Assembly (NCBI GenBank): GCA_951800645.1
Contig: CATOIK010000013.1
Location: forward strand, 1 to 64,000
DNA: 64,000 nt
Reading direction: 5' to 3'
From: an uncultured Eubacteriales bacterium
GTDB lineage: Bacteria; Bacillota; Clostridia; Lachnospirales; Lachnospiraceae
The position numbers were made by a program, and so were the translations under genes. Numbering within the stretch: position 1 is the first letter of the stretch; every line of letters begins with the position of its first letter. The notes under the pieces were generated by a model that saw only the letters and a list, made by a program, of their open reading frames with translations, did no database searches and had not been told where the DNA came from. Positions 1 through 64,000 of this stretch are shown here, in pieces.

Positions 1-101
1 TCCCGCGACCAAACCTCACCGAACAGCACATCATCATTTAACTCTGCAAACCTAGGTGCAAAAACGCCCAATTCGTCACGACCAGCAGTAACCTTTGCCA
101 T
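1..101 (-). CDS. Carboxymuconolactone decarboxylase-like (AhpD fold) protein, N-terminal part only
   Basis: Only the first 33 codons lie in the window; the gene runs off the left edge. The start ATG follows a strong AAAGGAGG site. The visible N-terminus (MAKVTAGRDELG, then FAPRFAELNDDVLFGEVWSR) resembles the opening of small carboxymuconolactone decarboxylase family proteins, which often act as peroxidase-like or unknown oxidoreductases in anaerobes. The catalytic CxxC/His region is outside the window. It is the third gene of a tight run after the iron alcohol dehydrogenase and cupin (14-bp gap), so probably co-transcribed. The family call rests on a short segment. Confidence 0.6.
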   Translation of the reverse strand, partial: MAKVTAGRDELGVFAPRFAELNDDVLFGEVWSR

Positions 102-115
102 CTGAAACGCCTCCT

Positions 116-529
116 TTACTTCAACTTTCCGTATTCTTCCTCTGAAACCGGCTCCAGCCACTCATTGGAAGTATTCTCTCCGGGAACCTCTATGGCGATA
201 TGGGCAAACCAGCTATCCTTTGCCGCCCCGTGCCAATGCTTTACGCCCACAGGAATAGAAACCACATCTCCTGCATGAAGCTCCTGTGCCTCCTTGCCCC
301 ATTCCTGATACCAGCCGCGTCCACCGGTGACAAGCAAAATCTGTCCTCCGCCCTTTTCACCGTGATGGATGTGCCAGTTGTTCCGGCAAGCAGGCTCAAA
401 GGTCACATTTGCAACGCCCACGCCATTTAACTGTGTCAGCATTGCCAGATAAGACTGGCCAGAAAAATATTCACCAAAGGGATTCGGAATACCCTTTTCA
501 AAAATGGTTCCATACTCTAATTCGTTCAT
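116..529 (-). CDS. Cupin domain protein
   Basis: A 137-residue single-domain cupin. Motif 1 is visible as WHIHHGEKGGG at about residues 52-62, giving the H-x-H and Glu metal ligands. Motif 2 is AGDVVSIPVGVKHWHG at about 86-101, giving the last His. Cupins of this size bind a divalent metal and act as small isomerases, dioxygenases or quercetinase-like enzymes; the substrate cannot be read from sequence. It is 18 bp downstream of the alcohol dehydrogenase and 14 bp upstream of a carboxymuconolactone decarboxylase-like gene. That cupin/CMD pairing is common in bacteria and suggests joint processing of a small carbonyl or aromatic compound. Confidence 0.85.
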   Translation of the reverse strand: MNELEYGTIFEKGIPNPFGEYFSGQSYLAMLTQLNGVGVANVTFEPACRNNWHIHHGEKGGGQILLVTGGRGWYQEWGKEAQELHAGDVVSIPVGVKHWHGAAKDSWFAHIAIEVPGENTSNEWLEPVSEEEYGKLK

Positions 530-547
530 ATAAAAACCGCCTTTCTT

Positions 548-1720
548 TTATCTGTAAGACTTCTGATAGATTGCCACACATTGCTCGTGAGATAGCTCTT
601 TCGGATCGACAGCAAACAGACCTCCCATTGTTTCACGAGCATTTTCTGCCAGCCTGTCAAGTTCCTCCTCCTGAATACCAAAGTCGGACATTTTCAGGCC
701 ATACACACCACAGTCCTTTTGAAGCTGCACCAACATATCCACAAAATCCTGCGCGCAGTCTGCGTCCTGCTTTCCGAGCTCCTTTGACATAGTAATAAAC
801 CGTTCATCACAGGCATGACAGTCCACAAAGTGCTGATAGTACGCAACGGAAATCATAATCAGTCCCGCTCCGTGAGGCAGTTTTTGATGGTATGCACTCA
901 TGGCATGTTCCATAGAGTGTTCGCTGGTGCAGCAGCTCACGGTCATCACCTGCCCGGACAGGTTATTTGCAAAAGCCACACCCTCACGGGCTTCCAAGTC
1001 GCTGCCGTCCTTTACCGCCCGGACAAGATACCTGCCGATATTTTCAATCGCCGTCAACGCCAGCATATCGCCCATGCGGTTATGGGCTTTGGAAATATAG
1101 CATTCTGTACTGTGGAACAGTGCGTCAAATCCCTGATACGCCGTAAATTTCGGCGGAACTGAAACCATCAGCTCCGGGTCAACCACAGACAGCACCGGGA
1201 ACAGGCAGTCATATCCGCCAAATCCAATTTTCTCATTGGTTTCATCATTCGTGATAACCCCCCATTGATCTGCCTCAGAACCGGTTCCGGCTGTTGTGGT
1301 AATGCAGATAACCGGCAATGCTTTTTCCCTGAGCGTTTTCCCGCCGCCAGTGCCGCCGTTCATATAATCCCAAATGTCACCGTCATTGGTTGACATAGCA
1401 GCCATCGCCTTCGATGCGTCCATCACGCTGCCGCCGCCTAATGCCACAATAAAATCACAGCTATTTGCCTTTGCATAAGCCGCGCCGTCCATGACGGTGG
1501 AGCGAAGGGGATTGGCCTGCACACGGTCAAATACCACCGTCTCCACACCGACATACGCCAATTCTTTCAGTACTCTGCAAAGCGTTCCTGTTTCCTTCAT
1601 AGACTTGCCATTTGAGATCACGACCATCGCTTTCTTTCCCGGCATTAGCTGTGTATGCAGCTCATTTAATTTTCCGGCTCCGAATAAGGTGCGGGTAGGA
1701 ACATAAAATTGATAACTCAA
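548..1720 (-). CDS. Iron-containing alcohol dehydrogenase
   Basis: A 390-residue group III alcohol dehydrogenase that would interconvert alcohols and aldehydes/ketones with NAD(P)H in the cytoplasm. The nucleotide-binding turn GGGSVMDASKA is at about residues 95-105. Metal ligands are visible as Asp199/His203 (GFDALFHSTE) and the His residues of EHSMEHAMSAYH and LPHGAG near 265-285. Length is normal. The start codon is TTG, chosen because a perfect AGGAGG lies 7 bases upstream and the protein begins MSYQFYVPTRTLFG, typical of the family. It is followed by cupin and CMD-like genes and preceded by a small MerR-tail ORF. Substrate unknown. Confidence 0.9.
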   Translation of the reverse strand: MSYQFYVPTRTLFGAGKLNELHTQLMPGKKAMVVISNGKSMKETGTLCRVLKELAYVGVETVVFDRVQANPLRSTVMDGAAYAKANSCDFIVALGGGSVMDASKAMAAMSTNDGDIWDYMNGGTGGGKTLREKALPVICITTTAGTGSEADQWGVITNDETNEKIGFGGYDCLFPVLSVVDPELMVSVPPKFTAYQGFDALFHSTECYISKAHNRMGDMLALTAIENIGRYLVRAVKDGSDLEAREGVAFANNLSGQVMTVSCCTSEHSMEHAMSAYHQKLPHGAGLIMISVAYYQHFVDCHACDERFITMSKELGKQDADCAQDFVDMLVQLQKDCGVYGLKMSDFGIQEEELDRLAENARETMGGLFAVDPKELSHEQCVAIYQKSYR

Positions 1721-1734
1721 AATAAATCCTCCTG

Positions 1735-1902
1735 TTAATCTTTTTTAATTTCATGGATCATATAATCCAACTGGTCTAATAACTGCTGTTTGGAATGTAT
1801 TTCATCTAATAATTGCAATCTGCTTTTTCTTAGAATCCGGATCTGTTCCTCCTTTGTTTTCCCATACGCCTTTACCAGCCTGGTTATTTCCTCTAATGTC
1901 AT
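1735..1902 (-). CDS. Orphan MerR-type C-terminal coiled coil (55 aa) or remnant
   Basis: This 55-residue frame (MTLEEITRLVKAYGKTKEEQ, then RILRKSRLQLLDEIHSKQQLL, ending LDYMIHEIKKD) looks like the last helices and dimerisation coil of a MerR regulator. No DNA-binding helix-turn-helix is present, and an in-frame stop lies 21 bases before the ATG. An AAGGAGG precedes the ATG, so it may be translated. However, that same stretch is also the predicted -10 of the operon promoter, which would leave the ORF leaderless on that transcript. It ends 14 bp before the alcohol dehydrogenase. Either it is a decayed merR or a small MerR-like partner protein; a remnant is more likely. Confidence 0.45.
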   Translation of the reverse strand: MTLEEITRLVKAYGKTKEEQIRILRKSRLQLLDEIHSKQQLLDQLDYMIHEIKKD

Positions 1903-1912
1903 CTCTGGCCTC

Positions 1913-1943
1913 CTTATACATTAGGAAGTACACTCTATAAACC
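1913..1943 (-). promoter_or_regulatory. MerR-type promoter with 19-bp spacer and dyad
   Basis: On the minus strand GGTTTA (1943-1938) and TATAAG (1918-1913) are 19 bp apart, the overlong spacing typical of MerR-activated promoters. The spacer holds an imperfect dyad centred on GTAC (TAGAGTGTACTTCCTA). It would serve the alcohol dehydrogenase operon. Assigned by eye only. Confidence 0.45.
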
Positions 1944-1954
1944 CGCTATTGTCA

Positions 1955-2007
1955 TAAAAAAATGTAGGTGCAGAGGAAAGTGGGCTCCACTTTTCTACAC
2001 CTACATT
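1955..2007 (-). terminator. Rho-independent terminator of the LysR gene
   Basis: Arms AATGTAGGTG..AAGTGG and their complement (1961-2007) form a stem of about 20 bp with a two-base bulge. On the minus strand it is followed by seven T residues. It separates the LysR gene from the alcohol dehydrogenase operon. Confidence 0.85.
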
Positions 2008-2044
2008 GTAATCTGGACTTCAAGTTATATCAAATACTTTGTTT

Positions 2045-2935
2045 TTATACATCACCTATGCTTAAAAAGCATTTCATATATTCGATGAATTTTGTTGCTG
2101 CCAAACTGAACGGCTGCTGTTTTTTCCACGCCAATACACTGTTCGCCGTAAGTTCCGGGCACAGCGGCCGATAGGCGATTTTCTCCTTATCCCAAAAGGG
2201 TATGGAACCCTCAATCACAAGGGAATAAGCCAAGCCTCTCTGAACCATTAGGGCGCTGTTCGTGGCTAAATTGCTGGTAAGAAGAACCTGTTTTTCCTGA
2301 AAGGAATCTCCCAACCAGTTGGATAATTCGTTCTGTACATTCGTCCGTCTCGGAAGAATGAGCGGCATATTCTCCAAGTCTTTTGCGCTTACAGTTTCCT
2401 TTTTTGCAAGCGGATCATCCGGACGCATCAATACAACCCACCGTTCTTTTCCCTTCAAACGAATAAACTCAAACTTTTCTATTTCAACCGGCTCCAACAA
2501 TACGCCAATATCAATCAGACCTTTTTCCATCTGCTCTTTCACCAGATCGGCATTTCCTGTAAAAATGTCGAAGGTAACAAGCGGATACTTTTTACGGAAG
2601 TCTTCAATAATTTCCGGAAGTACCTGCATAGCAGCCAACTCTCCGCCGCCGATGGCGATTCTGCCCTCCACAAGTTCGTCCTGCTGGATCAATTCACTTT
2701 CGGTTCGGTCAACCAGAGACAATATTTCCTCTGCCCGCCGCCGCAGCAATATCCCTTCATTCGTCAGGGTGATTTTTCTCGCACCTCTGTGAAACAGCTT
2801 GACTCCCACTTCTTCCTCCAACTGTGACAGTTGGCGGCTAAGCGTCGGCTGCGTGATATGTAAGACTTCTGCCGCACGGTTGATTCCTTCCTCCCGGACA
2901 ACCGTCAGAAAATAGCGAAGCACTCGAATTTCCAT
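2045..2935 (-). CDS. LysR-family transcriptional regulator
   Basis: A 296-residue LysR regulator of normal length. The N-terminal winged helix-turn-helix (about residues 1-60) contains the classic INRAAEVLHITQPTLSRQLS recognition segment. The periplasmic-binding-protein-like effector domain covers about 90-290. The start is preceded by CAGGAGG. It has its own terminator, so it is a separate transcript from the alcohol dehydrogenase operon downstream. A long dyad just upstream of its start may be its autoregulatory site. Target genes and inducer are unknown; the neighbouring dehydrogenase/cupin operon is the obvious candidate by position. Confidence 0.92.
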   Translation of the reverse strand: MEIRVLRYFLTVVREEGINRAAEVLHITQPTLSRQLSQLEEEVGVKLFHRGARKITLTNEGILLRRRAEEILSLVDRTESELIQQDELVEGRIAIGGGELAAMQVLPEIIEDFRKKYPLVTFDIFTGNADLVKEQMEKGLIDIGVLLEPVEIEKFEFIRLKGKERWVVLMRPDDPLAKKETVSAKDLENMPLILPRRTNVQNELSNWLGDSFQEKQVLLTSNLATNSALMVQRGLAYSLVIEGSIPFWDKEKIAYRPLCPELTANSVLAWKKQQPFSLAATKFIEYMKCFLSIGDV

Positions 2936-2964
2936 ATCATTACCTCCTGAAAATCGTTTTTATA

Positions 2965-3035
2965 TTATAACATGTGGTATGCCTAAAAAGCAATATATCG
3001 CTTTTGATTCCATTTAAGGCATATCAATGTTATAA
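2965..3035. promoter_or_regulatory. Long interrupted dyad upstream of the LysR gene
   Basis: Left arm TTATAACAT-gt-GGTATGCCT (2965-2984) and right arm AAGGCATATC-a-ATGTTATAA (3016-3035) are near-perfect inverted repeats 30-100 bp upstream of the LysR start. This is the expected place for a LysR operator. It could also form a hairpin in the leader RNA. Confidence 0.5.
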
Positions 3036-3103
3036 GACCATCGCCCCAAGAGTGAAAATCTGTCTTTTAATCAGCCGTTTCTAAAACCCCTGAAGGTTCT
3101 CCG

Positions 3104-3366
3104 TCATGGGCAGAAATCAAATCTGCTGCTGTCCGTTTTTTTAGAAACGATCTCCTTTCCAAAAGGCAGATTATTTCCAGGCTTGAACTCGCCGGATTCA
3201 GCCAGCTCTAACCTGGCAGTTGTCTTTCCGCTAATTGCTGACTGCAGCCCCAGTTCATCCAGCAAAGGATAATAATCCTCTACACCCGCAAGCCTGCCTA
3301 CCATGTCGCAGTCAATTCTTCCATCAACGGATGCCATCACGTAGCATACAATATACGGTTTTCCAT
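3104..3366 (-). pseudogene. RibD C-terminal / dihydrofolate reductase-like gene, frameshifted and truncated
   Basis: The frame encodes PYIVCYVMASVDGRID followed by CDMVGRLAGVEDYYPLLDEL, typical of the first third of RibD_C/DHFR-fold reductases, which use NADPH and are normally about 220-240 residues. Two lesions are visible. A good ATG (3366-3364) with an AAGGAAGG site is out of frame with the rest; adding one A to the following run of A residues would restore MEKPYIVCYVMASVDG. The protein also stops after roughly 85 residues with an unrelated tail. There is no downstream continuation in another frame within the gap. I treat it as a pseudogene; the start frameshift is inferred by eye. Confidence 0.6.
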
Positions 3367-3750
3367 TTGAATCGTTCCTTCCTTTTTCCTGTTTTTCTTC
3401 ATTCTCAAGTCTGCTATGACAGCGAACTTCCCAATTCATACGCCAACTTGGGAAATTCAGAACGCCGGGTTATATCAACCGCTCCCCATCCTGTGCCAAG
3501 TACCATGCCTATATCTGTTAGATTCAGATACCGGACAAGGGCAAGAACCTTCGTACCCACAATGGATGCAGCCAATACAAGGACGAATATCCACTCTATC
3601 CTCTGATACATTTACAGTATAAAATAGAGAAGCGCACATAACAAATGCTTACTCTGTCCAGTTCATCAATCTTCTGACACATCATAGAATTGGCTTTCCG
3701 CTCCTTCTATGTCACAGTCAAAGGAAATGAGCGGATTTTTAACCGCTTTG
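3367..3750. other. Gap of about 380 bp with no convincing gene
   Basis: A minus-strand open frame at 3414-3611 reads MYQRIEWIFVLVLAASIVGT and later DIGMVLGTGWGAVDITRR. It has no ribosome binding site and I do not recognise it; it may be debris of a gene broken together with the neighbouring RibD-like fragment. No RNA gene or repeat was seen. Confidence 0.3.
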
Positions 3751-3805
3751 CAAAAATATAAAAACCTGCAAAGTCTCTATATCTTAGAGAGCCTTGCAGG
3801 TTCTT
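3751..3805 (-). terminator. Terminator of the AraC-family gene
   Basis: AACCTGCAA (3763-3771) pairs with TTGCAGGTT (3794-3802), with a further AGTCTCT/AGAGA pairing inside. On the minus strand the stem runs into TTTTTATATTTTT. It lies 15 bp past the AraC stop codon. Confidence 0.8.
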
Positions 3806-3819
3806 TTTGCTTGCGCTAT

Positions 3820-4683
3820 TTACTTTTTCTTCACAGGAATCCAGATTTCACAATAATAATTTTCGTCCTGTGTTCCCTTTGGATATTTCGATGCGTCATC
3901 ATAATATTCTACGCAATACCCAGCCGCAAATTCATATTCTTTAAGCGCTGGAAGCCATTCTGTAAAAATCTTTGTGTTCACATCCTGCAATGCATATGGC
4001 ATAGCACCTTTGCAAGGAAATACCGCCCATGTAAATTCCGGAATCGTCTTCACTATAAATCCTTCTGGAACTTCCTTGACCGGATTATACGGATCTGCAA
4101 TCAGATACTCAAAAGTATCATGCCCCATGTTCAGGTCAATATTGATACCATATACCCCCATAACAGTTTTTCCTTTTCCCGCCTGATAATGTTCCTGCCA
4201 AAACTGCGGCACTACATCCTTTGCACCTTCATAAGAAAATTCTCTTGCATTTGCGATCACGGTAAAAGCTTCTTTTTTTACAATTCTGTAATCCATGACA
4301 TATCCTCCTTCTAATGACAGTTTTACTTTCAGCGGTGCAAAAGTTTTCAGCATGACCTGCTCTTTTCTGGCTGCTGTGGGTGTCACACCATGAAACCTTG
4401 TAAATGCTCTTGTAAAACTATCTGGAGAATCATATCCATATTTCATTGCAATATCTATAATTTTCTCCTCACCTGTAGCCAGATCATTTCCAGCTAATGC
4501 AAGTCTGCGGTTTCTGATATATTCCGCAATCGTAAACCCACAAAGCATAGCAAATCCTTTCTGAAAATAAAAGGAAGAAATGTTGATATTTTCTGAAATC
4601 CTGTCTGCTGTCAGTTCCTCTGTGATATGTTCCTCGATATACTGAATTGCTTTACTTATTGCATCCACCCAGTCCATGCTCAT
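3820..4683 (-). CDS. AraC-family regulator with GyrI-like effector domain
   Basis: A 287-residue regulator. The AraC/XylS double helix-turn-helix is N-terminal (about residues 5-105; IAMKYGYDSPDSFTRAFTRF is the conserved second motif followed by HGVTPTAAR). It is followed by a GyrI-like small-molecule-binding domain (about 125-285). This is the Rob/BmrR-type layout that binds lipophilic drugs or cationic compounds. A second, stand-alone GyrI-like protein is encoded 88 bp upstream in the same orientation, suggesting a shared ligand. The DNA is AT-richer than the rest of the window. Ligand and targets unknown. Confidence 0.9.
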   Translation of the reverse strand: MSMDWVDAISKAIQYIEEHITEELTADRISENINISSFYFQKGFAMLCGFTIAEYIRNRRLALAGNDLATGEEKIIDIAMKYGYDSPDSFTRAFTRFHGVTPTAARKEQVMLKTFAPLKVKLSLEGGYVMDYRIVKKEAFTVIANAREFSYEGAKDVVPQFWQEHYQAGKGKTVMGVYGINIDLNMGHDTFEYLIADPYNPVKEVPEGFIVKTIPEFTWAVFPCKGAMPYALQDVNTKIFTEWLPALKEYEFAAGYCVEYYDDASKYPKGTQDENYYCEIWIPVKKK

Positions 4684-4771
4684 TTCGCCTCTTTCGCTTC
4701 GCTGTACCTATATCCTATCAGCCTGGAGAATGATTTTCCCGACTATTCTTGCCTGGATTTGTTCTTTTGTT

Positions 4772-5410
4772 TTACTTTCCTGCCTTTTTAATCGGATGTC
4801 TTATGACGGTCTTTAACTTCTCCGGAGCAACGCGCCTTGCGTCTGACAAATAAATTTCATGGTGCATTCTCGTCTCTGAAAAGTCATTTTCGTAACCTTG
4901 TTCCCGGATAAACTGATCCATAACCGCAATCGTTGCAGGTTCATCATCATAGGATCCAATATGCATACACTGTACGCATAAGCCTTCGGAGATTGTTAGG
5001 AATTCCACCTTTGAATAATCCTGTTTTTTCTTTCTTTGCGCTTCATCGACAGCCCACTGAAAGTCCTTTTCCGTCACAAAATCTGGAAGCCTGATTAGTG
5101 ATAGCCAGCAAAAATCCTCTTTTCGGCTGTAATCCACGCCTACAACGCCTTCCTGCCACCAAAATCCTTCCAGCGGCGGTACTACATAATCAAAATACCC
5201 GTCAATTTTATGATCTCCCATTTTACTCATCTTGATGGTAAAAGCGATTCCATACACCAGGCCTATGGCCTTTTTATATGCACCGTCCTCATCATTAGGG
5301 TTTCCTTTTCCCCGTACTGCAACAAATTTCATCTCCGGCACTTCCACCAGTTCCGGTTTCTTCTTCGGCATATAAAACGCTTTATATTCTTTTTTATAAT
5401 CAAATGTCAT
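4772..5410 (-). CDS. GyrI-like small-molecule-binding domain protein
   Basis: A 212-residue stand-alone GyrI-like protein: MTFDYKKEYKAFYMPKKKPE, then the conserved MKFVAVRGKGNPND, and near the C-terminus MHIGSYDDEPATIAVMDQFI. This subfamily (YdeE/SbmC-like fold) includes cyclopropanoid cyclase-type hydrolases and drug-binding proteins; the catalytic role, if any, cannot be assigned. The start is set by an AAGAGAG site. It is 20 bp downstream of the YjbR-like gene and just upstream of the AraC-GyrI regulator. WYL regulator, YjbR, GyrI-like and AraC-GyrI genes all point the same way. Confidence 0.88.
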   Translation of the reverse strand: MTFDYKKEYKAFYMPKKKPELVEVPEMKFVAVRGKGNPNDEDGAYKKAIGLVYGIAFTIKMSKMGDHKIDGYFDYVVPPLEGFWWQEGVVGVDYSRKEDFCWLSLIRLPDFVTEKDFQWAVDEAQRKKKQDYSKVEFLTISEGLCVQCMHIGSYDDEPATIAVMDQFIREQGYENDFSETRMHHEIYLSDARRVAPEKLKTVIRHPIKKAGK

Positions 5411-5430
5411 CTAAATTCTCTCTTATCCAT

Positions 5431-5796
5431 TTATAGGTTTTCTAAAATTTCTTTCTGTTTCTTTTTACTGAATCCACTAAGCACCAGATGATATGATTTA
5501 TCCAATAAGTCTTTAACCAAGTCATCCGGCACATTTCCATCCGGTTTTATCGAATTCCAATGCATTTTATTCATATAATATCCTGGGATAATATCCTCAT
5601 ACTGCTGACGCAGGAAATCTCCTTCAGTTGGTTCCAGCTTTAATGTAATATAATATGGTTTATCATTTTCTCCCAAACAAACTGCTGCGAACATCTTTCC
5701 GCCAATTTGATACCGAATCCAATTCCAATCTTTTTGTAAATCCTTCGTCACGCCTGCTTTTCCAAGCAGATATTCATCCAGCCACACATACCTCAT
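5431..5796 (-). CDS. YjbR/MmcQ family protein
   Basis: A 121-residue member of the YjbR/MmcQ ('CyaY-like fold') family, recognised by KPYYITLKLEPTEGDFLRQQ, then PGYYMNKMHWNSI and DLLDKSYHLVLSGFSKKKQ. Members are small DNA-binding-like proteins of uncertain function. An upstream ATG at 5835 would overlap the WYL gene and add 13 residues, but the ATG at 5796 has a GGGGGCGG site and begins MRYVWLDEYLL, the usual family start, so I prefer it. It sits between a WYL regulator and a GyrI-like protein in one apparent operon. Confidence 0.82.
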   Translation of the reverse strand: MRYVWLDEYLLGKAGVTKDLQKDWNWIRYQIGGKMFAAVCLGENDKPYYITLKLEPTEGDFLRQQYEDIIPGYYMNKMHWNSIKPDGNVPDDLVKDLLDKSYHLVLSGFSKKKQKEILENL

Positions 5797-5818
5797 ATCG
5801 CCGCCCCCATTTTCTTCA

Positions 5819-6733
5819 CTAATTTTGAATATCATACGCTATTATAATATTTTTTGCAATACGCATCAGTTCTTCCTGTACCCATGCAGGTTCCAATACT
5901 TTCACCTTGTCCCCAAAAGTCAAAAGCCAACTGAGCAGATTTTCTTTTTCCGTATAGTCTGCCGTAAATAGTAAAGTTCCATCTTCATTTTCTGTAAAAC
6001 AATGGATACCAAATTCTTCTACCAGTCTCCACTGTGAATCTCTGGTAAACAGTGCTTTGACCTTGATTCCACCGGGAAATATTTTTTCATCAGACAAATT
6101 CGGCATTGGTACTTCTCTTGGTATAAAAGTGGTATATTCTTTTAACAATGCTTCCATCCGGTTCAGTTTAAATAATCGAAAATCCTTTTTCTCTGTACAC
6201 CATCCCCACACATACCAGGACGACCACTTAAATACCAGATAATATGGTTCAATGCTTCTTTTACTGTTTCCTTTTGGAGCGTAATATTGAAAGGTCAGCA
6301 GATTTCTTTCTTCTACAGCATTCTGAATCAACTCTATCTTTGGTGCCAAAGTATCCTTATACCATGATGACAAATCAATCAAAATGGAATCCCTGCCGCT
6401 CACAAAATCAGACGAACCAGCCTTTATTTTTTCCATAAGTTGACCATAATAATGACTTCCGCTCACACTGTCCAAACTGCGCAGCCCTGCCAAAATCATC
6501 TGCATGTCTTTTGATGTCAGCAATGTCCGATCCATCCTATAGCCATCCATAATACGGATGCCGCCGCCAGCGCCTTGTGTTGTTGTAATCGGTATCCCTG
6601 CTTTGCATAAATCTTCTATATCTCTGTTAATAGTTCTCCGCGATACTTCAAATTTATCCGCAAGCTCTGGGGCTGTAATTTTTTCTTCCTGCAGCAATAC
6701 TGAAAGTATTCCGATAAGCCTATCTATTTTCAT
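5819..6733 (-). CDS. YafY-type HTH/WYL-domain transcriptional regulator
   Basis: A 304-residue protein with an N-terminal HTH_11 winged helix (residues 1-60; LADKFEVSRRTINRDIEDLC is the recognition segment). A WYL domain follows in the middle (about 140-215; the signature reads SSWYVWGWCTEKKDFRLFKL) and a WCX C-terminal extension (about 225-300). WYL proteins sense nucleic acids or nucleotide-like ligands and control DNA damage, defence or metabolic genes. It is the first gene of the WYL-YjbR-GyrI-AraC run and may regulate it. The family is not specific enough to name a target. Confidence 0.9.
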   Translation of the reverse strand: MKIDRLIGILSVLLQEEKITAPELADKFEVSRRTINRDIEDLCKAGIPITTTQGAGGGIRIMDGYRMDRTLLTSKDMQMILAGLRSLDSVSGSHYYGQLMEKIKAGSSDFVSGRDSILIDLSSWYKDTLAPKIELIQNAVEERNLLTFQYYAPKGNSKRSIEPYYLVFKWSSWYVWGWCTEKKDFRLFKLNRMEALLKEYTTFIPREVPMPNLSDEKIFPGGIKVKALFTRDSQWRLVEEFGIHCFTENEDGTLLFTADYTEKENLLSWLLTFGDKVKVLEPAWVQEELMRIAKNIIIAYDIQN

Positions 6734-6813
6734 AGTGAACCTCGCATAAATACATCATATCAAATCAGACACGACAACTATATGTCATGTTCATTTTATC
6801 ATTTTCGTGCAAA

Positions 6814-6853
6814 TAAAAAAAGACCTTAGGCATCATTTCAACTGCCACAGGTC
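6814..6853 (-). terminator. Orphan minus-strand terminator
   Basis: GACCT..AGGTC with an inner GGCA..TGCC stem (6822-6853), followed on the minus strand by seven T residues. No gene immediately upstream of it on that strand is convincing; the rlmD gene has its own terminator at 7074-7114. Confidence 0.7.
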
Positions 6854-7073
6854 AATCTCCTCCTGCTGGGTCATTCTTATCTGCACATATCTTAGCATTC
6901 TTGAGTACCTTATAAGCACCCTTCTGACTGTACGCAACGAAGAAGGAATAAAGGTATTGTCATTTCACGGTTTGTCGGACGAAGTTTTTTAGAATGTGTT
7001 GAAGCAAGTTCCAAGACTGCCGCGGTACTCGTCAAATGCTCGTGCAAGCACGGCACTTTCCTCGTTACTCGCG
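6854..7073. other. Gap of about 220 bp (6734-7133 has no clear gene)
   Basis: It lies between two minus-strand terminators. A 64-residue minus-strand frame (6910-7104) has no ribosome binding site and overlaps the rlmD terminator, so I do not call it. The gap may be what remains of an excised small gene or RNA. No tRNA-like fold was seen. Confidence 0.3.
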
Positions 7074-7114
7074 CAAAAAAAGAACTGCTAATGCTTTGAC
7101 GCACTAACAGTTCT
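7074..7114 (-). terminator. Terminator of rlmD
   Basis: On the minus strand AGAACTGTTAGTGC pairs with GCATTAGCAGTTCT (7081-7114; one G-U and one mismatch), followed by a run of T residues (7080-7074). It starts 20 bp past the rlmD stop. Confidence 0.9.
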
Positions 7115-7133
7115 CTTCTATAAGTTCAGTGTA

Positions 7134-8540
7134 TTAAATTTTTTCTCCGTTCCTTACCCTCTGTAGTTCTTCTGTGTCTACACTGAGTTTAACACGGGTA
7201 TCTGGCTTTGCATTTCGGTTGTTCAAGAGGCATACGGTCTCCACATGTGCCGTCCAAGGAAACAAATCCACTCCCCACGCCCCTTCAGCCCTATACCCCG
7301 CCTTCTTAAACACATCCAAATCCCTTGCCAGGGTATCCGGCCCGCAGGACACATAAACTACCCGCCTGGCTTTCACTGCTGCTACGGCACGGATAAATGC
7401 CTCGGTGCTGCCGCTTCTGGGCGGGTCCATGAGGACTACATCGGCAGTGGCGCCGGTTTCGGCCATCTGCATCATGAATTTGGTGGCGTCATTGCAGAAA
7501 AAGCGGATGTTTTTCCGGTCATTGCAGCGGGCGTTCTGGACGGCGTCACGGACAGCGTCAGGATTTAACTCTACGCCAATTACCTGACCGGCCTCTTTAC
7601 TGGCAATAATGCCAATGGTTCCGATACCGCAGTAGGTATCCAGCACTGTCTCCGTACCGGTAAGCCCGGCCAGCTCAATGGCTTTTCCGTAAAGATATTC
7701 GGTCTGCACAGGGTTTACCTGATAAAAGGACTTAGGGGAAATGCGGAAGCGGCAGCCGCAGAGCACATCCTCAATATAACCTTTTCCGTACAGCACATGC
7801 TCCTTGTCCCCCAACACCATACTGGTTCCCCGGCCATTGATATTCTGGACAATCGTAGTAATCTCCGGGTGCTTCTCCCGAAGTGCCTTTACAAAATTGT
7901 TTTTCGATGGAAATACCGGCGACGCTGTCACCAGCACCACCATAATCTCTCCGGTGGCAAAGCCCCGGCGCACCAGCACATGGCGAAGCAGGCCGTAGCC
8001 GGTGTCTTCGTCGTAAGTGCGGATTTTAAAGGATTTCAGCATCCCCCGGATGGTGCCGATAATCTGATCCGCCTTTTCATCCTCAATCATACACTTTTCT
8101 ACCGGAACCAGGTTGTGGGTTCCAGCTTCATAAACGCCGGAAACAGCCTCTCCTTTACGGTATCCAAATACAGCGTGAACCTTATTGCGGTAATGGAACG
8201 GATTGTCCATCCCTTTAATGGGATATACCTTGCAGTATTTTCCCAAAAGAGCCTGCAGGCCGGCCTGTTTTTTCTTTAACTGCTCCTCGTAGGAAATGTC
8301 CAGATACTGACAGCTGCCGCAGCGGTTGGACACCGGACACAGCTTGCCGGATGCCCCTTTTTTTCCATCTGTCGATTTCCTGGCAGGCAACGGCTTTTTC
8401 CCCGGCAATCCATCTCTGCCGGATTCCTTCTTTTTCCCAGCCGCACCTTCTTTTACTGGCGCTGTCTTCTTCTCCAACGGCTTCCTGAAGCCATTCCCGC
8501 CTTTATTCTTATAATCGTTCTTTTTGGCCTCTCTCGCCAT
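7134..8540 (-). CDS. rlmD: 23S rRNA (uracil-5-)-methyltransferase RlmD-like
   Basis: A 468-residue SAM-dependent enzyme that would make m5U in 23S rRNA. The iron-sulphur Cys motif CPVSNRCGSCQYLD begins near residue 68 with a fourth Cys near 148 (VEKCMIE). The SAM-binding loop is LDTYCGIGTIGI, the D-P-P motif is VLMDPPRSGS, and the nucleophile region is VVYVSCGPDTLARDL. In place of the usual N-terminal TRAM domain the first ~65 residues are a low-complexity Lys/Gly/Pro-rich tail, which may substitute as an RNA-binding arm. RlmD and RlmCD paralogs cannot be separated by eye. Single-gene transcript with its own terminator. Confidence 0.88.
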   Translation of the reverse strand: MAREAKKNDYKNKGGNGFRKPLEKKTAPVKEGAAGKKKESGRDGLPGKKPLPARKSTDGKKGASGKLCPVSNRCGSCQYLDISYEEQLKKKQAGLQALLGKYCKVYPIKGMDNPFHYRNKVHAVFGYRKGEAVSGVYEAGTHNLVPVEKCMIEDEKADQIIGTIRGMLKSFKIRTYDEDTGYGLLRHVLVRRGFATGEIMVVLVTASPVFPSKNNFVKALREKHPEITTIVQNINGRGTSMVLGDKEHVLYGKGYIEDVLCGCRFRISPKSFYQVNPVQTEYLYGKAIELAGLTGTETVLDTYCGIGTIGIIASKEAGQVIGVELNPDAVRDAVQNARCNDRKNIRFFCNDATKFMMQMAETGATADVVLMDPPRSGSTEAFIRAVAAVKARRVVYVSCGPDTLARDLDVFKKAGYRAEGAWGVDLFPWTAHVETVCLLNNRNAKPDTRVKLSVDTEELQRVRNGEKI

Positions 8541-8579
8541 TTCTCAAAACCAACCTTTCCGAATTCAATGTTTCAACTC

Positions 8580-8607
8580 TTGATTTTCTGCAGACTTTCG
8601 CTATAAT
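8580..8607 (+). promoter_or_regulatory. Sigma-A promoter of the ProX-like gene
   Basis: TTGATT and TATAAT separated by 16 bp, about 60 bp upstream of the start codon. Confidence 0.7.
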
Positions 8608-8666
8608 TAACTCCATATGACCGGGTCTGGCTGTACAGACAGGTCTCCAAACGGAGGAAATTTTCT

Positions 8667-9245
8667 ATGGAACAAAACGAATCGCCCATCCACTTTGACC
8701 CAACCCTTTACACAGGCCGTCCGGAGGATACTTCTAAACGCATCCCTGCGGAAATCCGCACCTATGACCTTCTGGATTCTTTAAACATCCCCTACTGGCG
8801 GGTGGATCACGATGCCACCGCCACCATTGAGGCATGTCATGATGTGGACAAACTTCTGAATATCGATATATGCAAAAATCTGTTTCTGTGCAATGCGCAG
8901 AAAACAGATTTCTACCTGCTTATGATGCCCGGAGAGAAAAAGTTTAAGACTGCGCGCCTTTCCAGGCAGATTGGCAGCGCCCGCCTCTCCTTTGCCGGGC
9001 CGGATTATATGAAACAGTTCCTGGGACTTACCCCTGGCTCTGTCAGTGTGCTGGGACTGATGAACGACACCGAAAACCGGGTTCGTCTGCTTATTGACAA
9101 GGATGTCATCCAACAGCATCCCTTTATCGGCTGTCATCCCTGCATCAACACCTCCAGCTTAAAAATCAGCACAAAAGATATACTGGATAAATTCCTGCCC
9201 AGGGTAAACCATAACTACACCATAGTAGAACTTCCCTGGGAATGA
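8667..9245 (+). CDS. ProX/YbaK-type aminoacyl-tRNA deacylase
   Basis: A 192-residue YbaK/EbsC-domain protein of the prolyl-tRNA editing (ProX/PrdX) branch, which hydrolyses mischarged tRNA such as Ala-tRNA-Pro in trans. Family features are the N-terminal IRTYDLLDSLNIPYWRVDHD, the LFLCNAQKTDFYLLMMPGEK strand-turn containing the conserved Lys, SARLSFA, LGLTPGSVSVLGLMND, and the C-terminal FIGCHPCINTSSLKIST. An AGGAGG-type site (CGGAGGAAATT) precedes the ATG. It is convergent with the aminopeptidase gene 67 bp away. Exact substrate tRNA is inferred from the family. Confidence 0.88.
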   Translation: MEQNESPIHFDPTLYTGRPEDTSKRIPAEIRTYDLLDSLNIPYWRVDHDATATIEACHDVDKLLNIDICKNLFLCNAQKTDFYLLMMPGEKKFKTARLSRQIGSARLSFAGPDYMKQFLGLTPGSVSVLGLMNDTENRVRLLIDKDVIQQHPFIGCHPCINTSSLKISTKDILDKFLPRVNHNYTIVELPWE

Positions 9246-9311
9246 ACAGACTGCCGGGAACGCTGCAAAACACTGTGAACCGCAGCGCCCCCAAACAGAA
9301 CAATTACAACT

Positions 9312-11111
9312 TTACGCTTTCACTACCGGCTGTGTCACCTGACGCAGCCATTCTTTTTCTTCTCCGTCTAAATGAGGAGCAATCGTCTCATACACCCAGG
9401 CATGATACTCATTTAAGCAAGCCACATCCTCCTTGCTCATCAGCGATACATCCAAAGGCTCTGTGTCAATCGGCACACAGGTCAGGAACTCAAATTTCAG
9501 AAACTGGCCATACTCGTTTTTTTCATCCTTCTTGCAGAACATCTGGTTTTCGGTCCGGATGCCGTGGCTTCCCTCAATATACAGCCCCGGTTCATCGGAG
9601 CAGACCATACCTGCCTCAAAGGGAGCGCTGTCCTGACGCTCCGGCACCACCCGGAACCGGATTCCAGCAGGCCGCTCGTGAACATTCAACAGGTAACCGA
9701 TGCCGTGGCCGGTACCATGATTATAATCCAGCCCCCGTTTCCAAAGCACCTCTCTTGCCACATAATCCAGGCTTAAACCGCTGCAGCCCTGCAGAAACTT
9801 TACATTACCCAGACGAAGCATGCTCATCAGCACCAGGGTATAATGCTCCCGCTCCTTCTCCGTCACCGGTCCCAAAGCAAAGGTACGAGTAATGTCTGTG
9901 GTTCCCTCCAGATACTGTCCGCCGGAATCCACCAGATACAGGCCTTTTGCTTCCAGAGTTGCGCAGGTTTCCGGCACTGCATGATAATGGCACATAGCTG
10001 CATTCGGCCCATAGGCAGAGATGGTGGAAAAGCTTAAATCCAAAGCGCCGCCGGCAAGGCGCATCTCATCCAGCTTATCGGCTGCGCTGCACTCGGTCAT
10101 GGGAACCTTTCCGATGTTTTTCTTCATCCAGTAAATAAACCTGGTCATGGTTACGCCGTCCTTGATATGGGCGATTTTCATATTCTCAATTTCTGTCTCA
10201 TTTTTGATAGCCTTGGGCAGCACCGTCAGATTCATCTGGTCCAGGATCCGGTTGCTCTCATCCAATCCGCTTAAAATAGCAAAGTTCACCTTGCCCTTTT
10301 CCAGCAGCACCCGGCTGTTTTTGATCTCTGCTGCGTAAACATACACATCGTTGTAAGGACGGACCGTCACTCCCAGATTAGTCAGATACGCCTGTACTTC
10401 ATCGGAGATAACCGCCGGATTTACAAACAGGATCAGCTCCTTCTGAGTCACGATCAGGTAGGAAAGCACCACCGGATTGCAGGGCGTATCGCCTCCCCGG
10501 ATATTCAACAGCCACACGATGTCATCCAGGGTAGTGATGATATGCACATCCGCTCCCCTCTTTGCCATTTTCTGCCTCAGATCCTTGATTTTCTCTGTAG
10601 CGGCTTTTCCTGCGTACTTCTCCTCCAAAATCCACACCGGCTCTGCAGACAACAGGGGACGATTTTCCCAAAGCTCGTCCACCAAAGCTGCACCTGGATT
10701 CACAGAAATCTGTTTGTCTGCCAGACGATTTTTTAAATCTTCTCCCATCCGTCCATTGATCACACGGCCGTCAAAGCCTAAAACAGAACCTGCTGCCAGA
10801 TTCTGCTCCAGATATTCTTCTAAAGCAGGAACTCCCGGCTGTCCTGCTTTCATCAGCTCCACACCGGTATCCTTAAGCTCTGCAGCTGCCTGTACAAAAT
10901 AGCGGCCGTCTGTCCACAGTCCTGCCCAGTTTCCGGTAATCAGAGCGGTTCCTGCAGAACCGGTAAAGCCGGTAATATACTGGCGACAGGCAAAATGCTC
11001 GCCTACATACTCCGATTCATGGTAATCCGATGTAGGTACGAGACAGGCGTCAATATTCCGTTCTTCCATCAGCGCCCGCAGCCGGGCAATTCTCTCTGCA
11101 ATGTTGCTCAT
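9312..11111 (-). CDS. Xaa-Pro aminopeptidase (aminopeptidase P, M24B)
   Basis: A 599-residue cytosolic metallo-aminopeptidase that removes N-terminal residues preceding proline. Layout is that of the long, three-domain APP1 type: creatinase-like N domain (about 1-130), a second creatinase-like domain (about 165-305), the pita-bread M24 domain (about 310-535) and an M24 C-terminal domain (about 540-599). Metal ligands are visible in LVDSGGQYLEGTTDITRTF (two Asp), HGTGHGIG (His), DEPGLYIEGSHGIRTEN (Glu) and the final Glu of LKFEFLTCVP. Start is after AGAGGAG. It follows lpdA by 18 bp and is probably co-transcribed with it. Confidence 0.93.
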   Translation of the reverse strand: MSNIAERIARLRALMEERNIDACLVPTSDYHESEYVGEHFACRQYITGFTGSAGTALITGNWAGLWTDGRYFVQAAAELKDTGVELMKAGQPGVPALEEYLEQNLAAGSVLGFDGRVINGRMGEDLKNRLADKQISVNPGAALVDELWENRPLLSAEPVWILEEKYAGKAATEKIKDLRQKMAKRGADVHIITTLDDIVWLLNIRGGDTPCNPVVLSYLIVTQKELILFVNPAVISDEVQAYLTNLGVTVRPYNDVYVYAAEIKNSRVLLEKGKVNFAILSGLDESNRILDQMNLTVLPKAIKNETEIENMKIAHIKDGVTMTRFIYWMKKNIGKVPMTECSAADKLDEMRLAGGALDLSFSTISAYGPNAAMCHYHAVPETCATLEAKGLYLVDSGGQYLEGTTDITRTFALGPVTEKEREHYTLVLMSMLRLGNVKFLQGCSGLSLDYVAREVLWKRGLDYNHGTGHGIGYLLNVHERPAGIRFRVVPERQDSAPFEAGMVCSDEPGLYIEGSHGIRTENQMFCKKDEKNEYGQFLKFEFLTCVPIDTEPLDVSLMSKEDVACLNEYHAWVYETIAPHLDGEEKEWLRQVTQPVVKA

Positions 11112-11129
11112 CTTTCTATCTCCTCTTTT

Positions 11130-12548
11130 TTAAAATTTCATAGCGTCCTCAATAGCCTCTTTAATGCCCTCGCTGTAGGTGGGATGAGCACGCATCGCCA
11201 CGGAAAGCTGCTGAGCCGTCAGACCATTGGCAATGGCCGTAGCCATCTCACCAATCATGTCCGTAGCCCGCGGGCACACCATCTGGGCGCCCACAATGGT
11301 ATTGGAGTAGGCCTCAAACACCAGCCGGATAAATCCGTCCTCCTCTCTGGAAATAATGGATTTTCCGTTTTCCTCCATGGCGTAGACGCCGCAGCGCACC
11401 TTTAGTCCCAGGGCGTTGGCGCTCTGGGCCGTAAGACCTACGGTAGCAATCTCCGGATTGGTATAAATACAACTGGGAACGATGGGCAGGGACACAAACA
11501 TTCCGTTGGGAACTGCCTCTAACCGGATGCTGTGGGGACGGCCCGCAATGTTCTCCACCACATAGGTAGCCTGGGCCATAGCCACATGGGCCAACTGAGT
11601 TCTGGCAACTACATCGCCGATAGCATAAACTCCTGGTTCGCTGGTCTGAAAATCTCCATTGATTTTCAGATGCCCGTCTTCTTCCATATCCAGATTTACA
11701 TCTTCCCCAATCAGTCCATCCAGATGTGGTGCCCGCCCTACGGCTGTCAGCACCTGAGTAGCCTTTAACACAGTGGTCTCACTTCCGTCTGCGTGCTTCA
11801 CCAGACAGGTCAGCCCATCCTCGTCCCGGATTTCCTCCACTGTGGAATTGCAGTATACGCTGATTCCCTTTTTCTTCAGCTTCCGCTCCAGAGCCAGTCC
11901 CACTTCCTCGTCCATAGGCCCTAAAAGATGGGGGCCTTTCTCCACGATGACCACCTTAGAGCACAGGGCCTGAAAAATAGTTGCAAACTCTACACCGATA
12001 ACGCCGCCGCCCATAATCACCACCCGGTCGTAATTCCAGGTCTGGGCCGACAAAAGCCGGTCGCTGTTAATAACGCCGGGCAGATCAATGCCCGGAATGT
12101 CAGGCGTCATGGGGCTGGCGCCGGTAGCGATAATCACATGCTCTGCCTGCAGAAAATCCCGGCCTCCATCGTGGACCACTTCCACCGTCTTGTTTCTGCG
12201 GATGGTAGCCGTTCCCTTTATAAAATCGACGCCGTTCTTTTCAAACAGCTTTTCAATCTCCCCCCGGTACTGACGGACAGACCGCTTTTTATAGTCCTGC
12301 ATCTTCTTGTAATCAAATGAGATGAAATCCGTATAGACGCCGAATTCATCACACTTCTGCATCGTCTCAAAAATGCTGGACGCATAAAGCAGAGCCTTGG
12401 TGGGGATACATCCCCGGTTGACGCAGACGCCGCCCAGCCGGTCCTTATCGATTACTGCCACCTTCATTCCAAAGCCTGTGGCCTTCAGCGCCGCCGTATA
12501 GCCTCCCGGCCCGGCGCCGATAATTACCAGATCATAATTTGCTGCCAT
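11130..12548 (-). CDS. lpdA: Dihydrolipoyl dehydrogenase
   Basis: A 472-residue flavoprotein disulphide reductase. The N-terminal FAD loop is IIGAGPGGYTAALKA, and the redox-active cysteines lie in GGVCVNRGCIPTKALLYAS. The NAD loop GGGVIGVEFATIF is at about 175-187 and the C-terminal catalytic His-Glu pair is in HPTYSEG. It has no lipoyl domain, and no E2, H-protein or other 2-oxoacid dehydrogenase genes are nearby, so its partner complex lies elsewhere. Upstream is a 16-bp tandem repeat array separating it from a Cof-type phosphatase on the same strand. Confidence 0.93.
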   Translation of the reverse strand: MAANYDLVIIGAGPGGYTAALKATGFGMKVAVIDKDRLGGVCVNRGCIPTKALLYASSIFETMQKCDEFGVYTDFISFDYKKMQDYKKRSVRQYRGEIEKLFEKNGVDFIKGTATIRRNKTVEVVHDGGRDFLQAEHVIIATGASPMTPDIPGIDLPGVINSDRLLSAQTWNYDRVVIMGGGVIGVEFATIFQALCSKVVIVEKGPHLLGPMDEEVGLALERKLKKKGISVYCNSTVEEIRDEDGLTCLVKHADGSETTVLKATQVLTAVGRAPHLDGLIGEDVNLDMEEDGHLKINGDFQTSEPGVYAIGDVVARTQLAHVAMAQATYVVENIAGRPHSIRLEAVPNGMFVSLPIVPSCIYTNPEIATVGLTAQSANALGLKVRCGVYAMEENGKSIISREEDGFIRLVFEAYSNTIVGAQMVCPRATDMIGEMATAIANGLTAQQLSVAMRAHPTYSEGIKEAIEDAMKF

Positions 12549-12575
12549 ATTCTGTCTCCCATCTTCTTATCCTGT

Positions 12576-12686
12576 TATTCCACACATCTGTCATTCCACA
12601 CATCTGTCATTCCACACATCTGTCATTCCATACATCTGTCATTCCATACACCTGTCATTCCATACATCTGTCATTCCATACATGTC
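12576..12686. repeat. 16-bp tandem repeat array, about seven units
   Basis: The unit CATTCCACACATCTGT and variants (CATTCCATACATCTGT, one with CACCTGT) is repeated head to tail from 12576 to about 12686. The first unit starts TATTCC and the last is cut to CATTCCATACATG. It fills the gap between the HAD gene and lpdA, just upstream of the lpdA start. Sixteen is not a multiple of three, so it is not a protein repeat. Confidence 0.95.
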
Positions 12687-12695
12687 TCCCCTGCC

Positions 12696-13481
12696 TTAAA
12701 TCAGCTTTAAATCCACGCAGGCATTCCATATTCCATCGTCTCCAATATCTGTAGTCACATAATCCGCCGCAGCTTTAAGGGGCTGGATGGCATTTCCCAT
12801 AGCCACGCCGATACCGGCCAGCTTCAGGATTTCATAATCATTCATACTGTCCCCGAATGCCACCGTGTCTTTTATATCCACACCCCAATAATTGCAGAGC
12901 CGCTTTAAGCCTTCTGCCTTGGAAACCTGCCGCTCCACAATATCAGCCCCCTGACGGCTGGAGAACATGGGAAGCTTCAGGCCGGGAAACGCCGCTTCCA
13001 CCTGCTTCGCTCCGTCTTCCTCTCCGAAATAGACCAGAGTCCGCACCGGCATTTCCAAAATCTCTGCCGGATCCTTAAAATTCCGGGATGTTTCCCCAAA
13101 GCGCCGGATGTCGTGGCGCTCCACATACTGAGGATTTACATAGTAATCATCGGCGATAACGGTCATGCCGATGGCAAACTCTTTCCCTTCGGCAAACCGA
13201 AGCAGCTGCTCTGTCAGCTTCCGGTCCATCCGATGATCCAGAATCAGCTCCTTTCCCACCGTTACCTTTGTGCCGTTTAAATGGATGATCCCATCTGGCC
13301 CAATCTGCTCTGCCAGCCCGTCGCTGTAACGGTTATCCATGTCTCTCCCTGTAGAGATGACAATGTAATACTGCTCCCGCAGCCGTTCTACCGCCCGGAC
13401 GGCGCTCTCCGGAATCTTAAAATCCCTGTGATCCAGAAGCGTCATATCCATATCAAAGCTGGCAATTCCTTTTCTTCCCAT
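12696..13481 (-). CDS. Cof-type HAD-IIB phosphatase
   Basis: A 261-residue HAD hydrolase of the Cof/YidA subfamily, which dephosphorylates sugar phosphates or cofactors. Motif I is SFDMDMTLLDH (nucleophile and acid Asp), the Thr of motif II is in YIVISTGRDMDNR, Lys in VSKAEGLKRL, and motif IV is VAFGDSMNDYEIL. The cap domain lies between. Two starts are possible; I use the ATG at 13481 (MGRKGIASF), which follows AGAGGTGGAG, rather than a GTG nine bases earlier. It ends just before the 16-bp tandem repeat. Substrate unknown. Confidence 0.9.
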   Translation of the reverse strand: MGRKGIASFDMDMTLLDHRDFKIPESAVRAVERLREQYYIVISTGRDMDNRYSDGLAEQIGPDGIIHLNGTKVTVGKELILDHRMDRKLTEQLLRFAEGKEFAIGMTVIADDYYVNPQYVERHDIRRFGETSRNFKDPAEILEMPVRTLVYFGEEDGAKQVEAAFPGLKLPMFSSRQGADIVERQVSKAEGLKRLCNYWGVDIKDTVAFGDSMNDYEILKLAGIGVAMGNAIQPLKAAADYVTTDIGDDGIWNACVDLKLI

Positions 13482-13546
13482 TTTCTCCACCTCTGCATCA
13501 TGTTTCCCTGATTATGAAAAAAAACAAATTTTTTCAAAAAAACCCT

Positions 13547-13574
13547 TTTCAAAACTAATTTTGTATGCTATACT
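13547..13574 (+). promoter_or_regulatory. Likely promoter of tRNA-Pro
   Basis: TTTCAA and TATACT separated by 16 bp, 22 bp before the tRNA 5' end. Confidence 0.5.
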
Positions 13575-13596
13575 ATCGTAGTTCGCTTAGGAACAT

Positions 13597-13670
13597 CGGA
13601 GTATGGCGTAGTTTGGTAGCGCGCTCGGCTGGGGGCCGAGAGGTCGCAGGTTCAAATCCTGTTACTCCGA
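13597..13670 (+). tRNA. tRNA-Pro (anticodon GGG)
   Basis: A 74-base cloverleaf. The acceptor stem CGGAGTA pairs with TACTCCG, with A as discriminator. The anticodon stem CTCGG/CCGAG encloses the loop CTGGGGG, giving anticodon GGG, and the T arm contains GTTCAAATCC. CCA is not encoded. Seven T residues follow directly and probably terminate transcription. Confidence 0.96.
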
Positions 13671-13922
13671 TTTTTTTATTGCAATTTCACAGCTTTTTGA
13701 TGTTAAGCCACTTTTGCAAAACCGATAATCAAAACTTTTCATATATTGCTCTATTACTTCCCCATTTGCAATCCAATTTACATCATCTTTTACACTTATT
13801 CCAGGCTCAAAAAGCCTGATTCCTGCGTGTTCTGTGATTGCTATTTTCTCCGGTATATTTATCGCCCTAATTTCTTCAATATCAATCAACTTTTCATTCC
13901 CCTTGCTCATAAATAATAGCAC
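13662..13922 (-). pseudogene. Truncated DUF4258-like gene ending inside tRNA-Pro
   Basis: An 86-residue frame. The segment IAITEHAGIRLFEPGISVKD, then VNWIANGEVIEQY, resembles the core of DUF4258 proteins (TEHA..R..ERGIS..DV...I..GEIIE.Y), small proteins often found with toxin-antitoxin or mobile DNA. The conserved continuation after the E-Q-Y motif is missing; the frame instead runs to a stop lying within the 3' acceptor strand of the tRNA on the other strand. The usual Arg in ERGIS is Pro. This looks like a gene cut at the tRNA, as integration or deletion events do. Recognition is from memory of the family. Confidence 0.45.
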
Positions 13923-13999
13923 ATTCTCCCTTTTTTCACAATCATAATTTCCCCGGTTCCGGGCATACTAAGCCCACTATGATTTCCGGAGGTATTCCT

Positions 14000-15331
14000 A
14001 TGTCATCTGTCTGGTCAGCCACTGCATCACTGCCCCATTTTCCTTCTCTGAAAGAAGACCTTTCCGTAGATGTGCTTGTTATCGGCGGCGGAATGGCAGG
14101 ACTTCTTTGTGCCTGGAGGCTTAGCCGGGCCGGGGTAAACTGCGCCCTTTTGGAAGCGGAAGAAATCGGCGGCGGAATCACGAAAAATACCACTGCCAAG
14201 ATCACCTCTCAGCACGGACTTATTTATCATCAAATAATGAAACGCTGCGGAGCTGAGAAAGCCCGGCTCTATCTGGACGCCAACGAAAAGGCGCTGGATG
14301 CGTTCCGGCGCCTGTGCAGCAAAGATGAAATCCCATGCGATTTTGAAGAAAAACCGTCCTATACCTACTCCCTTCAGAATCCCCGCGTCATTGAACAGGA
14401 GTTAAGCGCCTTGGAAAGTATCGGCTTTTCTGCAGAATTTGCGGAAGCTCTCCCCCTTCCTTTTTCTGTGGCCGGCGCCGTCTGCTTTCCCCGCCAGGCC
14501 CAGTTCCATCCGCTGAAATTTATAGCTTCCATAGCAGAAGGTCTGCCTGTTTACGAGCATTCCAAGGTAACCGAACTGGCGCCTCACCGTGCCGTAACAA
14601 AGGAAGCCGTTGTCCATGCAGACCAGATCATCATTGCTACCCACTTTCCTATGCTCAACAAGCACGGCAGCTATTTTCTGAAGCAGTACCAGCATCGTTC
14701 CTATGTCATCGCCTTAACCCCAGATTCTCCAAACCACAGCCTGGATGTAAACGGTATGTATGTGGACGAGGATAAAAAGGGACTTTCCTTCCGGAATTAC
14801 GGCAATCGTCTGCTCCTTGGCGGCGGCAGTCATCGAACAGGCAAACAGGGCGGAAACTGGGCGCAACTGGAACAGTTTGCTTCTGCTGCTTATCCCAGTG
14901 CTTCCATCACTGCCCAATGGGCTACCCAGGACTGTATGACCCTGGACGGCATGCCTTATATCGGCCCCTACTCCCGCAGCACCACCGGCCTATACGCTGC
15001 CACCGGCTTTAATAAATGGGGCATGACTTCCTCCATGGCTGCGGCGGATATTCTGACCGATATGGTACTGGGCAGGAAAAATCCCTATGCAGACCTGTTT
15101 TCTCCCTCCCGAACCATGATGCATCCCCAACTGCTCCTAAATGGCCTGGAAGCCACTAAAAATCTGTTGACTCCCACTCGCCCCCGCTGCCCCCACTTAG
15201 GCTGCGCCCTGAAATGGAATCCAGCGGAACACTCCTGGGACTGCCCCTGTCATGGTTCCCGGTTTACCCAAAACGGCAGACTGATTGACAATCCGGCTGC
15301 CGGAGATTTAAACAATCCGCCGAAAAAGTAG
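14000..15331 (+). CDS. FAD-dependent oxidoreductase with C-terminal Rieske domain
   Basis: A 443-residue two-domain flavoprotein. The N-terminal DAO-type FAD fold starts with VLVIGGGMAGLLCAWRLSRA and ITKNTTAKITSQHGLIY. The C-terminal Rieske [2Fe-2S] domain has CPHLGC and, 15 residues on, CPCHGS, giving the C-x-H and C-x-x-H ligands. Such YhfW-like proteins are thought to pass electrons between an unknown amine or thiol substrate and the Rieske centre. I chose the ATG at 14000 because GGAGG lies 7 bases before it; an in-frame ATG at 13979 has no site. It stands alone, convergent with a MATE remnant. Confidence 0.9.
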   Translation: MSSVWSATASLPHFPSLKEDLSVDVLVIGGGMAGLLCAWRLSRAGVNCALLEAEEIGGGITKNTTAKITSQHGLIYHQIMKRCGAEKARLYLDANEKALDAFRRLCSKDEIPCDFEEKPSYTYSLQNPRVIEQELSALESIGFSAEFAEALPLPFSVAGAVCFPRQAQFHPLKFIASIAEGLPVYEHSKVTELAPHRAVTKEAVVHADQIIIATHFPMLNKHGSYFLKQYQHRSYVIALTPDSPNHSLDVNGMYVDEDKKGLSFRNYGNRLLLGGGSHRTGKQGGNWAQLEQFASAAYPSASITAQWATQDCMTLDGMPYIGPYSRSTTGLYAATGFNKWGMTSSMAAADILTDMVLGRKNPYADLFSPSRTMMHPQLLLNGLEATKNLLTPTRPRCPHLGCALKWNPAEHSWDCPCHGSRFTQNGRLIDNPAAGDLNNPPKK

Positions 15332-15337
15332 CTATAT

Positions 15338-15680
15338 CTAATATCTGTATTTTACAAAAAAGAAAATTGCCTGGCATATAGCTGCCAGTTCTGCAGCCGG
15401 AGTGGCCAGCCATACCCCGGTCACTCCAAAAAGCTCCGGCAACACCAGCATGTCAGTCACCAAAGGCTCTGTCATTGCCAGGGAGCCGATCAGGGCAAAA
15501 CCGCCGATAACTCCCACCACCTTTATACTCAGACGGATCATTTTCTGCAGTTTTCCCCGATTCTCCTCAACATAATAAAAACTGATCATTGTGCAACACA
15601 TATTTCAACATCGTCCAATTAAACATCATAGTAACAATTCCAGTCACCAAAACCGTTTCCATTTCTAAACTGCTGTTTAA
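15338..15680 (-). pseudogene. MATE efflux transporter remnant
   Basis: The 3' frame (15338-15601) encodes a hydrophobic C-terminus with LFGVTGVWLATPAAELAAI, characteristic of the last helices of MATE family multidrug exporters. A second frame upstream (to about 15680) encodes MATE-like VLVTGIVTMMFNWTMLKYV and then breaks off, consistent with a deletion or frameshift joining distant parts. At most about 110 of about 450 residues remain and no start signal is seen. It lies next to a broken MerR-type regulator on the other strand, which suggests one decayed drug-efflux locus. Confidence 0.6.
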
Positions 15681-15861
15681 GGACACCTGAATCAAGGTTT
15701 TCCTGCCGCTGCCGTTACAGAATCCCCCAGTCCACTGTACAGACCATGGAAACATATCCGGATTCCCTGTCCCTCATCCAAAAAGGGGCTGCACATCCAG
15801 CCCGCAGGCACCTATCTGCAGGCATTCTACAAAAGCAGTTGGGATAAACTTTCTGAGCGGT

Positions 15862-15986
15862 AGAACAAAGAGTCCGGTTCACCGGACTCTTGCGCCGGAG
15901 CGCGTCTGCGTCAGCAGACATTTCCCTTAAGCGCGAAGTGCGCATCCCGCGGAGCGTTTTTGTTTCATAGGGCGAACTTTCCTATG
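15862..15986 (+). repeat. Dispersed ~124-bp hairpin repeat, copy A
   Basis: Begins AGAACAAAGAG and ends CATAGGGCGAACTTTCCTATG. It contains four hairpins in order: arms AGAGTCCGGT/ACCGGACTCT, GCGCCGGAGCGC, TCTGC..GCAGA, and CATAGG/CCTATG. It is nearly identical to the reverse complement of copy B (27910-28033) and more distantly related to copy C. It sits inside the MerR-like pseudogene. Confidence 0.9.
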
Positions 15987-15989
15987 AAA

Positions 15990-16026
15990 TGAAAAAAATC
16001 CTTGCTTATACAGACAAGCAAGGATT
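15990..16026 (-). terminator. Terminator of the GntR gene
   Basis: Perfect arms AATCCTTGCTT and AAGCAAGGATT (15997-16026) with an 8-base loop, followed on the minus strand by seven T residues. It lies about 70 bp past the GntR stop, inside the convergent regulator remnant. Confidence 0.85.
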
Positions 16027-16094
16027 AAAATTATGGGACTATGCCTATGAGACCGGCCTCAATGAGCTGGTAATTGAGCGGATGGAGGATTACA

Positions 16095-16787
16095 TCACAC
16101 AGATTGAGATTCCGGTAAAATAAAGTAATCCTTATACTCTACTTCAATGGCATGCTTCATACGGGTCATGCTGATATAAAGATGGGCCTTCAGTGCCTTT
16201 TCCAGGCCTTCCTTGTCCTTCTTTTCCAGCATTTCCAGCAAGGTTTTGTGCTCCCGGATAATCCGGGTGAAATCCGTTTCCGTTACAAAATCCAGCATGC
16301 GGAACCGGGTGTAGTGAAGCTGCTGGGCCTGGATAAAATCCCACAGCTTGGCTTTTCCCACTGCCTCAAACCATAAAGCGTGCATCTGGGCGTCCATGCG
16401 GTAGAACTGATCCGGCTCAAACCCAGGTTCTTCAATTAAAAGCTCCTGGAGCCGGATTTGATGGCGGATTTCCTCATGCAAAAGAGGCGTTGCCACCTCC
16501 ATAAAATCTCCCATTACCATCAGCTCTACTGCCACCCGCATGTAAATCATCTGCCGGATGTCATCCAGATTTAAAAGGGTCACATAGGTTCCGGAATAGG
16601 GAACTGTGCGGACAAATCCCTGCTCCTGCAGACGCCTGAGCGCCTCCCGGACCGGAGTTCGGGAAACATCAAAGCGGGCGCAGATTTCATTTTCACTGAT
16701 GGCCTGTCCCGGTTTCAGCTCCAGGGCCAGGATTTCCCGCTTCAGCACATCAAACACATACTCGCCGCGGTTTCTGTATCCTTCCAT
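16095..16787 (-). CDS. GntR/FadR-family (FCD) transcriptional regulator
   Basis: A 230-residue regulator. The N-terminal winged helix (residues 5-75) contains NEICARFDVSRTPVREALRR followed by LQEQGFV. The all-helical FCD effector domain (about 85-215) usually binds a carboxylate through metal-coordinating His/Asp residues. Start after GGGAGGATA. It lies 59 bp downstream of the SDR gene in the same orientation, and palindromic GntR-like sites lie upstream of that SDR, so it is probably the local repressor of sugar-acid metabolism. Inducer not determined. Confidence 0.9.
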   Translation of the reverse strand: MEGYRNRGEYVFDVLKREILALELKPGQAISENEICARFDVSRTPVREALRRLQEQGFVRTVPYSGTYVTLLNLDDIRQMIYMRVAVELMVMGDFMEVATPLLHEEIRHQIRLQELLIEEPGFEPDQFYRMDAQMHALWFEAVGKAKLWDFIQAQQLHYTRFRMLDFVTETDFTRIIREHKTLLEMLEKKDKEGLEKALKAHLYISMTRMKHAIEVEYKDYFILPESQSV

Positions 16788-16846
16788 TATCCTCCCTTTC
16801 TGCCCTTTAGGGACTTAAGTCCGCATCAATAATTAAAACCACCGAA

Positions 16847-17650
16847 TCAGGACGGCTGTTTTCCGATGTAAGCCTGAATGCCGCCGTCCACATACAGAAT
16901 CTGTCCGTTTACAAAGTTGGAAGCGTCAGATGCCAGGAATACAGCCGGCCCGCCCAGGTCTTCAGCCTCACCCCAGCGGCCAGCCGGAGTCTTGCTTACG
17001 ATAAACTGGTCGAACGGATGTCTGGAACCGTCAGCCTGCTTCTCTCGCAGGGGAGCAGTCTGAGGAGTAGCGATGTAACCAGGTCCGATGCCGTTGCACT
17101 GGATGTTGTACTCGCCGTACTCGGAGCAGATGTTTCTGGTCAGCATCTTAAGGCCTCCCTTTGCAGCCGCATATGCGGAAACGGTCTCCCGGCCAAACTC
17201 AGACATCATGGAGCAGATGTTGATGATCTTGCCATGGCCCTTTTTAATCATAGACGGAATAACTGCCTTAGCAACGATAAACGGAGCATTTAAGTCTACA
17301 TCGATAACCTGACGGAAATCCTTTGCAGACATCTCGATCATGGGGATTCGTTTGATGATGCCGGCGTTGTTTACCAGAATGTCAACTACGCCAACTTCAG
17401 CCTCAATTTTAGCGATCATAGCGTTTACAGCGTCCTCGTCAGTTACATCACAAACATAGCCGTGAGCCTTGATGCCTGCTTCCTCGTAAGCAGCCAGACC
17501 CTTGTCTACCAGCTCCTGCTTGATGTCATTGAACACGATGACAGCGCCTGCGCCTGCCAGCGCCTTAGCGATAGCGAAGCCGATGCCGTAGGAAGCGCCG
17601 GTAACCAGAGCCACTTTGCCGTTCAGGGAATAATTCTTTAAGTAATCCAT
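16847..17650 (-). CDS. SDR oxidoreductase, gluconate 5-dehydrogenase-like
   Basis: A 267-residue classical short-chain dehydrogenase that would reduce 5-ketogluconate or a related keto-sugar acid with NAD(P)H. The nucleotide loop is TGASYGIG (about residues 17-24), the NNAG motif is at about 91-94, and the active site is S..Y-x-x-x-K in SMMSEFGRETVSAYAAAKGG. Overall it resembles Gno/IdnO and KduD enzymes; these cannot be told apart safely. AAAGGAG sets the start. It is followed by an FCD-type GntR gene. No uptake or kinase gene is nearby. Confidence 0.85.
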   Translation of the reverse strand: MDYLKNYSLNGKVALVTGASYGIGFAIAKALAGAGAVIVFNDIKQELVDKGLAAYEEAGIKAHGYVCDVTDEDAVNAMIAKIEAEVGVVDILVNNAGIIKRIPMIEMSAKDFRQVIDVDLNAPFIVAKAVIPSMIKKGHGKIINICSMMSEFGRETVSAYAAAKGGLKMLTRNICSEYGEYNIQCNGIGPGYIATPQTAPLREKQADGSRHPFDQFIVSKTPAGRWGEAEDLGGPAVFLASDASNFVNGQILYVDGGIQAYIGKQPS

Positions 17651-17701
17651 GATAAATTCTCCTTTTCTTTTTCGTTTTTAACTTGAATACTACCTTGATA
17701 A

Positions 17702-17730
17702 TTGTACACAAGTTATCTATGTGTATACAT
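17702..17730. promoter_or_regulatory. Candidate GntR operators upstream of the SDR gene
   Basis: TTGTACACAA (17702-17711) and the perfect palindrome TGTATACA (17722-17729) lie 50-80 bp upstream of the SDR start. Both match the T-G-T..A-C-A form of FCD-type GntR boxes. A TACAAT -10-like hexamer on the minus strand overlaps the first. Confidence 0.5.
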
Positions 17731-17803
17731 TACCACGATTCGCCAGAGAATACAAGAGCAACTTTATACAAATCCCAGCCTTTTCATTTGTACATATCGT
17801 CAG

Positions 17804-17884
17804 TTACCCCACCAGGTTTTTATACTGCACCATCTTCCAGTCTGCATAAACCGCCGCGAAAAGCTCTGTAAACAGTGATGCCAT
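17804..17884 (-). other. Short unrecognised coding-like frame in a 460-bp gap
   Basis: The gap 17651-18112 holds the GntR sites, this frame, a terminator and repeat copy C. The 26-residue frame (MASLFTELFAAVYADWKMVQ, then YKNLVG) looks protein-like at its C-terminal end but has no ribosome binding site. It is probably the tail of a lost gene. Confidence 0.25.
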
Positions 17885-17901
17885 AGTAATGTAACTCTGG
17901 C

Positions 17902-17945
17902 AAAAACAGTCCCCTGGCTTTAACACATACCAGGGGACTGTTTTT
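17902..17945 (-). terminator. Strong bidirectional terminator
   Basis: Perfect 16-bp arms AAAAACAGTCCCCTGG and CCAGGGGACTGTTTTT with a 12-base loop. It lies downstream of xdhC on the minus strand, beyond repeat copy C, and is the probable end of the purine operon. Confidence 0.85.
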
Positions 17946-17950
17946 CATTT

Positions 17951-18074
17951 TCCAGGAAATTGCACCCTATAAAGTAAGAAACCTCCGGCGGATGCACACT
18001 TCGCGCCTAAGGAAACTGCCTGCTGACGCAGACCGCTCCGGCGCGAGAGTCCGGTTCACCGGACTCTCTGTTCT
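17951..18074 (-). repeat. Dispersed ~124-bp hairpin repeat, copy C
   Basis: Collinear over its length with copies A and B but more diverged. It keeps the hairpin arms AGAGTCCGGT/ACCGGACTCT, the CACTTCGCGC and CTGCTGACGCAG cores and the AGAACA end, while the terminal CATAGG/CCTATG hairpin is degraded. It lies 38 bp past the xdhC stop. Confidence 0.85.
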
Positions 18075-18112
18075 TTTCTACGATTCCCTTAAAGAGTAAA
18101 CTTTTTCTATTC

Positions 18113-18607
18113 TTAAGTTTGCTCCTCATTCACCGTCCGATACACTTCTTCCACAATCCGTTCCATAGCGTCCAGGATCTTCTCGTATCCGGTGCACCGG
18201 CACAGGTGGCCGGAAATCAGCTTGCGAAGCTCATCCCGGTTATACTTCTTTCCGGTGCCAACAATCTCCACGGCGCTCATAATCAGGCCTGGGGTGCAAA
18301 AGCCGCACTGAACCGCCGCTTCCTCCACAAACGCTTTTTGGATAGGAGACAGCTCTCCATTTGGCCCTTTTAAGCCCTCTACCGTCATAATGCTGCGGCC
18401 CTCTGCCCACATAGTCAGGTAGATGCAGCTATCCACAGCCTCCCCATCTACCAGAACCGTACAGGCGCCGCACTCTCCTACCTCGCAGCCCTTCTTCACA
18501 GAAGTCAGCCCCAGCCGGTTGCGCAGGGTATCCAAAAGGGATTCCCGCTCATCTACAGCCAACTCCCGCCAGGTTCCGTTTACTGTCATATGAACAATTT
18601 TAAGCAT
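18113..18607 (-). CDS. xdhC: Xanthine dehydrogenase, [2Fe-2S] subunit
   Basis: A 164-residue ferredoxin-type subunit of the xanthine oxidase family. The plant-type cluster ligands are in GCEVGECGACTVLVDGE followed by CIYL. The second cluster lies in a four-helix domain with CGFCTPGLIMSA and HLCRCTGY. It relays electrons from molybdopterin to FAD. It overlaps the FAD subunit gene by 8 bp and is the last gene of the purine operon. Subunit letters vary among organisms; here it is named for the small iron-sulphur subunit. Confidence 0.93.
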   Translation of the reverse strand: MLKIVHMTVNGTWRELAVDERESLLDTLRNRLGLTSVKKGCEVGECGACTVLVDGEAVDSCIYLTMWAEGRSIMTVEGLKGPNGELSPIQKAFVEEAAVQCGFCTPGLIMSAVEIVGTGKKYNRDELRKLISGHLCRCTGYEKILDAMERIVEEVYRTVNEEQT

Positions 18608-19490
18608 TCATTATCCCTCCCCCTCGTTCAACTGCTTCTTTCAATGCCCGTCTGGCCAGTTCTCCAATCAGTTGAATCCGGAATTCCTTAGACGCCCGCC
18701 AGGAGCTTCGGGGATTTACCTCTGTGAGAGCTGTTTCCACAAACCGCTCCACAGCTTCCATATCTCCTACCCTGCTGCCCTTTAAAACCGCCTCTGCCTT
18801 TCTGCACCGCAGAGGCGTAGGACCTGCCACACCATAGCCTAAACGCCCATCTTCGATTCTGGTTTTATCCTCTGACAGCTTTACCCGCACAGCGCAGCCC
18901 AGGGTGGCAATCTCCATAGCCCTCCGCTTGCCGTACTTTTTGTAAACGCCGTGCCAGCCTTCAAAATTCTCTTTCCGTATCAGGAAATACTTACAGATTT
19001 CCCGCCGGTCTCTTACCGTCCGGCCCGGCCCGGTGTAAAACTGGCTGATAGGCACAATCCGTTCTCCCTCTGGCCCTTCCAAAACCAGCTCTGCATCCAA
19101 AGTCCACATAGTAGAAGCCGAATCTGCAGAGGTGGCGCCGTTGCAGATATTTCCGCCTATGGTAGCCACATTCCGGATCTGCGGCCCGCCTACAGTGTCT
19201 GCCGCCTCTCCCAGCATGGGAAGGTATTTCTGAATCAGCGGGTCATTGGTAATATGAGAAAAGGCCGTGGCTGCCCCAATTTTTATATCACCTGAGTCAG
19301 TCAGCTCTACTCCCTTCAGCTCCGGAATTTTCTGGATAGACACCAGGCTGCAGCCTGCGTCCTTTCCCTCCCGCACCCGGATCAGCACATCGGTGCCGCC
19401 GCTGATCACCTGAGCCTTCTCATCCTGCGACAGGGCCCGGATGGCATCCTCCACGCTTTTTGCTTCATAAAACGACTGAATATCAAACAT
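18600..19490 (-). CDS. xdhB: Xanthine dehydrogenase, FAD-binding subunit
   Basis: A 296-residue FAD subunit. The FAD-binding domain (about 1-170) shows KAQVISGGTDVLIRVREG and the diagnostic GGPQIRNVATIGGNICNGAT, which contacts the FAD pyrophosphate. The CO-dehydrogenase flavoprotein C-terminal domain occupies about 175-285. It passes electrons to NAD+ or another acceptor. AAAGGAG sets the start. It is 20 bp downstream of xdhA and overlaps xdhC, so translation is coupled. Confidence 0.94.
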   Translation of the reverse strand: MFDIQSFYEAKSVEDAIRALSQDEKAQVISGGTDVLIRVREGKDAGCSLVSIQKIPELKGVELTDSGDIKIGAATAFSHITNDPLIQKYLPMLGEAADTVGGPQIRNVATIGGNICNGATSADSASTMWTLDAELVLEGPEGERIVPISQFYTGPGRTVRDRREICKYFLIRKENFEGWHGVYKKYGKRRAMEIATLGCAVRVKLSEDKTRIEDGRLGYGVAGPTPLRCRKAEAVLKGSRVGDMEAVERFVETALTEVNPRSSWRASKEFRIQLIGELARRALKEAVERGGGIMNA

Positions 19491-19510
19491 GAATTTCCAT
19501 CTCCTTTCCC

Positions 19511-21937
19511 TTAAATCAGGCTCTGAGCCTTAAACGCCGCCGTCAGCCGCTGAGCCGTCATAGGCGTCACATTCATATGTACTCCGGTTGCATGAAGAAT
19601 AGCATTCCGGATAGCCGGCGCCACCGGGATAGCCGGCGGTTCTCCCAGAGATTTATTGCCATAAGGCCCGGTAGGGTCTTCCAACTGGATAAATTCCACA
19701 TCCAGATCCGGCACATCCATGGCCGTGGGAATCTTGTAATCCAGCAGGTTGTCATTCAGTACCCGCCCTGTCTTTTCATCTACCAGCATTTCCTCAGAAA
19801 GTCCGTATCCCAGTCCCATGCTCATGCCGCCTTCCACCTGGCCCTCTGCCAGCTTCGGGTTAATGAGAATGCCGGAATCGTGGACATTGATAATCTTCTT
19901 TACATGAACCAGCCCCAGAGGCATATCCACCTCAACATCTACAAAACAGCAGCCGGAAGCGAAAGTATTATCCTTGCAGTGATTGGTTACCTCTGCCGTA
20001 ATATGCTGGGAGCGGTCCAGAGAATAAACCGATGTTTCCGCCACCACAGCCACATCAAACAGCTTCGGTGCGCCGCCGGTTACTACCACCTGATTTTCCA
20101 CAATATCAAGCATTTCTGCAGTTATCTGATCCTCAGCGGAAAGCCCCAAAGCTTCCCTCATCCTTCCTGCCGCCTGTCTCACCGTCCCGCCGTGAATGGT
20201 CTTTGCCAGATCTGTCTCTGCGTAGTTTAACATGTATGCAGCATACTCTAAGATCCGCTCACGCAGAACCTGGCCGCATTTCTTACAGGCCATGCCGGAA
20301 ACATAGGTCTGCCGGGAGGCATAAGCTCCGGTGTCAAAGGGCGTAGTGTCTGTGTCCTGAGTAGAAACCACATACACCCGGTCAAAGGTCAGTCCTGTGG
20401 CCTCTGCCGCCATCTGGGAAAACACCGTATCTGCTCCCTGGCCAATCTCCGTAGCTCCCATGCAAAGCTGCAGGGAGCCGTCCTGGTTCAGTACCATCCG
20501 CACAGACGCAGTCTCCAGGGAAATGGGGTAAACGCCGGTCTTGTAGCAGAAAATCGCCATGCCTACGCCTCGCCGCACCGGGCCGGTCTGATTTGCATAG
20601 GCTTTCCGCTTCTCATCCCAACAGATTCTCTCCCGCCCCCGCTCAATACACTGCTTCAGTCCGTAAGAATGGAATGCAATGCCGTTGGCCGGGTCTACAA
20701 ACCCTTCTCCCATACAATTTTTAAGCCGGAAATCGCAGGGATCCATGCCGATTTTCTCCGCCAGATCATCTGTCAGACACTCGGCAAACCAGTCTGCCTG
20801 AGGAATCCCATAGGCCCGCATGGCCCCGGCAGTAGGCGATGAAGTGTAAACTGTGCTGCAGTCCACCTCGCATCCTAATTCATCCTGATACAAATCCTTA
20901 AATACATTGCCGCAGTTGGCACAGATAGCGTGGCCATGGGAAGCATATCCGCCGTTGTTGGCATAGGCATCCAGCTTTCTTGCCAGCAGTTTTCCGTCTT
21001 TTGTTGCCGCCCCTTTGCATCGTCCTAAAATCGCATGGCGGGTTCTGGTACTGCAGATGGTCTCCTCTCTGCTGATTTCCAGCCGGACCGGATGACCGCC
21101 TACCGCCATAGTCAAAAAAGCATTTAACGGTTCATACAGTACATCCTGCTTGTTTCCGAAGCCGCCGCCAATATAAGGCTTGATAATCCGAATCTTTCCA
21201 ATATCGATCCCCAGAGCCTGTGCCGTACACCGCCGTACAATATGGGGAATCTGGGTAGATGAGGTGATGGTAACCTTTCCGTTTACATCCACATAAGCCC
21301 AGGAAACCGGCAGTTCCAGATGGCAGTGGGAAATCCTGGGCGTGTCATAATCTGCTTCTACCAACACCAGATTTTCCTCTCCGTACTGCTCCTTTGCCTG
21401 ACGAAGGCCTTCTTCAAAAGTAAAATCCGACGGTCCCATAGTCATATGGGAATGGACAATCACATTGTCCTTTCGTATATCCGGATGCAGCGGCGTGGCG
21501 CCTTCCCTCATAGCCGCCTCTACCGTTACAATCGGCTCATACTCCTCATATTCTGCCTTTACCAGTCGGGCAGCGCGGGCAGCAGCCACCTCATCTGTGG
21601 CAATTACAGCGGCGATGTCATCGCCATATATCCGCACTCTCTGATTTAAAATTTTCCGGTCGCAGATGTCCTGATGCTTTTCCTCCACGCTCCAGGGATG
21701 CCCTGCCGTAGGGAACTGACAATCCGGCACATCAAAACAGGTAACAATTTTAATTACTCCCGGAACCTTTAAGGCTTCCTCCAGATCAAAACTCTTTACT
21801 AATCCGTTGGCAATGGTAGAGTGAACCACTTTTCCGTGATAAATATCCCTGGGTTCTAAGTCTGCGCTGTATTTTGCCTCGCCGGTAACCTTCCCCCAGG
21901 CGTCCACCCGCTGCATTTCTTTTCCTACAACACCCAT
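19511..21937 (-). CDS. xdhA: Xanthine dehydrogenase, molybdopterin-binding subunit
   Basis: An 808-residue catalytic subunit of the xanthine oxidase family, hydroxylating hypoxanthine/xanthine at molybdenum. The N-terminal a/b hammerhead domain begins MGVVGKEMQRVDAWGKVTGE. Cofactor-binding stretches include KPYIGGGFGNKQD, AMRAYGIPQADWFAE, MGATEIGQGADTVFSQMAAE, and the active-site Glu lies in NKSLGEPPAIPVAPAI. Related enzymes with other purine or nicotinate substrates exist, but the guanine and adenine deaminases upstream make xanthine the best substrate. No cofactor-insertion gene (XdhC/MocA-like) is present locally. Confidence 0.92.
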   Translation of the reverse strand: MGVVGKEMQRVDAWGKVTGEAKYSADLEPRDIYHGKVVHSTIANGLVKSFDLEEALKVPGVIKIVTCFDVPDCQFPTAGHPWSVEEKHQDICDRKILNQRVRIYGDDIAAVIATDEVAAARAARLVKAEYEEYEPIVTVEAAMREGATPLHPDIRKDNVIVHSHMTMGPSDFTFEEGLRQAKEQYGEENLVLVEADYDTPRISHCHLELPVSWAYVDVNGKVTITSSTQIPHIVRRCTAQALGIDIGKIRIIKPYIGGGFGNKQDVLYEPLNAFLTMAVGGHPVRLEISREETICSTRTRHAILGRCKGAATKDGKLLARKLDAYANNGGYASHGHAICANCGNVFKDLYQDELGCEVDCSTVYTSSPTAGAMRAYGIPQADWFAECLTDDLAEKIGMDPCDFRLKNCMGEGFVDPANGIAFHSYGLKQCIERGRERICWDEKRKAYANQTGPVRRGVGMAIFCYKTGVYPISLETASVRMVLNQDGSLQLCMGATEIGQGADTVFSQMAAEATGLTFDRVYVVSTQDTDTTPFDTGAYASRQTYVSGMACKKCGQVLRERILEYAAYMLNYAETDLAKTIHGGTVRQAAGRMREALGLSAEDQITAEMLDIVENQVVVTGGAPKLFDVAVVAETSVYSLDRSQHITAEVTNHCKDNTFASGCCFVDVEVDMPLGLVHVKKIINVHDSGILINPKLAEGQVEGGMSMGLGYGLSEEMLVDEKTGRVLNDNLLDYKIPTAMDVPDLDVEFIQLEDPTGPYGNKSLGEPPAIPVAPAIRNAILHATGVHMNVTPMTAQRLTAAFKAQSLI

Positions 21938-21969
21938 GCTCTCCCTCCTTTTTTCTATTTAGATACAGC

Positions 21970-22016
21970 GGGGGGATGCCGCCAAATGCACTTGCACACA
22001 TTTTTCGCATCCCCCC
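21970..22016 (-). terminator. GC-rich intercistronic hairpin between permease and xdhA
   Basis: Perfect 10-bp arms GGGGGGATGC and GCATCCCCCC enclose a further AAATG..CATTT stem. On the minus strand no T run follows, so it is a weak terminator at best. It may serve as an RNA processing or stabilising element that sets permease versus dehydrogenase levels. Confidence 0.55.
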
Positions 22017-22052
22017 AAGCCGTAACTCTCTTTCTATTTATAATCTGCGTCT

Positions 22053-23426
22053 TTACAGGAATATGTACTTTGCCACAAACAGGATTGCCAGCACATACAT
22101 CAGGGCGCTGATCTTCTTGTCTTTTGCCTTTCCGGTTACCAGGTTGATCACTACATAAGAGATAACGCCCATAGCGATACCTTCGGAAATGCTGTACATA
22201 AACGGCATTGCGATGATAGCGATATAGCAGGGAATTGCCTCTGTAAAATCGTTGAAATCAATCTTGGTAATAGAGGTAAGCATCAGGAAACCAACCACTA
22301 TCAGAGCCGGAGCCGTTGCAAAGGACGGAATTGCCAAAAAGATTGGAGACAGGAACAGGGACAGACCGAATAACAGAGCTGCCACAACTGCCGTCAGACC
22401 GGTACGGCCGCCTTCTGCCACGCCGGAGGCGCTCTCTACGAAAGTGGTGGTAGTGGAAGTACCCAGCATTGCACCTACGGAAGTACCAACTGCATCGGAT
22501 AACAAAGCGCCGCGGATTTTTGGAAGCTTGCCGTCTTTATCCAGCATATCTGCCTTGGAAGCCACGCCAATCAAGGTTCCCAGAGTATCAAACATATCTA
22601 CAAACAGGAAAGCAAACAAAATGGCAAAGAATTCCAGGTTGAAAATTTTAGAAAAGTCCATCTGCATAAAGGTAGGAGCCAGACTGGGAACGCTGATGCC
22701 ATTGGAGAAATCCGGAAGCAGACTGAACATGCCGATTTCCGGGTTTACCTTGTAAAGACCAGTAAGCTGGCAGATGATGCCCAGTCCCCAGGTAATTAAA
22801 ATACCCCAAAGGATATTGCCCTTTACGCCTTTTACAACCAGCACGCCGGTAATCAGGATGCCCAGCATAGCTAAAAGAACGGTGATGCCCTCGCTGTTAA
22901 ACAGGCCGCTGGCTACAGAATTCTTAAAGGAATAAACGGTTACCAGAGTAGCGCTGTCCACTACAATCTTTGCGTTCTGCAGACCGATGAATGCGATAAA
23001 CAGACCGATACCTACAGACACGCCGTGCTTTAAGTTCATGGGAATGGCATTGAAAATAGCCTCACGCACATTGGTTAAAGACAGCACAATGAAGATAAGG
23101 CCTTCCAGGAATACGGCTGCCAGAGCCATCTGCCAGGTGTAGCCCATCTGCAAAACTACGGTATAGGCAAAGTAAGCGTTTAAGCCCATGCCGGGAGCCA
23201 GTACAAAAGGATAGTTAGCAAATGCCGCCATAAACAAGGTTGCAATAAGCGATGCCAAAGCCGTAGCTGTAAAAACTGCACCGCTGTCCATACCGGCTGC
23301 ACTTAAAATGTTGGGATTGACCGCCAGAATGTAGGCCATGGTCATAAAGGTGGTTACACCGGCGATGATTTCTGTCTTCACATCTGTGTGGTTTTCCTTC
23401 AAGTGAAACAGTTTGTCAAGATTCAT
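22053..23426 (-). CDS. NCS2-family purine permease (AzgA type)
   Basis: A 457-residue polytopic membrane protein with about 12-14 hydrophobic segments, of the AzgA/PbuG branch that imports adenine, guanine or hypoxanthine with protons. Family marks are EIIAGVTTFMTMAYILAVNP at the N-terminus, APGMGLNAYFAYTV, and FVDMFDTLGTLIGVASKAD in the middle. It is 39 bp downstream of the adenine deaminase and 115 bp upstream of xdhA, separated from the latter by a strong hairpin. It supplies substrate to the deaminases and dehydrogenase around it. Confidence 0.93.
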   Translation of the reverse strand: MNLDKLFHLKENHTDVKTEIIAGVTTFMTMAYILAVNPNILSAAGMDSGAVFTATALASLIATLFMAAFANYPFVLAPGMGLNAYFAYTVVLQMGYTWQMALAAVFLEGLIFIVLSLTNVREAIFNAIPMNLKHGVSVGIGLFIAFIGLQNAKIVVDSATLVTVYSFKNSVASGLFNSEGITVLLAMLGILITGVLVVKGVKGNILWGILITWGLGIICQLTGLYKVNPEIGMFSLLPDFSNGISVPSLAPTFMQMDFSKIFNLEFFAILFAFLFVDMFDTLGTLIGVASKADMLDKDGKLPKIRGALLSDAVGTSVGAMLGTSTTTTFVESASGVAEGGRTGLTAVVAALLFGLSLFLSPIFLAIPSFATAPALIVVGFLMLTSITKIDFNDFTEAIPCYIAIIAMPFMYSISEGIAMGVISYVVINLVTGKAKDKKISALMYVLAILFVAKYIFL

Positions 23427-23465
23427 AAATTTCCCTCCTATTCCATATTCCCTTTAAAATAAGTT

Positions 23466-25250
23466 TTATTTCTGCACCTTTGATTCAGATTCAGCCTGCT
23501 CTGCATCAAAGGAAACATTCATGATTTTTTGACTGGCTGTATCCACCAGTCCGCAGGTGTTAAGCCGCACTGCCGGAATCACCGGAAGACTGACAAAGGA
23601 CAGGGTCATAAATGGGTCAATATCCTCTCCTACTCCCAGCTTTCTGGCCAGAGCCTTTAATTCCTCCAGCTTTTCATCCACAGTTTCCACAGTCTCGCCG
23701 GTCATCAAACCGCCAATGGGAAGGGGCAAAAGTCCCAGAAGCCGTCCTTCCTCTGCCACCGCAATGCCGCCGCCAGCCTGACGGACCGCCTCTGCAGCCA
23801 CCGCCATATCCCGGTCTGATGTTCCTGCAACAATCAGGTTGTGGGAATCGTGGGCTACACTGGTAGCCACAGCCCCCTGCTTTAATCCATAGCCTTTTAA
23901 AAAACCAACGCCTTTATGTCCGGTATGTTTATGCCGTTCCAGGACTGCCAGCTTCACAAGTCCGGCCTCTGGATTCACCCCCGGCGGATAGCCCTTCTGC
24001 CTGCTGCAGGGCTGTACCTCCAATCTGGTAAGCAGTTCCCCCGGCGTCAGACAGATGACCCGCAAATGACTTCCCGGACATTCCAGCCGGAAATCTTCCT
24101 CGGTTACTGCATCCATATGGAAAGAATGGAACACCCGGTCATAAGCCTTCGTCCTGCTTTCATGGGGACGCAGCGCCTTGCCGTCCTCAGCCACCAGCTT
24201 TCCGCCTTTATAAACCTGCTTTACTTCCAAGGAATTTAAGTCTGACAGCACCACAAGGTCTGCTTTATAGCCAGGCGCCACTGCACCCTTTCCTTTTAGC
24301 CCGAAATACTGGGCCGGATAATAGCTGCCCATCAAAAGAGCAGTTACCGGGTCTGCGCCTAATCTGACTGCTTTGCGGATGATGCCGTCAATATGGCCAA
24401 CTCGCTTTAAATCTCCTGGATGCTTGTCGTCTGTCACAAACATGCATCTGGAAGCATAAGGATCTTTGCAGAGAGGCATCAGCGCTTCTAAATTTCTGGC
24501 CGCCGTTCCCTCCCGGATCATAATCCACTGGCCTCTCCTCAGCTTCTCCAGCCCTTCCTCAAAGGCAGAACACTCGTGGTCTGAAGCCACGCCGGCTGTC
24601 ACATAAGCGTTTAATTCCTTCTCTGTAATTCCGGGAGCATGACCGTCTATGATTTTCCGCTCTGTCATAGCTTCCGACAGCTTCCGGGCTATTTTTTCAT
24701 CCGCCCGGACAGTTCCGAAGGAATTCATCATCTCTGCCAGCCCCAGCACCCTCTTATTGCTGTAATAGGGGCGAAGCGCCTCTGCCTCCAGCACAGCTCC
24801 CGATTCTTCCAGGTCTGCCGCCGGAACGCAGGAGGGAAGCATTACATAAACATCCAAATCCAGCCCTTCTGCAGCGTCCAGTATGTAGTCAATCCCTTCC
24901 GTACCTGCCACATTGGCAATCTCGTGAGGGTCTGTTATCACCGCTGTGGTTCCGTGGGGCAGCACTGCCCGCTCAAATTCCGCCGGCGATACCATGGAGC
25001 TTTCCAGATGAATATGGCCGTCTATAAAGCCGGGACAGACAATCATACCGGAAATATCCCGCTCCTCCTCTCCCTCATAGGAGCCGATTCCGATGATGCA
25101 GCCGTCTGTAATGGCTACATCTGCCATTTCCAGCTCCCTGGTAAAGACATTGAGCACCTGGCCGCCCTTTAACACCAGATGAGCCTTTTTTGCTCCTGAA
25201 GCAGCCAGAATCCGATTCCTCAGGCTGTCTTCCTGTTTCCTTTCTTCCAT
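23466..25250 (-). CDS. adeC: Adenine deaminase
   Basis: A 594-residue amidohydrolase converting adenine to hypoxanthine and ammonia. The metal-binding motif is VCPGFIDGHIHLESSM (about 70-85), followed by TTAVITDPHEIANVAGTEG, HAPGITEKELNAYV and FVTDDKHPGDL. The C-terminal adenine-deaminase domain includes VATSVAHDSHNLIVAGTSD and GLLPLPIGGLMTGE. Length is normal for the AdeC/YerA type. CAGGAGG sets the start. It lies 51 bp after guanine deaminase and 39 bp before the permease in the purine operon. Confidence 0.95.
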   Translation of the reverse strand: MEERKQEDSLRNRILAASGAKKAHLVLKGGQVLNVFTRELEMADVAITDGCIIGIGSYEGEEERDISGMIVCPGFIDGHIHLESSMVSPAEFERAVLPHGTTAVITDPHEIANVAGTEGIDYILDAAEGLDLDVYVMLPSCVPAADLEESGAVLEAEALRPYYSNKRVLGLAEMMNSFGTVRADEKIARKLSEAMTERKIIDGHAPGITEKELNAYVTAGVASDHECSAFEEGLEKLRRGQWIMIREGTAARNLEALMPLCKDPYASRCMFVTDDKHPGDLKRVGHIDGIIRKAVRLGADPVTALLMGSYYPAQYFGLKGKGAVAPGYKADLVVLSDLNSLEVKQVYKGGKLVAEDGKALRPHESRTKAYDRVFHSFHMDAVTEEDFRLECPGSHLRVICLTPGELLTRLEVQPCSRQKGYPPGVNPEAGLVKLAVLERHKHTGHKGVGFLKGYGLKQGAVATSVAHDSHNLIVAGTSDRDMAVAAEAVRQAGGGIAVAEEGRLLGLLPLPIGGLMTGETVETVDEKLEELKALARKLGVGEDIDPFMTLSFVSLPVIPAVRLNTCGLVDTASQKIMNVSFDAEQAESESKVQK

Positions 25251-25301
25251 ACAGCCGCCTCCTGTTCCTGTCAGGTGTACTGTCTAAAGCCAAGCAAAAT
25301 T

Positions 25302-26573
25302 TTATACAGCTTCCCCGGCTACGAACTTGGCGAAAATCTGCCGGTCATCGGACAGATACACAATTCGCTCCAGCCGTTGCCTGAGAGTCAGTTGCATTGG
25401 GGTTTTAAGAGCGCTGTCATCCAGCACCACCGCATCCAGCTCATATCCCGGCTCAAAACTTCCCACTTTTCCAAAGAAACTGCCGCCTCCCTTAGTAGCC
25501 ATGTAAAAGGCTTCCTCTAAGGTCAGAGGCTTTTTGGTTTCATCTGCCAGCCGCCAGTACATTTTAGACATCTGGATAGCAGAGGCCATGACCCGGAAAA
25601 CAGAATCACTGCTGCCGCCGGAAACATCAGTTCCAAGTCCAACCTTCAGTCCTTTATCCAGAAATGTCCGCACCGGAGCAATACCGGAAGACAAATCTGC
25701 ATTAGAGGTGGGACAGTGGGCAATCCAAACTCCCCGCTCCTTCATCAGCTCCTGTTCCTGCTCTCCTGAGTATACACAGTGCGCCATAATGGTGCTGCAG
25801 CCCTCTCCGCCGAACATTCCAAAGTGGTCGTAAGCGTCTCCATAACACTCAGACCAGGGGCAAAGCTCCTTCACCCAGGCAATCTCACCCAGATTTTCTG
25901 AAAGATGAGACTGCACCGGAAGTCCGGTCTCCTTCTGAAGCCTGCTTAACCGCTCCATCAGCTCATCGGTACAACTGGGGATAAACCGGGGAGTTAAAAC
26001 AGGCTGTACTCGTTTAAACCTTCCGGCAATGTCAGCCAGCCACTGTCTGGTAGCCGCCTCAGAAGCCTCCGGGCTTTCCTCCCGCAGAATATCCGGGCTG
26101 TTCCGATCCATGTTTACTTTTCCTACCATTACCTTCAGGCCGGTTGCCTCCAGCTTTTCCATAAGCAGCTCCGTAGCCGGCACATGCAAGGATGAAAAAA
26201 TACAGGCTCTGGTAGTAGCTCCCTTTTTTAAATTCTCCGCAAAAATAGAGTATCCTTTTTCTGCATAATCCAGGTCTTTGTATCTGGCTTCCTCCGGAAA
26301 CACCTGATGATCCAGCCATTCCAGAAGTTCCATATCCATGCCCATGCCGCAGAATCCGTACTGGGGGGCGTGCATGTGCAAATCCACCAGCCCCGGTATG
26401 ATCAGCCGGTTGCCGTAGTCCTTTACTTCTGCGTTTTCCCAGCCTTCCGGCAGGTTTTCCTCTACACCACAGCAAATTCCGTCCTCACACAGCAGATAGC
26501 TGTTTTCCATGACAGTAATTTTGTCCAGCCTTTCACTGTAACAAATCTGTCCTTTCAGCGCAAACCGAGTCAT
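25302..26573 (-). CDS. guaD: Guanine deaminase
   Basis: A 423-residue amidohydrolase deaminating guanine to xanthine. Zinc ligands are visible as H-x-H in IPGLVDLHMHAPQYGFCGMG, His in PVQSHLSENLGE, His in IMAHCVYS and Asp in VGLGTDVSGGSS. This DLH-M-H-APQY form is typical of guanine deaminases rather than cytosine or chlorohydrolase relatives. AAGGAGG precedes the ATG. It is the first gene of the purine operon, directly behind the purine riboswitch. Product xanthine is the substrate of the dehydrogenase encoded four genes downstream. Confidence 0.93.
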   Translation of the reverse strand: MTRFALKGQICYSERLDKITVMENSYLLCEDGICCGVEENLPEGWENAEVKDYGNRLIIPGLVDLHMHAPQYGFCGMGMDMELLEWLDHQVFPEEARYKDLDYAEKGYSIFAENLKKGATTRACIFSSLHVPATELLMEKLEATGLKVMVGKVNMDRNSPDILREESPEASEAATRQWLADIAGRFKRVQPVLTPRFIPSCTDELMERLSRLQKETGLPVQSHLSENLGEIAWVKELCPWSECYGDAYDHFGMFGGEGCSTIMAHCVYSGEQEQELMKERGVWIAHCPTSNADLSSGIAPVRTFLDKGLKVGLGTDVSGGSSDSVFRVMASAIQMSKMYWRLADETKKPLTLEEAFYMATKGGGSFFGKVGSFEPGYELDAVVLDDSALKTPMQLTLRQRLERIVYLSDDRQIFAKFVAGEAV

Positions 26574-26619
26574 TCAGTCCTCCTTCCTGCTGCCGGAACC
26601 CGCTTTTGTTTTCCAAATG

Positions 26620-26737
26620 AAAAAACTACCGCTGAACCTAGCGTTTTCACAGACAGCATCCCTGCGAAAACTTATAGACAACTATTTGCGGTAGTTGGTA
26701 GAGACGCTCAACCGATTATGAGCCTATATAAGTTTTG
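26620..26737 (-). promoter_or_regulatory. Purine (guanine-class) riboswitch with predicted ON platform
   Basis: The aptamer is at 26737-26667. P1 is AAAACTTATA/TATAAGTTTT, J2/3 is GTCTCTACC, P3 is CAACTA/TAGTTG with loop CCGCAAA, and J3/1 is T-C. Ligand-contacting U22, U47, U51 and C74 are all in register, and C74 predicts guanine. P2 is short (GCTCA/TGAGC, 8-base loop TAATCGGT). Downstream, GCGGTAGTT (26632-26624) is perfectly complementary to AACTACCGC of P3/L3 and is followed by four more T residues. GTTTTCGCAG/CTGTGAAAAC competes with P1. Without ligand these would form a terminator-like structure; ligand binding would disrupt it. Folding was done by hand. Confidence 0.85.
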
Positions 26738-26751
26738 TTAATATTAACAAA
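26734..26751. promoter_or_regulatory. Perfect 18-bp palindrome between promoter and aptamer
   Basis: TTTGTTAATATTAACAAA is a perfect palindrome beginning at the 5' edge of the aptamer P1 and lying about 30 bp downstream of the promoter -10. It could be an operator roadblock or a small leader hairpin. Confidence 0.5.
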
Positions 26752-26779
26752 TTTTCCTTTTTGTTTCTATCTATTTTAT

Positions 26780-26808
26780 ACACTATCACACAATTTCGCC
26801 AATGTCAA
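26780..26808 (-). promoter_or_regulatory. Promoter of the purine catabolic operon
   Basis: A perfect TTGACA (26808-26803), then 17 bp to TAGTGT (26785-26780); an AT-rich TATAAAAT follows. It lies about 45 bp upstream of the riboswitch aptamer. Confidence 0.6.
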
Positions 26809-27118
26809 GTCGATTTCAAAAAAGTAAGTAAATTTTGGCTTTTTCTTTTTCTGATTCCCAGCCAGTCTTTCCCGCATGCAGGCAGCCTTATCCTCTGCCC
26901 TTTTCCGTGGCAAGGCACTGGTGGTTTTAAGTATTCTGGGTACCTGCTTAAATGATATTGTGCAGGATCACTTTATATTAAGCATTTTTCCGTTCCTGTC
27001 AAAAAGTGAGAAATATTCTAAGAAAACTTAACTTAAGTTATATTTTTTGTACAACCTATCCAGTATAATAAAATCAAGTGATTTCTAATAATGCGAACAC
27101 GATAAGGAGGTTTTTCTC

Positions 27119-27844
27119 ATGAGCATGGGTAAAGCAATCAAAATCTATTCCAAAGAGAATCCGGATCTGGCTCTGAAGGTAACCAAGGGCCACTTTTCTT
27201 CTGACCGGTTCCACATTAACTACTACATCGATATGACCGAGCTGAAAATGCGTCAGTCCAACGCTGAGGCTGTAGCAAAGGCTATTGTAAAGAAATATGT
27301 AAAGCGGGTCAACTTAAACCTGCTGCCAGGTGTAGGTATGGCTTCTGAGATGCTGGGCCAACTGGCTGACTCCCACGCTACCAAAGCCCCCATCGACACC
27401 ATCATCTGCATGGACGGGTGCGAGGCAATCGGCGCATATGTTGCAAAGGAGCTGTCTGATATAGGCGTGGCTACCACCAACACCCACAAAACAACCTACA
27501 TCCTGACTCCGGAATTTGACTCATCCGGTCAGATGGTTGTTCGCGACAACATCATTAAGATGCTGAAGGAGAAACATGTACTGGTAGTTCTGGCAACTGC
27601 CATGTCCGGCCACACCATTGCCAAGAGTATCCGCTGCATCAGCTCCTACGGCGGTATTGTAGAGGGCATTTCCTGTATCTTCTCTGCAATTAACGAGATT
27701 GAAGGCCATCCGGTAAATTCCGTATTCGAGGCTTCTGACTTAGACGGCTTTAAGCTTTCCGAGCCGGACAACTGCCCGGACTGCCAGAACGGCGTAAAAC
27801 TGGACGCAATCGTAAACAGCTACGGATATACGGTGCTGAACTGA
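27119..27844 (+). CDS. Phosphoribosyltransferase-fold protein
   Basis: A 241-residue protein resembling PRTase-fold, orotate phosphoribosyltransferase-like proteins of Clostridia: CMDGCEAIGAYVAKELSDIG, then NTHKTTYILTPEFDSSGQMV and HVLVVLATAMSGHTIAKSIR. The last occupies the place of the PRPP-binding loop, but the usual D-D-x-x-T-T-G-G-T is replaced by a T-A-M-S-G-H-T version, so PRPP chemistry is uncertain. A Cys pair in DNCPDCQNG near the C-terminus could bind metal. ATAAGGAGG precedes the ATG and a TATAAT box lies 50 bp upstream. It is divergent from the purine operon, hinting at a purine or pyrimidine salvage link. Confidence 0.7.
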   Translation: MSMGKAIKIYSKENPDLALKVTKGHFSSDRFHINYYIDMTELKMRQSNAEAVAKAIVKKYVKRVNLNLLPGVGMASEMLGQLADSHATKAPIDTIICMDGCEAIGAYVAKELSDIGVATTNTHKTTYILTPEFDSSGQMVVRDNIIKMLKEKHVLVVLATAMSGHTIAKSIRCISSYGGIVEGISCIFSAINEIEGHPVNSVFEASDLDGFKLSEPDNCPDCQNGVKLDAIVNSYGYTVLN

Positions 27845-27865
27845 TTTCATTCTGTAATCCGCAAA

Positions 27866-27902
27866 CGGGGATGCCGCACTTTTACGGCATCCCCGCTTTT
27901 TT
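27866..27902 (+). terminator. Terminator of the PRTase-like gene
   Basis: Perfect 11-bp arms CGGGGATGCCG and CGGCATCCCCG with an 8-base loop, followed by six T residues. Confidence 0.95.
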
Positions 27903-27909
27903 ATTTTTT

Positions 27910-28033
27910 CATAGGAAAATTCGACCTATGAAACAAAAACGCTCCGCGGGATGCCCACTTCGCGCTTAAGGAAAATGTCTGCTGACGCAGACGCGCTCCG
28001 GCGCGAGAGTCCGGTGAACCGGACTCTTTGCTT
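27910..28033 (-). repeat. Dispersed ~124-bp hairpin repeat, copy B
   Basis: Reads on the plus strand as CATAGGAAAATTCGACCTATG and so on to the AGAGTCCGGT/ACCGGACTCT hairpin. It is nearly identical to the reverse complement of copy A along the whole length. It lies between two convergent genes, 18 bp past the sdaAA stop. Confidence 0.92.
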
Positions 28034-28050
28034 TGACTGCTGATCCGATC

Positions 28051-28932
28051 TTACCCGCAGCTTCCACAGACCGAATATTTACAGCCGGTAGGCGTAACTG
28101 CGCAGCCGCCCATGGCGGTCTCCCGCAGTTCTCCCGGCAGTTTCCGTCCTACTGCATACATGGTTGCCAGCATCTCGTCAAAAGGAATCAACTGCGGCAC
28201 ACCGGCCAGAGCCAGCTCTGCCGCAATCAGGGCGTTGGCTACACCGGAGGCGTTCCGCATCTGGCAGGGATATTCTACCAGGCCCCCTACCGGATCGCAG
28301 ACCAGCCCCAGCATATTCATAAGGACTGTGCTGGCTGCAGACAGACACTGCTTAGGAGTTCCGCCCATCAGCTCCACTGCCGCAGACGCCGCCATAGCAG
28401 AGGCCACGCCTACCTCAGCCTGACAGCCGCCTACTGCTCCGGCCACAGTAGCATTCCGCATAGCCAGATACCCAATAGCTCCGGCGTTAAACATGGCGTC
28501 TAAAACAGTATCCTCAGAAAAACCATACTCCTCCTTCAAAGCCAGAAACACCCCCGGCACAATACCGGAGGAACCGGCTGTAGGCGCTGCCACAATCAGA
28601 CCCATGGAGGTATTCACTTCTAAAACCGCCATGGCGTGAAGGATTCCCCGGCTGACTACGCTTCCGCAAATATTTTTTCCGGCCTGAAGCTGCTGGTTTA
28701 ACAGTTTCGCCTCTCCCCCAATCAGGCCGCCAATCGATTTTCTTGGTTCCGTCAGAGGCATCAATGCCGATTCCTCCATAATCTGCCATGCAGTCTGCAT
28801 CCGCTTCCGTATGTTTCTTTCCGGCTGCTCTGTCAGGGTACACTCTCTTAAAAGCATAACATCTGAAATCCGGCAGTTTTTGCTTCTGCAAAGCTCTAAC
28901 AATTCTTTTCCATTTTTAAAATCAATGTTCAT
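28051..28932 (-). CDS. sdaAA: L-serine ammonia-lyase, iron-sulphur-dependent, alpha subunit
   Basis: A 293-residue catalytic subunit of the two-subunit [4Fe-4S] serine dehydratase making pyruvate and ammonia. Family segments are VNTSMGLIVAAPTAGSSGIV, AVGGCQAEVGVASAMAASAA and LVCDPVGGLVEYPCQMRNAS. Cluster cysteines are in GGCQ, CDP and the C-terminal GCAVTPTGCKYSVCGSCG, whose closing Cys tail is typical of the alpha subunit. It follows sdaAB by 25 bp. A repeat copy lies immediately downstream. Confidence 0.95.
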   Translation of the reverse strand: MNIDFKNGKELLELCRSKNCRISDVMLLRECTLTEQPERNIRKRMQTAWQIMEESALMPLTEPRKSIGGLIGGEAKLLNQQLQAGKNICGSVVSRGILHAMAVLEVNTSMGLIVAAPTAGSSGIVPGVFLALKEEYGFSEDTVLDAMFNAGAIGYLAMRNATVAGAVGGCQAEVGVASAMAASAAVELMGGTPKQCLSAASTVLMNMLGLVCDPVGGLVEYPCQMRNASGVANALIAAELALAGVPQLIPFDEMLATMYAVGRKLPGELRETAMGGCAVTPTGCKYSVCGSCG

Positions 28933-28957
28933 TCCGTCTTACCTCATTTAAAGTCTG

Positions 28958-29626
28958 TCACAGCCGCACCAGCATCACATCGTGAACCGACGGATTCTGA
29001 CGGATCAGTTCTTCTACCGAATCCGGCAGGGCATCGTCTGATTCTACAATGGAATAGGCAGTCTGTCCCTTTTCTTCCCGGAACAGCTTCATAAATGCAA
29101 TGTTGATATTGACGCTTGCCAGACAGTGGGTAATGTGAGCCACCACGCCGGGAGTATCCTTATGAATGACAATAACTGCGCTGTATTCCCCGGTAAAATC
29201 CACATCTACCTGATTGATGCGGATAATCCGGATTTTCCCTCCGCCCAGAGACTCTCCCCGGATAGTCATGGTCTGCCCTGCCTGGTTGGTCATGGCAATG
29301 TCAACGGTATTGGGATGACTGACCTCCTCCGTCTCATTGGCTGTAAAAGAAAACTCCAATCCACGCTTTCTGGCAATCTCAAAGGAATCCGGGATTCGCT
29401 TGTCCTCAGTGGTAAATCCCATGATCCCACCTAAAAGAGCACGGTCTGTTCCGTGGCCCCGGTATGTCTTTGCAAAGGAGCCATAGAGGGTAAATTCCGC
29501 TTTTTTCAACGGTCCGTTAATCATTTTCTGCGCCAGAAAGGCCAGGGAATCTGCCCCGGCCGTATGGGAGCTGGAAGGTCCGATCATATTGGGGCCCAGC
29601 ACATCAAATACACTGATAAATGCCAT
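28958..29626 (-). CDS. sdaAB: L-serine ammonia-lyase, beta subunit
   Basis: A 222-residue beta subunit. The N-terminal serine-dehydratase beta domain contains FDVLGPNMIGPSSSHTAGAD (residues 6-25), whose S-S-S-H-T-A-G motif binds substrate, and the C-terminal ACT domain (about 150-222; VVIHKDTPGVVAHITHCLA) is regulatory. The 209-bp region upstream carries a TATACT -10-like box on the minus strand and no gene. It is co-transcribed with sdaAA. Confidence 0.95.
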   Translation of the reverse strand: MAFISVFDVLGPNMIGPSSSHTAGADSLAFLAQKMINGPLKKAEFTLYGSFAKTYRGHGTDRALLGGIMGFTTEDKRIPDSFEIARKRGLEFSFTANETEEVSHPNTVDIAMTNQAGQTMTIRGESLGGGKIRIIRINQVDVDFTGEYSAVIVIHKDTPGVVAHITHCLASVNINIAFMKLFREEKGQTAYSIVESDDALPDSVEELIRQNPSVHDVMLVRL

Positions 29627-29835
29627 AATAATTCTTCCTTATCTATGTTTTATACCAGATAACCGCCATGAAAGCATATCCCTTCTCTTCCTGAAATGCA
29701 AAAGCCGTCCGCTTTACTGGATTCAAAAACATGCCGCAGGAATGATGCTTCACTTAAGAAGTATAACACAATCCTTACTAGAAATCCACATCTCGCCCTT
29801 TGGATTTTCGCCGGACTCTCGGGGCCGATCTCTCA

Positions 29836-30858
29836 TTACAGCAAAGAAACCGATGCAGTCAGATATGCTGCATCGGTTTCTTTGTTTCTGTCTCCTGGCT
29901 TGGCTATCTGCCTTAACCAGTTTTTTCCTTTTCCTTTTTTATAATCCTCTGATATTCCTGTCTTATCGCCTCTGACTGCCGGCTGCACCAGCCTTTCCAT
30001 ACTGGCCTTTTTTGCTGCTGCAGGCCAGTTTTCCTCCGTCACTGTATATGCCATGTCAGCCATCTTTACCTGCATTACCTGTAAAGCCTTTACCTGCTCC
30101 CCAATAACTTCAGTTTCTCCGCCAGGTATTTCTGCTACCTGAACCGGTCTGTCTCCTGCGTTGGCTGATGCCAAAAGCTTGGTCTCCTCCTCCACAGAAT
30201 AGCCGCAGGCTTCCAGTCTTCTTAAAACCTGCTTCTGGCGTTTTGCTGCCAACTGGGGATTCCTGGTGGGAGCATATTTGCTGGGGGCGTTGGGAATGCC
30301 TGCCAGAAGGGTGCTCTCGTACTCAGTCATCTCAGACGGCTCTTTGCCAAAGTAACCACGGCTGGCGTCACCTGCAGTGTAGTAGCCATCTCCGAAGTAG
30401 ATGCTGTTTACATACAGCTCCAGGATTTCATCTTTACTGAAGGCTTCTTCTAAAGCCAGGGCCATAAACACCTCTGCCGCCTTCCGCTCCATCTTCTTTT
30501 CCTGGCTGAAGTACAGATTCTTTGCAAGCTGCTGGGTAATGGTGCTGCCGCCTTCCACATAAGCGCCTGCCTTAATGTCATTTACTACTGCCCGGCAAAT
30601 AGCGATGGGGTCTAAGCCGCAATGGCTGTAGAACCGGTGATCCTCCACAGACACGACTGCGTTTATATAGGTCTCCGGCAATTTTTCCAAGGTAGTGTAG
30701 CCTTCTTTTTCCCGGATAGAGACCATCATCTCTTCTAAGCCGTTTTCCTTCAAAGCCGTCTGATACATCTCATACCCTTGTCCGGCCACGATGGCTCCCA
30801 CAGAAACTACTGCTGTCATCACAAGCGCCGCAGCCCCGCCAATTATTTTCTTTATCAT
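29836..30858 (-). CDS. Monofunctional peptidoglycan glycosyltransferase (GT51)
   Basis: A 340-residue protein with one N-terminal membrane helix (about residues 5-27) and an extracytoplasmic GT51 domain that polymerises lipid II. Catalytic Glu lies in NAVVSVEDHRFYSHCGLD. Further motifs are GGSTITQQLAKNLYFSQE and KDEILELYVNSIYFGDGYYT. No transpeptidase domain follows; the last ~100 residues are poorly conserved. Oddly, the final ~14 codons coincide with a perfect 16-bp terminator-like hairpin, so the reading frame probably lost an earlier stop. The -10 box TATAAT is about 65 bp upstream. Confidence 0.9.
   Translation of the reverse strand: MIKKIIGGAAALVMTAVVSVGAIVAGQGYEMYQTALKENGLEEMMVSIREKEGYTTLEKLPETYINAVVSVEDHRFYSHCGLDPIAICRAVVNDIKAGAYVEGGSTITQQLAKNLYFSQEKKMERKAAEVFMALALEEAFSKDEILELYVNSIYFGDGYYTAGDASRGYFGKEPSEMTEYESTLLAGIPNAPSKYAPTRNPQLAAKRQKQVLRRLEACGYSVEEETKLLASANAGDRPVQVAEIPGGETEVIGEQVKALQVMQVKMADMAYTVTEENWPAAAKKASMERLVQPAVRGDKTGISEDYKKGKGKNWLRQIAKPGDRNKETDAAYLTASVSLL
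29843..29883. terminator. 16-bp hairpin inside the 3' end of the GT51 reading frame
   Basis: Perfect arms AAAGAAACCGATGCAG and CTGCATCGGTTTCTTT with a 9-base loop. The arms begin and end in A/T runs, as in bidirectional terminators, yet they are translated in frame at the C-terminus of the transglycosylase. Confidence 0.7.
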
Positions 30859-31031
30859 AGTCCACCGCTCCTTTCCTGAGTATTTATCTTACTGACCATC
30901 GGTGTTTCATCTTATGGTCCTATTATAGCAGGAAAAATCCGGTAAGACTTTACCATTCTCTTAGCCTTTCTGACGCTATTTGTAAAATTCTGACAAAAAA
31001 ATTACAAAAAGATTTAAAACTAATAACTAAT

Positions 31032-31096
31032 AAAAAGGGATATTGCAAAATACAGTTTCGCAGATTTCTGCTATGCTGTATTTTACAACATCCCTT
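31032..31096 (-). terminator. Terminator of the HPr gene
   Basis: Arms AAGGGATATTGCAAAATACAG and CTGTATTTTACAACATCCCTT form a 21-bp stem with one mismatch and an inner hairpin; five T residues follow on the minus strand. The remaining 250-bp gap upstream of the GT51 gene shows no gene. Confidence 0.9.
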
Positions 31097-31126
31097 CCAC
31101 AAAATACACGATTCAGGTTGAACCTA

Positions 31127-31393
31127 TTACATCTCGCCCAGACCGCTCTCAATAGCCTGGCTGATAGTTTCCATAGCTGCCGCTTCATCCTCACCATCGC
31201 AGATCAGGGTGATCTCGGTGCCGGACTTGATGCCTGCTGCCATAACATTCAGTACGCTTTTTGCAATGATCCGCTTCTCGCCGCACTCAATCATAACATC
31301 ACATTTGAACTTCATAGCAGTCTGAGATAAAACTCCTGCAGGTCTTAAGTGTAATCCGGACGGATTTACAACAGTTAAAGTCTTACTAAGCAT
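31127..31393 (-). CDS. HPr-family phosphocarrier protein
   Basis: An 88-residue HPr. The phosphorylatable His lies in NPSGLHLRPAG (His15-equivalent) and the HPr-kinase Ser region is IIAKSVLNVMAAGIKSGTEI. It carries phosphate from enzyme I to PTS permeases, or if Ser-phosphorylated acts in catabolite control. The usual KSIMGVMSLG core is changed to KSVLNVMAAG, so it may be an HPr paralog (Crh-like or specialised) rather than the main PtsH. No ptsI is adjacent. It has its own strong promoter and terminator. Confidence 0.88.
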   Translation of the reverse strand: MLSKTLTVVNPSGLHLRPAGVLSQTAMKFKCDVMIECGEKRIIAKSVLNVMAAGIKSGTEITLICDGEDEAAAMETISQAIESGLGEM

Positions 31394-31467
31394 GGCACAT
31401 TCTCCTTTATATGTAATTATATTTTAACTCTCACAGGACGCTGAAACATCCCCTTTAATCATCTTTG

Positions 31468-31496
31468 ATTTTACTACAATTCCCAGGAACCGTCAA
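31468..31496 (-). promoter_or_regulatory. Strong sigma-A promoter of the HPr gene
   Basis: TTGACG (31496-31491), 17 bp, TAAAAT (31473-31468), about 75 bp upstream of the start codon. Confidence 0.8.
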
Positions 31497-31535
31497 GAAA
31501 AACCGCCGTTTTCACTTACTGGATCGTAACTGCAG

Positions 31536-32168
31536 TCAGGCCTGCTCCCGCATCTGGCTTTCTCGCCTGGAATATACGCAGCCGCAGTAGTTCTGGCGGT
31601 ACAGCCCATACTGGGCGGATAGCTCCACACTGCGGCGGTAGCCGTTCTTTTTCTTAAAATCTGATGGCAGACACACTACCTCGTAGATTTCTGAAAGCTC
31701 CTGACCGATTTCATTCAGCTTTGCCGCATTTTTTAAGGGACTGATGGTAAGCGTGGTAGTGAAATAATCATATCCGCCGGCTTTGGCTAACTTTGCTGCT
31801 TCCGTAAGGCGCAGACGATAGCAGAGGAAGCACCGCTCTCCCCCTTCCGGGTCTGTCTCATGGCCCCGGCTCATGGAAAAGAACCGCTCCGGCTCATAGG
31901 GACCGGCCTGAAAGGTAATGGGATACCGGGCCGGAATCTCCTGAACCAGCCGGCGCTGCTCCTCACACCGCTTTTCATATTCCTCTGCCGGAGAAATATT
32001 CGGATTGTAATAAAATACCGTAATCTCAAAATACTGAGACAGATACTCCAGCACATAGCTGCTGCAGGGCGCACAGCAGCTATGCAAAAGGAGCCGGGGA
32101 ACCCGGCTCTCTCTTTCGCATCGTTCTATGATTTTTTCCATCTCCCGCTGGTAATTTCTCTGATTCAT
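31536..32168 (-). CDS. queH: Epoxyqueuosine reductase QueH
   Basis: A 210-residue DUF208/QueH enzyme, the non-cobalamin replacement of QueG, which completes queuosine in tRNA by reducing epoxyqueuosine. Its iron-sulphur/metal cysteines are visible as SCCAPCSS (about residue 30), GERCFLCYRLRL (about 130) and NYCGCVYS near the C-terminus. It starts 21 bp after rpoD and is probably read from the rpoD promoter. No other queuosine genes are in the window. Confidence 0.94.
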   Translation of the reverse strand: MNQRNYQREMEKIIERCERESRVPRLLLHSCCAPCSSYVLEYLSQYFEITVFYYNPNISPAEEYEKRCEEQRRLVQEIPARYPITFQAGPYEPERFFSMSRGHETDPEGGERCFLCYRLRLTEAAKLAKAGGYDYFTTTLTISPLKNAAKLNEIGQELSEIYEVVCLPSDFKKKNGYRRSVELSAQYGLYRQNYCGCVYSRRESQMREQA

Positions 32169-32188
32169 AAAACGCCTTTCTTTATTTC

Positions 32189-33319
32189 TTACAGAAAATC
32201 ACGGATCCGTTTGCTGCGGATAGGATTACGCAGCTTCCGGAGAGCCTTGGCCTCAATCTGACGGATCCTCTCTCTGGTGACATTGAACTCTTTGCCCACT
32301 TCTTCCAGCGTGCGGGGATGACCATCTTCCAGGCCAAACCGCAGAACAATTACCTGCCGCTCCCGCTCCTTTAAATCTCCCAGCAGCGCGTCAATATGCT
32401 CCCGAAGCATAACCGACTCTACATTGCCTTCCGGAGTTACTACATTATTGTCCGCCACAAAATCTCCCAGGTTGGAGTCGTCCTCCTCGCCGATAGGCGT
32501 CTCTAAGGAAGCCGGCTCTCTGGCAATCTGCATGATTTCCATAACCTTGTCTTCAGACATTTCCAGCGCCTCTGCCAGTTCCGGAACAGACGGCTCATAG
32601 CCCAGCTCCAAAGTCAGCTTCCGCTGCATCTTGGACATTTTATTGATAGTCTCCACCATATGCACCGGTACACGGATGGTACGCGCCTGGTCTGCCAGCG
32701 CCCGGGTTACAGACTGTCTGATCCACCAAGTTGCATATGTACTCAGCTTATATCCTTTTGTATAATCAAACTTCTCTACGCCCTTGATCAGGCCCAGATT
32801 CCCTTCCTGAACCAAATCCAGAAAACTCATGCCGCGGCCTGTATACCGCTTGGCAATGCTGACTACCAGACGAAGGTTTGCCTCTATCAGCCGTTCCTTG
32901 GCGTATTCATCTCCTTCTGCCTTCCGCTTTGCCAGCACAAGTTCTTCTTCTGCGCTTAACAGCGGCACGGTTCCGATCTCTTTTAAATACATGCGGACCG
33001 GGTCTTCCGTCCCGATTCCCTCTAAAAGATCTACGGCGTCCAGTTCGATGTCTTCCGCTTCTTTCATAAAACTGTCGTCTGCATCCAGATCATCATCGTC
33101 CAGAATCAGTCCGTCGTCAGCTAAAATTGCATCGTCAATTACCGGAATCACATCTATGCGCTTTTCTTCTAAAAAATTGTAGATCTGCTCCATTTGCTCC
33201 GGGCCTAAATTGTCTCCGGCAAAGAAGTCATTGATCTCCGTCACATCCAGCGCATTGTGCTTCGTCTTGGCAACTTCCACCAGCTTATTCAGCTTACTTA
33301 AAAAATTGTCTTTTTCCAC
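32189..33319 (-). CDS. rpoD: Primary sigma factor RpoD (SigA)
   Basis: A 376-residue sigma-70 factor. The acidic region 1.1 is residues 1-90 and region 1.2 contains [11 protein letters not shown]. Region 2 carries [20 protein letters not shown], then [20 protein letters not shown] and [13 protein letters not shown] for -10 recognition. Region 3 follows, then region 4.2 with [18 protein letters not shown] for the -35. Length matches Firmicute SigA. Unusually for Firmicutes, dnaG is not directly upstream; mutY is. Transcribed from its own promoter with queH behind it. Confidence 0.97.
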
Positions 33320-33367
33320 AGCAGCGTCCTTTCAACCAAAGGTCTTGTTAAAGCTTTACATCATCTC

Positions 33368-33396
33368 ATTATATAACAGCAGTCTTCATATTTCAA
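33368..33396 (-). promoter_or_regulatory. Promoter of rpoD-queH
   Basis: TTGAAA (33396-33391), 17 bp, TATAAT (33373-33368), about 50 bp before the rpoD start. Confidence 0.85.
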
Positions 33397-33448
33397 CATA
33401 TTTCGGCAAAGATGAAATTCTTTTTTCTTCCTTCTTTCTCACAGTATC

Positions 33449-34576
33449 TCACATTATCAATTTTGTATACCTGGCAAAGGCGTTTGGAAGGGGATAAACA
33501 TCCTTTAACTGGCTTTTTTCTGCCGGAATATAGCCATCTGGAATGGGACCGGAAAGCCGGATTCGATACCCCTTCATATGCCATTCCACATGAGAAAAAA
33601 TATGTTTTGCCGCAGGCAGCGGTTCCAATTCCGCCACCAGATCCTGTCCGAAGCCAAAGGTTTTTGAAAGCTCGTCCGGCGTTAAATACCCTTCCACATT
33701 GGGAAGCTCATAAAGGGAGGCTAAAAGTCCGGTATCCTCCCGTTTGCGAATTCCTACCTGTGCCCCATTTTCCAGAATACAGACTGTCCGTTCCTCAATC
33801 CGCCGCTTTTTCGGCGGCGTCTTTACAGGGATTTCATCCAAAAGCCCCTGCTGTCTGGCCAGACAAATGGAATGGAGCGGACATTCCCCGCACTTTGGCT
33901 GACCGTTTGGCACACAGACTATGGCGCCAATCTCAATCAACCCCTGATTAAAGCGGCTGGCTGCGCCCTTTGGCATAGTCTCCCGCAGCCGCTCCTCCAT
34001 CCACCGCTTGGTGGAGGCCTTTAAAATATCCTCCCGGCTGGCCAGGATCCGGGAAATCACCCGCAGCACATTGCCGTCCACTGCAGGCACCGGGCGGCCA
34101 AAGGCAATGGAAGCAATGGCTCCCGCCGTGTAACTGCCGATGCCTGGAAGTTTTAAAAGCGTCTCATATTCGGAGGGCATTTCACCGTTATAATCATTTA
34201 CAATGATCTGGGCTGCCTTTTTCAAATTCCGCGCCCGGTTATAATACCCTAAGCCTTCCCACAGCTTCATCAGCCTGTCATCCTCCACAGACGCCAGGGA
34301 AGCTGCGTCCGGCAGACTTTCCATAAACCGCTCAAAGTAGGGCTTTACTGCCTCTACCCTGGTCTGCTGCAGCATAATTTCAGAAATCCACACCCGGTAA
34401 GGTTCCGGATTTTCCCGCCAGGGCAGAATCCGCGCATGGCTATCATACCAGGCTAACAGGGGACGGTTCATGGCTTTCAGCCTGGCGTCTGTTTCCAGAC
34501 TGCCCGGCTCATCCTCCAATATCTGCAGGCTGCTGTAAAGTCCGGCCGCTTTATTCAGTTCCTGTTCCTTATACAT
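33449..34576 (-). CDS. mutY: A/G-specific adenine DNA glycosylase MutY
   Basis: A 375-residue base-excision repair enzyme removing A opposite 8-oxoG. Features in order: ENPEPYRVWISEIMLQQTRV with the catalytic Glu, the helix-hairpin-helix LPGIGSYTAGAIASIAF followed by AVDGNVLRV with the catalytic Asp, and the [4Fe-4S] loop CVPNGQPKCGECPLHSIC. A C-terminal NUDIX-like domain (about 235-365) recognises 8-oxoG. It overlaps birA by 8 bp. Confidence 0.96.
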   Translation of the reverse strand: MYKEQELNKAAGLYSSLQILEDEPGSLETDARLKAMNRPLLAWYDSHARILPWRENPEPYRVWISEIMLQQTRVEAVKPYFERFMESLPDAASLASVEDDRLMKLWEGLGYYNRARNLKKAAQIIVNDYNGEMPSEYETLLKLPGIGSYTAGAIASIAFGRPVPAVDGNVLRVISRILASREDILKASTKRWMEERLRETMPKGAASRFNQGLIEIGAIVCVPNGQPKCGECPLHSICLARQQGLLDEIPVKTPPKKRRIEERTVCILENGAQVGIRKREDTGLLASLYELPNVEGYLTPDELSKTFGFGQDLVAELEPLPAAKHIFSHVEWHMKGYRIRLSGPIPDGYIPAEKSQLKDVYPLPNAFARYTKLIM

Positions 34577-35549
34577 AGCCGTACACTCCCCGCACCGACA
34601 CTTCCCCGGACATTACCGCTTCCACAGTTCCATCAGTCCGCCTTACAAGCAGCTCTCCCTCCCGGTTGATTCCCATGGATATGCCCTGCCAGGCTCCTCC
34701 CGGCGCCAGAACCGTTACCTGACGGTCCCGGTTTACCAGATGTTCGTTGTATTCCTCCATCAGACTGCTAAAATCCAATGTCTTTAAAAATTCCTCATAA
34801 TAATCTTCCCAGACAGAAAGCACTGCCGCTGCAAGCTTTGCCCGCCGTACCGGTTTCCCTGATTCCAGAAGAAGGGAAGTCCCCTTCTCCTTCAGTTCTT
34901 CCGGAAAGCCTTCTAAATTTGCATTGATCCCGATGCCGACTACCACATAGCGGATACAGTCCTCCTCTGTGCTCATCTCCGTCAGGATTCCGCATATCTT
35001 TTTTCCGTTTAAAACGATGTCATTGGGCCACTTAATCTGGCAGGAAAGACCTGTCGCCTGACGGATTCCCTTCACCACTGCCATGGCTGCCAGCAAAGTT
35101 AGCATGGAAGCGTGCACCGGCTCAAAATCCGGCCGCAAAAGCAGGCTCATCCAGATGCCTGTCCCTTCCGGAGATTCCCAGAAACGGCCCCGCCGCCCTT
35201 TTCCTGCCGTCTGATTTTCTGCCAGCACCAGGGTTCCGTGAGGCGCCCCGTCTTCTGCCTGCCGTCTGGCCTCTAAGTTGGTAGAGTCTACTGTTTTTAA
35301 TACTACTAAATGTTTTCCGGCCCAACTGCCGCAGATTTCCTGGGAAAGCTCGTCCACTGACAGCACATCCGAATCTGTACTCAGACGGTAGCCTTTGTTC
35401 CGTACTGCCTGAATCCGGTATCCCTCCTCCTCAAGCAGCCGCACTGCCTTCCACACTGCGGTTCTGGATACTCCAAGGCTATCGCAAAGCTCCTGGCCGG
35501 ACACATAGCCTTCCGCCTCTTTTAAGCGTTTTAAGATCTCTTTTTTCAA
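34569..35549 (-). CDS. birA: Biotin-[acetyl-CoA-carboxylase] ligase / biotin repressor BirA
   Basis: A 326-residue bifunctional protein: N-terminal winged helix (residues 1-65; SGQELCDSLGVSRTAVWKAV), central ligase with the biotinyl-AMP loop AGKGRRGRFWESPEGTGIWM, substrate segments LSCQIKWPNDIVLNGKKICG, VVGIGINAN, and the SH3-like C-terminal domain. The presence of the HTH means it can also repress biotin genes. It overlaps mutY and follows a small membrane-protein gene by 4 bp. Confidence 0.96.
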   Translation of the reverse strand: MKKEILKRLKEAEGYVSGQELCDSLGVSRTAVWKAVRLLEEEGYRIQAVRNKGYRLSTDSDVLSVDELSQEICGSWAGKHLVVLKTVDSTNLEARRQAEDGAPHGTLVLAENQTAGKGRRGRFWESPEGTGIWMSLLLRPDFEPVHASMLTLLAAMAVVKGIRQATGLSCQIKWPNDIVLNGKKICGILTEMSTEEDCIRYVVVGIGINANLEGFPEELKEKGTSLLLESGKPVRRAKLAAAVLSVWEDYYEEFLKTLDFSSLMEEYNEHLVNRDRQVTVLAPGGAWQGISMGINREGELLVRRTDGTVEAVMSGEVSVRGVYGYV

Positions 35550-35553
35550 CGGC

Positions 35554-35865
35554 TTACCTCCAGACGCTTACTGCGCTTAAAAAGCCGACTACAGCTAAAA
35601 AAGCAGCTACTGCCCACAAAAGCACAACGCCTGCCATTTTCTTCCTGTTGTGCTTTCCGCCGGACTGTAACCGGCTCCAGCCGTTGACAAAATTAAGGAC
35701 TGCAGCCAGCCAGAAAATCACAGGAAACAAAAAATTGTTTTTGCTGGGGCTTACAAAAGCCAGCACTGCGCAGATTACTACCAGAATTCCAATTACAATA
35801 TGAAGCCCATCCAGCATTGCAGCCGTGTTTCTCGGATTTCTCTTTTTCTCCTGAATCAACATCAT
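35554..35865 (-). CDS. Small membrane protein (DUF6637-like)
   Basis: A 103-residue protein with three hydrophobic segments (about 20-42, 47-65, 78-100) and short charged loops (KKRNPR at the start, KHNRKK between segments 2 and 3). It resembles an uncharacterised family found beside birA/argF in Lachnospiraceae; no catalytic motif is seen. The start codon overlaps the argF stop by one base, and birA begins 4 bp further on, so it is cotranslated with both. Confidence 0.7.
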   Translation of the reverse strand: MMLIQEKKRNPRNTAAMLDGLHIVIGILVVICAVLAFVSPSKNNFLFPVIFWLAAVLNFVNGWSRLQSGGKHNRKKMAGVVLLWAVAAFLAVVGFLSAVSVWR

Positions 35866-36854
35866 TACTCTCCCAGGGTTGCCGCCATCACCGCTTTAAT
35901 GGTGTGCATACGGTTTTCTGCCTCATCGAATACCTTGGAGCAGGAGGACTCAAATACCTCGTCTGTCACTTCCATATCCGTAATGTTGAACCGCTCTCCC
36001 ATTTCCTTTCCAATCTTTGTCTTTAAATCGTGGAAGGCCGGCAGACAGTGAAGGAAAATTGCCTTCTCTCCTGCGTTCTTCATCACATCCATAGTCACCT
36101 TGTAGGGAGACAGCTCCCGGATGCGCTCCTCCCAGACCTCATCCGGCTCGCCCATGGAAACCCACACGTCGGTGCAGATTACATCGGCTCCCCTGGTGCC
36201 CTCAGCCACATCCTCTGTCAGGGTGATAGTGCCGCCAGAAGCCTTTGCATACTCCTCACATTCCTGTACCAGCTCTGTACCGGGGAAATATTTCTTCGGG
36301 GCGCAGGCTACAAAGTGAAGGCCCAGCTTGGCACAGACAATCATCAAAGAATTGCCCATATTGTAACGGGCATCGCCCATATAAACCAGCTTTACTCCCT
36401 TTAAGCGGCCTAAGTGCTCCCGCACTGTCAGCATATCTGCCAGCATCTGGGTAGGATGGTATTCATTCGTCAGACCGTTCCAAACCGGCACTCCGGCGTG
36501 CTTAGCCAGCTCCTCCACAATCTCCTGTCCATAGCCCCGATACTCTATGCCGTCGTAAATCCGTCCCAGCACCCGTGCTGTGTCAGCAATAGACTCCTTT
36601 TTCCCAATCTGACTGCTGGCCGGCTCCAGATATGTAGTTCCCATGCCCATATCGTGAGCTGCCACCTCAAAGGAACAGCGGGTTCTGGTGCTGGTTTTCT
36701 CAAAAATCAGGGCAATATTCTTTCCCCGGTAATGGTCTGTTAAAATCCCTTCTTTTTTCTTCCGTTTCAGCTCTGCAGCCAAATCCAGAAGATACAGAAT
36801 CTCCTCCGGAGTATAATCCTTCAGCGTTAAAAAATTCCTTCCTTTTAGATTCAT
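35865..36854 (-). CDS. argF: Ornithine carbamoyltransferase
   Basis: A 329-residue enzyme of arginine metabolism. The carbamoyl phosphate motif is [20 protein letters not shown], with [12 protein letters not shown], and the ornithine-binding HCLP loop is [10 protein letters not shown] near 270. The reading frame is open for 31 more codons upstream, but I take the ATG at 36854 ([19 protein letters not shown]) because it follows GGGAGGAAAG and matches family starts. Its ATG overlaps the patatin stop (ATGA). No other arginine gene is adjacent, so biosynthetic versus catabolic use is open. Confidence 0.95.
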
Positions 36855-37969
36855 AGCTCTTTCCTCCCTATCTGTTGATAAATCTTTTTTACGATCTGAT
36901 CCGGCGTATAAATTTTCATCCGCGGCATCCGAAGCTCTCTGGCCCACTTTTCCAGGACTGCCAGATACAAGGTCTTATAGCTCCAGTTTTCCGGCAATTC
37001 CAGTTCTCTGGCCAGCGCCGGAAAAATCTGTTCTGTAAATGCCCGGTATCCTTCCAGGCTTTTGGCCTCCTCCTCACCCAGCTCCGGGGTAATGTAGTGG
37101 CGCACCAGTTGAATTTCCGACATCATCTTATCAAAATAGTACGCCTCCGACTGAGGAGCGTCAAAGTAATAGCTGCTTCCTTCCAGACCGTAAAGCATCC
37201 GCTTGGCGTCCATATACCCAAGCTGCATGTTCTTCCTGGCCCGTTTTCCGTCAAACTCCAGGATTCCTCCCAAATTCTGGCGGGGAGCAATGTGATGCAC
37301 CTTTACATTTTCCGGAATCTTTAAAAACCGCTCAGTGTCCACTCCGACGCCGTAAATACGAATTACAATAATATCCTCATATCCGCGGTCTACCAGCACA
37401 TCCACCGGCACATTGTTTAACCCGCCTCCGTCCAGATACCGCTTTCCCCCCAGCTTTTCCTGCTTAAAGCCCGGCAGATAGGCGCTGGCTAAAAGGCTGT
37501 CCTCTATGGCGCCCTCCGGCATCTCTTTCACATCCAGAACCACTGCCTTCCAGTCATCCAGAGAGACCGTAGTCACGAAAAGCTCTTTATCTGATTTCCG
37601 TATCCGTTCTTCATCCACAGTCTCCCTGATCAGATGTTTTAAAGGAGTGATGTCCAGCCCACCGTCTTTTATAATGCGAACTGCACTTTCCGCTATTTCC
37701 ATCAGGCTTTTATCTCCGAAACCGGAAAACCCCTCTGCGTCCAGCACCTGGGAATAGGTCAGGCTGCCCCAGATTCGCTCTGCTTCTTTCAGGTCTCCCA
37801 TACACATAAGAGCGCCGTTTAAAGCTCCCACTGAGGTTCCTGCAATTCCTTTTACCTGAACTCCCGCTTCCTCCAGGGCTCTCCAGGCGCCGATCTGGTA
37901 GGAACCTTTGGCGCCTCCACCTTCCAGCACAATGCCGTAAGGCTTTGTTATGTCAATCTTCAGTTCCAT
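36851..37969 (-). CDS. Patatin-like phospholipase
   Basis: A 372-residue patatin-family acyl hydrolase. Oxyanion loop [18 protein letters not shown] (about 12-29), nucleophile elbow [14 protein letters not shown] (G-x-S-x-G), and catalytic Asp in [16 protein letters not shown] ~180-residue C-terminal part is not recognised. I choose the ATG at 37969 ([12 protein letters not shown]) with GGAGGAGAG upstream rather than one 42 bases earlier. It is cotranslated with argF through an ATGA overlap. Membrane lipid turnover is the likely role. Confidence 0.9.
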
Positions 37970-37982
37970 ACTCTCCTCCGCA

Positions 37983-38036
37983 TTTAAAAGCCATGAGGGA
38001 TGCTGCAGCATGCTCCTTACACTGCTGCAACACCCC
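37983..38036 (-). terminator. Terminator of the SPFH gene
   Basis: GGGGTGTTGCAGCA pairs with TGCTGCAGCATCCC over 14 bp (two G-U pairs, positions 37997-38036 on the plus strand); TTTT follows a few bases later on the minus strand. Confidence 0.7.
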
Positions 38037-38078
38037 TGTTATTGACCTTTTTATCAGCTCGCCGTTCAAATCCTGCCT

Positions 38079-38999
38079 TTATTTTTCCTCAGCAGCCACC
38101 TCTGCAATAGATTTTACCAGGCCGGCAATTCCCTGAATCTCTGATGGTATGATAATCTTTGTGGCCTTTCCGTTTGCTGCCTCCTTAAAGGCTTCCAGAC
38201 TCTTAAGCTGCAGCACAGCCGCATCCGCTCCCGCTTCCTTTAGGAAACGGATACCGTCTGCGTTAGCCTTCTGCACCTTTAAGATAGCCTCGGCCGCACC
38301 TTCCGCCTCCCGGATGCGCCGTTCCTTCTCTGCCTCTGCATGAAGGATGGCAGCCTGTTTGTTAGCCTCTGCATCCAGAATAGCAGATTCTTTTTTACCC
38401 TCTGCCACCAGGATAGTAGACTTCTTCTCACCTTCCGCTTTCAGAATGGCCTCGCGCCGTTCCCGCTCTGCCTTCATCTGCTTCTCCATGGCGTCTTGAA
38501 TAGCTGCCGGAGGAATGATGTTTTTCAGCTCTACCCGGTTTACCTTGATGCCCCATGGGTCTGTTGCCACATCCAGGGACGCCCGCATCTTGGTGTTAAT
38601 CGTTTCTCTGGAGGTCAGGGTCTGATCCAGCTCCAAATCACCGATAATATTTCTTAAGGTGGTAGCCGTCAGATTCTCAATCGCCATGATTGGGTTTTCC
38701 ACGCCGTATGCAAACAGCTTCGGGTCTGTAATCTGGAAGAACACCACCGTATCAATCCGCATAGTTACATTATCTTTTGTAATAACCGGCTGAGGGTCAA
38801 AATCCACAACCTGCTCTTTTAAGGTCACCCGCTTTGCCACCCGGTCCACAAAGGGAAACAGGAAATGAATGCCCACGGACCAGGTGCTTAAATAAGCGCC
38901 TACTCGCTCTACTACCAGAGCCTGTGCCTGGGGTACAATCCTTACACAGGAAACCAAAATCAAAAGAATTACAAACAAAAGTAAAAGAAAAATAATCAT
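38079..38999 (-). CDS. SPFH/Band 7 membrane scaffold protein (paraslipin type)
   Basis: A 306-residue protein with an N-terminal membrane helix (residues 1-20), an SPFH domain (about 20-185; VVERVGAYLSTWSVGIHFLF and RNIIGDLELDQTLTSRETIN) and an Ala/Glu-rich coiled coil (about 185-255). It forms large membrane assemblies at lipid microdomains and protects membrane proteins or modulates FtsH-type proteases. The partner NfeD protein is encoded 28 bp upstream in the same operon. Confidence 0.94.
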   Translation of the reverse strand: MIIFLLLLFVILLILVSCVRIVPQAQALVVERVGAYLSTWSVGIHFLFPFVDRVAKRVTLKEQVVDFDPQPVITKDNVTMRIDTVVFFQITDPKLFAYGVENPIMAIENLTATTLRNIIGDLELDQTLTSRETINTKMRASLDVATDPWGIKVNRVELKNIIPPAAIQDAMEKQMKAERERREAILKAEGEKKSTILVAEGKKESAILDAEANKQAAILHAEAEKERRIREAEGAAEAILKVQKANADGIRFLKEAGADAAVLQLKSLEAFKEAANGKATKIIIPSEIQGIAGLVKSIAEVAAEEK

Positions 39000-39027
39000 A
39001 CCTGTTATCCCTCCATTCTCAGGTGCC

Positions 39028-39468
39028 TTATTTTAAGGCTGTCACAATCAGTTTCACGCCCTGGATGCTGCAAATCCGCACCATAGAGCCTTCATCAATT
39101 ACCACGCCGTCTTCCCCGGTTCTGGCCGTCCACTCCTGGCCGTCCACAATGGCGGCTCCTTCTCCCAGTTCATTGCTGATACGGGCAGTGACACGGGCCT
39201 CCCGGCCCACCAGACTTTCTGCATTGGTTTTTACCGTGTTGGTGTTGATGAATTTTGAAGCGAAGGGTCTCGTCAAAAACAGAAGCAGGAACGACGCAAC
39301 CAAAAACACAGCCAGCTGCACCTCCACGGAAACCCCAAACAGAGAAAGCAGAAATGCCACAAATGCGCCGCCTGCAAACCAAATAGTAGTAAGGGCCATG
39401 GTAGCCGCTTCAATTCCTACCAACACTACAAAAGCAATCAGCCAGTAAATGGAAACCATCCTCTGCAC
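39028..39468 (-). CDS. NfeD-family membrane protein
   Basis: A 146-residue short NfeD (lacking the ClpP-like protease domain): three N-terminal hydrophobic segments (about 5-75) and a C-terminal OB-fold (about 85-146; VGREARVTARISNELGEGAA followed by IVDGQEW). These short forms partner with paraslipin-type SPFH proteins, here encoded directly downstream. A GGAGG site precedes the ATG. Confidence 0.9.
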   Translation of the reverse strand: MQRMVSIYWLIAFVVLVGIEAATMALTTIWFAGGAFVAFLLSLFGVSVEVQLAVFLVASFLLLFLTRPFASKFINTNTVKTNAESLVGREARVTARISNELGEGAAIVDGQEWTARTGEDGVVIDEGSMVRICSIQGVKLIVTALK

Positions 39469-39546
39469 CTCCTTTTTTCTTATAAACCATAATACACTAT
39501 TTTCAGATATTTCACAACATTTTTCATCAAGTGTCTAATTAAATTT

Positions 39547-40356
39547 TTATAAACCAGAAGCTTCATTCCGACGCTGTCTGGCGGCCTCAAACATCAGCAC
39601 AGACGACGCCACCGCCGCATTTAAGGACTCCACCTGCCCCAGCATGGGAATACGGATATAAGCGTCTGCCAGGGCGGCCGTTTCTTCCGTAAGACCGTTG
39701 GCCTCGTTGCCGATTAAAAATCCGGTGTCTCCTTTATAATCCTCCTGGTCATAGGAGCGCCGCCCCTTTAAATGGGCGGCATACAGCCGGATTCCTTTCT
39801 GCTTCAGAGTTTTCAAATCTGCTCTCAGGTCTTCTGTGTAAAAAAACGGCACCCGCAGCACAGAACCCATGGTAGCGCGGATCACTTTGGGATTGTAAAT
39901 ATCCGCCGTGTCCTTATCCATAAGGATACCAGTCACTCCGGCTCCCTCTCCTGCCCGGATGATGGTTCCCAGATTTCCCGGATCCTGCAGACGCTCCAGC
40001 ACCATGAAAAGGGCCGGGCGGCCAGTTTCTGTCTCCGTTCCTGCCACATCCTCCAAAGTATAGCGGTACTGATGAACCAGCGCCAGCACTCCCTGGGGAG
40101 ACTGGGTATCGGAAAAAGCCTTAAACACCTCATCAGAAACCAGCTCTGCTCTGCCTGCCCGCTCTACTAAATCCTGACACTCTTTATTCTTATGAAAGCT
40201 TTCAGAAATATACAACGAGTAAATCTGTTCTTTTGGAATCTCCTGGCACATCCGCAGACCTTCCGCCACAAAAAGCCCTTCTTCCCGCCGGGTTCTGGCC
40301 TTCTTCACCAGAGAATTTACAAACTTTACCTGTTTGTTGGTTGTACTTGTTATCAC
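39547..40356 (-). CDS. TrmH-family RNA 2'-O-methyltransferase
   Basis: A 269-residue SpoU/SPOUT methyltransferase. The N-terminal substrate-binding domain (about 1-110) begins MITSTTNKQVKFVNSLVKKA. The knotted catalytic domain shows QDPGNLGTIIRAGEGAGVTG, IGNEANGLTEE and IPMLGQVESLNAAVASSVLM, motifs 1-3 of the family. RlmB- or TsnR-like rRNA substrates are likely but not resolvable. It follows nadE by 46 bp. Confidence 0.92.
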   Translation of the reverse strand: MITSTTNKQVKFVNSLVKKARTRREEGLFVAEGLRMCQEIPKEQIYSLYISESFHKNKECQDLVERAGRAELVSDEVFKAFSDTQSPQGVLALVHQYRYTLEDVAGTETETGRPALFMVLERLQDPGNLGTIIRAGEGAGVTGILMDKDTADIYNPKVIRATMGSVLRVPFFYTEDLRADLKTLKQKGIRLYAAHLKGRRSYDQEDYKGDTGFLIGNEANGLTEETAALADAYIRIPMLGQVESLNAAVASSVLMFEAARQRRNEASGL

Positions 40357-40402
40357 AGTCTGTTTCCTCTTATTTCCGCATTTTATCTGTCTGCTGTCTA
40401 TG

Positions 40403-42355
40403 TTATTTTTCCTTCTGCTCCATATCTCTCGCCTGCGCTAAATCTGCCAGCCAGATTTGCCGGCTGGCGTCACTGGGCATCCGCAGATCTCCCCGCGGAG
40501 ACATGCCTACGCTGCCCACTTTAGGGCCGTCCGGCAGGCAGGACCGCTTAAACTGCTGAGAGAAGAACCGGCGGCAGAACACATCCAGCCACTTGAAGAT
40601 CGTCTCTTTATCATATTCTCCCTTAAAGGCCGTTTGTGCCAGACGGTAAATTTTAGACGGCATACAGCCGTACCGCAGCACATAGTAGAGGAAGAAATCG
40701 TGCAGCTCGTAGGGGCCTACCAAATCCTCTGTTTTCTGGGCGATGGCTCCATCTACCGGCGGCAGAAGCTCCGGGCTTACAGGCGTGTCCAAAACATCCA
40801 AAAGCACTGCCTGCAGCGTTTCCTCGCCGCAGGTATCTGCATAGTACCGGACCAGATGGCGCACCAGGGTTTTAGGCACGGAAGCATTTACTCCATACAT
40901 GGACATATGGTCTCCGTTATAGGTAGCCCAGCCTAAGGCCAGCTCCGACATGTCTCCAGTGCCGATCACCAGGCCGTTTACCTGGTTTGCCATATCCATC
41001 AGCACCTGGGTCCGCTCTCTGGCCTGTCCGTTTTCGTAGGTTACATCGTGTTTGTCCAGGCTCTGGCCAATATCTGCAAAGTGCTGGGTCACAGACTTTT
41101 TAATGTCTACTTCAGTCAGAGTTGCCCCCAGCTCCTCTGCCATCCGGCAGGCGTTCTGATAAGTCCGGTCTGTAGTTCCAAAACAGGGCATGGTTATTCC
41201 GTGAATGTTATTCCGGCTGATGCCCAGCATATCAAAGGCTTTGGCAGTCACCAAAAGAGCCAGGGTGGAGTCCAGTCCACCGGAAAGCCCCAGCACTGCG
41301 GTCTGACATCCGATGTGTTCCAGCCGCTTTTTCAGGCCCATAGCCTGAATGGTAAAAATCTCCTGGCACCGCTCTGCCCTGGTCTTCTCTTCTGCAGGAA
41401 CAAAGGGGCGGCTGTCAATAAACCGGCGCAGTTTTTTCTGCTGCAGTTTTTCCATGGCAGAAGTGTCCAGAGAAAAATCCCAGACCATATAATCTGAATG
41501 GGAAGCCGCCGGATAGGTAGTGGTCTTTCTCCGCTCTGCGGCCAGCTTTTCCAGATCCATATCTGCATAAATGATCCCAGTTTCAAACCGTTTGGATTCT
41601 GCCAGAATCTGACCGTCCTCTGAAATCAGGTTGTGGCCGCCGAACACCAGGTCCTGGGTAGATTCCCCTTCTCCTGCATTGGCATAAACATAGCCGCAAA
41701 TCAGGCGGGCAGACTGGCCGCTTACCAGGCGGCGGCGATACTCTGCTTTCCCAACGGTTTCATCGCTGGCAGAGCAGTTTATCATTACGGTGGCACCGGC
41801 CAGTACATGCCCGATGCTGGGAGGATTAGAAACCCACAGATCCTCGCAGATTTCCGCCCCTACTACCAGAGAGGGAATATCCGCGCAGCGAAACAGCAGC
41901 TTGCTTCCCATGGGAAGCAGTCTGCCTTCCCACTGGGTCATAACCGGCTCGTCAAAGCCTTCTGCAAAATACCGCTGCTCATAAAATTCGCCGTAATTGG
42001 GCAGATTTTTCTTGGGAACCAGCCCTAAAAGCTCTCCGCCGCAAATGGCTGCCGCCACATTAAAAAGCTTTCCCTCATGCTCCCAGGGAAGCCCCGCAAA
42101 CACCAGCACAGGCTTTCCCTCTGTAAACTTCACAAGCTCTTTTAGCTGGGCCTTTGCCTGACGGATCAGCACATCCTGAAGAAACAGATCTCCGCAGGTG
42201 TAGGCAGTCAGACACAGCTCCGGAAACACCATCAGCCCGGCGCCGTTTCTCACCCCTTCATCAATCATATCGCAAATTACGGTCCGGTTATAAACCGGAT
42301 CTGCTACCTTAACCTCCGGCGTGGCTGCCGCCACCCGGAAAAAACCATCTTTCAT
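40403..42355 (-). CDS. nadE: Glutamine-dependent NAD+ synthetase
   Basis: A 650-residue fused enzyme amidating nicotinate adenine dinucleotide. The N-terminal nitrilase-type glutaminase (about 1-290) has the Glu-Lys-Cys triad: FPELCLTAY, VPKKNLPNYGEFYEQR and VVGAEICEDLWV. The C-terminal synthetase (about 320-645) has the PP-loop AVLGLSGGLDSTLALLVTA and GTGDMSELALGWATYNGDHM. Length is that of the long bacterial form. Read from a clear promoter divergent from the Rrf2 gene. Confidence 0.96.
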   Translation of the reverse strand: MKDGFFRVAAATPEVKVADPVYNRTVICDMIDEGVRNGAGLMVFPELCLTAYTCGDLFLQDVLIRQAKAQLKELVKFTEGKPVLVFAGLPWEHEGKLFNVAAAICGGELLGLVPKKNLPNYGEFYEQRYFAEGFDEPVMTQWEGRLLPMGSKLLFRCADIPSLVVGAEICEDLWVSNPPSIGHVLAGATVMINCSASDETVGKAEYRRRLVSGQSARLICGYVYANAGEGESTQDLVFGGHNLISEDGQILAESKRFETGIIYADMDLEKLAAERRKTTTYPAASHSDYMVWDFSLDTSAMEKLQQKKLRRFIDSRPFVPAEEKTRAERCQEIFTIQAMGLKKRLEHIGCQTAVLGLSGGLDSTLALLVTAKAFDMLGISRNNIHGITMPCFGTTDRTYQNACRMAEELGATLTEVDIKKSVTQHFADIGQSLDKHDVTYENGQARERTQVLMDMANQVNGLVIGTGDMSELALGWATYNGDHMSMYGVNASVPKTLVRHLVRYYADTCGEETLQAVLLDVLDTPVSPELLPPVDGAIAQKTEDLVGPYELHDFFLYYVLRYGCMPSKIYRLAQTAFKGEYDKETIFKWLDVFCRRFFSQQFKRSCLPDGPKVGSVGMSPRGDLRMPSDASRQIWLADLAQARDMEQKEK

Positions 42356-42393
42356 ATCTTGTTCCCCCTAAAGGAGTTAATAGAATTGCTTAT

Positions 42394-42422
42394 AGCATAT
42401 CCTAAACTCAAATAACTTGCAA
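42394..42422 (-). promoter_or_regulatory. Promoter of nadE
   Basis: TTGCAA (42422-42417), 17 bp, TATGCT (42399-42394), about 40 bp before the nadE start. Confidence 0.7.
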
Positions 42423-42428
42423 CCCATG

Positions 42429-42457
42429 TTTACATTTCCTTTGTTTTTTTGTAAAAT
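42429..42457 (+). promoter_or_regulatory. Promoter of the Rrf2-type gene
   Basis: TTTACA, 17 bp, TAAAAT. The leader that follows contains AAAATGC-TGC-GCATTTT inside a larger CGCCA..TGGCG pairing (about 42481-42513). The promoter is back to back with that of nadE, 7 bp apart. Confidence 0.75.
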
Positions 42458-42555
42458 GAAAACTACTGTTCAGAGCCAACCGCCAAAATGCTGCGCATTT
42501 TCTCGGTGTGGCGTATCCGCCAAATAAAACCATCTTGGGGGAAAGGAGAAAATCT

Positions 42556-42987
42556 ATGAAAATTTCCACGAAAGGGCGCTATGCCCTGCGTATGATGATA
42601 GAATTTGGAATGAACCCAGGGGAATGCACCAAAATCAGCCAGGTGGCTGCCCGGCAGGGCATCTCCGACAAATATTTAGAGCAGATTGTAACCCTGCTTC
42701 ATAAAGCCGGCTATGTCCGCAGCGTCCGGGGGCCGCAGGGCGGCTACATGCTGACAAAAACTCCGGAGGAATACACCGTAGGCATGATCCTGCGGCAGAC
42801 AGAAGGAAGCCTCTCCCCTGTCTCCTGTGTAGACGACGATGCAGAGCCATGCCGCCGGGCCGCCCAGTGTGCTACCTTAACTGTATGGCAGAAATTAAAG
42901 GACGCCATCGACAGCGTAGTGGACCATGTAACTTTGGCTGACCTGATTGAGGAACAGCGGCAGAAGCCGGATGCAAATCTGATGTGA
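42556..42987 (+). CDS. Rrf2-family transcriptional regulator
   Basis: A 143-residue Rrf2 protein. The winged helix (residues 1-75) has MKISTKGRYALRMMIEF, KYLEQIVTLLHKAGYVRSVR and GPQGGYML. Three cysteines (SCVDDDAEPCRRAAQC, about 98-113) match the cluster-binding loop of IscR/CymR-type members, so iron-sulphur or redox sensing is plausible. I start at 42556, which follows AAAGGAG; an earlier in-frame ATG lacks a site. The tcdA gene follows by 45 bp; no isc/suf genes are adjacent. Confidence 0.92.
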   Translation: MKISTKGRYALRMMIEFGMNPGECTKISQVAARQGISDKYLEQIVTLLHKAGYVRSVRGPQGGYMLTKTPEEYTVGMILRQTEGSLSPVSCVDDDAEPCRRAAQCATLTVWQKLKDAIDSVVDHVTLADLIEEQRQKPDANLM

Positions 42988-43032
42988 GGCAGCAGCTTAA
43001 AACCATTTCCTGCAAATAAAAGGAGAATTTCC

Positions 43033-43767
43033 ATGAATGAATTTACCAGAACAGAAATGCTGATTGGTTCTGAAGGACAAAGGAAGCTGGCTGACTCTAC
43101 GGTTGTGGTCTTTGGCGTAGGCGGCGTAGGCTCCCACTGTATTGAAGCCCTGGCCCGCTGCGGCGTCGGACATCTGGTGCTGGTGGACAACGACACCGTC
43201 TCCCTCACCAATTTAAACCGCCAGAGCATTGCCTACCACAGTACTGTCGGCCAGTACAAGACTCAGGTAATGAAAGCCCGCATCCAGGATATTAACCCGG
43301 CAGCAAAGATAGACACCTTTGAAACCTTTGTGCTGGCAGACAATGTAAAGCCGCTCCTGGACAGCCTGGGTCCCATAGACTACCTGGTGGACGCCATCGA
43401 TACCGTCACGGCCAAGCTGGCTCTGGCTCAGTACGCCTATGAAACCGGCACGCCCATCATCGCTTCCATGGGTACCGGAAACAAACTTCACGGAGAGCTG
43501 TTTGAGATTACAGACATTACCAAAACCTCTGTCTGCCCCCTCTGCAAAGTAATGCGGCGGGAGCTTAAAAGTAAGGGCGTCCCCCATTTAAAGGTACTTT
43601 ACTCCAAAGAACAGCCGCTGACGCCCCAGGCCCCGGCAGATGAAAAAGACGGCACTGCAGATAGCAGTACCGCCTCAAAACGCTCTGTTCCCGGAAGCAT
43701 CTCCTTTGTCCCCCCGGTAGCCGGTCTTTTAATTGCCGGTCAGGTGGTTCGGGAACTGCTCTCCTGA
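43033..43767 (+). CDS. tcdA: tRNA threonylcarbamoyladenosine dehydratase TcdA
   Basis: A 244-residue E1-like/ThiF-fold enzyme that cyclises t6A to ct6A in tRNA using ATP. The nucleotide loop is VVVFGVGGVGSHCIEALARC, followed by LVDNDTVSLTNLNRQ. Acceptor-site segments are DYLVDAIDTVTAKLAL and TSVCPLCKVMRRELKSKG. It has no MoaD-like partner nearby, which favours TcdA over a sulphur carrier adenylyltransferase. AAAAGGAG sets the start. It is convergent with the ABC permease gene (3-bp gap). Confidence 0.92.
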   Translation: MNEFTRTEMLIGSEGQRKLADSTVVVFGVGGVGSHCIEALARCGVGHLVLVDNDTVSLTNLNRQSIAYHSTVGQYKTQVMKARIQDINPAAKIDTFETFVLADNVKPLLDSLGPIDYLVDAIDTVTAKLALAQYAYETGTPIIASMGTGNKLHGELFEITDITKTSVCPLCKVMRRELKSKGVPHLKVLYSKEQPLTPQAPADEKDGTADSSTASKRSVPGSISFVPPVAGLLIAGQVVRELLS

Positions 43768-43770
43768 CCT

Positions 43771-44979
43771 TTATTCGTAACGCAGCGCCTCAATGGGATC
43801 CTTCTTCGCCGCCTTGGAGGCCGGATACATTCCAAAGAAAATTCCTACCAGGGCGGAAAATCCCACTGCCAGAAGCACTACGGAAGGCCGCACCACTGCA
43901 GTCACTCCAAGGACTGCTCCCACGGCAGACACCAGGCCGCTCCCCAGCAGGATTCCTATCATACCGCCGCAGGCAGACAAAAGAGCTGACTCTGTCAGAA
44001 ACTGAATCATAATATCCTTGGTTCTGGCTCCCAGGCTTTTCCGGATGCCAATTTCCCTGGTCCTCTCTGTCACAGATACCAGCATAATGTTCATGATGCC
44101 GATGCCGCCTACTAGCAGGGAAATTGCTGCAATACCGCCTACTGCCGCAGACAGGCCGCCCATCATGGAGTCCATCATTCCCATCTCCTCTACTGCAGTA
44201 GCCATATAATAATCCTCCGCATCCCGCATCTTCAGCCGTCCGATAAACACCTTCAGCCTTCCAAAGAAATCATCCAGATTCACATCATCCTTTGCATACA
44301 CCCGCATGGCGTAAAAATAGTCGTTAGGCCAGGTCAGCAGTGTGTAGGGAATAAAGGCGCTGCCTCCGTCACTCTGCCCCATCATCATGGCCTGGAACGG
44401 ACTCAGATCTTTCTTATAAACACCCACTACCGTATACTCGTCGGTGCTTCCGTAGATGGTGGTGCGGAAAGTCCGCCCAACGGCGTTCTCCACACCGAAC
44501 AACTGCAGGGCGCTTTTCACATCCATTACTACATTTTTTCGCCGTCCCTTTACATCCCCTTCGTTTAAATAGCGGCCATATATGATGTTCACCGGCTGCA
44601 CATCCTGATAATTATAATCGATTCCCTGAAAATCAAATTTCACCTTGGCCCGTCCATAAAGAGCGTCTGCAGAAACATAGGACTGACTGTCAATGTAGGC
44701 GATTTCATCGCCGAACACCTCTTTCACCCGCTCTAAATCATCCAGAGTAAAGTAGTCGCTCTGGCGCACATCGTCAAGCCAGTAGCCAATGGAAATATAG
44801 GCCTGGGTCAGTCCCACTTCTTTATAAAGGTCTGCAAACATGGTCCGCATGGTATCGCCGATGGACACAATGGAGATTACGGAGCCGATGCCGATGATAA
44901 TCCCCAGCATAGTCAGAAAGGACCGCATTTTATTGATTCGGATGGCGGAAAAGGCCATCTTCATATTTTCAATCAGCAT
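43771..44979 (-). CDS. MacB/YtrF-like ABC transporter permease
   Basis: A 402-residue FtsX-type permease: one N-terminal membrane helix (LTMLGIIIGIGSVISIVSIG), a large extracytoplasmic MacB core domain (about 45-265), and three C-terminal helices including VGGIGIMNIMLVSVTERTRE and IGIRKSLGARTKDIMIQFLT. I start at 44979 (MLIENMKMAFSAIRINKMRS) after GGGGAGGGG; the frame is open further upstream. It is the last gene of a six-gene operon and pairs with the ATPase whose stop is one base upstream. Antibiotic or peptide efflux, or mechanotransmission, is the likely role. Confidence 0.9.
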   Translation of the reverse strand: MLIENMKMAFSAIRINKMRSFLTMLGIIIGIGSVISIVSIGDTMRTMFADLYKEVGLTQAYISIGYWLDDVRQSDYFTLDDLERVKEVFGDEIAYIDSQSYVSADALYGRAKVKFDFQGIDYNYQDVQPVNIIYGRYLNEGDVKGRRKNVVMDVKSALQLFGVENAVGRTFRTTIYGSTDEYTVVGVYKKDLSPFQAMMMGQSDGGSAFIPYTLLTWPNDYFYAMRVYAKDDVNLDDFFGRLKVFIGRLKMRDAEDYYMATAVEEMGMMDSMMGGLSAAVGGIAAISLLVGGIGIMNIMLVSVTERTREIGIRKSLGARTKDIMIQFLTESALLSACGGMIGILLGSGLVSAVGAVLGVTAVVRPSVVLLAVGFSALVGIFFGMYPASKAAKKDPIEALRYE

Positions 44980-44980
44980 G

Positions 44981-45748
44981 TCACCCCTCCCCTTCCATAA
45001 AGTCCGTATTCTTTTCCACCTGGGCTGCAATCCCAGGGCGATGAGGCTCGTTAGGCTGGTCGCTGATTATCTCCCCATCCCGGAAACGGATGATACGCCT
45101 GGTGTAGGCAGCGATCTCCTCCTCGTGAGTGACCAGCACCACCGTGGTGCCTTCTGCATGAAGCTTTGTAAAAAGCTCCATAATTTCCAATGACGCAGCA
45201 GTATCCAGATTTCCCGTAGGCTCATCTGCTAAAAGCAGAGGCGGATTGTTGGCTAAGGCTCTGGCAATCGCCACCCGCTGCCGCTGTCCGCCGGACAGCT
45301 CGTTAGGCTGATGGTGAATCCGCTTTCCCAATCCTACCCTCTTTAAAAGCTCCTCTGCCCGTTCCTCTCTGGCTTTTCTGGAAATCCGGGCATAGGTCAT
45401 AGGCAGCTCCACATTTTTCAGAGCTGACATACGGGAAATCAGATTAAAGGACTGAAACACAAACCCAATCTTTTTATTGCGAATCAGAGAAAGCTCATCC
45501 GAAGACATTCCGGCCACATCCACTCCGTCCAGATAGTAGTGGCCTAAGGACGGCCGGTCCAGACATCCTAAAATATTCATCAGGGTGGATTTTCCGGAGC
45601 CGGACTGACCCATGATTGCCACAAACTCTCCCCGCCGGATGGTAAGATTCACCCGCTTTAAGCCCAGAACCTTTAACGCGCCGGTATCATAAATCTTTGC
45701 CATATCCTCCAGGCAAATCAATTCCTCTGCAAGTTGTTCTTCCTTCAT
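44981..45748 (-). CDS. LolD/MacB/YtrE-like ABC ATP-binding protein
   Basis: A 255-residue ATPase. Walker A is GQSGSGKST (about 48-56), Q-loop FVFQSFNLI, signature [15 protein letters not shown], Walker [13 protein letters not shown] and the H-loop VLVTHEEE. The MacB-type permease directly downstream is its partner and the HlyD-like adaptor gene lies 12 bp upstream. AGGAGG precedes the ATG. Confidence 0.93.
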
Positions 45749-45760
45749 GGCGCGCCTCCT

Positions 45761-47092
45761 TTACATCTGCGGCATCGCCGTTACGGCCATTCCATCCGTC
45801 ATCATGGGTTCCGGCGTCACAATGTAGGTCAGGTTTTCATTCAGGCCCTCTCCCTTTACCTCCATAGACACATCACTTTCCACTCCGGTCTCTACCGGAT
45901 AAAGCTTTACCAGACCGTTCTCCACAACAGCCAGGTAAGTGCCGTCCTCCCGCTCTAAAACAGCAGACACCGGCACCACCCACACATCCTCTGCCCTGTT
46001 TAAAACGATTTTCGCCCTGGCAGTAATTCCGGCAATCAGTTTGGTGTCGGAATTCTGAATCTGAATGGTAGTGGGAATAACCCGCTCTGTAGAGCCGCCG
46101 CCCTTTTCCTCACCGGTAGGGGAAATGGCGGTAATAACGCCTTTTTCCACTGCGCCGTCTAAAATATCTGCGGAAATCTCCGCCTCCTGGCCCAGCTTCA
46201 CCTTTCCGATGGAATACTCGCTGACACTGATCTTCATTTCCAGATGCTCCAGATTATCAATGACAAACAGCGGCTTATCATCGTCTACCATATCTGCAAA
46301 CCGGCCCACACGGGAATTTACCCGCACCACCGTACCTGCAATGGGGCTTTTTACTTCTGTATCTTCCAGTTCTTCCTTTTTCTGCTCCAATGCAAACTCA
46401 GCGTTTTCCACCTGCAAAAAGAAGGATTCATCTGCTGTAGCACGGCCCTTTTCCAGCCGGTAACCGGCAGTCTGGCGTCTGGCGTCGTTTAAAGCATTGG
46501 CTGCGGCTTCCATCTCCACCTGGGAAATATCGCCGTTCTGAAACAGCACTGCCTTTCTGTCATAATCTCTCTGGGCAGCCTGCTCATCCTGCAGCGCTTT
46601 AGCATAACCGTTTTCCGCATCCCGTTTAGCCTCATTTAGATTTGCCACTGCCAGATCATAGGCATTCTGGGCAATGTCTACTTCCTTCTGGGCGCCCTTG
46701 GTATCCAGACGGGCCAGCACCTGTCCGGCTTCCACCTTGTCTCCCTCTTTTACCAGAATCTCCTGGATTTCTGCGTGCAGGCGAGAAACCACCTCAGCGC
46801 TGTCTGTGCCGGAAACCGGGCCGCTGATGGAAAGGACCTCCTCTACAGTACCCCTGGCAAGAGTCTGAGTAACTGCCAAAGCTCCGCTATCTGCTTTTCC
46901 GCCTCCTAATCCGGAAACCACAACCAGAGCGGCAGCCAAGGCCGCCACTCCCGTTATTATCTTTCTCTTTCTGCTCCAGGAGCGAATCGGCCCCAAAAGC
47001 CGTTTTTTCTTTTTCGGCTTCTTACCTCCTGGTTCTTCATTTAACAATGCGTTTAATTCCTTCTCGTATTCCTGGTCAGACATGGCTGTCAT
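45761..47092 (-). CDS. HlyD/MacA-like membrane fusion (adaptor) protein
   Basis: A 443-residue adaptor. After a ~45-residue basic cytoplasmic tail (GGKKPKKKKRLLGPIRSWSR) comes one membrane helix (about 50-70). A lipoyl-like half (VEAGQVLARLDTKGAQKEVD), a coiled-coil hairpin (about 135-230; NAYDLAVANLNEAKRDAENG), the second lipoyl half (VKSPIAGTVVRVNS) and beta-barrel domains follow. Such adaptors in Gram-positives extend MacB-type permeases across the cell wall zone. It has no counterpart in the classical B. subtilis Ytr operon. Confidence 0.9.
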   Translation of the reverse strand: MTAMSDQEYEKELNALLNEEPGGKKPKKKKRLLGPIRSWSRKRKIITGVAALAAALVVVSGLGGGKADSGALAVTQTLARGTVEEVLSISGPVSGTDSAEVVSRLHAEIQEILVKEGDKVEAGQVLARLDTKGAQKEVDIAQNAYDLAVANLNEAKRDAENGYAKALQDEQAAQRDYDRKAVLFQNGDISQVEMEAAANALNDARRQTAGYRLEKGRATADESFFLQVENAEFALEQKKEELEDTEVKSPIAGTVVRVNSRVGRFADMVDDDKPLFVIDNLEHLEMKISVSEYSIGKVKLGQEAEISADILDGAVEKGVITAISPTGEEKGGGSTERVIPTTIQIQNSDTKLIAGITARAKIVLNRAEDVWVVPVSAVLEREDGTYLAVVENGLVKLYPVETGVESDVSMEVKGEGLNENLTYIVTPEPMMTDGMAVTAMPQM

Positions 47093-47122
47093 ATCTCCTT
47101 TTATGTTTCTTATTCTGTCAGA

Positions 47123-49276
47123 TTATTTTGCCTGTCCATTCCCCTCAGAAAGGCGCTCCTCCAAAAACTCCGGCACCCGGCCTTTGGGAATGGCAACAGG
47201 ATACTGGTGGTTTTCCTTAAAATCCAAATCGGACAATGTAACTGCAATATCCAGATTTTCAGTTTCCAGCAGCGGATTATAATAGGCAATCCTCGGAATT
47301 ATCAGCACATCTGTAAGCGCGTCTATTTCCTCCGGCTCCGTCACCGTGATTTCTTTCACAAGGCCATTCTCACCATACTGGATAATGCGTGCATTGTAAA
47401 CAGAAACCTGGTCATAAAAATCCCCTGCCTGGATTCCATACTGACCAAGCAAAGCAATCGTCTTTTTAAAGGAAGGATAAATGGGATAGAAATCCTTATC
47501 GTTCATCTCATAAGAATAATGCCACCGCAGCTCCGGATAATTCTGGAAGCCCTGGGCGTCCTCCCGCTTCCACCAGCTAAGCCCTTCCAGATCCAAAGCA
47601 CTGTAAAAACGAATCAGGCCTACAGGCGGTTCCTGCTTCATCTGCTCAAAGGTAAGGGTCTTGAATTCTTCCTGATAGGTTTCTAAAAGCTGCTCTGCTT
47701 CTTCCTCTGTCAGAGCGTCCAGCCTGATCTCCTCCCGGTCTCCGCCGGTCCGATAGCCCACCTGGACTACAGAATCTGCGCTCCGCTCCATAAGGGGGAA
47801 CATGGCCTTCTGAAACTCATCATTTGCATAAACAGCCTCAAACAGCTCCATGTTTTTATCCAGACTTATGTAATAGCTGCGGTATACCTTTTTTCCGTTC
47901 TTTAAGGTATAAGCGATGTTTACCCGCTCATAATGTTCTCCGTCCCGGCGTTCCGCGTCTATTTCAGCAATTCCTGCCTCAGCCAGCCGAAGCACAGTAT
48001 CCACATCTCTGATTTCCATGTTATAAAGAGGCCAGTTTTTCTCAGGCCGCTCCCAAACGATGGTTCCGTCTTCCCGCTCTCTGGTTCCGCCGTAAGATAC
48101 CCAGCCGGAGAAGGATGTCATATCCACAGACGCCCACTCTACCCTGGAAGCGTCCGGCAGATAGGTATCGTAGCCGAACCAGTCAAAGTAGAAGGAAAAC
48201 AGAATCAAAAGAGACGCTGCGGCGCATCCCACCATCTGCAGAGGATGGGAAAACAGCTTCTTAAAATCAAAGTGATAGATTATCTCAATGATACAATGGG
48301 CAATGACCGTTCCGCAGACTGCGCCGAACACGCCCCAGCCCAGAGATTCCTGCAGCCCCCAGAAAAATGCGCACATTCCCACGGAAAACAACAGAACCAA
48401 GATAACCCGGATAATCGGCTTGGTTACCTCAAAGGCCATAGCCTTTCCTGCTGCCTCCGACGGCCGTTTCCGGTAAAGAAAGCAGCCAATAAAAGCCAAA
48501 ACACCGCTGACAGCCACCGTTCCCGCCAGCCGGATCATCTGGGAAGGATCTCCTTTTGTATAGTTCTCCGCTGCAAACAGATATTCCAGCACCGGAGAAA
48601 TCCGGGTAGCACTCTCTATAAACTCCCCACAGGACTCTGTCATAAAGGTGTCAAAAAATATTAAAAAATATCCCTGGGAAAAGGCCGCTGCCAGAGGAAC
48701 CACAGAACAGAACACCACATACCCTAAAAACGCCACCACCAAATTTCCTGTCATAATCATAGCCAGCACTACGGCAGCATACAGCAGGATAAAGTAAATC
48801 AGATGAAGTCCCAGTCCGGACCACACAAGAGGCCAGAGGGCTGCTGCATCTGCTCCGTTTCCGATTGCCACAAAAGCCGCCGCTGCCAGCGCCAAGGTAA
48901 GAGGCACTGTCAGAATCAAAATTCCGCTGATAAAGTTTGCCCCAAACATCAGCTCCCTGCGAATAGGAAGACTGTGGTAAAAATCCATCTTACTTCTGGA
49001 ATTCAAGTAGGAAAAGCTGCTCATGCCGCAGACTAAGGCAGCCGCCATGGTGATAAACACTGTTATGCCGTTTCCGAAGGAATGCATATACTGCATATTT
49101 TTGTTGTAATAGCGAAGGCCTTCCTCCAATGTGGCATAGGTATCTATCTGGCTTGCCTCCATGGCCGCCAGTACCGGATAAGCAAAAAAGCATCCCAGAC
49201 CAATCAGCGCCACGGCCCAGAGCCGGTGTCCCAGATCTTTCTTGAGAAACTTAAAAAATAAGGTTTTTGATGTCAT
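47123..49276 (-). CDS. Large ABC-2-type permease with extracytoplasmic domain (DUF6449-like)
   Basis: A 717-residue protein. The N-terminal third to half has about nine membrane helices, including NSRSKMDFYHSLPIRRELMF, the mark of this permease group. The C-terminal ~340 residues form a soluble domain without a known motif (begins near DWFGYDTYLPDASRVEWASV). It overlaps the upstream ATPase gene by 26 bp with its ribosome site (CGGAGG) inside that gene, so the two form a pair, as YtrB with YtrC/D. The adaptor gene follows after 30 bp. Confidence 0.82.
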   Translation of the reverse strand: MTSKTLFFKFLKKDLGHRLWAVALIGLGCFFAYPVLAAMEASQIDTYATLEEGLRYYNKNMQYMHSFGNGITVFITMAAALVCGMSSFSYLNSRSKMDFYHSLPIRRELMFGANFISGILILTVPLTLALAAAAFVAIGNGADAAALWPLVWSGLGLHLIYFILLYAAVVLAMIMTGNLVVAFLGYVVFCSVVPLAAAFSQGYFLIFFDTFMTESCGEFIESATRISPVLEYLFAAENYTKGDPSQMIRLAGTVAVSGVLAFIGCFLYRKRPSEAAGKAMAFEVTKPIIRVILVLLFSVGMCAFFWGLQESLGWGVFGAVCGTVIAHCIIEIIYHFDFKKLFSHPLQMVGCAAASLLILFSFYFDWFGYDTYLPDASRVEWASVDMTSFSGWVSYGGTREREDGTIVWERPEKNWPLYNMEIRDVDTVLRLAEAGIAEIDAERRDGEHYERVNIAYTLKNGKKVYRSYYISLDKNMELFEAVYANDEFQKAMFPLMERSADSVVQVGYRTGGDREEIRLDALTEEEAEQLLETYQEEFKTLTFEQMKQEPPVGLIRFYSALDLEGLSWWKREDAQGFQNYPELRWHYSYEMNDKDFYPIYPSFKKTIALLGQYGIQAGDFYDQVSVYNARIIQYGENGLVKEITVTEPEEIDALTDVLIIPRIAYYNPLLETENLDIAVTLSDLDFKENHQYPVAIPKGRVPEFLEERLSEGNGQAK

Positions 49277-50150
49277 AGCCGACTACCTCCGTTTCGCTGA
49301 TAAAGATCTCCTCTAAAGACAGAGGAATCGTCTCGTAAAATACCGGATCTGCGTTCTGCATCTGAAACTCTACCATGCTCAAATCTCCCCGCACAGTAAG
49401 AGTAAGCAATTTGCCGCGCCGCTCAGTCTTTAAAATATCAAGGCCGGTCAGAGCTTCCGGCTTCATTTCGTCTTTCAGCACGCACTGAACCTTATGAAGC
49501 TTCATTTTCATCTCATCCAGATCCCTGCTTAACAGGATCCCTCCTTTATGAAGCAGACCCACATGATCGCAGATGTCTTCCAATTCCCGCAGGTTGTGAG
49601 ACGCCACAATCGGAGTCAGATGCCGCTCCTCCATATCGTTTGCAAAAATGCTTTTCACTGCCTGGCGCATAACCGGATCCAGACCGTCAAAGGTCTCGTC
49701 ACAGTACAGATAATCCGTTCCGGCGCAGATACCGCAGATAACGGAAAGCTGTTTCTTCATGCCTTTGGAGAAGGTATTTATCTTTCGTCTCTCATCCAGG
49801 CCAAAGTTTGTCATCAGACTGTGGAACCGGGCTTCATCATAGCCGGGATAAATCATTTTATAATAGGCCATCATCTCCACAGGCGCAGCATTGCTGAAAA
49901 AATACTGGTCGTCTGATATGTAGAAAAATTTACGCTTTGCCTCTGGATTTTCAAACACAGACATGCCGTCTACGGTGATGGTTCCTTCATCCGGTTTTAA
50001 CACGCCTGCCGCCATTCTGAGGAAGGTACTCTTTCCTGCGCCATTGGTTCCAATCAGGCCAAATACGCTGCCGGATTTGATGGTGGCGCTGATATGATCT
50101 ACGGCCACAATGTTGTCAAACTTTTTTGTAAGATTTACCGCTTCTATCAT
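49251..50150 (-). CDS. YtrB-like ABC ATP-binding protein
   Basis: A 299-residue ATPase. Walker A is GTNGAGKST (about 37-45); the signature is FSKGMKKQLSV, the degenerate form common in YtrB-type ATPases; Walker B plus catalytic Glu is YLYCDETFDGLDP; the H-loop is PIVASHNL. I start at 50150 (MIEAVNLTKKFDNIVAVDHI) after AAGGAGG. Its ATG overlaps the regulator's stop codon (ATGA). Partner permease is encoded immediately downstream. Confidence 0.92.
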   Translation of the reverse strand: MIEAVNLTKKFDNIVAVDHISATIKSGSVFGLIGTNGAGKSTFLRMAAGVLKPDEGTITVDGMSVFENPEAKRKFFYISDDQYFFSNAAPVEMMAYYKMIYPGYDEARFHSLMTNFGLDERRKINTFSKGMKKQLSVICGICAGTDYLYCDETFDGLDPVMRQAVKSIFANDMEERHLTPIVASHNLRELEDICDHVGLLHKGGILLSRDLDEMKMKLHKVQCVLKDEMKPEALTGLDILKTERRGKLLTLTVRGDLSMVEFQMQNADPVFYETIPLSLEEIFISETEVVGYDIKNLIF

Positions 50151-50539
50151 AAAATGGTTTCCTCCTTCTCCTTTTCCGAGGAAAGCCACCCCTCCTCAGC
50201 CATTTTAAGAAACTCGCCTTCGGACATTTCCAGGCCTCTGGCTTCCTCAGCCAGGCCCTTCATACGCCCCGCCAGATGGCAGCGTCTTGCCTCCCGCAGC
50301 TTCTTAATGCTGCCTACAAAGCTGCCCCGGCCCTTTACCGTGTAAATAAAGCCTTCCCGCTCCAGTTCCCCGTAGGCTCTCTGGATTGTGTTTGGATTTA
50401 TGGAAAGCTCCATAGCCAGGCTCCGCACAGACGGCATCTGATCATCTTCTGCCAATACACCAAGAAGCATCAGCTCCTGCAGCTTTTCCGCCACCTGTTC
50501 ATAGATAGGGCGGCTGTCTTTATAATCCAGCAGAATCAT
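50147..50539 (-). CDS. YtrA-subfamily GntR regulator
   Basis: A 130-residue short GntR protein. Winged helix at residues 8-75: RPIYEQVAEKLQELMLLGVL, PSVRSLAMELSINPNTIQRA, YGELEREGFIYTVKGRGSFV. A ~45-residue C-terminal helical dimerisation part follows, as in YtrA. The ATG at 50539 is preceded by AAAGGAG; the frame extends nine codons further without a site. It heads the ABC operon, and an inverted repeat matching the YtrA consensus overlaps its own promoter, so it is expected to repress the operon. Confidence 0.92.
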   Translation of the reverse strand: MILLDYKDSRPIYEQVAEKLQELMLLGVLAEDDQMPSVRSLAMELSINPNTIQRAYGELEREGFIYTVKGRGSFVGSIKKLREARRCHLAGRMKGLAEEARGLEMSEGEFLKMAEEGWLSSEKEKEETIL

Positions 50540-50569
50540 CCCAGTCTCCTTTCTGTTTACTTCCACTTA

Positions 50570-50594
50570 TGTGTACTATGGATGTTAATACACT
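50570..50594. promoter_or_regulatory. YtrA-type operator
   Basis: On the minus strand AGTGTA, 13 bases, TACACA. This matches the AGTGTA-N13-TACACT inverted repeat described for B. subtilis YtrA in 11 of 12 positions. It overlaps the end of the -10 box and the expected start site. Confidence 0.85.
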
Positions 50595-50621
50595 TATATC
50601 ATTCCAACGAAGAAAAGGCAA
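50593..50621 (-). promoter_or_regulatory. Promoter of the Ytr-like ABC operon
   Basis: TTGCCT (50621-50616), 17 bp, TATAAG (50598-50593). The operator begins on the last two bases of the -10. Confidence 0.75.
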
Positions 50622-50632
50622 GAGGGAATTTC

Positions 50633-51283
50633 TTAAGATTTTCTGTCCCCGCTTTTTCTCCACCACAGATAGGACATTGCGCTGGGGATTCCGGTTGCCA
50701 GAATCAAAACTGCCAGAAAGAACCACATGGGAAGTTTTTTCAGAAAGATACCTGCAAGCAGCATTGCAATTCCACCGGCAAACATGGTCTTGCCTCCCAG
50801 CCGCTGGGTTTTCCGCCATACCTCAGAATCGGATAAGGCCCAGGGAGTGCGAAAGCCCATATAGAAATTGCTTTTCACTTTAGGGAGCATATTTCCCAGG
50901 AACAGAAAGAGAATGCCTAACAGCACCATCACAACCTGGCCTACAGACACCTGGCCCGGATACAAGGATTCCGACACGATAATTCCCCACATCACTACCA
51001 TAAAAAGCTGCATCAGCAAACAAAAGCCGTCATAATATCCGGAAAATTTAGCATAATTCTGTTTCCTAGGGTCTATCTTTGGCATTACCTCCATCATCAC
51101 TGCAAGCATCACTTGAAACCCTACAAGCATCCACAGGGTCATCCGGCTTCCGTATTCCACATTGCCGTTAAAATCCCAGGAAGTGGGAATCTGCTCCGGC
51201 AGTTTTCCATACACCAGCGCCGTAGCTGCCGCCATCAGTACTGCCACTCCATATACTGCTATCCGTATTTTTTTACTTTTCAC
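50633..51283 (-). CDS. SdpI-family membrane protein
   Basis: A 216-residue membrane protein with about six hydrophobic segments. Family marks are KLPEQIPTSWDFNGNVEYGS at the N-terminus and the paired LGNMLPKVKSNFYMGFRTPW and ALSDSEVWRKTQRLGGK in the second half. SdpI is the immunity protein and signal-transducing receptor for the SdpC toxin in B. subtilis; many Firmicutes carry it without the toxin. It overlaps the upstream ArsR-type gene by 11 bp, reproducing the sdpR-sdpI arrangement. No SdpABC genes are in the window. Confidence 0.92.
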   Translation of the reverse strand: MKSKKIRIAVYGVAVLMAAATALVYGKLPEQIPTSWDFNGNVEYGSRMTLWMLVGFQVMLAVMMEVMPKIDPRKQNYAKFSGYYDGFCLLMQLFMVVMWGIIVSESLYPGQVSVGQVVMVLLGILFLFLGNMLPKVKSNFYMGFRTPWALSDSEVWRKTQRLGGKTMFAGGIAMLLAGIFLKKLPMWFFLAVLILATGIPSAMSYLWWRKSGDRKS

Positions 51284-51551
51284 CTTCTGTGTCTCCTTTC
51301 AGCAATAAAATCCAGTTGAGAATATCGTCCATTACCGTAGTATTCAAGGTGTAGTAAATATATTTCCCCACCTTTTCATCATCAATCAGTCCGGCTGCCT
51401 TTAAAATAGACAGATGCCTGGAAATGCTGGCTCCTGTCATATCAAAATGGGCGCCAATCTCTCCTGCAGACAAACGCTCATGCCTTAAAAGCACCAAAAT
51501 TTCCCGGCGGGTCGGATCCGACAACGCCTTAAATGTATCTCCAAACGCCAC
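51273..51551 (-). CDS. ArsR-family repressor (SdpR-like)
   Basis: A 92-residue winged helix-turn-helix protein: ALSDPTRREILVLLRHERLS, then AGEIGAHFDMTGASISRHLS and ILKAAGLIDDEKVGKYIYYT. No metal-binding cysteines are present, as in SdpR autorepressors. The start codon is GTG, supported by AAGGAGG ten bases upstream. SdpR is held off DNA when SdpI sequesters it at the membrane; the gene pair and overlap support the same circuit here. Confidence 0.92.
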   Translation of the reverse strand: MAFGDTFKALSDPTRREILVLLRHERLSAGEIGAHFDMTGASISRHLSILKAAGLIDDEKVGKYIYYTLNTTVMDDILNWILLLKGDTEGEK

Positions 51552-51595
51552 CTGTTCCCCTCCTTCTCTCTGTAATTTTCATTACATATTTTAAC

Positions 51596-51607
51596 ATTTA
51601 GCTAAAT
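51596..51607. promoter_or_regulatory. Candidate SdpR-like operator
   Basis: Perfect 12-bp palindrome ATTTAGCTAAAT, with a related TAAATCTCTAAAT beside it, about 45 bp upstream of the ArsR-type start. A TAAAAT -10-like box follows two bases later on the minus strand. Confidence 0.5.
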
Positions 51608-51623
51608 CTCTAAATAAAGAATA

Positions 51624-51672
51624 TCAAAAAGGCAGAACTATATCAACTGGTTTTTCAAAGTCCTGCCTTTAA
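51624..51672 (-). terminator. Terminator of lrgAB
   Basis: Arms AAAGGCAG and CTGCCTTT (51628-51635, 51663-51670) around a long loop, ending in TTTTTG on the minus strand, 11 bp past the LrgB stop. Confidence 0.65.
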
Positions 51673-51682
51673 ATTTTAATGT

Positions 51683-52372
51683 TCAAATCCACCCGCTTAC
51701 CACCGGCACTGCAATAACAGTCAGAAGCCCGGCCACTGCAATGGACAGGCTGCTCATAGCGCCTTCCACTTCTCCCAGTTCCAGGGCTTTTGTGGTTCCG
51801 ATAGCATGAGCGGAAGTGCCAAGGGCCAGCCCCTTTGCCATAGGCTCTTTGATTCTGAACCAGCGCAAAGCTGTCTCGCCAATCATATTTCCGAAAATTC
51901 CCGTAATCATAATGCAGACCACCGTAAGGGTTACCACGCCGCCGGCCTCCTGGCTGACGCCCATGGCGATAGCCGTAGTAATGGACTTGGGCAGCATACT
52001 TACATAGGAAATATGGTCCATCTGAAACAGCAGACACATGGCAAAAATACAGAGCACACTGGTTGCCACTCCAGATAAAATTGCCACTATCACAGCCACA
52101 AAATTCTTTTGCAGCAAATGTAGCTGCTTATAAAGGGGAATTGCCAGGCAGACCGTAGCAGGAGTCAGCAGATAGCTGATATGCTGGGCGCTCTGGTTGT
52201 AGGTTTCATAGTCAATGCCGGTCAGCAAAAGTCCGCCAATTACCACCACGGCTGCCACCAGAAGGGGATTTAAAACCGCCCAGCCCACCTTCTTCTTCAG
52301 CCAGACGCCAAATAAATAAGCCAGAATCGTAAATATAAATCCCAGATACATGGATTCCTGAACAAATGTCAC
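51683..52372 (-). CDS. lrgB: LrgB/CidB-family membrane protein
   Basis: A 229-residue protein with about 5-7 hydrophobic helices. Family segments are LLTPATVCLAIPLYKQLHLL, SMLPKSITTAIAMGVSQEAG and ALGTSAHAIGTTKALELGEV. LrgB/CidB proteins were described as holin/antiholin-like; newer work supports pyruvate or glycolate transport together with LrgA. Its start overlaps the lrgA stop (ATGA). Confidence 0.94.
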   Translation of the reverse strand: MTFVQESMYLGFIFTILAYLFGVWLKKKVGWAVLNPLLVAAVVVIGGLLLTGIDYETYNQSAQHISYLLTPATVCLAIPLYKQLHLLQKNFVAVIVAILSGVATSVLCIFAMCLLFQMDHISYVSMLPKSITTAIAMGVSQEAGGVVTLTVVCIMITGIFGNMIGETALRWFRIKEPMAKGLALGTSAHAIGTTKALELGEVEGAMSSLSIAVAGLLTVIAVPVVSGWI

Positions 52373-52737
52373 TGACGGTCACCTTCCTTTCCCTTTCCTT
52401 TTCCCATCATAAGCTCTGCAGTCTTGCCAGTGACCGCCATTACCGCCAAAGTAGATAACAGGCTGATGACCACAATCGGCACCAGGATTTCCTTTATTAA
52501 GCCAAACTGCTCAATCAGGCCCACAGTCGCCGGAATAAACATAATCGGCATAATATCCAGGAAAAAGTTTCCGGTAGCTTCCACATCCTCCAGTTTTACA
52601 ATGCCCTTGCACAGTAGAAACAGAAGTAAAAACAATCCGTATACGCCTGCCGGAACCGGAAACGGCAGCACAGCATTCAGCAGTTCTCCCACCAGCGTAA
52701 TACCGAAAATAATGGCGCATTCCCCTATATATCTCAT
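52369..52737 (-). CDS. lrgA: LrgA/CidA-family membrane protein
   Basis: A 122-residue, four-helix LrgA/CidA protein: FPVPAGVYGLFLLLFLLCKG and FFLDIMPIMFIPATVGLIEQ are the typical second and third segments. Partner of the overlapping lrgB. AGGAAATAC precedes the start. No LytTR regulator is adjacent, so control is not visible. Confidence 0.93.
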   Translation of the reverse strand: MRYIGECAIIFGITLVGELLNAVLPFPVPAGVYGLFLLLFLLCKGIVKLEDVEATGNFFLDIMPIMFIPATVGLIEQFGLIKEILVPIVVISLLSTLAVMAVTGKTAELMMGKGKGKEGDRQ

Positions 52738-52878
52738 TTGTATTTCCTCCGTTTTTATTCTTGTTCTATCTTACCATCGAATTTTCTGCTTTTCAATCCT
52801 GTTCTCTTGTGTTTTTTTCCATACACAACTATACTGTCAGTAATACCAAAATCATCCGTTTTATGAAAGGAACTCATT

Positions 52879-53658
52879 ATGAATCGGCAGTCCACCTACC
52901 AAATTCTAAAAAAGAAAAGACTTTCCAACCAGGAAAAAGAGGATATTCAGGAGCTTGTAAAGGCCTGCTGCATCCGGGAATGCCTTCGTCTCTCCTATTC
53001 CTTTGAGCCGGGTACTTCCCACTATCTTCTATATTTAAAACAAGGAAACGGCTTCTGCCTGGCTGCCGCCGTCAGAGTGCTCCCCTACGATGATACTCTG
53101 GCGGAATGCATTGCCTTCACCCATCCGGACCATCGCAGACAAGGCTATTTTTCTGTACTTTTCGACTGTGTTTTGGAAGACTTTGATGAGACAGACCTTC
53201 TCTTTCCTGTATCCGGCCAGACAGGCGACGCTCTGGCCGTTCTGGAACATTTAGAAGCCGCCCCCCAGGCAACAGAGCTTCAGATGGAGCTTTCCCTGGA
53301 AGACACAGTCATCCCGGAACTTGAACAAACTGCACCGGAGCTTTCCCTGGTTCCCGGAGTTCCTGACCAAAACGGAGAACTGCTGCAACTTGTAGGAAGC
53401 CATGATTTCCTTCTGGGTTCCTGTCAGCTTTCCCCCGCAGGGTACGACTGCCTCTGCCTTCATCATGTGGAAATTTCAGAGGCTTACCGGGGCCGGGGGT
53501 ATGGCTTCGCCATGATGTCCCTGCTGCTCCAGCGTCTGGCCAGAGAAAACATACGCCGCCTCATTCTCCAGGTTTCCGGAGACAACGCTCCAGCCCTGGC
53601 CCTCTACAAAAAAACAGGGTTCCGCATTACGGAAACCCTGTCCTATTATTTGTATTAA
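52879..53658 (+). CDS. GNAT-family N-acetyltransferase
   Basis: A 259-residue protein with a C-terminal GNAT domain (about 160-259): LHHVEISEAYRGRGYGFAMM carries the acetyl-CoA pyrophosphate loop, then DNAPALALYKKTGFRITETL. The N-terminal ~150 residues show a weaker GNAT-like pattern (FTHPDHRRQGYFSVLFDCVL), so it may be a tandem GNAT. Substrate unknown. Its last 15 codons also encode the terminator of the convergent mrp gene. AAAGGAAC precedes the start. Confidence 0.85.
   Translation: MNRQSTYQILKKKRLSNQEKEDIQELVKACCIRECLRLSYSFEPGTSHYLLYLKQGNGFCLAAAVRVLPYDDTLAECIAFTHPDHRRQGYFSVLFDCVLEDFDETDLLFPVSGQTGDALAVLEHLEAAPQATELQMELSLEDTVIPELEQTAPELSLVPGVPDQNGELLQLVGSHDFLLGSCQLSPAGYDCLCLHHVEISEAYRGRGYGFAMMSLLLQRLARENIRRLILQVSGDNAPALALYKKTGFRITETLSYYLY
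53607..53641 (-). terminator. Terminator of mrp, inside the GNAT coding region
   Basis: ACAGGGTTTCCG pairs with CGGAACCCTGT (one bulged base) and is followed on the minus strand by seven T residues, 50 bp past the mrp stop. Confidence 0.85.
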
Positions 53659-53692
53659 ATTTATCCGGCGCAAGGTGCGAACCAATATCCAT

Positions 53693-54529
53693 TTACAGGG
53701 CCAGCACCTTTTCTGCCGCCTCATCCATCCAGCTTTCCTCCAGATATTCAATCAGGCCGCCGTCTACATGCTTTGCAATTACCGGGTCAATGGGCAGCTT
53801 AGCCAGAACCGGCAAATCGTACTCTGCTGCAATTTCATCAATATGGCTTTCACCGAACACAGAAATCTTCTTTCCGCAGTCCGGGCACTCCAGATAGCTC
53901 ATGTTCTCTACCAGGCCAAGAATCGGAATATTCATCTTCTTCGCCATGTTCACTGCTTTGGCTACAATCATGGATACCAGCTCCTGGGGAGAGGTAACAA
54001 TGATAATTCCGTCTACCGGCAGAGACTGGAATACAGTCAGCGGCACATCTCCTGTTCCCGGAGGCATATCCACAAACATGTAGTCAATATCCTTCCACAA
54101 CGCCTCCTGCCAGAACTGCTTTACTGCCCCTGCAATAACCGGGCCCCGCCAGATTACCGGGTCTGTGTCCTTATCCAGCAGCAGATTGGCGGACATAATC
54201 TCAATGCCGGTAGCCGTAGTGGCCGGAACCATCAGCTTGTCCTCCGTAATAGCTACACCGTCTACCCCCAGGCCAAATGCCTTTGGAATAGAAGGACCGG
54301 TAATATCTGCGTCCAAAATCGCTGTGTGTTTTCCCTTACTGTTCATTTTTACGGCCATCAAAGCCGTTACCAGAGACTTCCCTACTCCGCCCTTTCCGCT
54401 GACAACGCCGATTACCTTTTTCACACTGCTCTGCGGGTTTAAAGGCTCTAAAAAGCTGGTCTGTTCCGATGTACGGCTGCTGCAGCTCTCTCCGCAGCTG
54501 CTGCAGTCATGTGTGCAATTTTCGCTCAT
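53693..54529 (-). CDS. Mrp/NBP35-family iron-sulphur carrier ATPase
   Basis: A 278-residue deviant-Walker P-loop ATPase that carries iron-sulphur clusters to apoproteins. The N-terminal Cys cluster is CTHDCSSCGESCSS; the P-loop is VVSGKGGVGKSLVTALMA (about 40-57); DMPPGTGDVPL and the bridging CxxC in ECPDCGKKISVFGES follow. I start at 54529 because TTGGAGG lies 8 bases upstream; 34 earlier codons in frame lack a site. Cluster transfer is inferred from the family. Confidence 0.93.
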   Translation of the reverse strand: MSENCTHDCSSCGESCSSRTSEQTSFLEPLNPQSSVKKVIGVVSGKGGVGKSLVTALMAVKMNSKGKHTAILDADITGPSIPKAFGLGVDGVAITEDKLMVPATTATGIEIMSANLLLDKDTDPVIWRGPVIAGAVKQFWQEALWKDIDYMFVDMPPGTGDVPLTVFQSLPVDGIIIVTSPQELVSMIVAKAVNMAKKMNIPILGLVENMSYLECPDCGKKISVFGESHIDEIAAEYDLPVLAKLPIDPVIAKHVDGGLIEYLEESWMDEAAEKVLAL

Positions 54530-54652
54530 GTAAAAACACCTCCAATTTCTGCCATCCGCGCTATGCAGCCGGATCGCCTTAATGATTAGGATACCACAAA
54601 TCTCGCAAAAACAAAAGCCTAAATAGTTCATAAAAACTTTAGTATTATTTCC

Positions 54653-54680
54653 TTGTATGCCAAAGGAAATCTGTTATAAT
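54653..54680 (+). promoter_or_regulatory. Promoter of the small alarmone synthetase
   Basis: TTGTAT, 16 bp, TATAAT, about 38 bp before the start codon. Confidence 0.75.
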
Positions 54681-54717
54681 GAAATTAGTATTACAACATA
54701 TTGTGTGAGGTGTGCTA

Positions 54718-55443
54718 ATGAATATCAACATGAACCCGAACAGTGAGCTGGTTCAGTCTGCAGTCAATGTTCCCAATCTGGCTCAGGTTCCCGATGTCCT
54801 CATCAATCAGGCCCGTGAATTCCAAATGGCTATTATGATGTATACCTGCGCCATCCGCGAAGTAAAAACCAAACTGGAAGTCCTGAATGATGAGCTTTCC
54901 ATCCGCAACCAGAGAAATCCCATTGAGATGATTAAATCCCGGGTAAAAAAACCGTCTTCTATTGTAGAAAAATTAAATCGCCGGAATCTGCCCATTTCTA
55001 CAGAATCCATGATTCAGAACCTGGACGATGTAGCCGGCATCCGGGTTATCTGCTCCTTTGTGGACGATATTTACGCAGTAGCAAACATGCTGACCAGCCA
55101 GGATGACATCAAGGTTATCACCATTAAGGATTACATCAAAAATCCCAAACCCAACGGCTACCGCAGCTACCACTTAATTATTGAAGTCCCTGTATTTTTC
55201 TCCGACGCAAAGAAAAATATTCGGGTGGAGGTTCAGATCCGCACCATTGCCATGGATTTCTGGGCCAGCTTAGACCATCAGCTAAAATACAAAAAAGACA
55301 TTGGCGACGCTGCCGACATTATCAGCGAGGAGCTGCGCCAATGCGCGGAAGTCATCGCCGGCACAGACCAGCGGATGCTGACTATCCGAAAAAATATTGA
55401 AGCACAAAATGGAGGAGCACAAAATAGCTGCATTTTAAAATAA
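54718..55443 (+). CDS. Small (p)ppGpp synthetase (RelQ/YjbM-like)
   Basis: A 241-residue GTP pyrophosphokinase with only the RelA/SpoT synthetase domain: DDVAGIRVICSFVDDIYAVA, NPKPNGYRSYHLIIEVPVFF, RVEVQIRTIAMDFWASLDHQ followed by LKYKK. No hydrolase, TGS or ACT domain, so it is a small alarmone synthetase, usually controlled transcriptionally. I use the ATG at 54718 with GTGAGG upstream; a GTG two codons earlier is less likely. Monocistronic with strong promoter and terminator. Confidence 0.93.
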   Translation: MNINMNPNSELVQSAVNVPNLAQVPDVLINQAREFQMAIMMYTCAIREVKTKLEVLNDELSIRNQRNPIEMIKSRVKKPSSIVEKLNRRNLPISTESMIQNLDDVAGIRVICSFVDDIYAVANMLTSQDDIKVITIKDYIKNPKPNGYRSYHLIIEVPVFFSDAKKNIRVEVQIRTIAMDFWASLDHQLKYKKDIGDAADIISEELRQCAEVIAGTDQRMLTIRKNIEAQNGGAQNSCILK

Positions 55444-55452
55444 AGTTGCAGG

Positions 55453-55487
55453 ACAGCATAGCGATTTGCTATGCTGTTTTGATTTTT
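55453..55487 (+). terminator. Terminator of the alarmone synthetase gene
   Basis: Perfect 10-bp arms ACAGCATAGC and GCTATGCTGT with a 5-base loop, followed by TTTTGATTTTT. Confidence 0.92.
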
Positions 55488-55578
55488 CTTCTTTCAGAAT
55501 CAATCGTTCTGTTTTTTCGCTTTCATTGTCTTATTTGTACATTATATAACCTCCGCATCAATTACCAGATTCCTGAAA

Positions 55579-55598
55579 ATACTATATTATCATAGTAT
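55579..55598. promoter_or_regulatory. Candidate autoregulatory operator of the XRE gene
   Basis: ATACTAT and ATAGTAT form a 7-bp inverted repeat with a 6-base spacer, 35 bp before the XRE start codon. Confidence 0.45.
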
Positions 55599-55633
55599 CT
55601 AATCTGTAAATAAGATACGGAGGCATTATTCCT

Positions 55634-55879
55634 ATGATACAACTGCGTATTCTGGATATTCTGGCTCAGAAGCGGCTGACAAAATACTGGCTTTACAGCC
55701 GCATGGGCCTCAGTTATCAGAATTTTAATAGAATGGTAAACAACGAAACCCAATCTATCCGGTTTGAAAACATTGAAAAGCTTTGTGCGCTTTTAGAGTG
55801 CAGCCCGTCGGATCTGTTTGAAATCAAGCCATTCCAGGCTGAATCCCAGCCAGATGAGCAGGAAACTGCATTTCATTAA
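55634..55879 (+). CDS. XRE-family (YozG-like) transcriptional regulator
   Basis: An 81-residue Cro/C1-type helix-turn-helix protein: ILDILAQKRLTKYWLYSRMG, then LSYQNFNRMVNNETQSIRFE and IEKLCALLECSPSDLFEI. This size and order match small YozG-like regulators of Firmicutes. The start follows ACGGAGG. A dyad upstream suggests autoregulation, and a weak AAAAATG/CATTTTT hairpin (about 55936-55953) ends the transcript. Targets unknown. Confidence 0.9.
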   Translation: MIQLRILDILAQKRLTKYWLYSRMGLSYQNFNRMVNNETQSIRFENIEKLCALLECSPSDLFEIKPFQAESQPDEQETAFH

Positions 55880-56018
55880 ACAGGATTATTATTTTATATT
55901 AGAAACTCTACTAATGTATAAGGCCTCATTCATAAAAAAATGATAGCATTTTTCAGGATTTTGTGATACACTCGTTTGTGTTTCCAAATTTTATGCTTTT
56001 TCTATATGGAGGTCAAAC

Positions 56019-56702
56019 ATGAAGAAAGTTTACGAAGGCAAAACCAAAGATGTATTTGAGTTAGAGAATGGTAATGTTTTATTAAAGTTCAAGGACGACT
56101 GCACCGGCAAAGACGGCGTGTTCGATCCCGGTGAAAATGCTGTAGGATTAACCATTGAAGGTATCGGCAAAGCAAACCTGGAGACTTCCGTGCACTTCTT
56201 CGAGATCCTGAAAGAAGCCGGAATCAAGACCCACTATGTAAGCGCTGATTTGGAGAATGCAACCATGGAAGTGCTTCCGGCTACCGTATTCGGAAAAGGC
56301 CTGGAGGTTATCTGCCGCTTAGTTGCTACCGGCAGCTTCATCCGCCGCTACGGCGCATACATTGCAGACGGCACAGAACTTCCCGGCGGCTATGTAGAAG
56401 CTACCTTCAAGGATGACGATCGCTGCGATCCCCTTGTTACCTGCGAGGGTCTGGTAGCACTGAACATCATGACAAAAGAGATGTTTGAGTCCATGAAAGA
56501 GCAGACCTTAAAGATCACCAAGATCGTTGCTGACGACCTGGCTAAAAAGGGCTTAAAGCTCTACGACATCAAGTTTGAGTTCGGTTACAACAACGGTGAA
56601 GTAATCCTGATTGATGAAATCGCCAGCGGCAACATGCGGGTTTACAAAGACGGACAGATTGTAGAGCCGATGAATCTGACTTCCATTATTTTAGGAAAAT
56701 AA
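56019..56702 (+). CDS. purC: Phosphoribosylaminoimidazole-succinocarboxamide synthase
   Basis: A 227-residue SAICAR synthetase of de novo purine synthesis, joining aspartate to CAIR with ATP. Family segments: [79 protein letters not shown]. The TEF-type active site KFEFG is intact. Length is slightly short but complete. It stands alone rather than in a pur operon, and no purine aptamer is seen in the 140 bp upstream. ATGGAGG sets the start. Confidence 0.95.
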
Positions 56703-56752
56703 TATCGCCTGATTCACAGAACAAAGAGTTCGGTTATTTCCTATAAAAAATA

Positions 56753-56790
56753 GGGGATGTTGCAAATTGTGCAGCATCCCCCTTTCTTTT
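56753..56790. terminator. Bidirectional terminator between purC and the CmpB-like gene
   Basis: Arms GGGGATGTTGCA and TGCAGCATCCCC (one G-U) with a 5-base loop; T-rich on the plus side (CTTTCTTTT) and on the minus side (TATTTTTTAT). Confidence 0.88.
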
Positions 56791-57844
56791 ATTTCTGTTT
56801 CTTTTCTTTATTCTCCTGCCACAGAGCCACCAGCTCCTCCAATGCCTCCCGGTATTTGCGGGATGATGCAGATGGGTTTCTGGCAAGCAGCTTTAACGCC
56901 CGGACAAAATCCCGGTCTTTTCTGGCAGACAGCTCATTTTCTGCGTTCCGAATCAGCTTCTGAAGATTCAACAGACTTTCTCTGGCGTTTTCCAGACGAA
57001 GCCGCTCAGCATCCGGCGTCACCTGTTCCAGTCGATGATGCACATAATCCAGGGCAGCTCTGTTTTTCTCAGAAAGCCGGTTCAGCACCAAAGACTTTTT
57101 ATCCCAACGCTCATCCAACCGATAAAGTAAAAGCTCTCTCCTGGTTTCCCGCGCCTGTTCTCTGGCTTCCAGCCGCTGTTCCAAATCCAGCATCGCTGCG
57201 TCCTCTAACTGCTGCAGCTTTTGCCTGAAAATCTCCGAGCTTTCATTCAACTGCTCCACAAGAGACTTCAACCGCTCCTCAATACCAGCCATCCGCTGGC
57301 TGCTGGATGTCAAGTTCTCCATTAAAGCACGCAAATCCAGAGCTGTCTGAACCGTTCTGGTTACATCCACTGTAAACACTACCGCCAGCCCCAGACTGAA
57401 CACATCCGCCGCCAGCAGCGGAATCTTCAGCAAAAGCCGCTCCACTGGCGGATGAACCACATAAATCAAGGCTGCAGAAAAAGCCCCCCAGGCCAGAGAC
57501 ACCGGCAGGCAGATATAGCCGCTTACATTCAGCGGATTGTTGCTGTAATCCCAGTACCGCATCTGAAACAGCCGCTCCATCACGGCGCCGGTCACATATT
57601 CCAGGGCTGTCGCCCCAATCATGCCCAGCAAAAATACCAGAACCGGTTCTTCCCGCACCGGAAGCGTCAGAAATAATACTAAAATGGCGCCTGACCCATA
57701 AATGGGAAGCCAGGGGCCGTGTAAGAATCCCCGGTTCACCCACCGGCGCTTTCTCATTGAAACATAAAAACACTCCCAGATCCATCCTGCCACACTGTAT
57801 AGAAAAAACAGGATGATCCACTGAGACTGATGATAGATTTCCAT
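56789..57844 (-). CDS. CmpB-type membrane protein ('putative ABC transporter permease') with coiled-coil tail
   Basis: A 351-residue protein. The N-terminal half has about five hydrophobic helices and the family marks FFLYSVAGWIWECFYVSMR, GFLHGPWLPIYGSGAILVLF and MERLFQMRYWDYSNNPLNVS, as in PF06541-type proteins annotated as ABC permeases without clear evidence of transport. The C-terminal ~170 residues (from about 180) are a long charged coiled coil (MAGIEERLKSLVEQLNESSE onward). No ATPase gene is adjacent. Function unknown. Confidence 0.82.
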   Translation of the reverse strand: MEIYHQSQWIILFFLYSVAGWIWECFYVSMRKRRWVNRGFLHGPWLPIYGSGAILVLFLTLPVREEPVLVFLLGMIGATALEYVTGAVMERLFQMRYWDYSNNPLNVSGYICLPVSLAWGAFSAALIYVVHPPVERLLLKIPLLAADVFSLGLAVVFTVDVTRTVQTALDLRALMENLTSSSQRMAGIEERLKSLVEQLNESSEIFRQKLQQLEDAAMLDLEQRLEAREQARETRRELLLYRLDERWDKKSLVLNRLSEKNRAALDYVHHRLEQVTPDAERLRLENARESLLNLQKLIRNAENELSARKDRDFVRALKLLARNPSASSRKYREALEELVALWQENKEKKQK

Positions 57845-57943
57845 ATAAAGCCTTCCTTCCAGGCAAAGTCTTTGCCATATTATTGTTATCCTAGCTTAAC
57901 ATAAAATCCCTGTTAAAGAAATAGAAAAAGCATAAAATATTTC

Positions 57944-57973
57944 TTGCCAAACTGCGGCTTCCTGTACTACAAT
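57944..57973 (+). promoter_or_regulatory. Promoter of the HAD gene
   Basis: TTGCCA, 18 bp, TACAAT, about 32 bp before the start codon. Confidence 0.6.
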
Positions 57974-58005
57974 ATCCTAATAAAAATATATGGGGAGTTT
58001 CCAAT

Positions 58006-58656
58006 ATGATAAAAGCAGTCATTTTCGATATGGACGGGGTCATCATCGACAGTGAACCAGAATATTTAAAACTGAATTTGGAATTTGGACAAACCAAAAA
58101 CCCAAATATGAAACTGGAAGATCTTTTCGGCATGGTAGGTTCTTCCAGGGAAGACGCCTGGAGCTGCTTCGCCCAGGCTGTAGGAAACGGCCAGACATGG
58201 GAAAAGCTGCGGGATGAATTCCGCAGCTTCTGTGATGTATACGCCAGAATGGACTACCGCCGCATTTTCCGTCCGGAGGTGCCCGGCATTCTGGAAGAAT
58301 TAAAATCCATGGGCCTTCGCCTGGCGCTTGCCTCCTCCACCCAGATGCCCATTATTGAACGGGTGTTAGCAGAAAACAATATCCGCAGTTACTTTGAACT
58401 TCTGGTTTCAGGCGCTCAATTTAAACGAAGCAAACCAGACCCGGAAATCTACCACTATACTGCTGCCAGCCTGCATCTTCCGGAAGCAGAATGTCTGGCT
58501 GTAGAGGACTCCACCTTCGGCGTGACCGCTGCCTCCCTGGCCGGCTTAAAAATTGCCGCCCTCATTGACCATCGCTTTGATTTTGACCAGTCTCTGGCAG
58601 ATTTCCGGATGGAACGGCTGACAGAGGTGACCGATATTGCCAGACGGCTCCTCTGA
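58006..58656 (+). CDS. HAD-family phosphatase (beta-phosphoglucomutase-like)
   Basis: A 216-residue HAD subfamily IA enzyme with an alpha-helical cap. Motif I IFDMDGVIIDSEP (residues 6-18), motif II LALASSTQMP, motif III Lys in FKRSKPDPEIY, motif IV AVEDSTFGVTAA. The DxD-G-V-x-x-D-S-E-P form is shared by beta-phosphoglucomutases and 2-deoxyglucose-6-phosphatases, so the substrate is a sugar phosphate or similar. GGGGAG precedes the ATG. Convergent with uvrA. Confidence 0.9.
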   Translation: MIKAVIFDMDGVIIDSEPEYLKLNLEFGQTKNPNMKLEDLFGMVGSSREDAWSCFAQAVGNGQTWEKLRDEFRSFCDVYARMDYRRIFRPEVPGILEELKSMGLRLALASSTQMPIIERVLAENNIRSYFELLVSGAQFKRSKPDPEIYHYTAASLHLPEAECLAVEDSTFGVTAASLAGLKIAALIDHRFDFDQSLADFRMERLTEVTDIARRLL

Positions 58657-58763
58657 TTCAGGAGCCATGGCATCTGTTGTCAATTTAAAAACCGTTCCGT
58701 TGTACGCAAACGCCCTGTATTTCCGCTTCAGACGACTCCTCCACATGTTCCTTTTCTCCTCGA

Positions 58764-61589
58764 TCACTTCAAATACCGCTTCACATATTTTCCTGTGTAA
58801 GACTTGGGATTTGCTGCCACCTCCTCCGGCGTTCCCTTGGCAATCACGGTACCGCCCCGGTCTCCGCCTTCAGGGCCGATGTCGATCAAGTAGTCGGCGG
58901 CCTTGATCACATCCAGGTTATGTTCAATGACAATGACCGTATTACCGCCGTCTGACAGTCTCCGAAGAATCTCCACCAGCTTGTGGACATCTGCAAAATG
59001 CAGACCGGTCGTTGGCTCATCCAGAATATAAACCGTCTTTCCTGTGCCCCGCCGGCTCAACTCCGTAGCCAGCTTGATTCGCTGAGCCTCGCCGCCGGAC
59101 AACTGGGTAGACGGCTGTCCCAGACGAATATAGGACAGGCCTACATCGTTTAATGTGGAAATCTTCCGGTAGATGGAAGGAATATTTTCAAAGAAGTGCA
59201 TGGCCTCCTCTACCGTCATGTTCAGCACATCGTAAATACTCTTTCCCTTATACTTCACATCCAGAGTTTCCCGGTTGTACCGTTTGCCGCCGCAGACCTC
59301 GCAGGGCACATACACATCCGGCAGGAAATGCATCTCAATCTTGATGATGCCGTCTCCGGAGCAGGCCTCACAGCGTCCTCCTTTTACATTAAAGCTGAAC
59401 CGGCCCTTGTTGTAACCCTTTGCCTTGGCGTCCGATGTAGAAGCAAACAGATCCCGAATCATATCAAATACGCCGGTGTAGGTGGCCGGGTTGGAACGGG
59501 GCGTCCGCCCGATGGGGGACTGGTCGATGGCGATCACCTTATCTAACTGCTCCACCCCTTCCAGCTTCCTGAATTTTCCCGGAATAGTCCTGGCCCGGTT
59601 CAGCTTCCGCGCCAGAGCCTTGTAAAGGATTTCGTTCACAAGAGAGCTTTTTCCGGAACCGGAGACGCCGGTTACGCAGGTCATAACACCCAGTGGGAAA
59701 TCCACATCAATATTCTTTAAGTTGTTTTCTGCAGCGCCCTTAACTGTCAGCCGGCCAGTCGGCGTGCGCCGCTTCTCCGGCACCGGAATCTGAATCCTGC
59801 CGCTAAGGTAAGCGCCTGTAATAGAATCCTCGCACTGCATAATTTCTTCCGCCGTGCCAATGGCCACCACCTGACCGCCATGTTCTCCTGCCCCCGGACC
59901 AATGTCCACGATACAATCTGCCGCCCGCATGGTGTCCTCATCGTGTTCTACTACCAGCACCGTGTTGCCTAAATCCCGCAGATGGGTTAAAGTTGCCAGC
60001 AGCTTATCGTTGTCCCGCTGGTGCAGACCGATGCTGGGCTCGTCCAAAATATAGGCTACGCCCACCAGTCCGGAACCAATCTGGGTTGCCAGCCGGATTC
60101 GCTGGGCCTCGCCGCCGGACAAGGTTCCGGTAGCACGGGACAAGGACAGATATTCCAGACCCACATTCAGAAGAAAGTCCAGTCTGGCCTTAATCTCCTT
60201 TAAAATCTGAGCGCCGATAGACTCCTGCATGGGAGTCAGCACAAGTCCCCCTAAAAAATCCCGGCATTTGGCAATGGAAAGCTCCGTTACCTGATAGATA
60301 TTTAAGTCTCCCACAGTTACTGCCAGAGAGCTGGCTTTCAGCCGCTGGCCCTTGCAGACCTTACAGGGAGTAATCCGCATAAAGGTTTCATACTCTGCCT
60401 TGGTGGTTTCAGAATAAGTCTCCCGATAGCGGCGCTCTACATTCTTCACCAGACCTTCAAAGGCCACATCGTAGACCCCTTCCCCCCGCTGACCTTTGTA
60501 GTGAACCTTTACCTCCCGGCCTCCGGTGCCGTAAAGAAGCACATCCTGGATTTCCTGGGGATATTCCTCAAAGGGTGTGTCCAGATCAAATTTATAGGCC
60601 TCAGCCAGGGCGTCTAAAATAGCCCTGGTAAAGCTGCCCTTATCCGTACAGGACTGCCAGCCCAGCACCACTATGGCTCCCTGGGCGATGCTTAAGGATC
60701 GGTCCGGAATCATCAAATCTGCATCAAACTCCATCTTGTAGCCAAGACCAAAGCACTCAGGACAGGCGCCGAAAGGATTGTTGAAAGAGAAGCTTCTGGG
60801 CTCCACCTCCTCAATGCTGACGCCGCAGTCTGGGCAGGAAAAACTCATGCTGAAATTGATAGGTTCTCCATCGATTACATCTACGGTCATCAGCCCGTCT
60901 GCCAGGCCCATTACCGTCTCAATAGAGTCTGTCAGACGCTTCTCAATGCCTTCCTTTACCACCAGACGGTCCACCACAATCTCAATATTGTGCTTAATGT
61001 TTTTCTCCAGCTTGATTTCCTCTGACAGCTCATACATGCTGCCGTCAATCCGCACCCGCACATAACCGCTGCGGCGGGCCTGCTCCAACAGCTTCACATG
61101 CTCGCCCTTCCGGCCCCGCACCACCGGCGCCAGAAGCTGAAGCCGGGTCCGCTCCGGCAACCCCATAATCTGGTCTACCATCTGGTCTATAGTCTGCTTC
61201 TTGATTTCCCGTCCGCATTTGGGACAGTGGGGAATTCCGATTCTTGCATATAAAAGACGAAGATAGTCGTAAATCTCCGTTACCGTTCCAACCGTAGAAC
61301 GAGGATTCCGGTTGGTGGATTTCTGATCTATGGAGATAGCCGGGGAAAGTCCTTCAATGCTCTCCACATCCGGCTTTTCCATCTGCCCCAGGAACTGTCT
61401 GGCATAGGAGGATAAAGACTCCATATACCGCCGCTGTCCTTCTGCATATATGGTGTCAAACGCCAAGGAGGACTTTCCCGAACCGCTGAGGCCCGTAAGC
61501 ACCACCAGCTCATTTCTGGGAATATCCAAAGATATATTTTTCAGATTGTGCTCATTGGCACCTCGTATTTTAATATACTGTTTTGCCAT
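58764..61589 (-). CDS. uvrA: Excinuclease ABC subunit UvrA
   Basis: A 941-residue DNA damage sensor. Two ABC modules: Walker [15 protein letters not shown] (about 31-44) and [14 protein letters not shown] (about 640), signatures [16 protein letters not shown] and [16 protein letters not shown]. Zinc fingers include [15 protein letters not shown] with [10 protein letters not shown], and [18 protein letters not shown] with [10 protein letters not shown]. UvrB is not adjacent. A LexA box overlaps the -35 of its promoter, so it is SOS-inducible. About 110 bp without a gene follow it. Confidence 0.98.
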
Positions 61590-61670
61590 AGTTGAAACCT
61601 TTCTTCACTCAACATTTCTGCCTGCTGCAATCCGTCTCCGCCTGGAAAACCGGCAGAAACAGCCATACAC

Positions 61671-61699
61671 ATCATATCACAGCTTTTGCGTTTTTGCAA
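61671..61699 (-). promoter_or_regulatory. Promoter of uvrA
   Basis: TTGCAA (61699-61694), 17 bp, TATGAT (61676-61671), about 80 bp before the uvrA start. Confidence 0.8.
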
Positions 61700-61710
61700 A
61701 CATTTGTTCG
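61697..61710. promoter_or_regulatory. LexA (DinR) box of uvrA
   Basis: CGAACAAATGTTTG on the minus strand fits the Firmicute SOS consensus CGAAC-N4-GTTYG and overlaps the first bases of the -35 box. Confidence 0.88.
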
Positions 61711-61765
61711 TTTTTTATTCACATCTTCGCCACAGTCCAACCTTGTATCTTCCAGCATGCATGGT

Positions 61766-61796
61766 TAAAAAAGAGGGCCGCCAACTGACTGCCCTC
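61766..61796 (-). terminator. Terminator of ftsH
   Basis: GAGGGC and GCCCTC arms with a 12-base loop, followed by six T residues on the minus strand, 18 bp past the ftsH stop. Confidence 0.85.
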
Positions 61797-61813
61797 TCTG
61801 AAACGATCTATTC

Positions 61814-63778
61814 TTACTCTGTTGCTGCAGATCCTGCTGCCTCTGCAGTTTTTTCTGCTTTTTCCGGCACCTCTCCCCTGTGAAGAATCTCCATAAATTC
61901 CTCTCCGGTGATGGTCTCCCGCTCCAGCAGATATGCTGCAATTTCGTTCAGCTTTCCTGCATTGTCTTTTAAAATCTGCATAGCCTTGTCATACTGGGTT
62001 TTTACAATCCGGATGACTTCCTCGTCTACCATTCTGGCAGTCTCAGGAGAACAGGTCATAGATGTATCTGCGCTTAAGTAAGGATTGTTTACCGTCTCAA
62101 GCGCCACCATACCGAACTGGTCGCTCATGCCGTACCTGGTTACCATAGCTCTGGCAATCCGGGTGGCCTGTTCAATGTCATTGGCTGCGCCGGTAGTGAC
62201 AGAGCCGAACATAAACTCCTCTGCTGCCCGGCCGCCAGTAAAGGTGGCAATCTTATTCAGCGCTTCTTCCTTACTCATAAGGAACCGCTCGCCCTCGTCC
62301 ACCTGCATGGTGTAGCCCAATGCGCCGGAGGTACGGGGGATAATGGTAATCTTATGAACCGGAGCGCTGTGGCTCTGACAGGCAGCTACCAGCGCATGCC
62401 CCACCTCGTGGTAGGACACAATCCGCTTCTCATCCATGGAAACGCCGGCGTCCTTCCGCTGATAGCCTGCGATAACTACCTCTACACTTTCTTCCAGATC
62501 TTCCTGACTTACTACGCTGCGTCCCTGACGGACTGCCCGCAAAGCGCCTTCGTTGATAATATTTGCCAGTTCTGCGCCGCTGGCGCCAGAGGTAGCCCGG
62601 CCAATAGCGTCAAAGTCCACATTGTCCGATAGCTTCACCGCATTGGCATGGACCTTTAAAATGGCAATACGGCCTTTTAAATCCGGCAGTTCCACCGGAA
62701 TTCTCCGGTCAAAACGGCCAGGCCGCAAAAGCGCCTTGTCCAAAGACTCCGGCCGGTTGGTAGCTGCTAAAATTACCACGCCTTTCTTTCCGTCAAAACC
62801 GTCCATCTCAGTCAGCAACTGGTTCAAGGTCTGCTCCCGCTCATCGTTTCCGGAAAATCCGCCGTTGTCCCGCTTCTTGCCGATGGTATCAATCTCATCA
62901 ATGAATACGATACAGGGAGCTTTTTCATTGGCCTGCTTAAACAGGTCCCGGACCTTGGCTGCCCCCATACCTACAAACATCTCCACAAACTCAGAGCCGG
63001 AAATGGAAAAGAAGGGCACATGAGCCTCTCCTGCCACAGCCTTGGCAAGCAAGGTTTTACCGGTTCCAGGCGGGCCCACCAAAAGGGCGCCTTTAGGCAG
63101 AGATGCGCCAATATCTGCATACTTCTGAGGATTGTGAAGGAAATCCACAATCTCTTTTAAGGCCTCCTTGGCCTCTTCCTGACCGGCTACATCTGCAAAG
63201 GTCTTTCCGGTTTCTGTCTCCGCATAAATCTTGGCGTTGGATTTTCCAAAAGTCATGGCATTTCCCATGCCGCCGCCCATCCGCTTCATCATCATGCGGC
63301 TGAGCAGATGGCCCAGAGCCACAAAAATCAGAATCGGGAGAATATAATTCAGGAAAAATATTTCAAATGCCGACGCCCGCTCCGGAATTGGCTCGCCAAA
63401 GGTAATGCCTTTTCCAATAAGCCGCTCTGTCAGCTTATCGTCCGGCCAGACGCCGGTTTTGTAGGCCCGGTACATCTTCGTCTGTTCTTCGATACCCATG
63501 GCTTTCGCCAGAATTCGTACCTTCTGCCGCTGCTCCTCCGGTATTTCCTCCACCGTCCAGAATGAAAGCTGATCCTCCGTCTGTTCCACTGCCGTAACCT
63601 GGCCGCTGTCCAACATCTCCAGGAACTGGTCATAGCTGACCTCCGTGGCAGCTTCCATCTGCTTCGTGAAAGAGGGAATCACCACTATGTTTATAACCAA
63701 CAGAACCAGCAGAGCAATTCCGTAATAATACAGCAGCTTTTTCGGAGGCCCCTTAGGATCCTCATTTTTAACACCCAT
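61814..63778 (-). CDS. ftsH: ATP-dependent zinc metalloprotease FtsH
   Basis: A 654-residue membrane AAA+ protease. Two membrane helices (about 16-36 and 133-157) flank an extracytoplasmic domain. The AAA module has Walker A VGPPGTGKTLLAKAVAG, pore loop FVEMFVGMGAAKVRDL, Walker B CIVFIDEIDTIG and SRH LLRPGRFDRRI. The zinc site is YHEVGHALVAA, with the third ligand in GAANDIEQATRIARAM. The C-terminus is short and Ala/Glu-rich. It degrades misassembled membrane proteins and some regulators. Single-gene transcript with its own promoter and terminator. Confidence 0.98.
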   Translation of the reverse strand: MGVKNEDPKGPPKKLLYYYGIALLVLLVINIVVIPSFTKQMEAATEVSYDQFLEMLDSGQVTAVEQTEDQLSFWTVEEIPEEQRQKVRILAKAMGIEEQTKMYRAYKTGVWPDDKLTERLIGKGITFGEPIPERASAFEIFFLNYILPILIFVALGHLLSRMMMKRMGGGMGNAMTFGKSNAKIYAETETGKTFADVAGQEEAKEALKEIVDFLHNPQKYADIGASLPKGALLVGPPGTGKTLLAKAVAGEAHVPFFSISGSEFVEMFVGMGAAKVRDLFKQANEKAPCIVFIDEIDTIGKKRDNGGFSGNDEREQTLNQLLTEMDGFDGKKGVVILAATNRPESLDKALLRPGRFDRRIPVELPDLKGRIAILKVHANAVKLSDNVDFDAIGRATSGASGAELANIINEGALRAVRQGRSVVSQEDLEESVEVVIAGYQRKDAGVSMDEKRIVSYHEVGHALVAACQSHSAPVHKITIIPRTSGALGYTMQVDEGERFLMSKEEALNKIATFTGGRAAEEFMFGSVTTGAANDIEQATRIARAMVTRYGMSDQFGMVALETVNNPYLSADTSMTCSPETARMVDEEVIRIVKTQYDKAMQILKDNAGKLNEIAAYLLERETITGEEFMEILHRGEVPEKAEKTAEAAGSAATE

Positions 63779-63809
63779 TTTTTATCTCCTTTGTGCACTA
63801 ATAGTAATG

Positions 63810-63815
63810 ATTATA
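63810..63815 (-). promoter_or_regulatory. -10 box of the ftsH promoter
   Basis: TATAAT on the minus strand, 32 bp before the ftsH start. The expected -35 region falls within the upstream gene's terminator hairpin (TTTTTA 17 bp upstream), so no good -35 is visible. Confidence 0.5.
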
Positions 63816-63817
63816 CA

Positions 63818-63846
63818 ACAAAAGCGGAGGTTTAAAAACCCCCGCT
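63818..63846 (-). terminator. Terminator of the gene upstream of ftsH
   Basis: AGCGGGGGTTT pairs with AAACCTCCGCT (11 bp, one G-U), followed by TTTGTTG on the minus strand. Confidence 0.75.
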
Positions 63847-63895
63847 GTCTAAAATCTTTCTAAACACTTTATAAAACTCTGATTTTTACACTTGC

Positions 63896-64000
63896 TTATT
63901 CCGGCACCACCGGCACTGCGTCTGCCGGAATGGGGCAGACAAAGCCTGACGCAGTCCGCCGTTCAAACTCTGCTCTGGCCTCCTTAAGCAGCTCCGGATT
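63896..64000 (-). CDS. C-terminal 34 residues of an unidentified protein
   Basis: The frame is open from the right edge to a TAA and reads NPELLKEARAEFERRTASGF, then VCPIPADAVPVVPE. A good terminator follows 50 bp later, so it is a genuine gene end. The segment is too short to assign; in Clostridia tilS and hpt often precede ftsH, but this tail does not obviously match either. Confidence 0.5.
   Translation of the reverse strand, partial: NPELLKEARAEFERRTASGFVCPIPADAVPVVPE

What the first reader, a model, noticed from the sequence alone, without database searches (positions are those of the whole stretch)
26620..26808. Variant guanine-class riboswitch that appears to be an ON switch for a purine breakdown operon
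Seen: the aptamer core keeps U22, U47, U51 and C74 in register, and P3/L3 aligns base for base with the xpt aptamer. P2 is 5 bp instead of 7, with an 8-base loop and U at position 73. AACTACCGC (P3 5' strand plus L3) is perfectly complementary to GCGGTAGTT downstream, which runs straight into U residues. A 10-bp GTTTTCGCAG/CTGTGAAAAC pairing competes with the P1 3' strand. Known: most guanine riboswitches turn biosynthesis and uptake OFF. Inference: ligand stabilises P1/P3, breaks the terminator-like pairing and turns guanine deaminase, adenine deaminase, permease and xanthine dehydrogenase ON, which suits catabolism.
Basis: partly seen in the sequence, partly recalled or inferred. Interest (0 to 1): 0.78.

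Follow-up and report, generated by a model that had tools for sequence, protein, structure and literature searches.

The report
Guanine-sensing RNA switch for purine breakdown
A guanine-sensing RNA in front of guanine-breakdown genes most likely switches those genes on when guanine is present, the reverse of the textbook guanine switch, and many related bacteria seem to share the design.

Summary
The finding holds. On the minus strand, window 26736-26667 is a purine riboswitch aptamer (Rfam RF00167, 54.2 bits, cut-off 37) with guanine-type pocket letters U22, U47, U51, C74. It lies before guaD, ade, a Xan_ur permease and xdhA, xdhB, xdhC. A 9-bp perfect helix between P3-5'/L3 (26696-26688) and 26632-26624 runs into a U tract and excludes the folded aptamer.

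Relatives support the direction. Of 99 short-P2 leaders, 38 show the same helix core before a U tract (shuffled leaders: mean 3.1; 0 of 28 long-P2). In a second sample 24 of 39 new guaD leaders have it (shuffled: mean 1.5). Helix positions 55, 56 and 62 covary, 63 and 54 do not. Predicted terminators use the aptamer as 5' arm in 60 of 67 short-P2 and 3 of 20 long-P2 leaders.

So this is most likely a transcriptional ON switch: guanine holds P1/P3 and blocks the terminator. The aptamer is the common form in this family, not an oddity. Ligand and direction are inferred; nothing was measured. The novelty lies in expression platform and polarity.

The parts
26803..26808 (-). -35 element TTGACA of the probable promoter
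   Evidence: letters; TTGACA also stands upstream of the aptamer in L139 and L141. The consensus scan instead proposed TTGGCG (from 26802) with TAAAAT (to 26773), 9 of 12.
26780..26785 (-). -10-like TAGTGT, 17 nt after the -35 (weak match, inferred by comparison with TATGGT and TATTGT in two relatives)
26727..26736 (-). P1 5' strand AAAACUUAUA
26706..26723 (-). P2 (5 bp GCUCA/UGAGC) and 8-nt L2 UAAUCGGU
26698..26705 (-). J2/3 GUCUCUAC with U47 and U51 of the ligand pocket
26679..26697 (-). P3 CAACUA/UAGUUG with L3 CCGCAAA
26677..26678 (-). J3/1: U73 and C74 (C74 = guanine-type specificity base)
26667..26676 (-). P1 3' strand UAUAAGUUUU
26688..26696 (-). terminator 5' arm AACUACCGC (five of the six P3 5' letters plus L3 60-63)
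26643..26671 (-). inner hairpin GUUUUCGCAG/CUGUGAAAAC that takes the end of the P1 3' strand
   Evidence: in 59 of 62 helix-bearing leaders at least 3 of the 10 nt of the P1 3' strand pair downstream, against 33 of 62 in one shuffle per leader
26620..26632 (-). terminator 3' arm GCGGUAGUU running into the U tract UUUUUU (26625-26620)
26579..26585 (-). Shine-Dalgarno AAGGAGG of guaD (start codon 26573-26571)
25302..26573 (-). guaD, guanine deaminase family (TIGR02967 363.1 bits, just under its curated cut-off of 375.4)
23466..25250 (-). ade, adenine deaminase (TIGR01178, over cut-off)
22053..23426 (-). nucleobase permease (Pfam Xan_ur_permease; no NCBIfam match)
19511..21937 (-). xdhA (NF043082, over cut-off)
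18600..19490 (-). xdhB (NF043083, over cut-off)
18113..18607 (-). xdhC (NF043084, over cut-off)

Best explanation
This is a guanine riboswitch that turns its operon ON at the level of transcription termination. Shown from sequence and comparison: the aptamer and a terminator-like structure share letters and cannot coexist. Inferred: when guanine is scarce, the late-made arm 26632-26624 captures P3-5'/L3, while the inner hairpin holds the P1 3' strand; this builds a terminator and RNA polymerase stops at the U tract. When guanine is plentiful it docks at C74/U51/U47, locks P1, P3 and the L2-L3 contact before that arm is made, and polymerase reads on into guaD-ade-permease-xdhABC. The cell then deaminates guanine to xanthine and oxidises it.
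For: Aptamer: 54.2 bits, cut-off 37. Switching energies: free and aptamer-forced folds are equal until about 26650, then part to -34.5 against -26.5 kcal/mol at the U tract; the terminator helix has mean pair probability 0.94-0.96 in the free whole leader. Helix recurrence: 38 of 99 short-P2 leaders, 200 shuffles mean 3.1 and max 8, 0 of 28 long-P2; second sample 24 of 39, 200 shuffles mean 1.5 and max 4. Own arms against arms reassigned among 88 leaders with a U tract: mean score 13.6 against 12.4, 0 of 5000 permutations reach it; 27 of 88 exceed the 99th percentile of shuffled arms. Covariation outside the selected core, 62 leaders, standard pairs: position 62, 9 of 5000 permutations reach the observed; 55, 46 of 5000; 56, 69 of 5000. 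C63 faces G in both leaders that have C63 (L001, L147). Terminator 5' arm in the aptamer: 60 of 67 short-P2 against 3 of 20 long-P2, Fisher 5.9e-10. Genes: first gene guaD in 43 of 83 short-P2 against 1 of 28 long-P2; permease and/or XDH follows guaD in 54 of 60 named loci.
Against: No binding, termination or expression data. The terminator is unusual: its outer 9-bp stem encloses 55 nt with an inner hairpin; the consensus scan reported no terminator-like site, though it allows loops of 3-8 nt only. Helix positions 63 (2666 of 5000) and 54 (1643 of 5000) do not covary beyond chance. Positions 55 and 56 also lie in P3 and are under that constraint too. My first folding score left most leaders unclear (short-P2: 23 ON, 0 OFF, 57 unclear, 3 without U tract of 83), and the unanchored own-versus-cross comparison did not discriminate (on average 0.45 of other leaders scored at least as well). 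Seven of 67 short-P2 terminators are self-contained. In the genus only 3 of 7 guaD-bearing genomes show the aptamer. The ligand-bound state was modelled, not observed.
Confidence: 0.81

Rival explanations
1. Conventional OFF switch: ligand binding favours a terminator, as in xpt, and represses the operon.
For: Guanine riboswitches commonly reduce expression when guanine is plentiful (PMC9295807, Results part 1); all four of C. difficile are OFF (PMC11477304, passages). Long-P2 aptamers here mostly have self-contained downstream terminators, 17 of 20.
Against: With the aptamer forced, the stretch before the U tract keeps a 6-bp hairpin and a 4-bp hairpin, the latter ending four nt short of the U tract. 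The one stem that abuts the U tract needs P3-5'/L3. Repression of a guanine-degrading operon by guanine makes little metabolic sense.
Confidence: 0.06
2. ON switch, but the natural ligand is another purine (xanthine, hypoxanthine, 8-oxoguanine or 2'-deoxyguanosine) because of U73, G24 and the short P2.
For: Variants of this scaffold bind xanthine, guanine with higher selectivity, or 2'-deoxyguanosine, and an 8-oxoguanine variant is mentioned (PMC9295807, abstract, Results parts 1-2 and concluding remarks). The operon also handles xanthine and adenine.
Against: No J2/3 or J3/1 insertion and no U51G as in xanthine-II; U22, U47, U51 and C74 kept. Positions 24, 48 and 73 vary widely among 83 parsed relatives, so they hardly mark a new pocket.
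Confidence: 0.1
3. Control is mainly translational: the ligand-free leader hides the Shine-Dalgarno or start codon.
For: In this leader the free fold pairs the Shine-Dalgarno 0.72 or 0.66 (mostly with J2/3, CUCUACC against GGAAGGAG) when folded to 26569 or 26560, against 0.15 or 0.29 with the aptamer forced. A sister set of nine guaD leaders has no predicted terminator and pairs its start region with the aptamer in the free fold, 0.64-0.88.
Against: The J2/3 pairing falls to 0.03-0.04 when the fold is carried to 26550 or 26530, where free and forced Shine-Dalgarno pairing are alike (0.22 against 0.28; 0.42 against 0.32). The Shine-Dalgarno lies 35 nt beyond a U tract that the free state should already use. 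In the nine sister leaders 0.38-0.62 of the start region stays paired with the aptamer forced.
Confidence: 0.07
4. The 9-bp complementarity is coincidental or a decayed copy of the P3 3' strand, with no regulatory role.
For: The 3' arm shares UAGUU with the P3 3' strand, since both pair with P3-5'.
Against: It extends into the L3 complement (GCGG), stands against a U tract, recurs in 38 of 99 and 24 of 39 leaders against 3.1 and 1.5 in shuffled ones, and covaries at L3 position 62, which P3 pairing does not explain.
Confidence: 0.03

Closest known systems
Guanine-I riboswitch (B. subtilis xpt-pbuX type; Rfam RF00167)
   Same: Three-stem junction, L2-L3 pairing letters, U22/U47/U51/C74 pocket.
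   Different: P2 5 bp, L2 8 nt, U73; predicted ON instead of OFF; controls catabolism instead of salvage or synthesis.
Guanine-II riboswitch (Paenibacillus, PRT genes; PMC9295807)
   Same: Guanine-type pocket letters and a predicted ON direction.
   Different: Guanine-II carries an insertion in J2/3 and most other xanthine-II variations and precedes phosphoribosyltransferases; none of that is here.
Xanthine-II riboswitch (PMC9295807)
   Same: Upstream of purine breakdown genes including xanthine dehydrogenase; architecture consistent with ON.
   Different: U51G and J2/3 + J3/1 insertions are absent here.
pbuE adenine riboswitch (PMC7707468, passages)
   Same: Ligand stabilises the aptamer and P1 against an alternative structure; as recalled, a transcriptional ON switch.
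   Different: As recalled, the pbuE terminator invades the P1 3' side; here its 5' arm is P3-5' plus loop L3. A P3-3'/P1-3' platform does occur in 15 sister leaders.
8-oxoguanine riboswitch before 8-oxoguanine deaminase (2023 paper, recalled; not held)
   Same: As recalled: purine-aptamer ON switch before a deaminase for its own ligand.
   Different: As recalled: altered pocket, Paenibacillaceae.

Membership tests
Purine riboswitch RF00167 | Covariance-model score over the curated cut-off | tested here: met
   54.2 against 37 bits, model positions 1-102
Guanine riboswitch (guanine-I type) | U22, U47, U51 and C74 in register | tested here: met
   Alignment, letters (numbering recalled)
Guanine riboswitch (guanine-I type) | L2-L3 contact letters (GG of L2, CC of L3) | tested here: met
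   L2 UAAUCGGU, L3 CCGCAAA; the contact itself is not shown
Guanine riboswitch (guanine-I type) | Binds guanine | not testable with these tools
   needs in-line probing
Guanine riboswitch with OFF expression platform | Terminator compatible with the bound aptamer | tested here: not met
   By folding, only the aptamer-incompatible stem abuts the U tract
Guanine-II | Insertion in J2/3 and the J3/1 variations shared with xanthine-II | tested here: not met
   J2/3 GUCUCUAC and J3/1 UC, no insertion (criteria from PMC9295807)
Xanthine-II | U51G with insertions in J2/3 and J3/1 | tested here: not met
   U51 kept, no insertions (criteria)
Adenine riboswitch | U at position 74 | tested here: not met
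   C74 at 26677
8-oxoguanine riboswitch | Altered pocket letters | not tested
   Paper not held
Transcriptional ON riboswitch (works like) | Ligand-free state forms a terminator that contains aptamer letters | tested here: inconclusive
   Predicted by folding and supported by comparison; termination not measured

The most novel reading that the evidence does not exclude
One bacterial family (relatives titled Lachnospiraceae, Blautia, Lacrimispora, Hungatella and the like) carries a coherent set of short-P2 guanine riboswitches that are inverted as a group: they switch purine uptake and breakdown ON. They get there by at least three separate expression platforms (P3-5'/L3 terminator; P3-3'/P1-3' terminator; start codon and Shine-Dalgarno paired to the aptamer itself), as if selection fixed the polarity and left the wiring free.
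Probability: 0.6. Interest if true: 0.62.

Novelty: new variant of a known kind. Interest (0 to 1): 0.52.

Why it matters
Guanine riboswitches are the textbook OFF switch for purine synthesis and salvage. A family-wide ON version before guanine deaminase, purine permease and xanthine dehydrogenase would show that the same pocket is used with reversed logic for catabolism, and would tie a direct RNA sensor to purine breakdown in a bacterial family with many gut members. It also gives a natural series of related aptamers with different expression platforms, useful for asking how switch polarity evolves.

Tried and rejected
First folding score: change in pairing beside the U tract between free and aptamer-forced folds. 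Short-P2, 83: 23 ON, 0 OFF, 57 unclear, 3 without U tract. Long-P2, 28: 2 ON, 0 OFF, 21 unclear, 2 without terminator, 3 without U tract. The forced fold still pairs these bases weakly, and in several rows the forced fold failed. The window itself was 'unclear' (free 1.00, forced 0.65). One search recounted by partner region but admitted U tracts inside coding sequence (67 of 80 short against 6 of 25 long, Fisher 6.4e-8). One search excludes them and is the count I use; the scores were thus changed twice after seeing results.

Unanchored helix search: own pairing was not better than cross pairing. Anchoring to a U tract separated them.

Covariation at position 63 was sought because it is unpaired in the aptamer: not significant. 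With identical rows collapsed (49), standard pairs: 62, 26 of 5000; 55, 99; 56, 116; 63, 2214. Position 59 covaries (0 of 5000) but lies in the core used for selection, as does 58, which does not (1710 of 5000).

Rows dropped: of 138 places, 27 were set aside as 'odd' in the 83/28 split, 19 of them because the parsed base 74 was not C, 8 for a weak descriptor score or P1. So 'C74 in 83 of 83' is by construction, and U47/U51 in 83 of 83 leans on a descriptor that favours them; I do not use these as evidence. The 99-member set is defined by hit length and a looser score and keeps some odd rows: 5 of its 38 helix leaders are odd (L041, L042, L074, L104, L119). Some of the 38 have poor stems beyond the core (e.g. 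L050, L079). The descriptor requires the J2/3 letters and missed at least one true case (L149 is the G014 contig, where Rfam finds the aptamer), so 60 of 80 is a lower bound. The second sample contains close relatives of the first.

Xanthine-II, guanine-II and adenine classes were rejected on pocket letters. A match of the leader in 50,697 phage records was sought and none found.

For this reason the translational rival went from 0.05 to 0.07 and the main reading from 0.83 to 0.81.

Full report
WHAT IS THERE. The minus strand of the window matches Rfam RF00167 at 26751-26655, 54.2 bits, cut-off 37. The aptamer 26736-26667 alone folds by minimum free energy into the expected three-way junction, -15.8 kcal/mol. 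It is the only RF00167 match found in the genome, which is incomplete. Downstream on the same strand come guaD, ade, a Xan_ur permease and xdhA, xdhB, xdhC. Upstream, TTGACA and a weak TAGTGT at 17 nt fit the promoter positions seen in two genus relatives; the consensus scan prefers an overlapping alternative.

HOW THE SWITCH IS BUILT. AACUACCGC (five letters of P3-5' plus L3 60-63) is perfectly complementary to GCGGUAGUU, which runs into six U. Inside that loop GUUUUCGCAG/CUGUGAAAAC takes the end of the P1 3' strand. Free and aptamer-forced folds are equally stable until about 26650; the free fold then drops to -34.5 against -26.5 kcal/mol at the U tract. With the aptamer forced, the nearest hairpin is a 4-bp one that ends four nt short of the U tract. 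In the free whole leader the terminator helix has mean pair probability 0.94-0.96. This is the anatomy of a transcriptional ON switch. A second, translational layer is possible but not robust: Shine-Dalgarno pairing with J2/3 appears only for some fold end points.

SAMPLE. RF00167 was searched in 99 relatives (19 with a match) and in 397 genomes of the same family, drawn from a larger group (86 with a match), both with stricter filters that lose weak matches. All 138 distinct listed places were read. By hit length (99 nt or less) and a loose descriptor score 99 are short-P2; by a stricter descriptor, which requires C74, 83 are short-P2, 28 long-P2 and 27 set aside.

GENES. In the 83, the first gene is guaD in 43, a FAD-dependent oxidoreductase in 15, a permease in 10. 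In the 28 long-P2 it is guaD in 1, with PRT (5), permease (5), BMP-type ABC transporter (5), purC (3) and pbuX-like (3) ahead (names from one representative per cluster). Position 73 is A 54, U 19, C 8, G 2 of 83; positions 24 and 48 vary too.

THE ALTERNATIVE HELIX. A 5-bp core (positions 57-61) before a U tract occurs in 38 of 99 short-P2 leaders; 200 shuffles with T runs kept give mean 3.1, maximum 8; 0 of 28 long-P2 leaders have it. A second sample, 80 guaD loci from named genomes, has the aptamer in at least 60 (P2 span 18-19 nt in 58, 20 nt in 2); 39 leaders were new, and 24 of these carry the helix against mean 1.5, maximum 4 in shuffles. In the pooled 62 leaders, pairing outside the selected core exceeds permutation at 62 (49 of 62 paired; 9 of 5000 reach it), 55 (46 of 5000) and 56 (69 of 5000), not at 63 (2666 of 5000) or 54 (1643 of 5000). 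Collapsed to 49 distinct rows, 62 stays at 26 of 5000. Position 62 lies in L3, so P3 pairing does not explain it. Related sequences are not independent, so these counts are not exact probabilities.

ON VERSUS OFF ACROSS THE GROUP. Counting only U tracts before the gene start, 67 of 83 short-P2 leaders have a predicted terminator; its 5' arm lies in the aptamer in 60 (P3-5'/L3 42, P3-3'/P1-3' 15, 5' half 3) and downstream in 7. In long-P2 leaders 3 of 20 lie in the aptamer and 17 downstream, 8 have none (Fisher 5.9e-10). Among 43 short-P2 guaD leaders, 28 have an aptamer-containing terminator, 2 a downstream one and 13 none. In nine of the 13 the start region pairs with the aptamer in the free fold, 0.64-0.88; with the aptamer forced 0.38-0.62 of it is still paired, so release is partial. 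An earlier score of mine was mostly undecided (see Tried and rejected).

OPERON LOGIC. In 60 named aptamer-bearing guaD loci a permease gene lies downstream in the fetched flank in 38, xdhA in 27, ade in 2; 5 show guaD alone and 1 guaD with ade only. Guanine switching ON its own deamination and the next oxidation step fits; repression would not. The riboswitch is not obligatory: in the genus 7 of 24 genomes have GuaD and 3 of the 7 have the aptamer.

LITERATURE. PMC9295807 (abstract, Results parts 1-2 of 3 and concluding remarks read) predicts ON for guanine-II and xanthine-II, both with changes absent here. PMC11477304 (passages) gives the four C. difficile guanine riboswitches as OFF; PMC9430930 (passages) describes an OFF case. 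The listings of searches in the open-access library showed no paper on a guanine riboswitch switching on guanine deaminase; subscription papers are mostly not held, so this is weak evidence of absence. The 8-oxoguanine riboswitch paper is recalled only.

VERDICT. Membership: a guanine-type RF00167 aptamer by letters and score, guanine binding untested. What it works like: a transcriptional ON switch with a terminator that invades P3 and L3. Not shown: ligand, direction in vitro, effect in cells.

Noticed in passing
window 26734-26751: A perfect 18-nt palindrome TTTGTTAATATTAACAAA lies just 5' of P1, between the promoter and the aptamer. It is absent at that place in L014. It could be an operator for a DNA-binding protein or chance.
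   Followed up: no
L058, L071, L072, L082, L096, L106, L108, L120, L130 (guaD leaders): No predicted terminator before the gene; in the free fold the start region pairs with the aptamer (for instance AUGAAUCUAU with AUAGGUUCAU of P1/J1-2/P2, and the Shine-Dalgarno with J2/3). A candidate translational ON platform that uses coding sequence; release in the forced fold is only partial.
   Followed up: partly
L053, L054, L046, L093, L080 and others: pbuE-like platform: the P3 3' and P1 3' strands form the terminator 5' arm, before permease, FAD-dependent oxidoreductase or XDH genes.
   Followed up: partly
L066:1548-2954 (-), cluster of 23: A FAD-dependent oxidoreductase family (PF21688 in the representative) is the second commonest first gene behind short-P2 aptamers (15 of 83), which suggests a role in purine metabolism.
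   Followed up: partly
L074 (G370:C5:124712-124974): Two aptamers in tandem before one guaD gene, both apparently with one extra base in J3/1. Doublet guanine riboswitches as such are known (PMC9481103, passage).
   Followed up: no
   Followed up: partly
L021, L022, L023, L025, L026, L027: Aptamers with extra bases in J3/1 but U51 kept, upstream of permeases (47-63% identical to the window's) or the FAD-dependent oxidoreductase: guanine-II-like candidates.
   Followed up: no
L011 and L036: Parsed base 74 is U, as in adenine riboswitches; L036 has a short P2. Possible adenine-type members in the same order and family.
   Followed up: no
L208 (record titled Synergistaceae bacterium OttesenSCG-928-D05): A short-P2 aptamer with the same terminator helix before guaD in a record labelled Synergistaceae, which suggests horizontal transfer of the unit or a mislabelled contig.
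   Followed up: no
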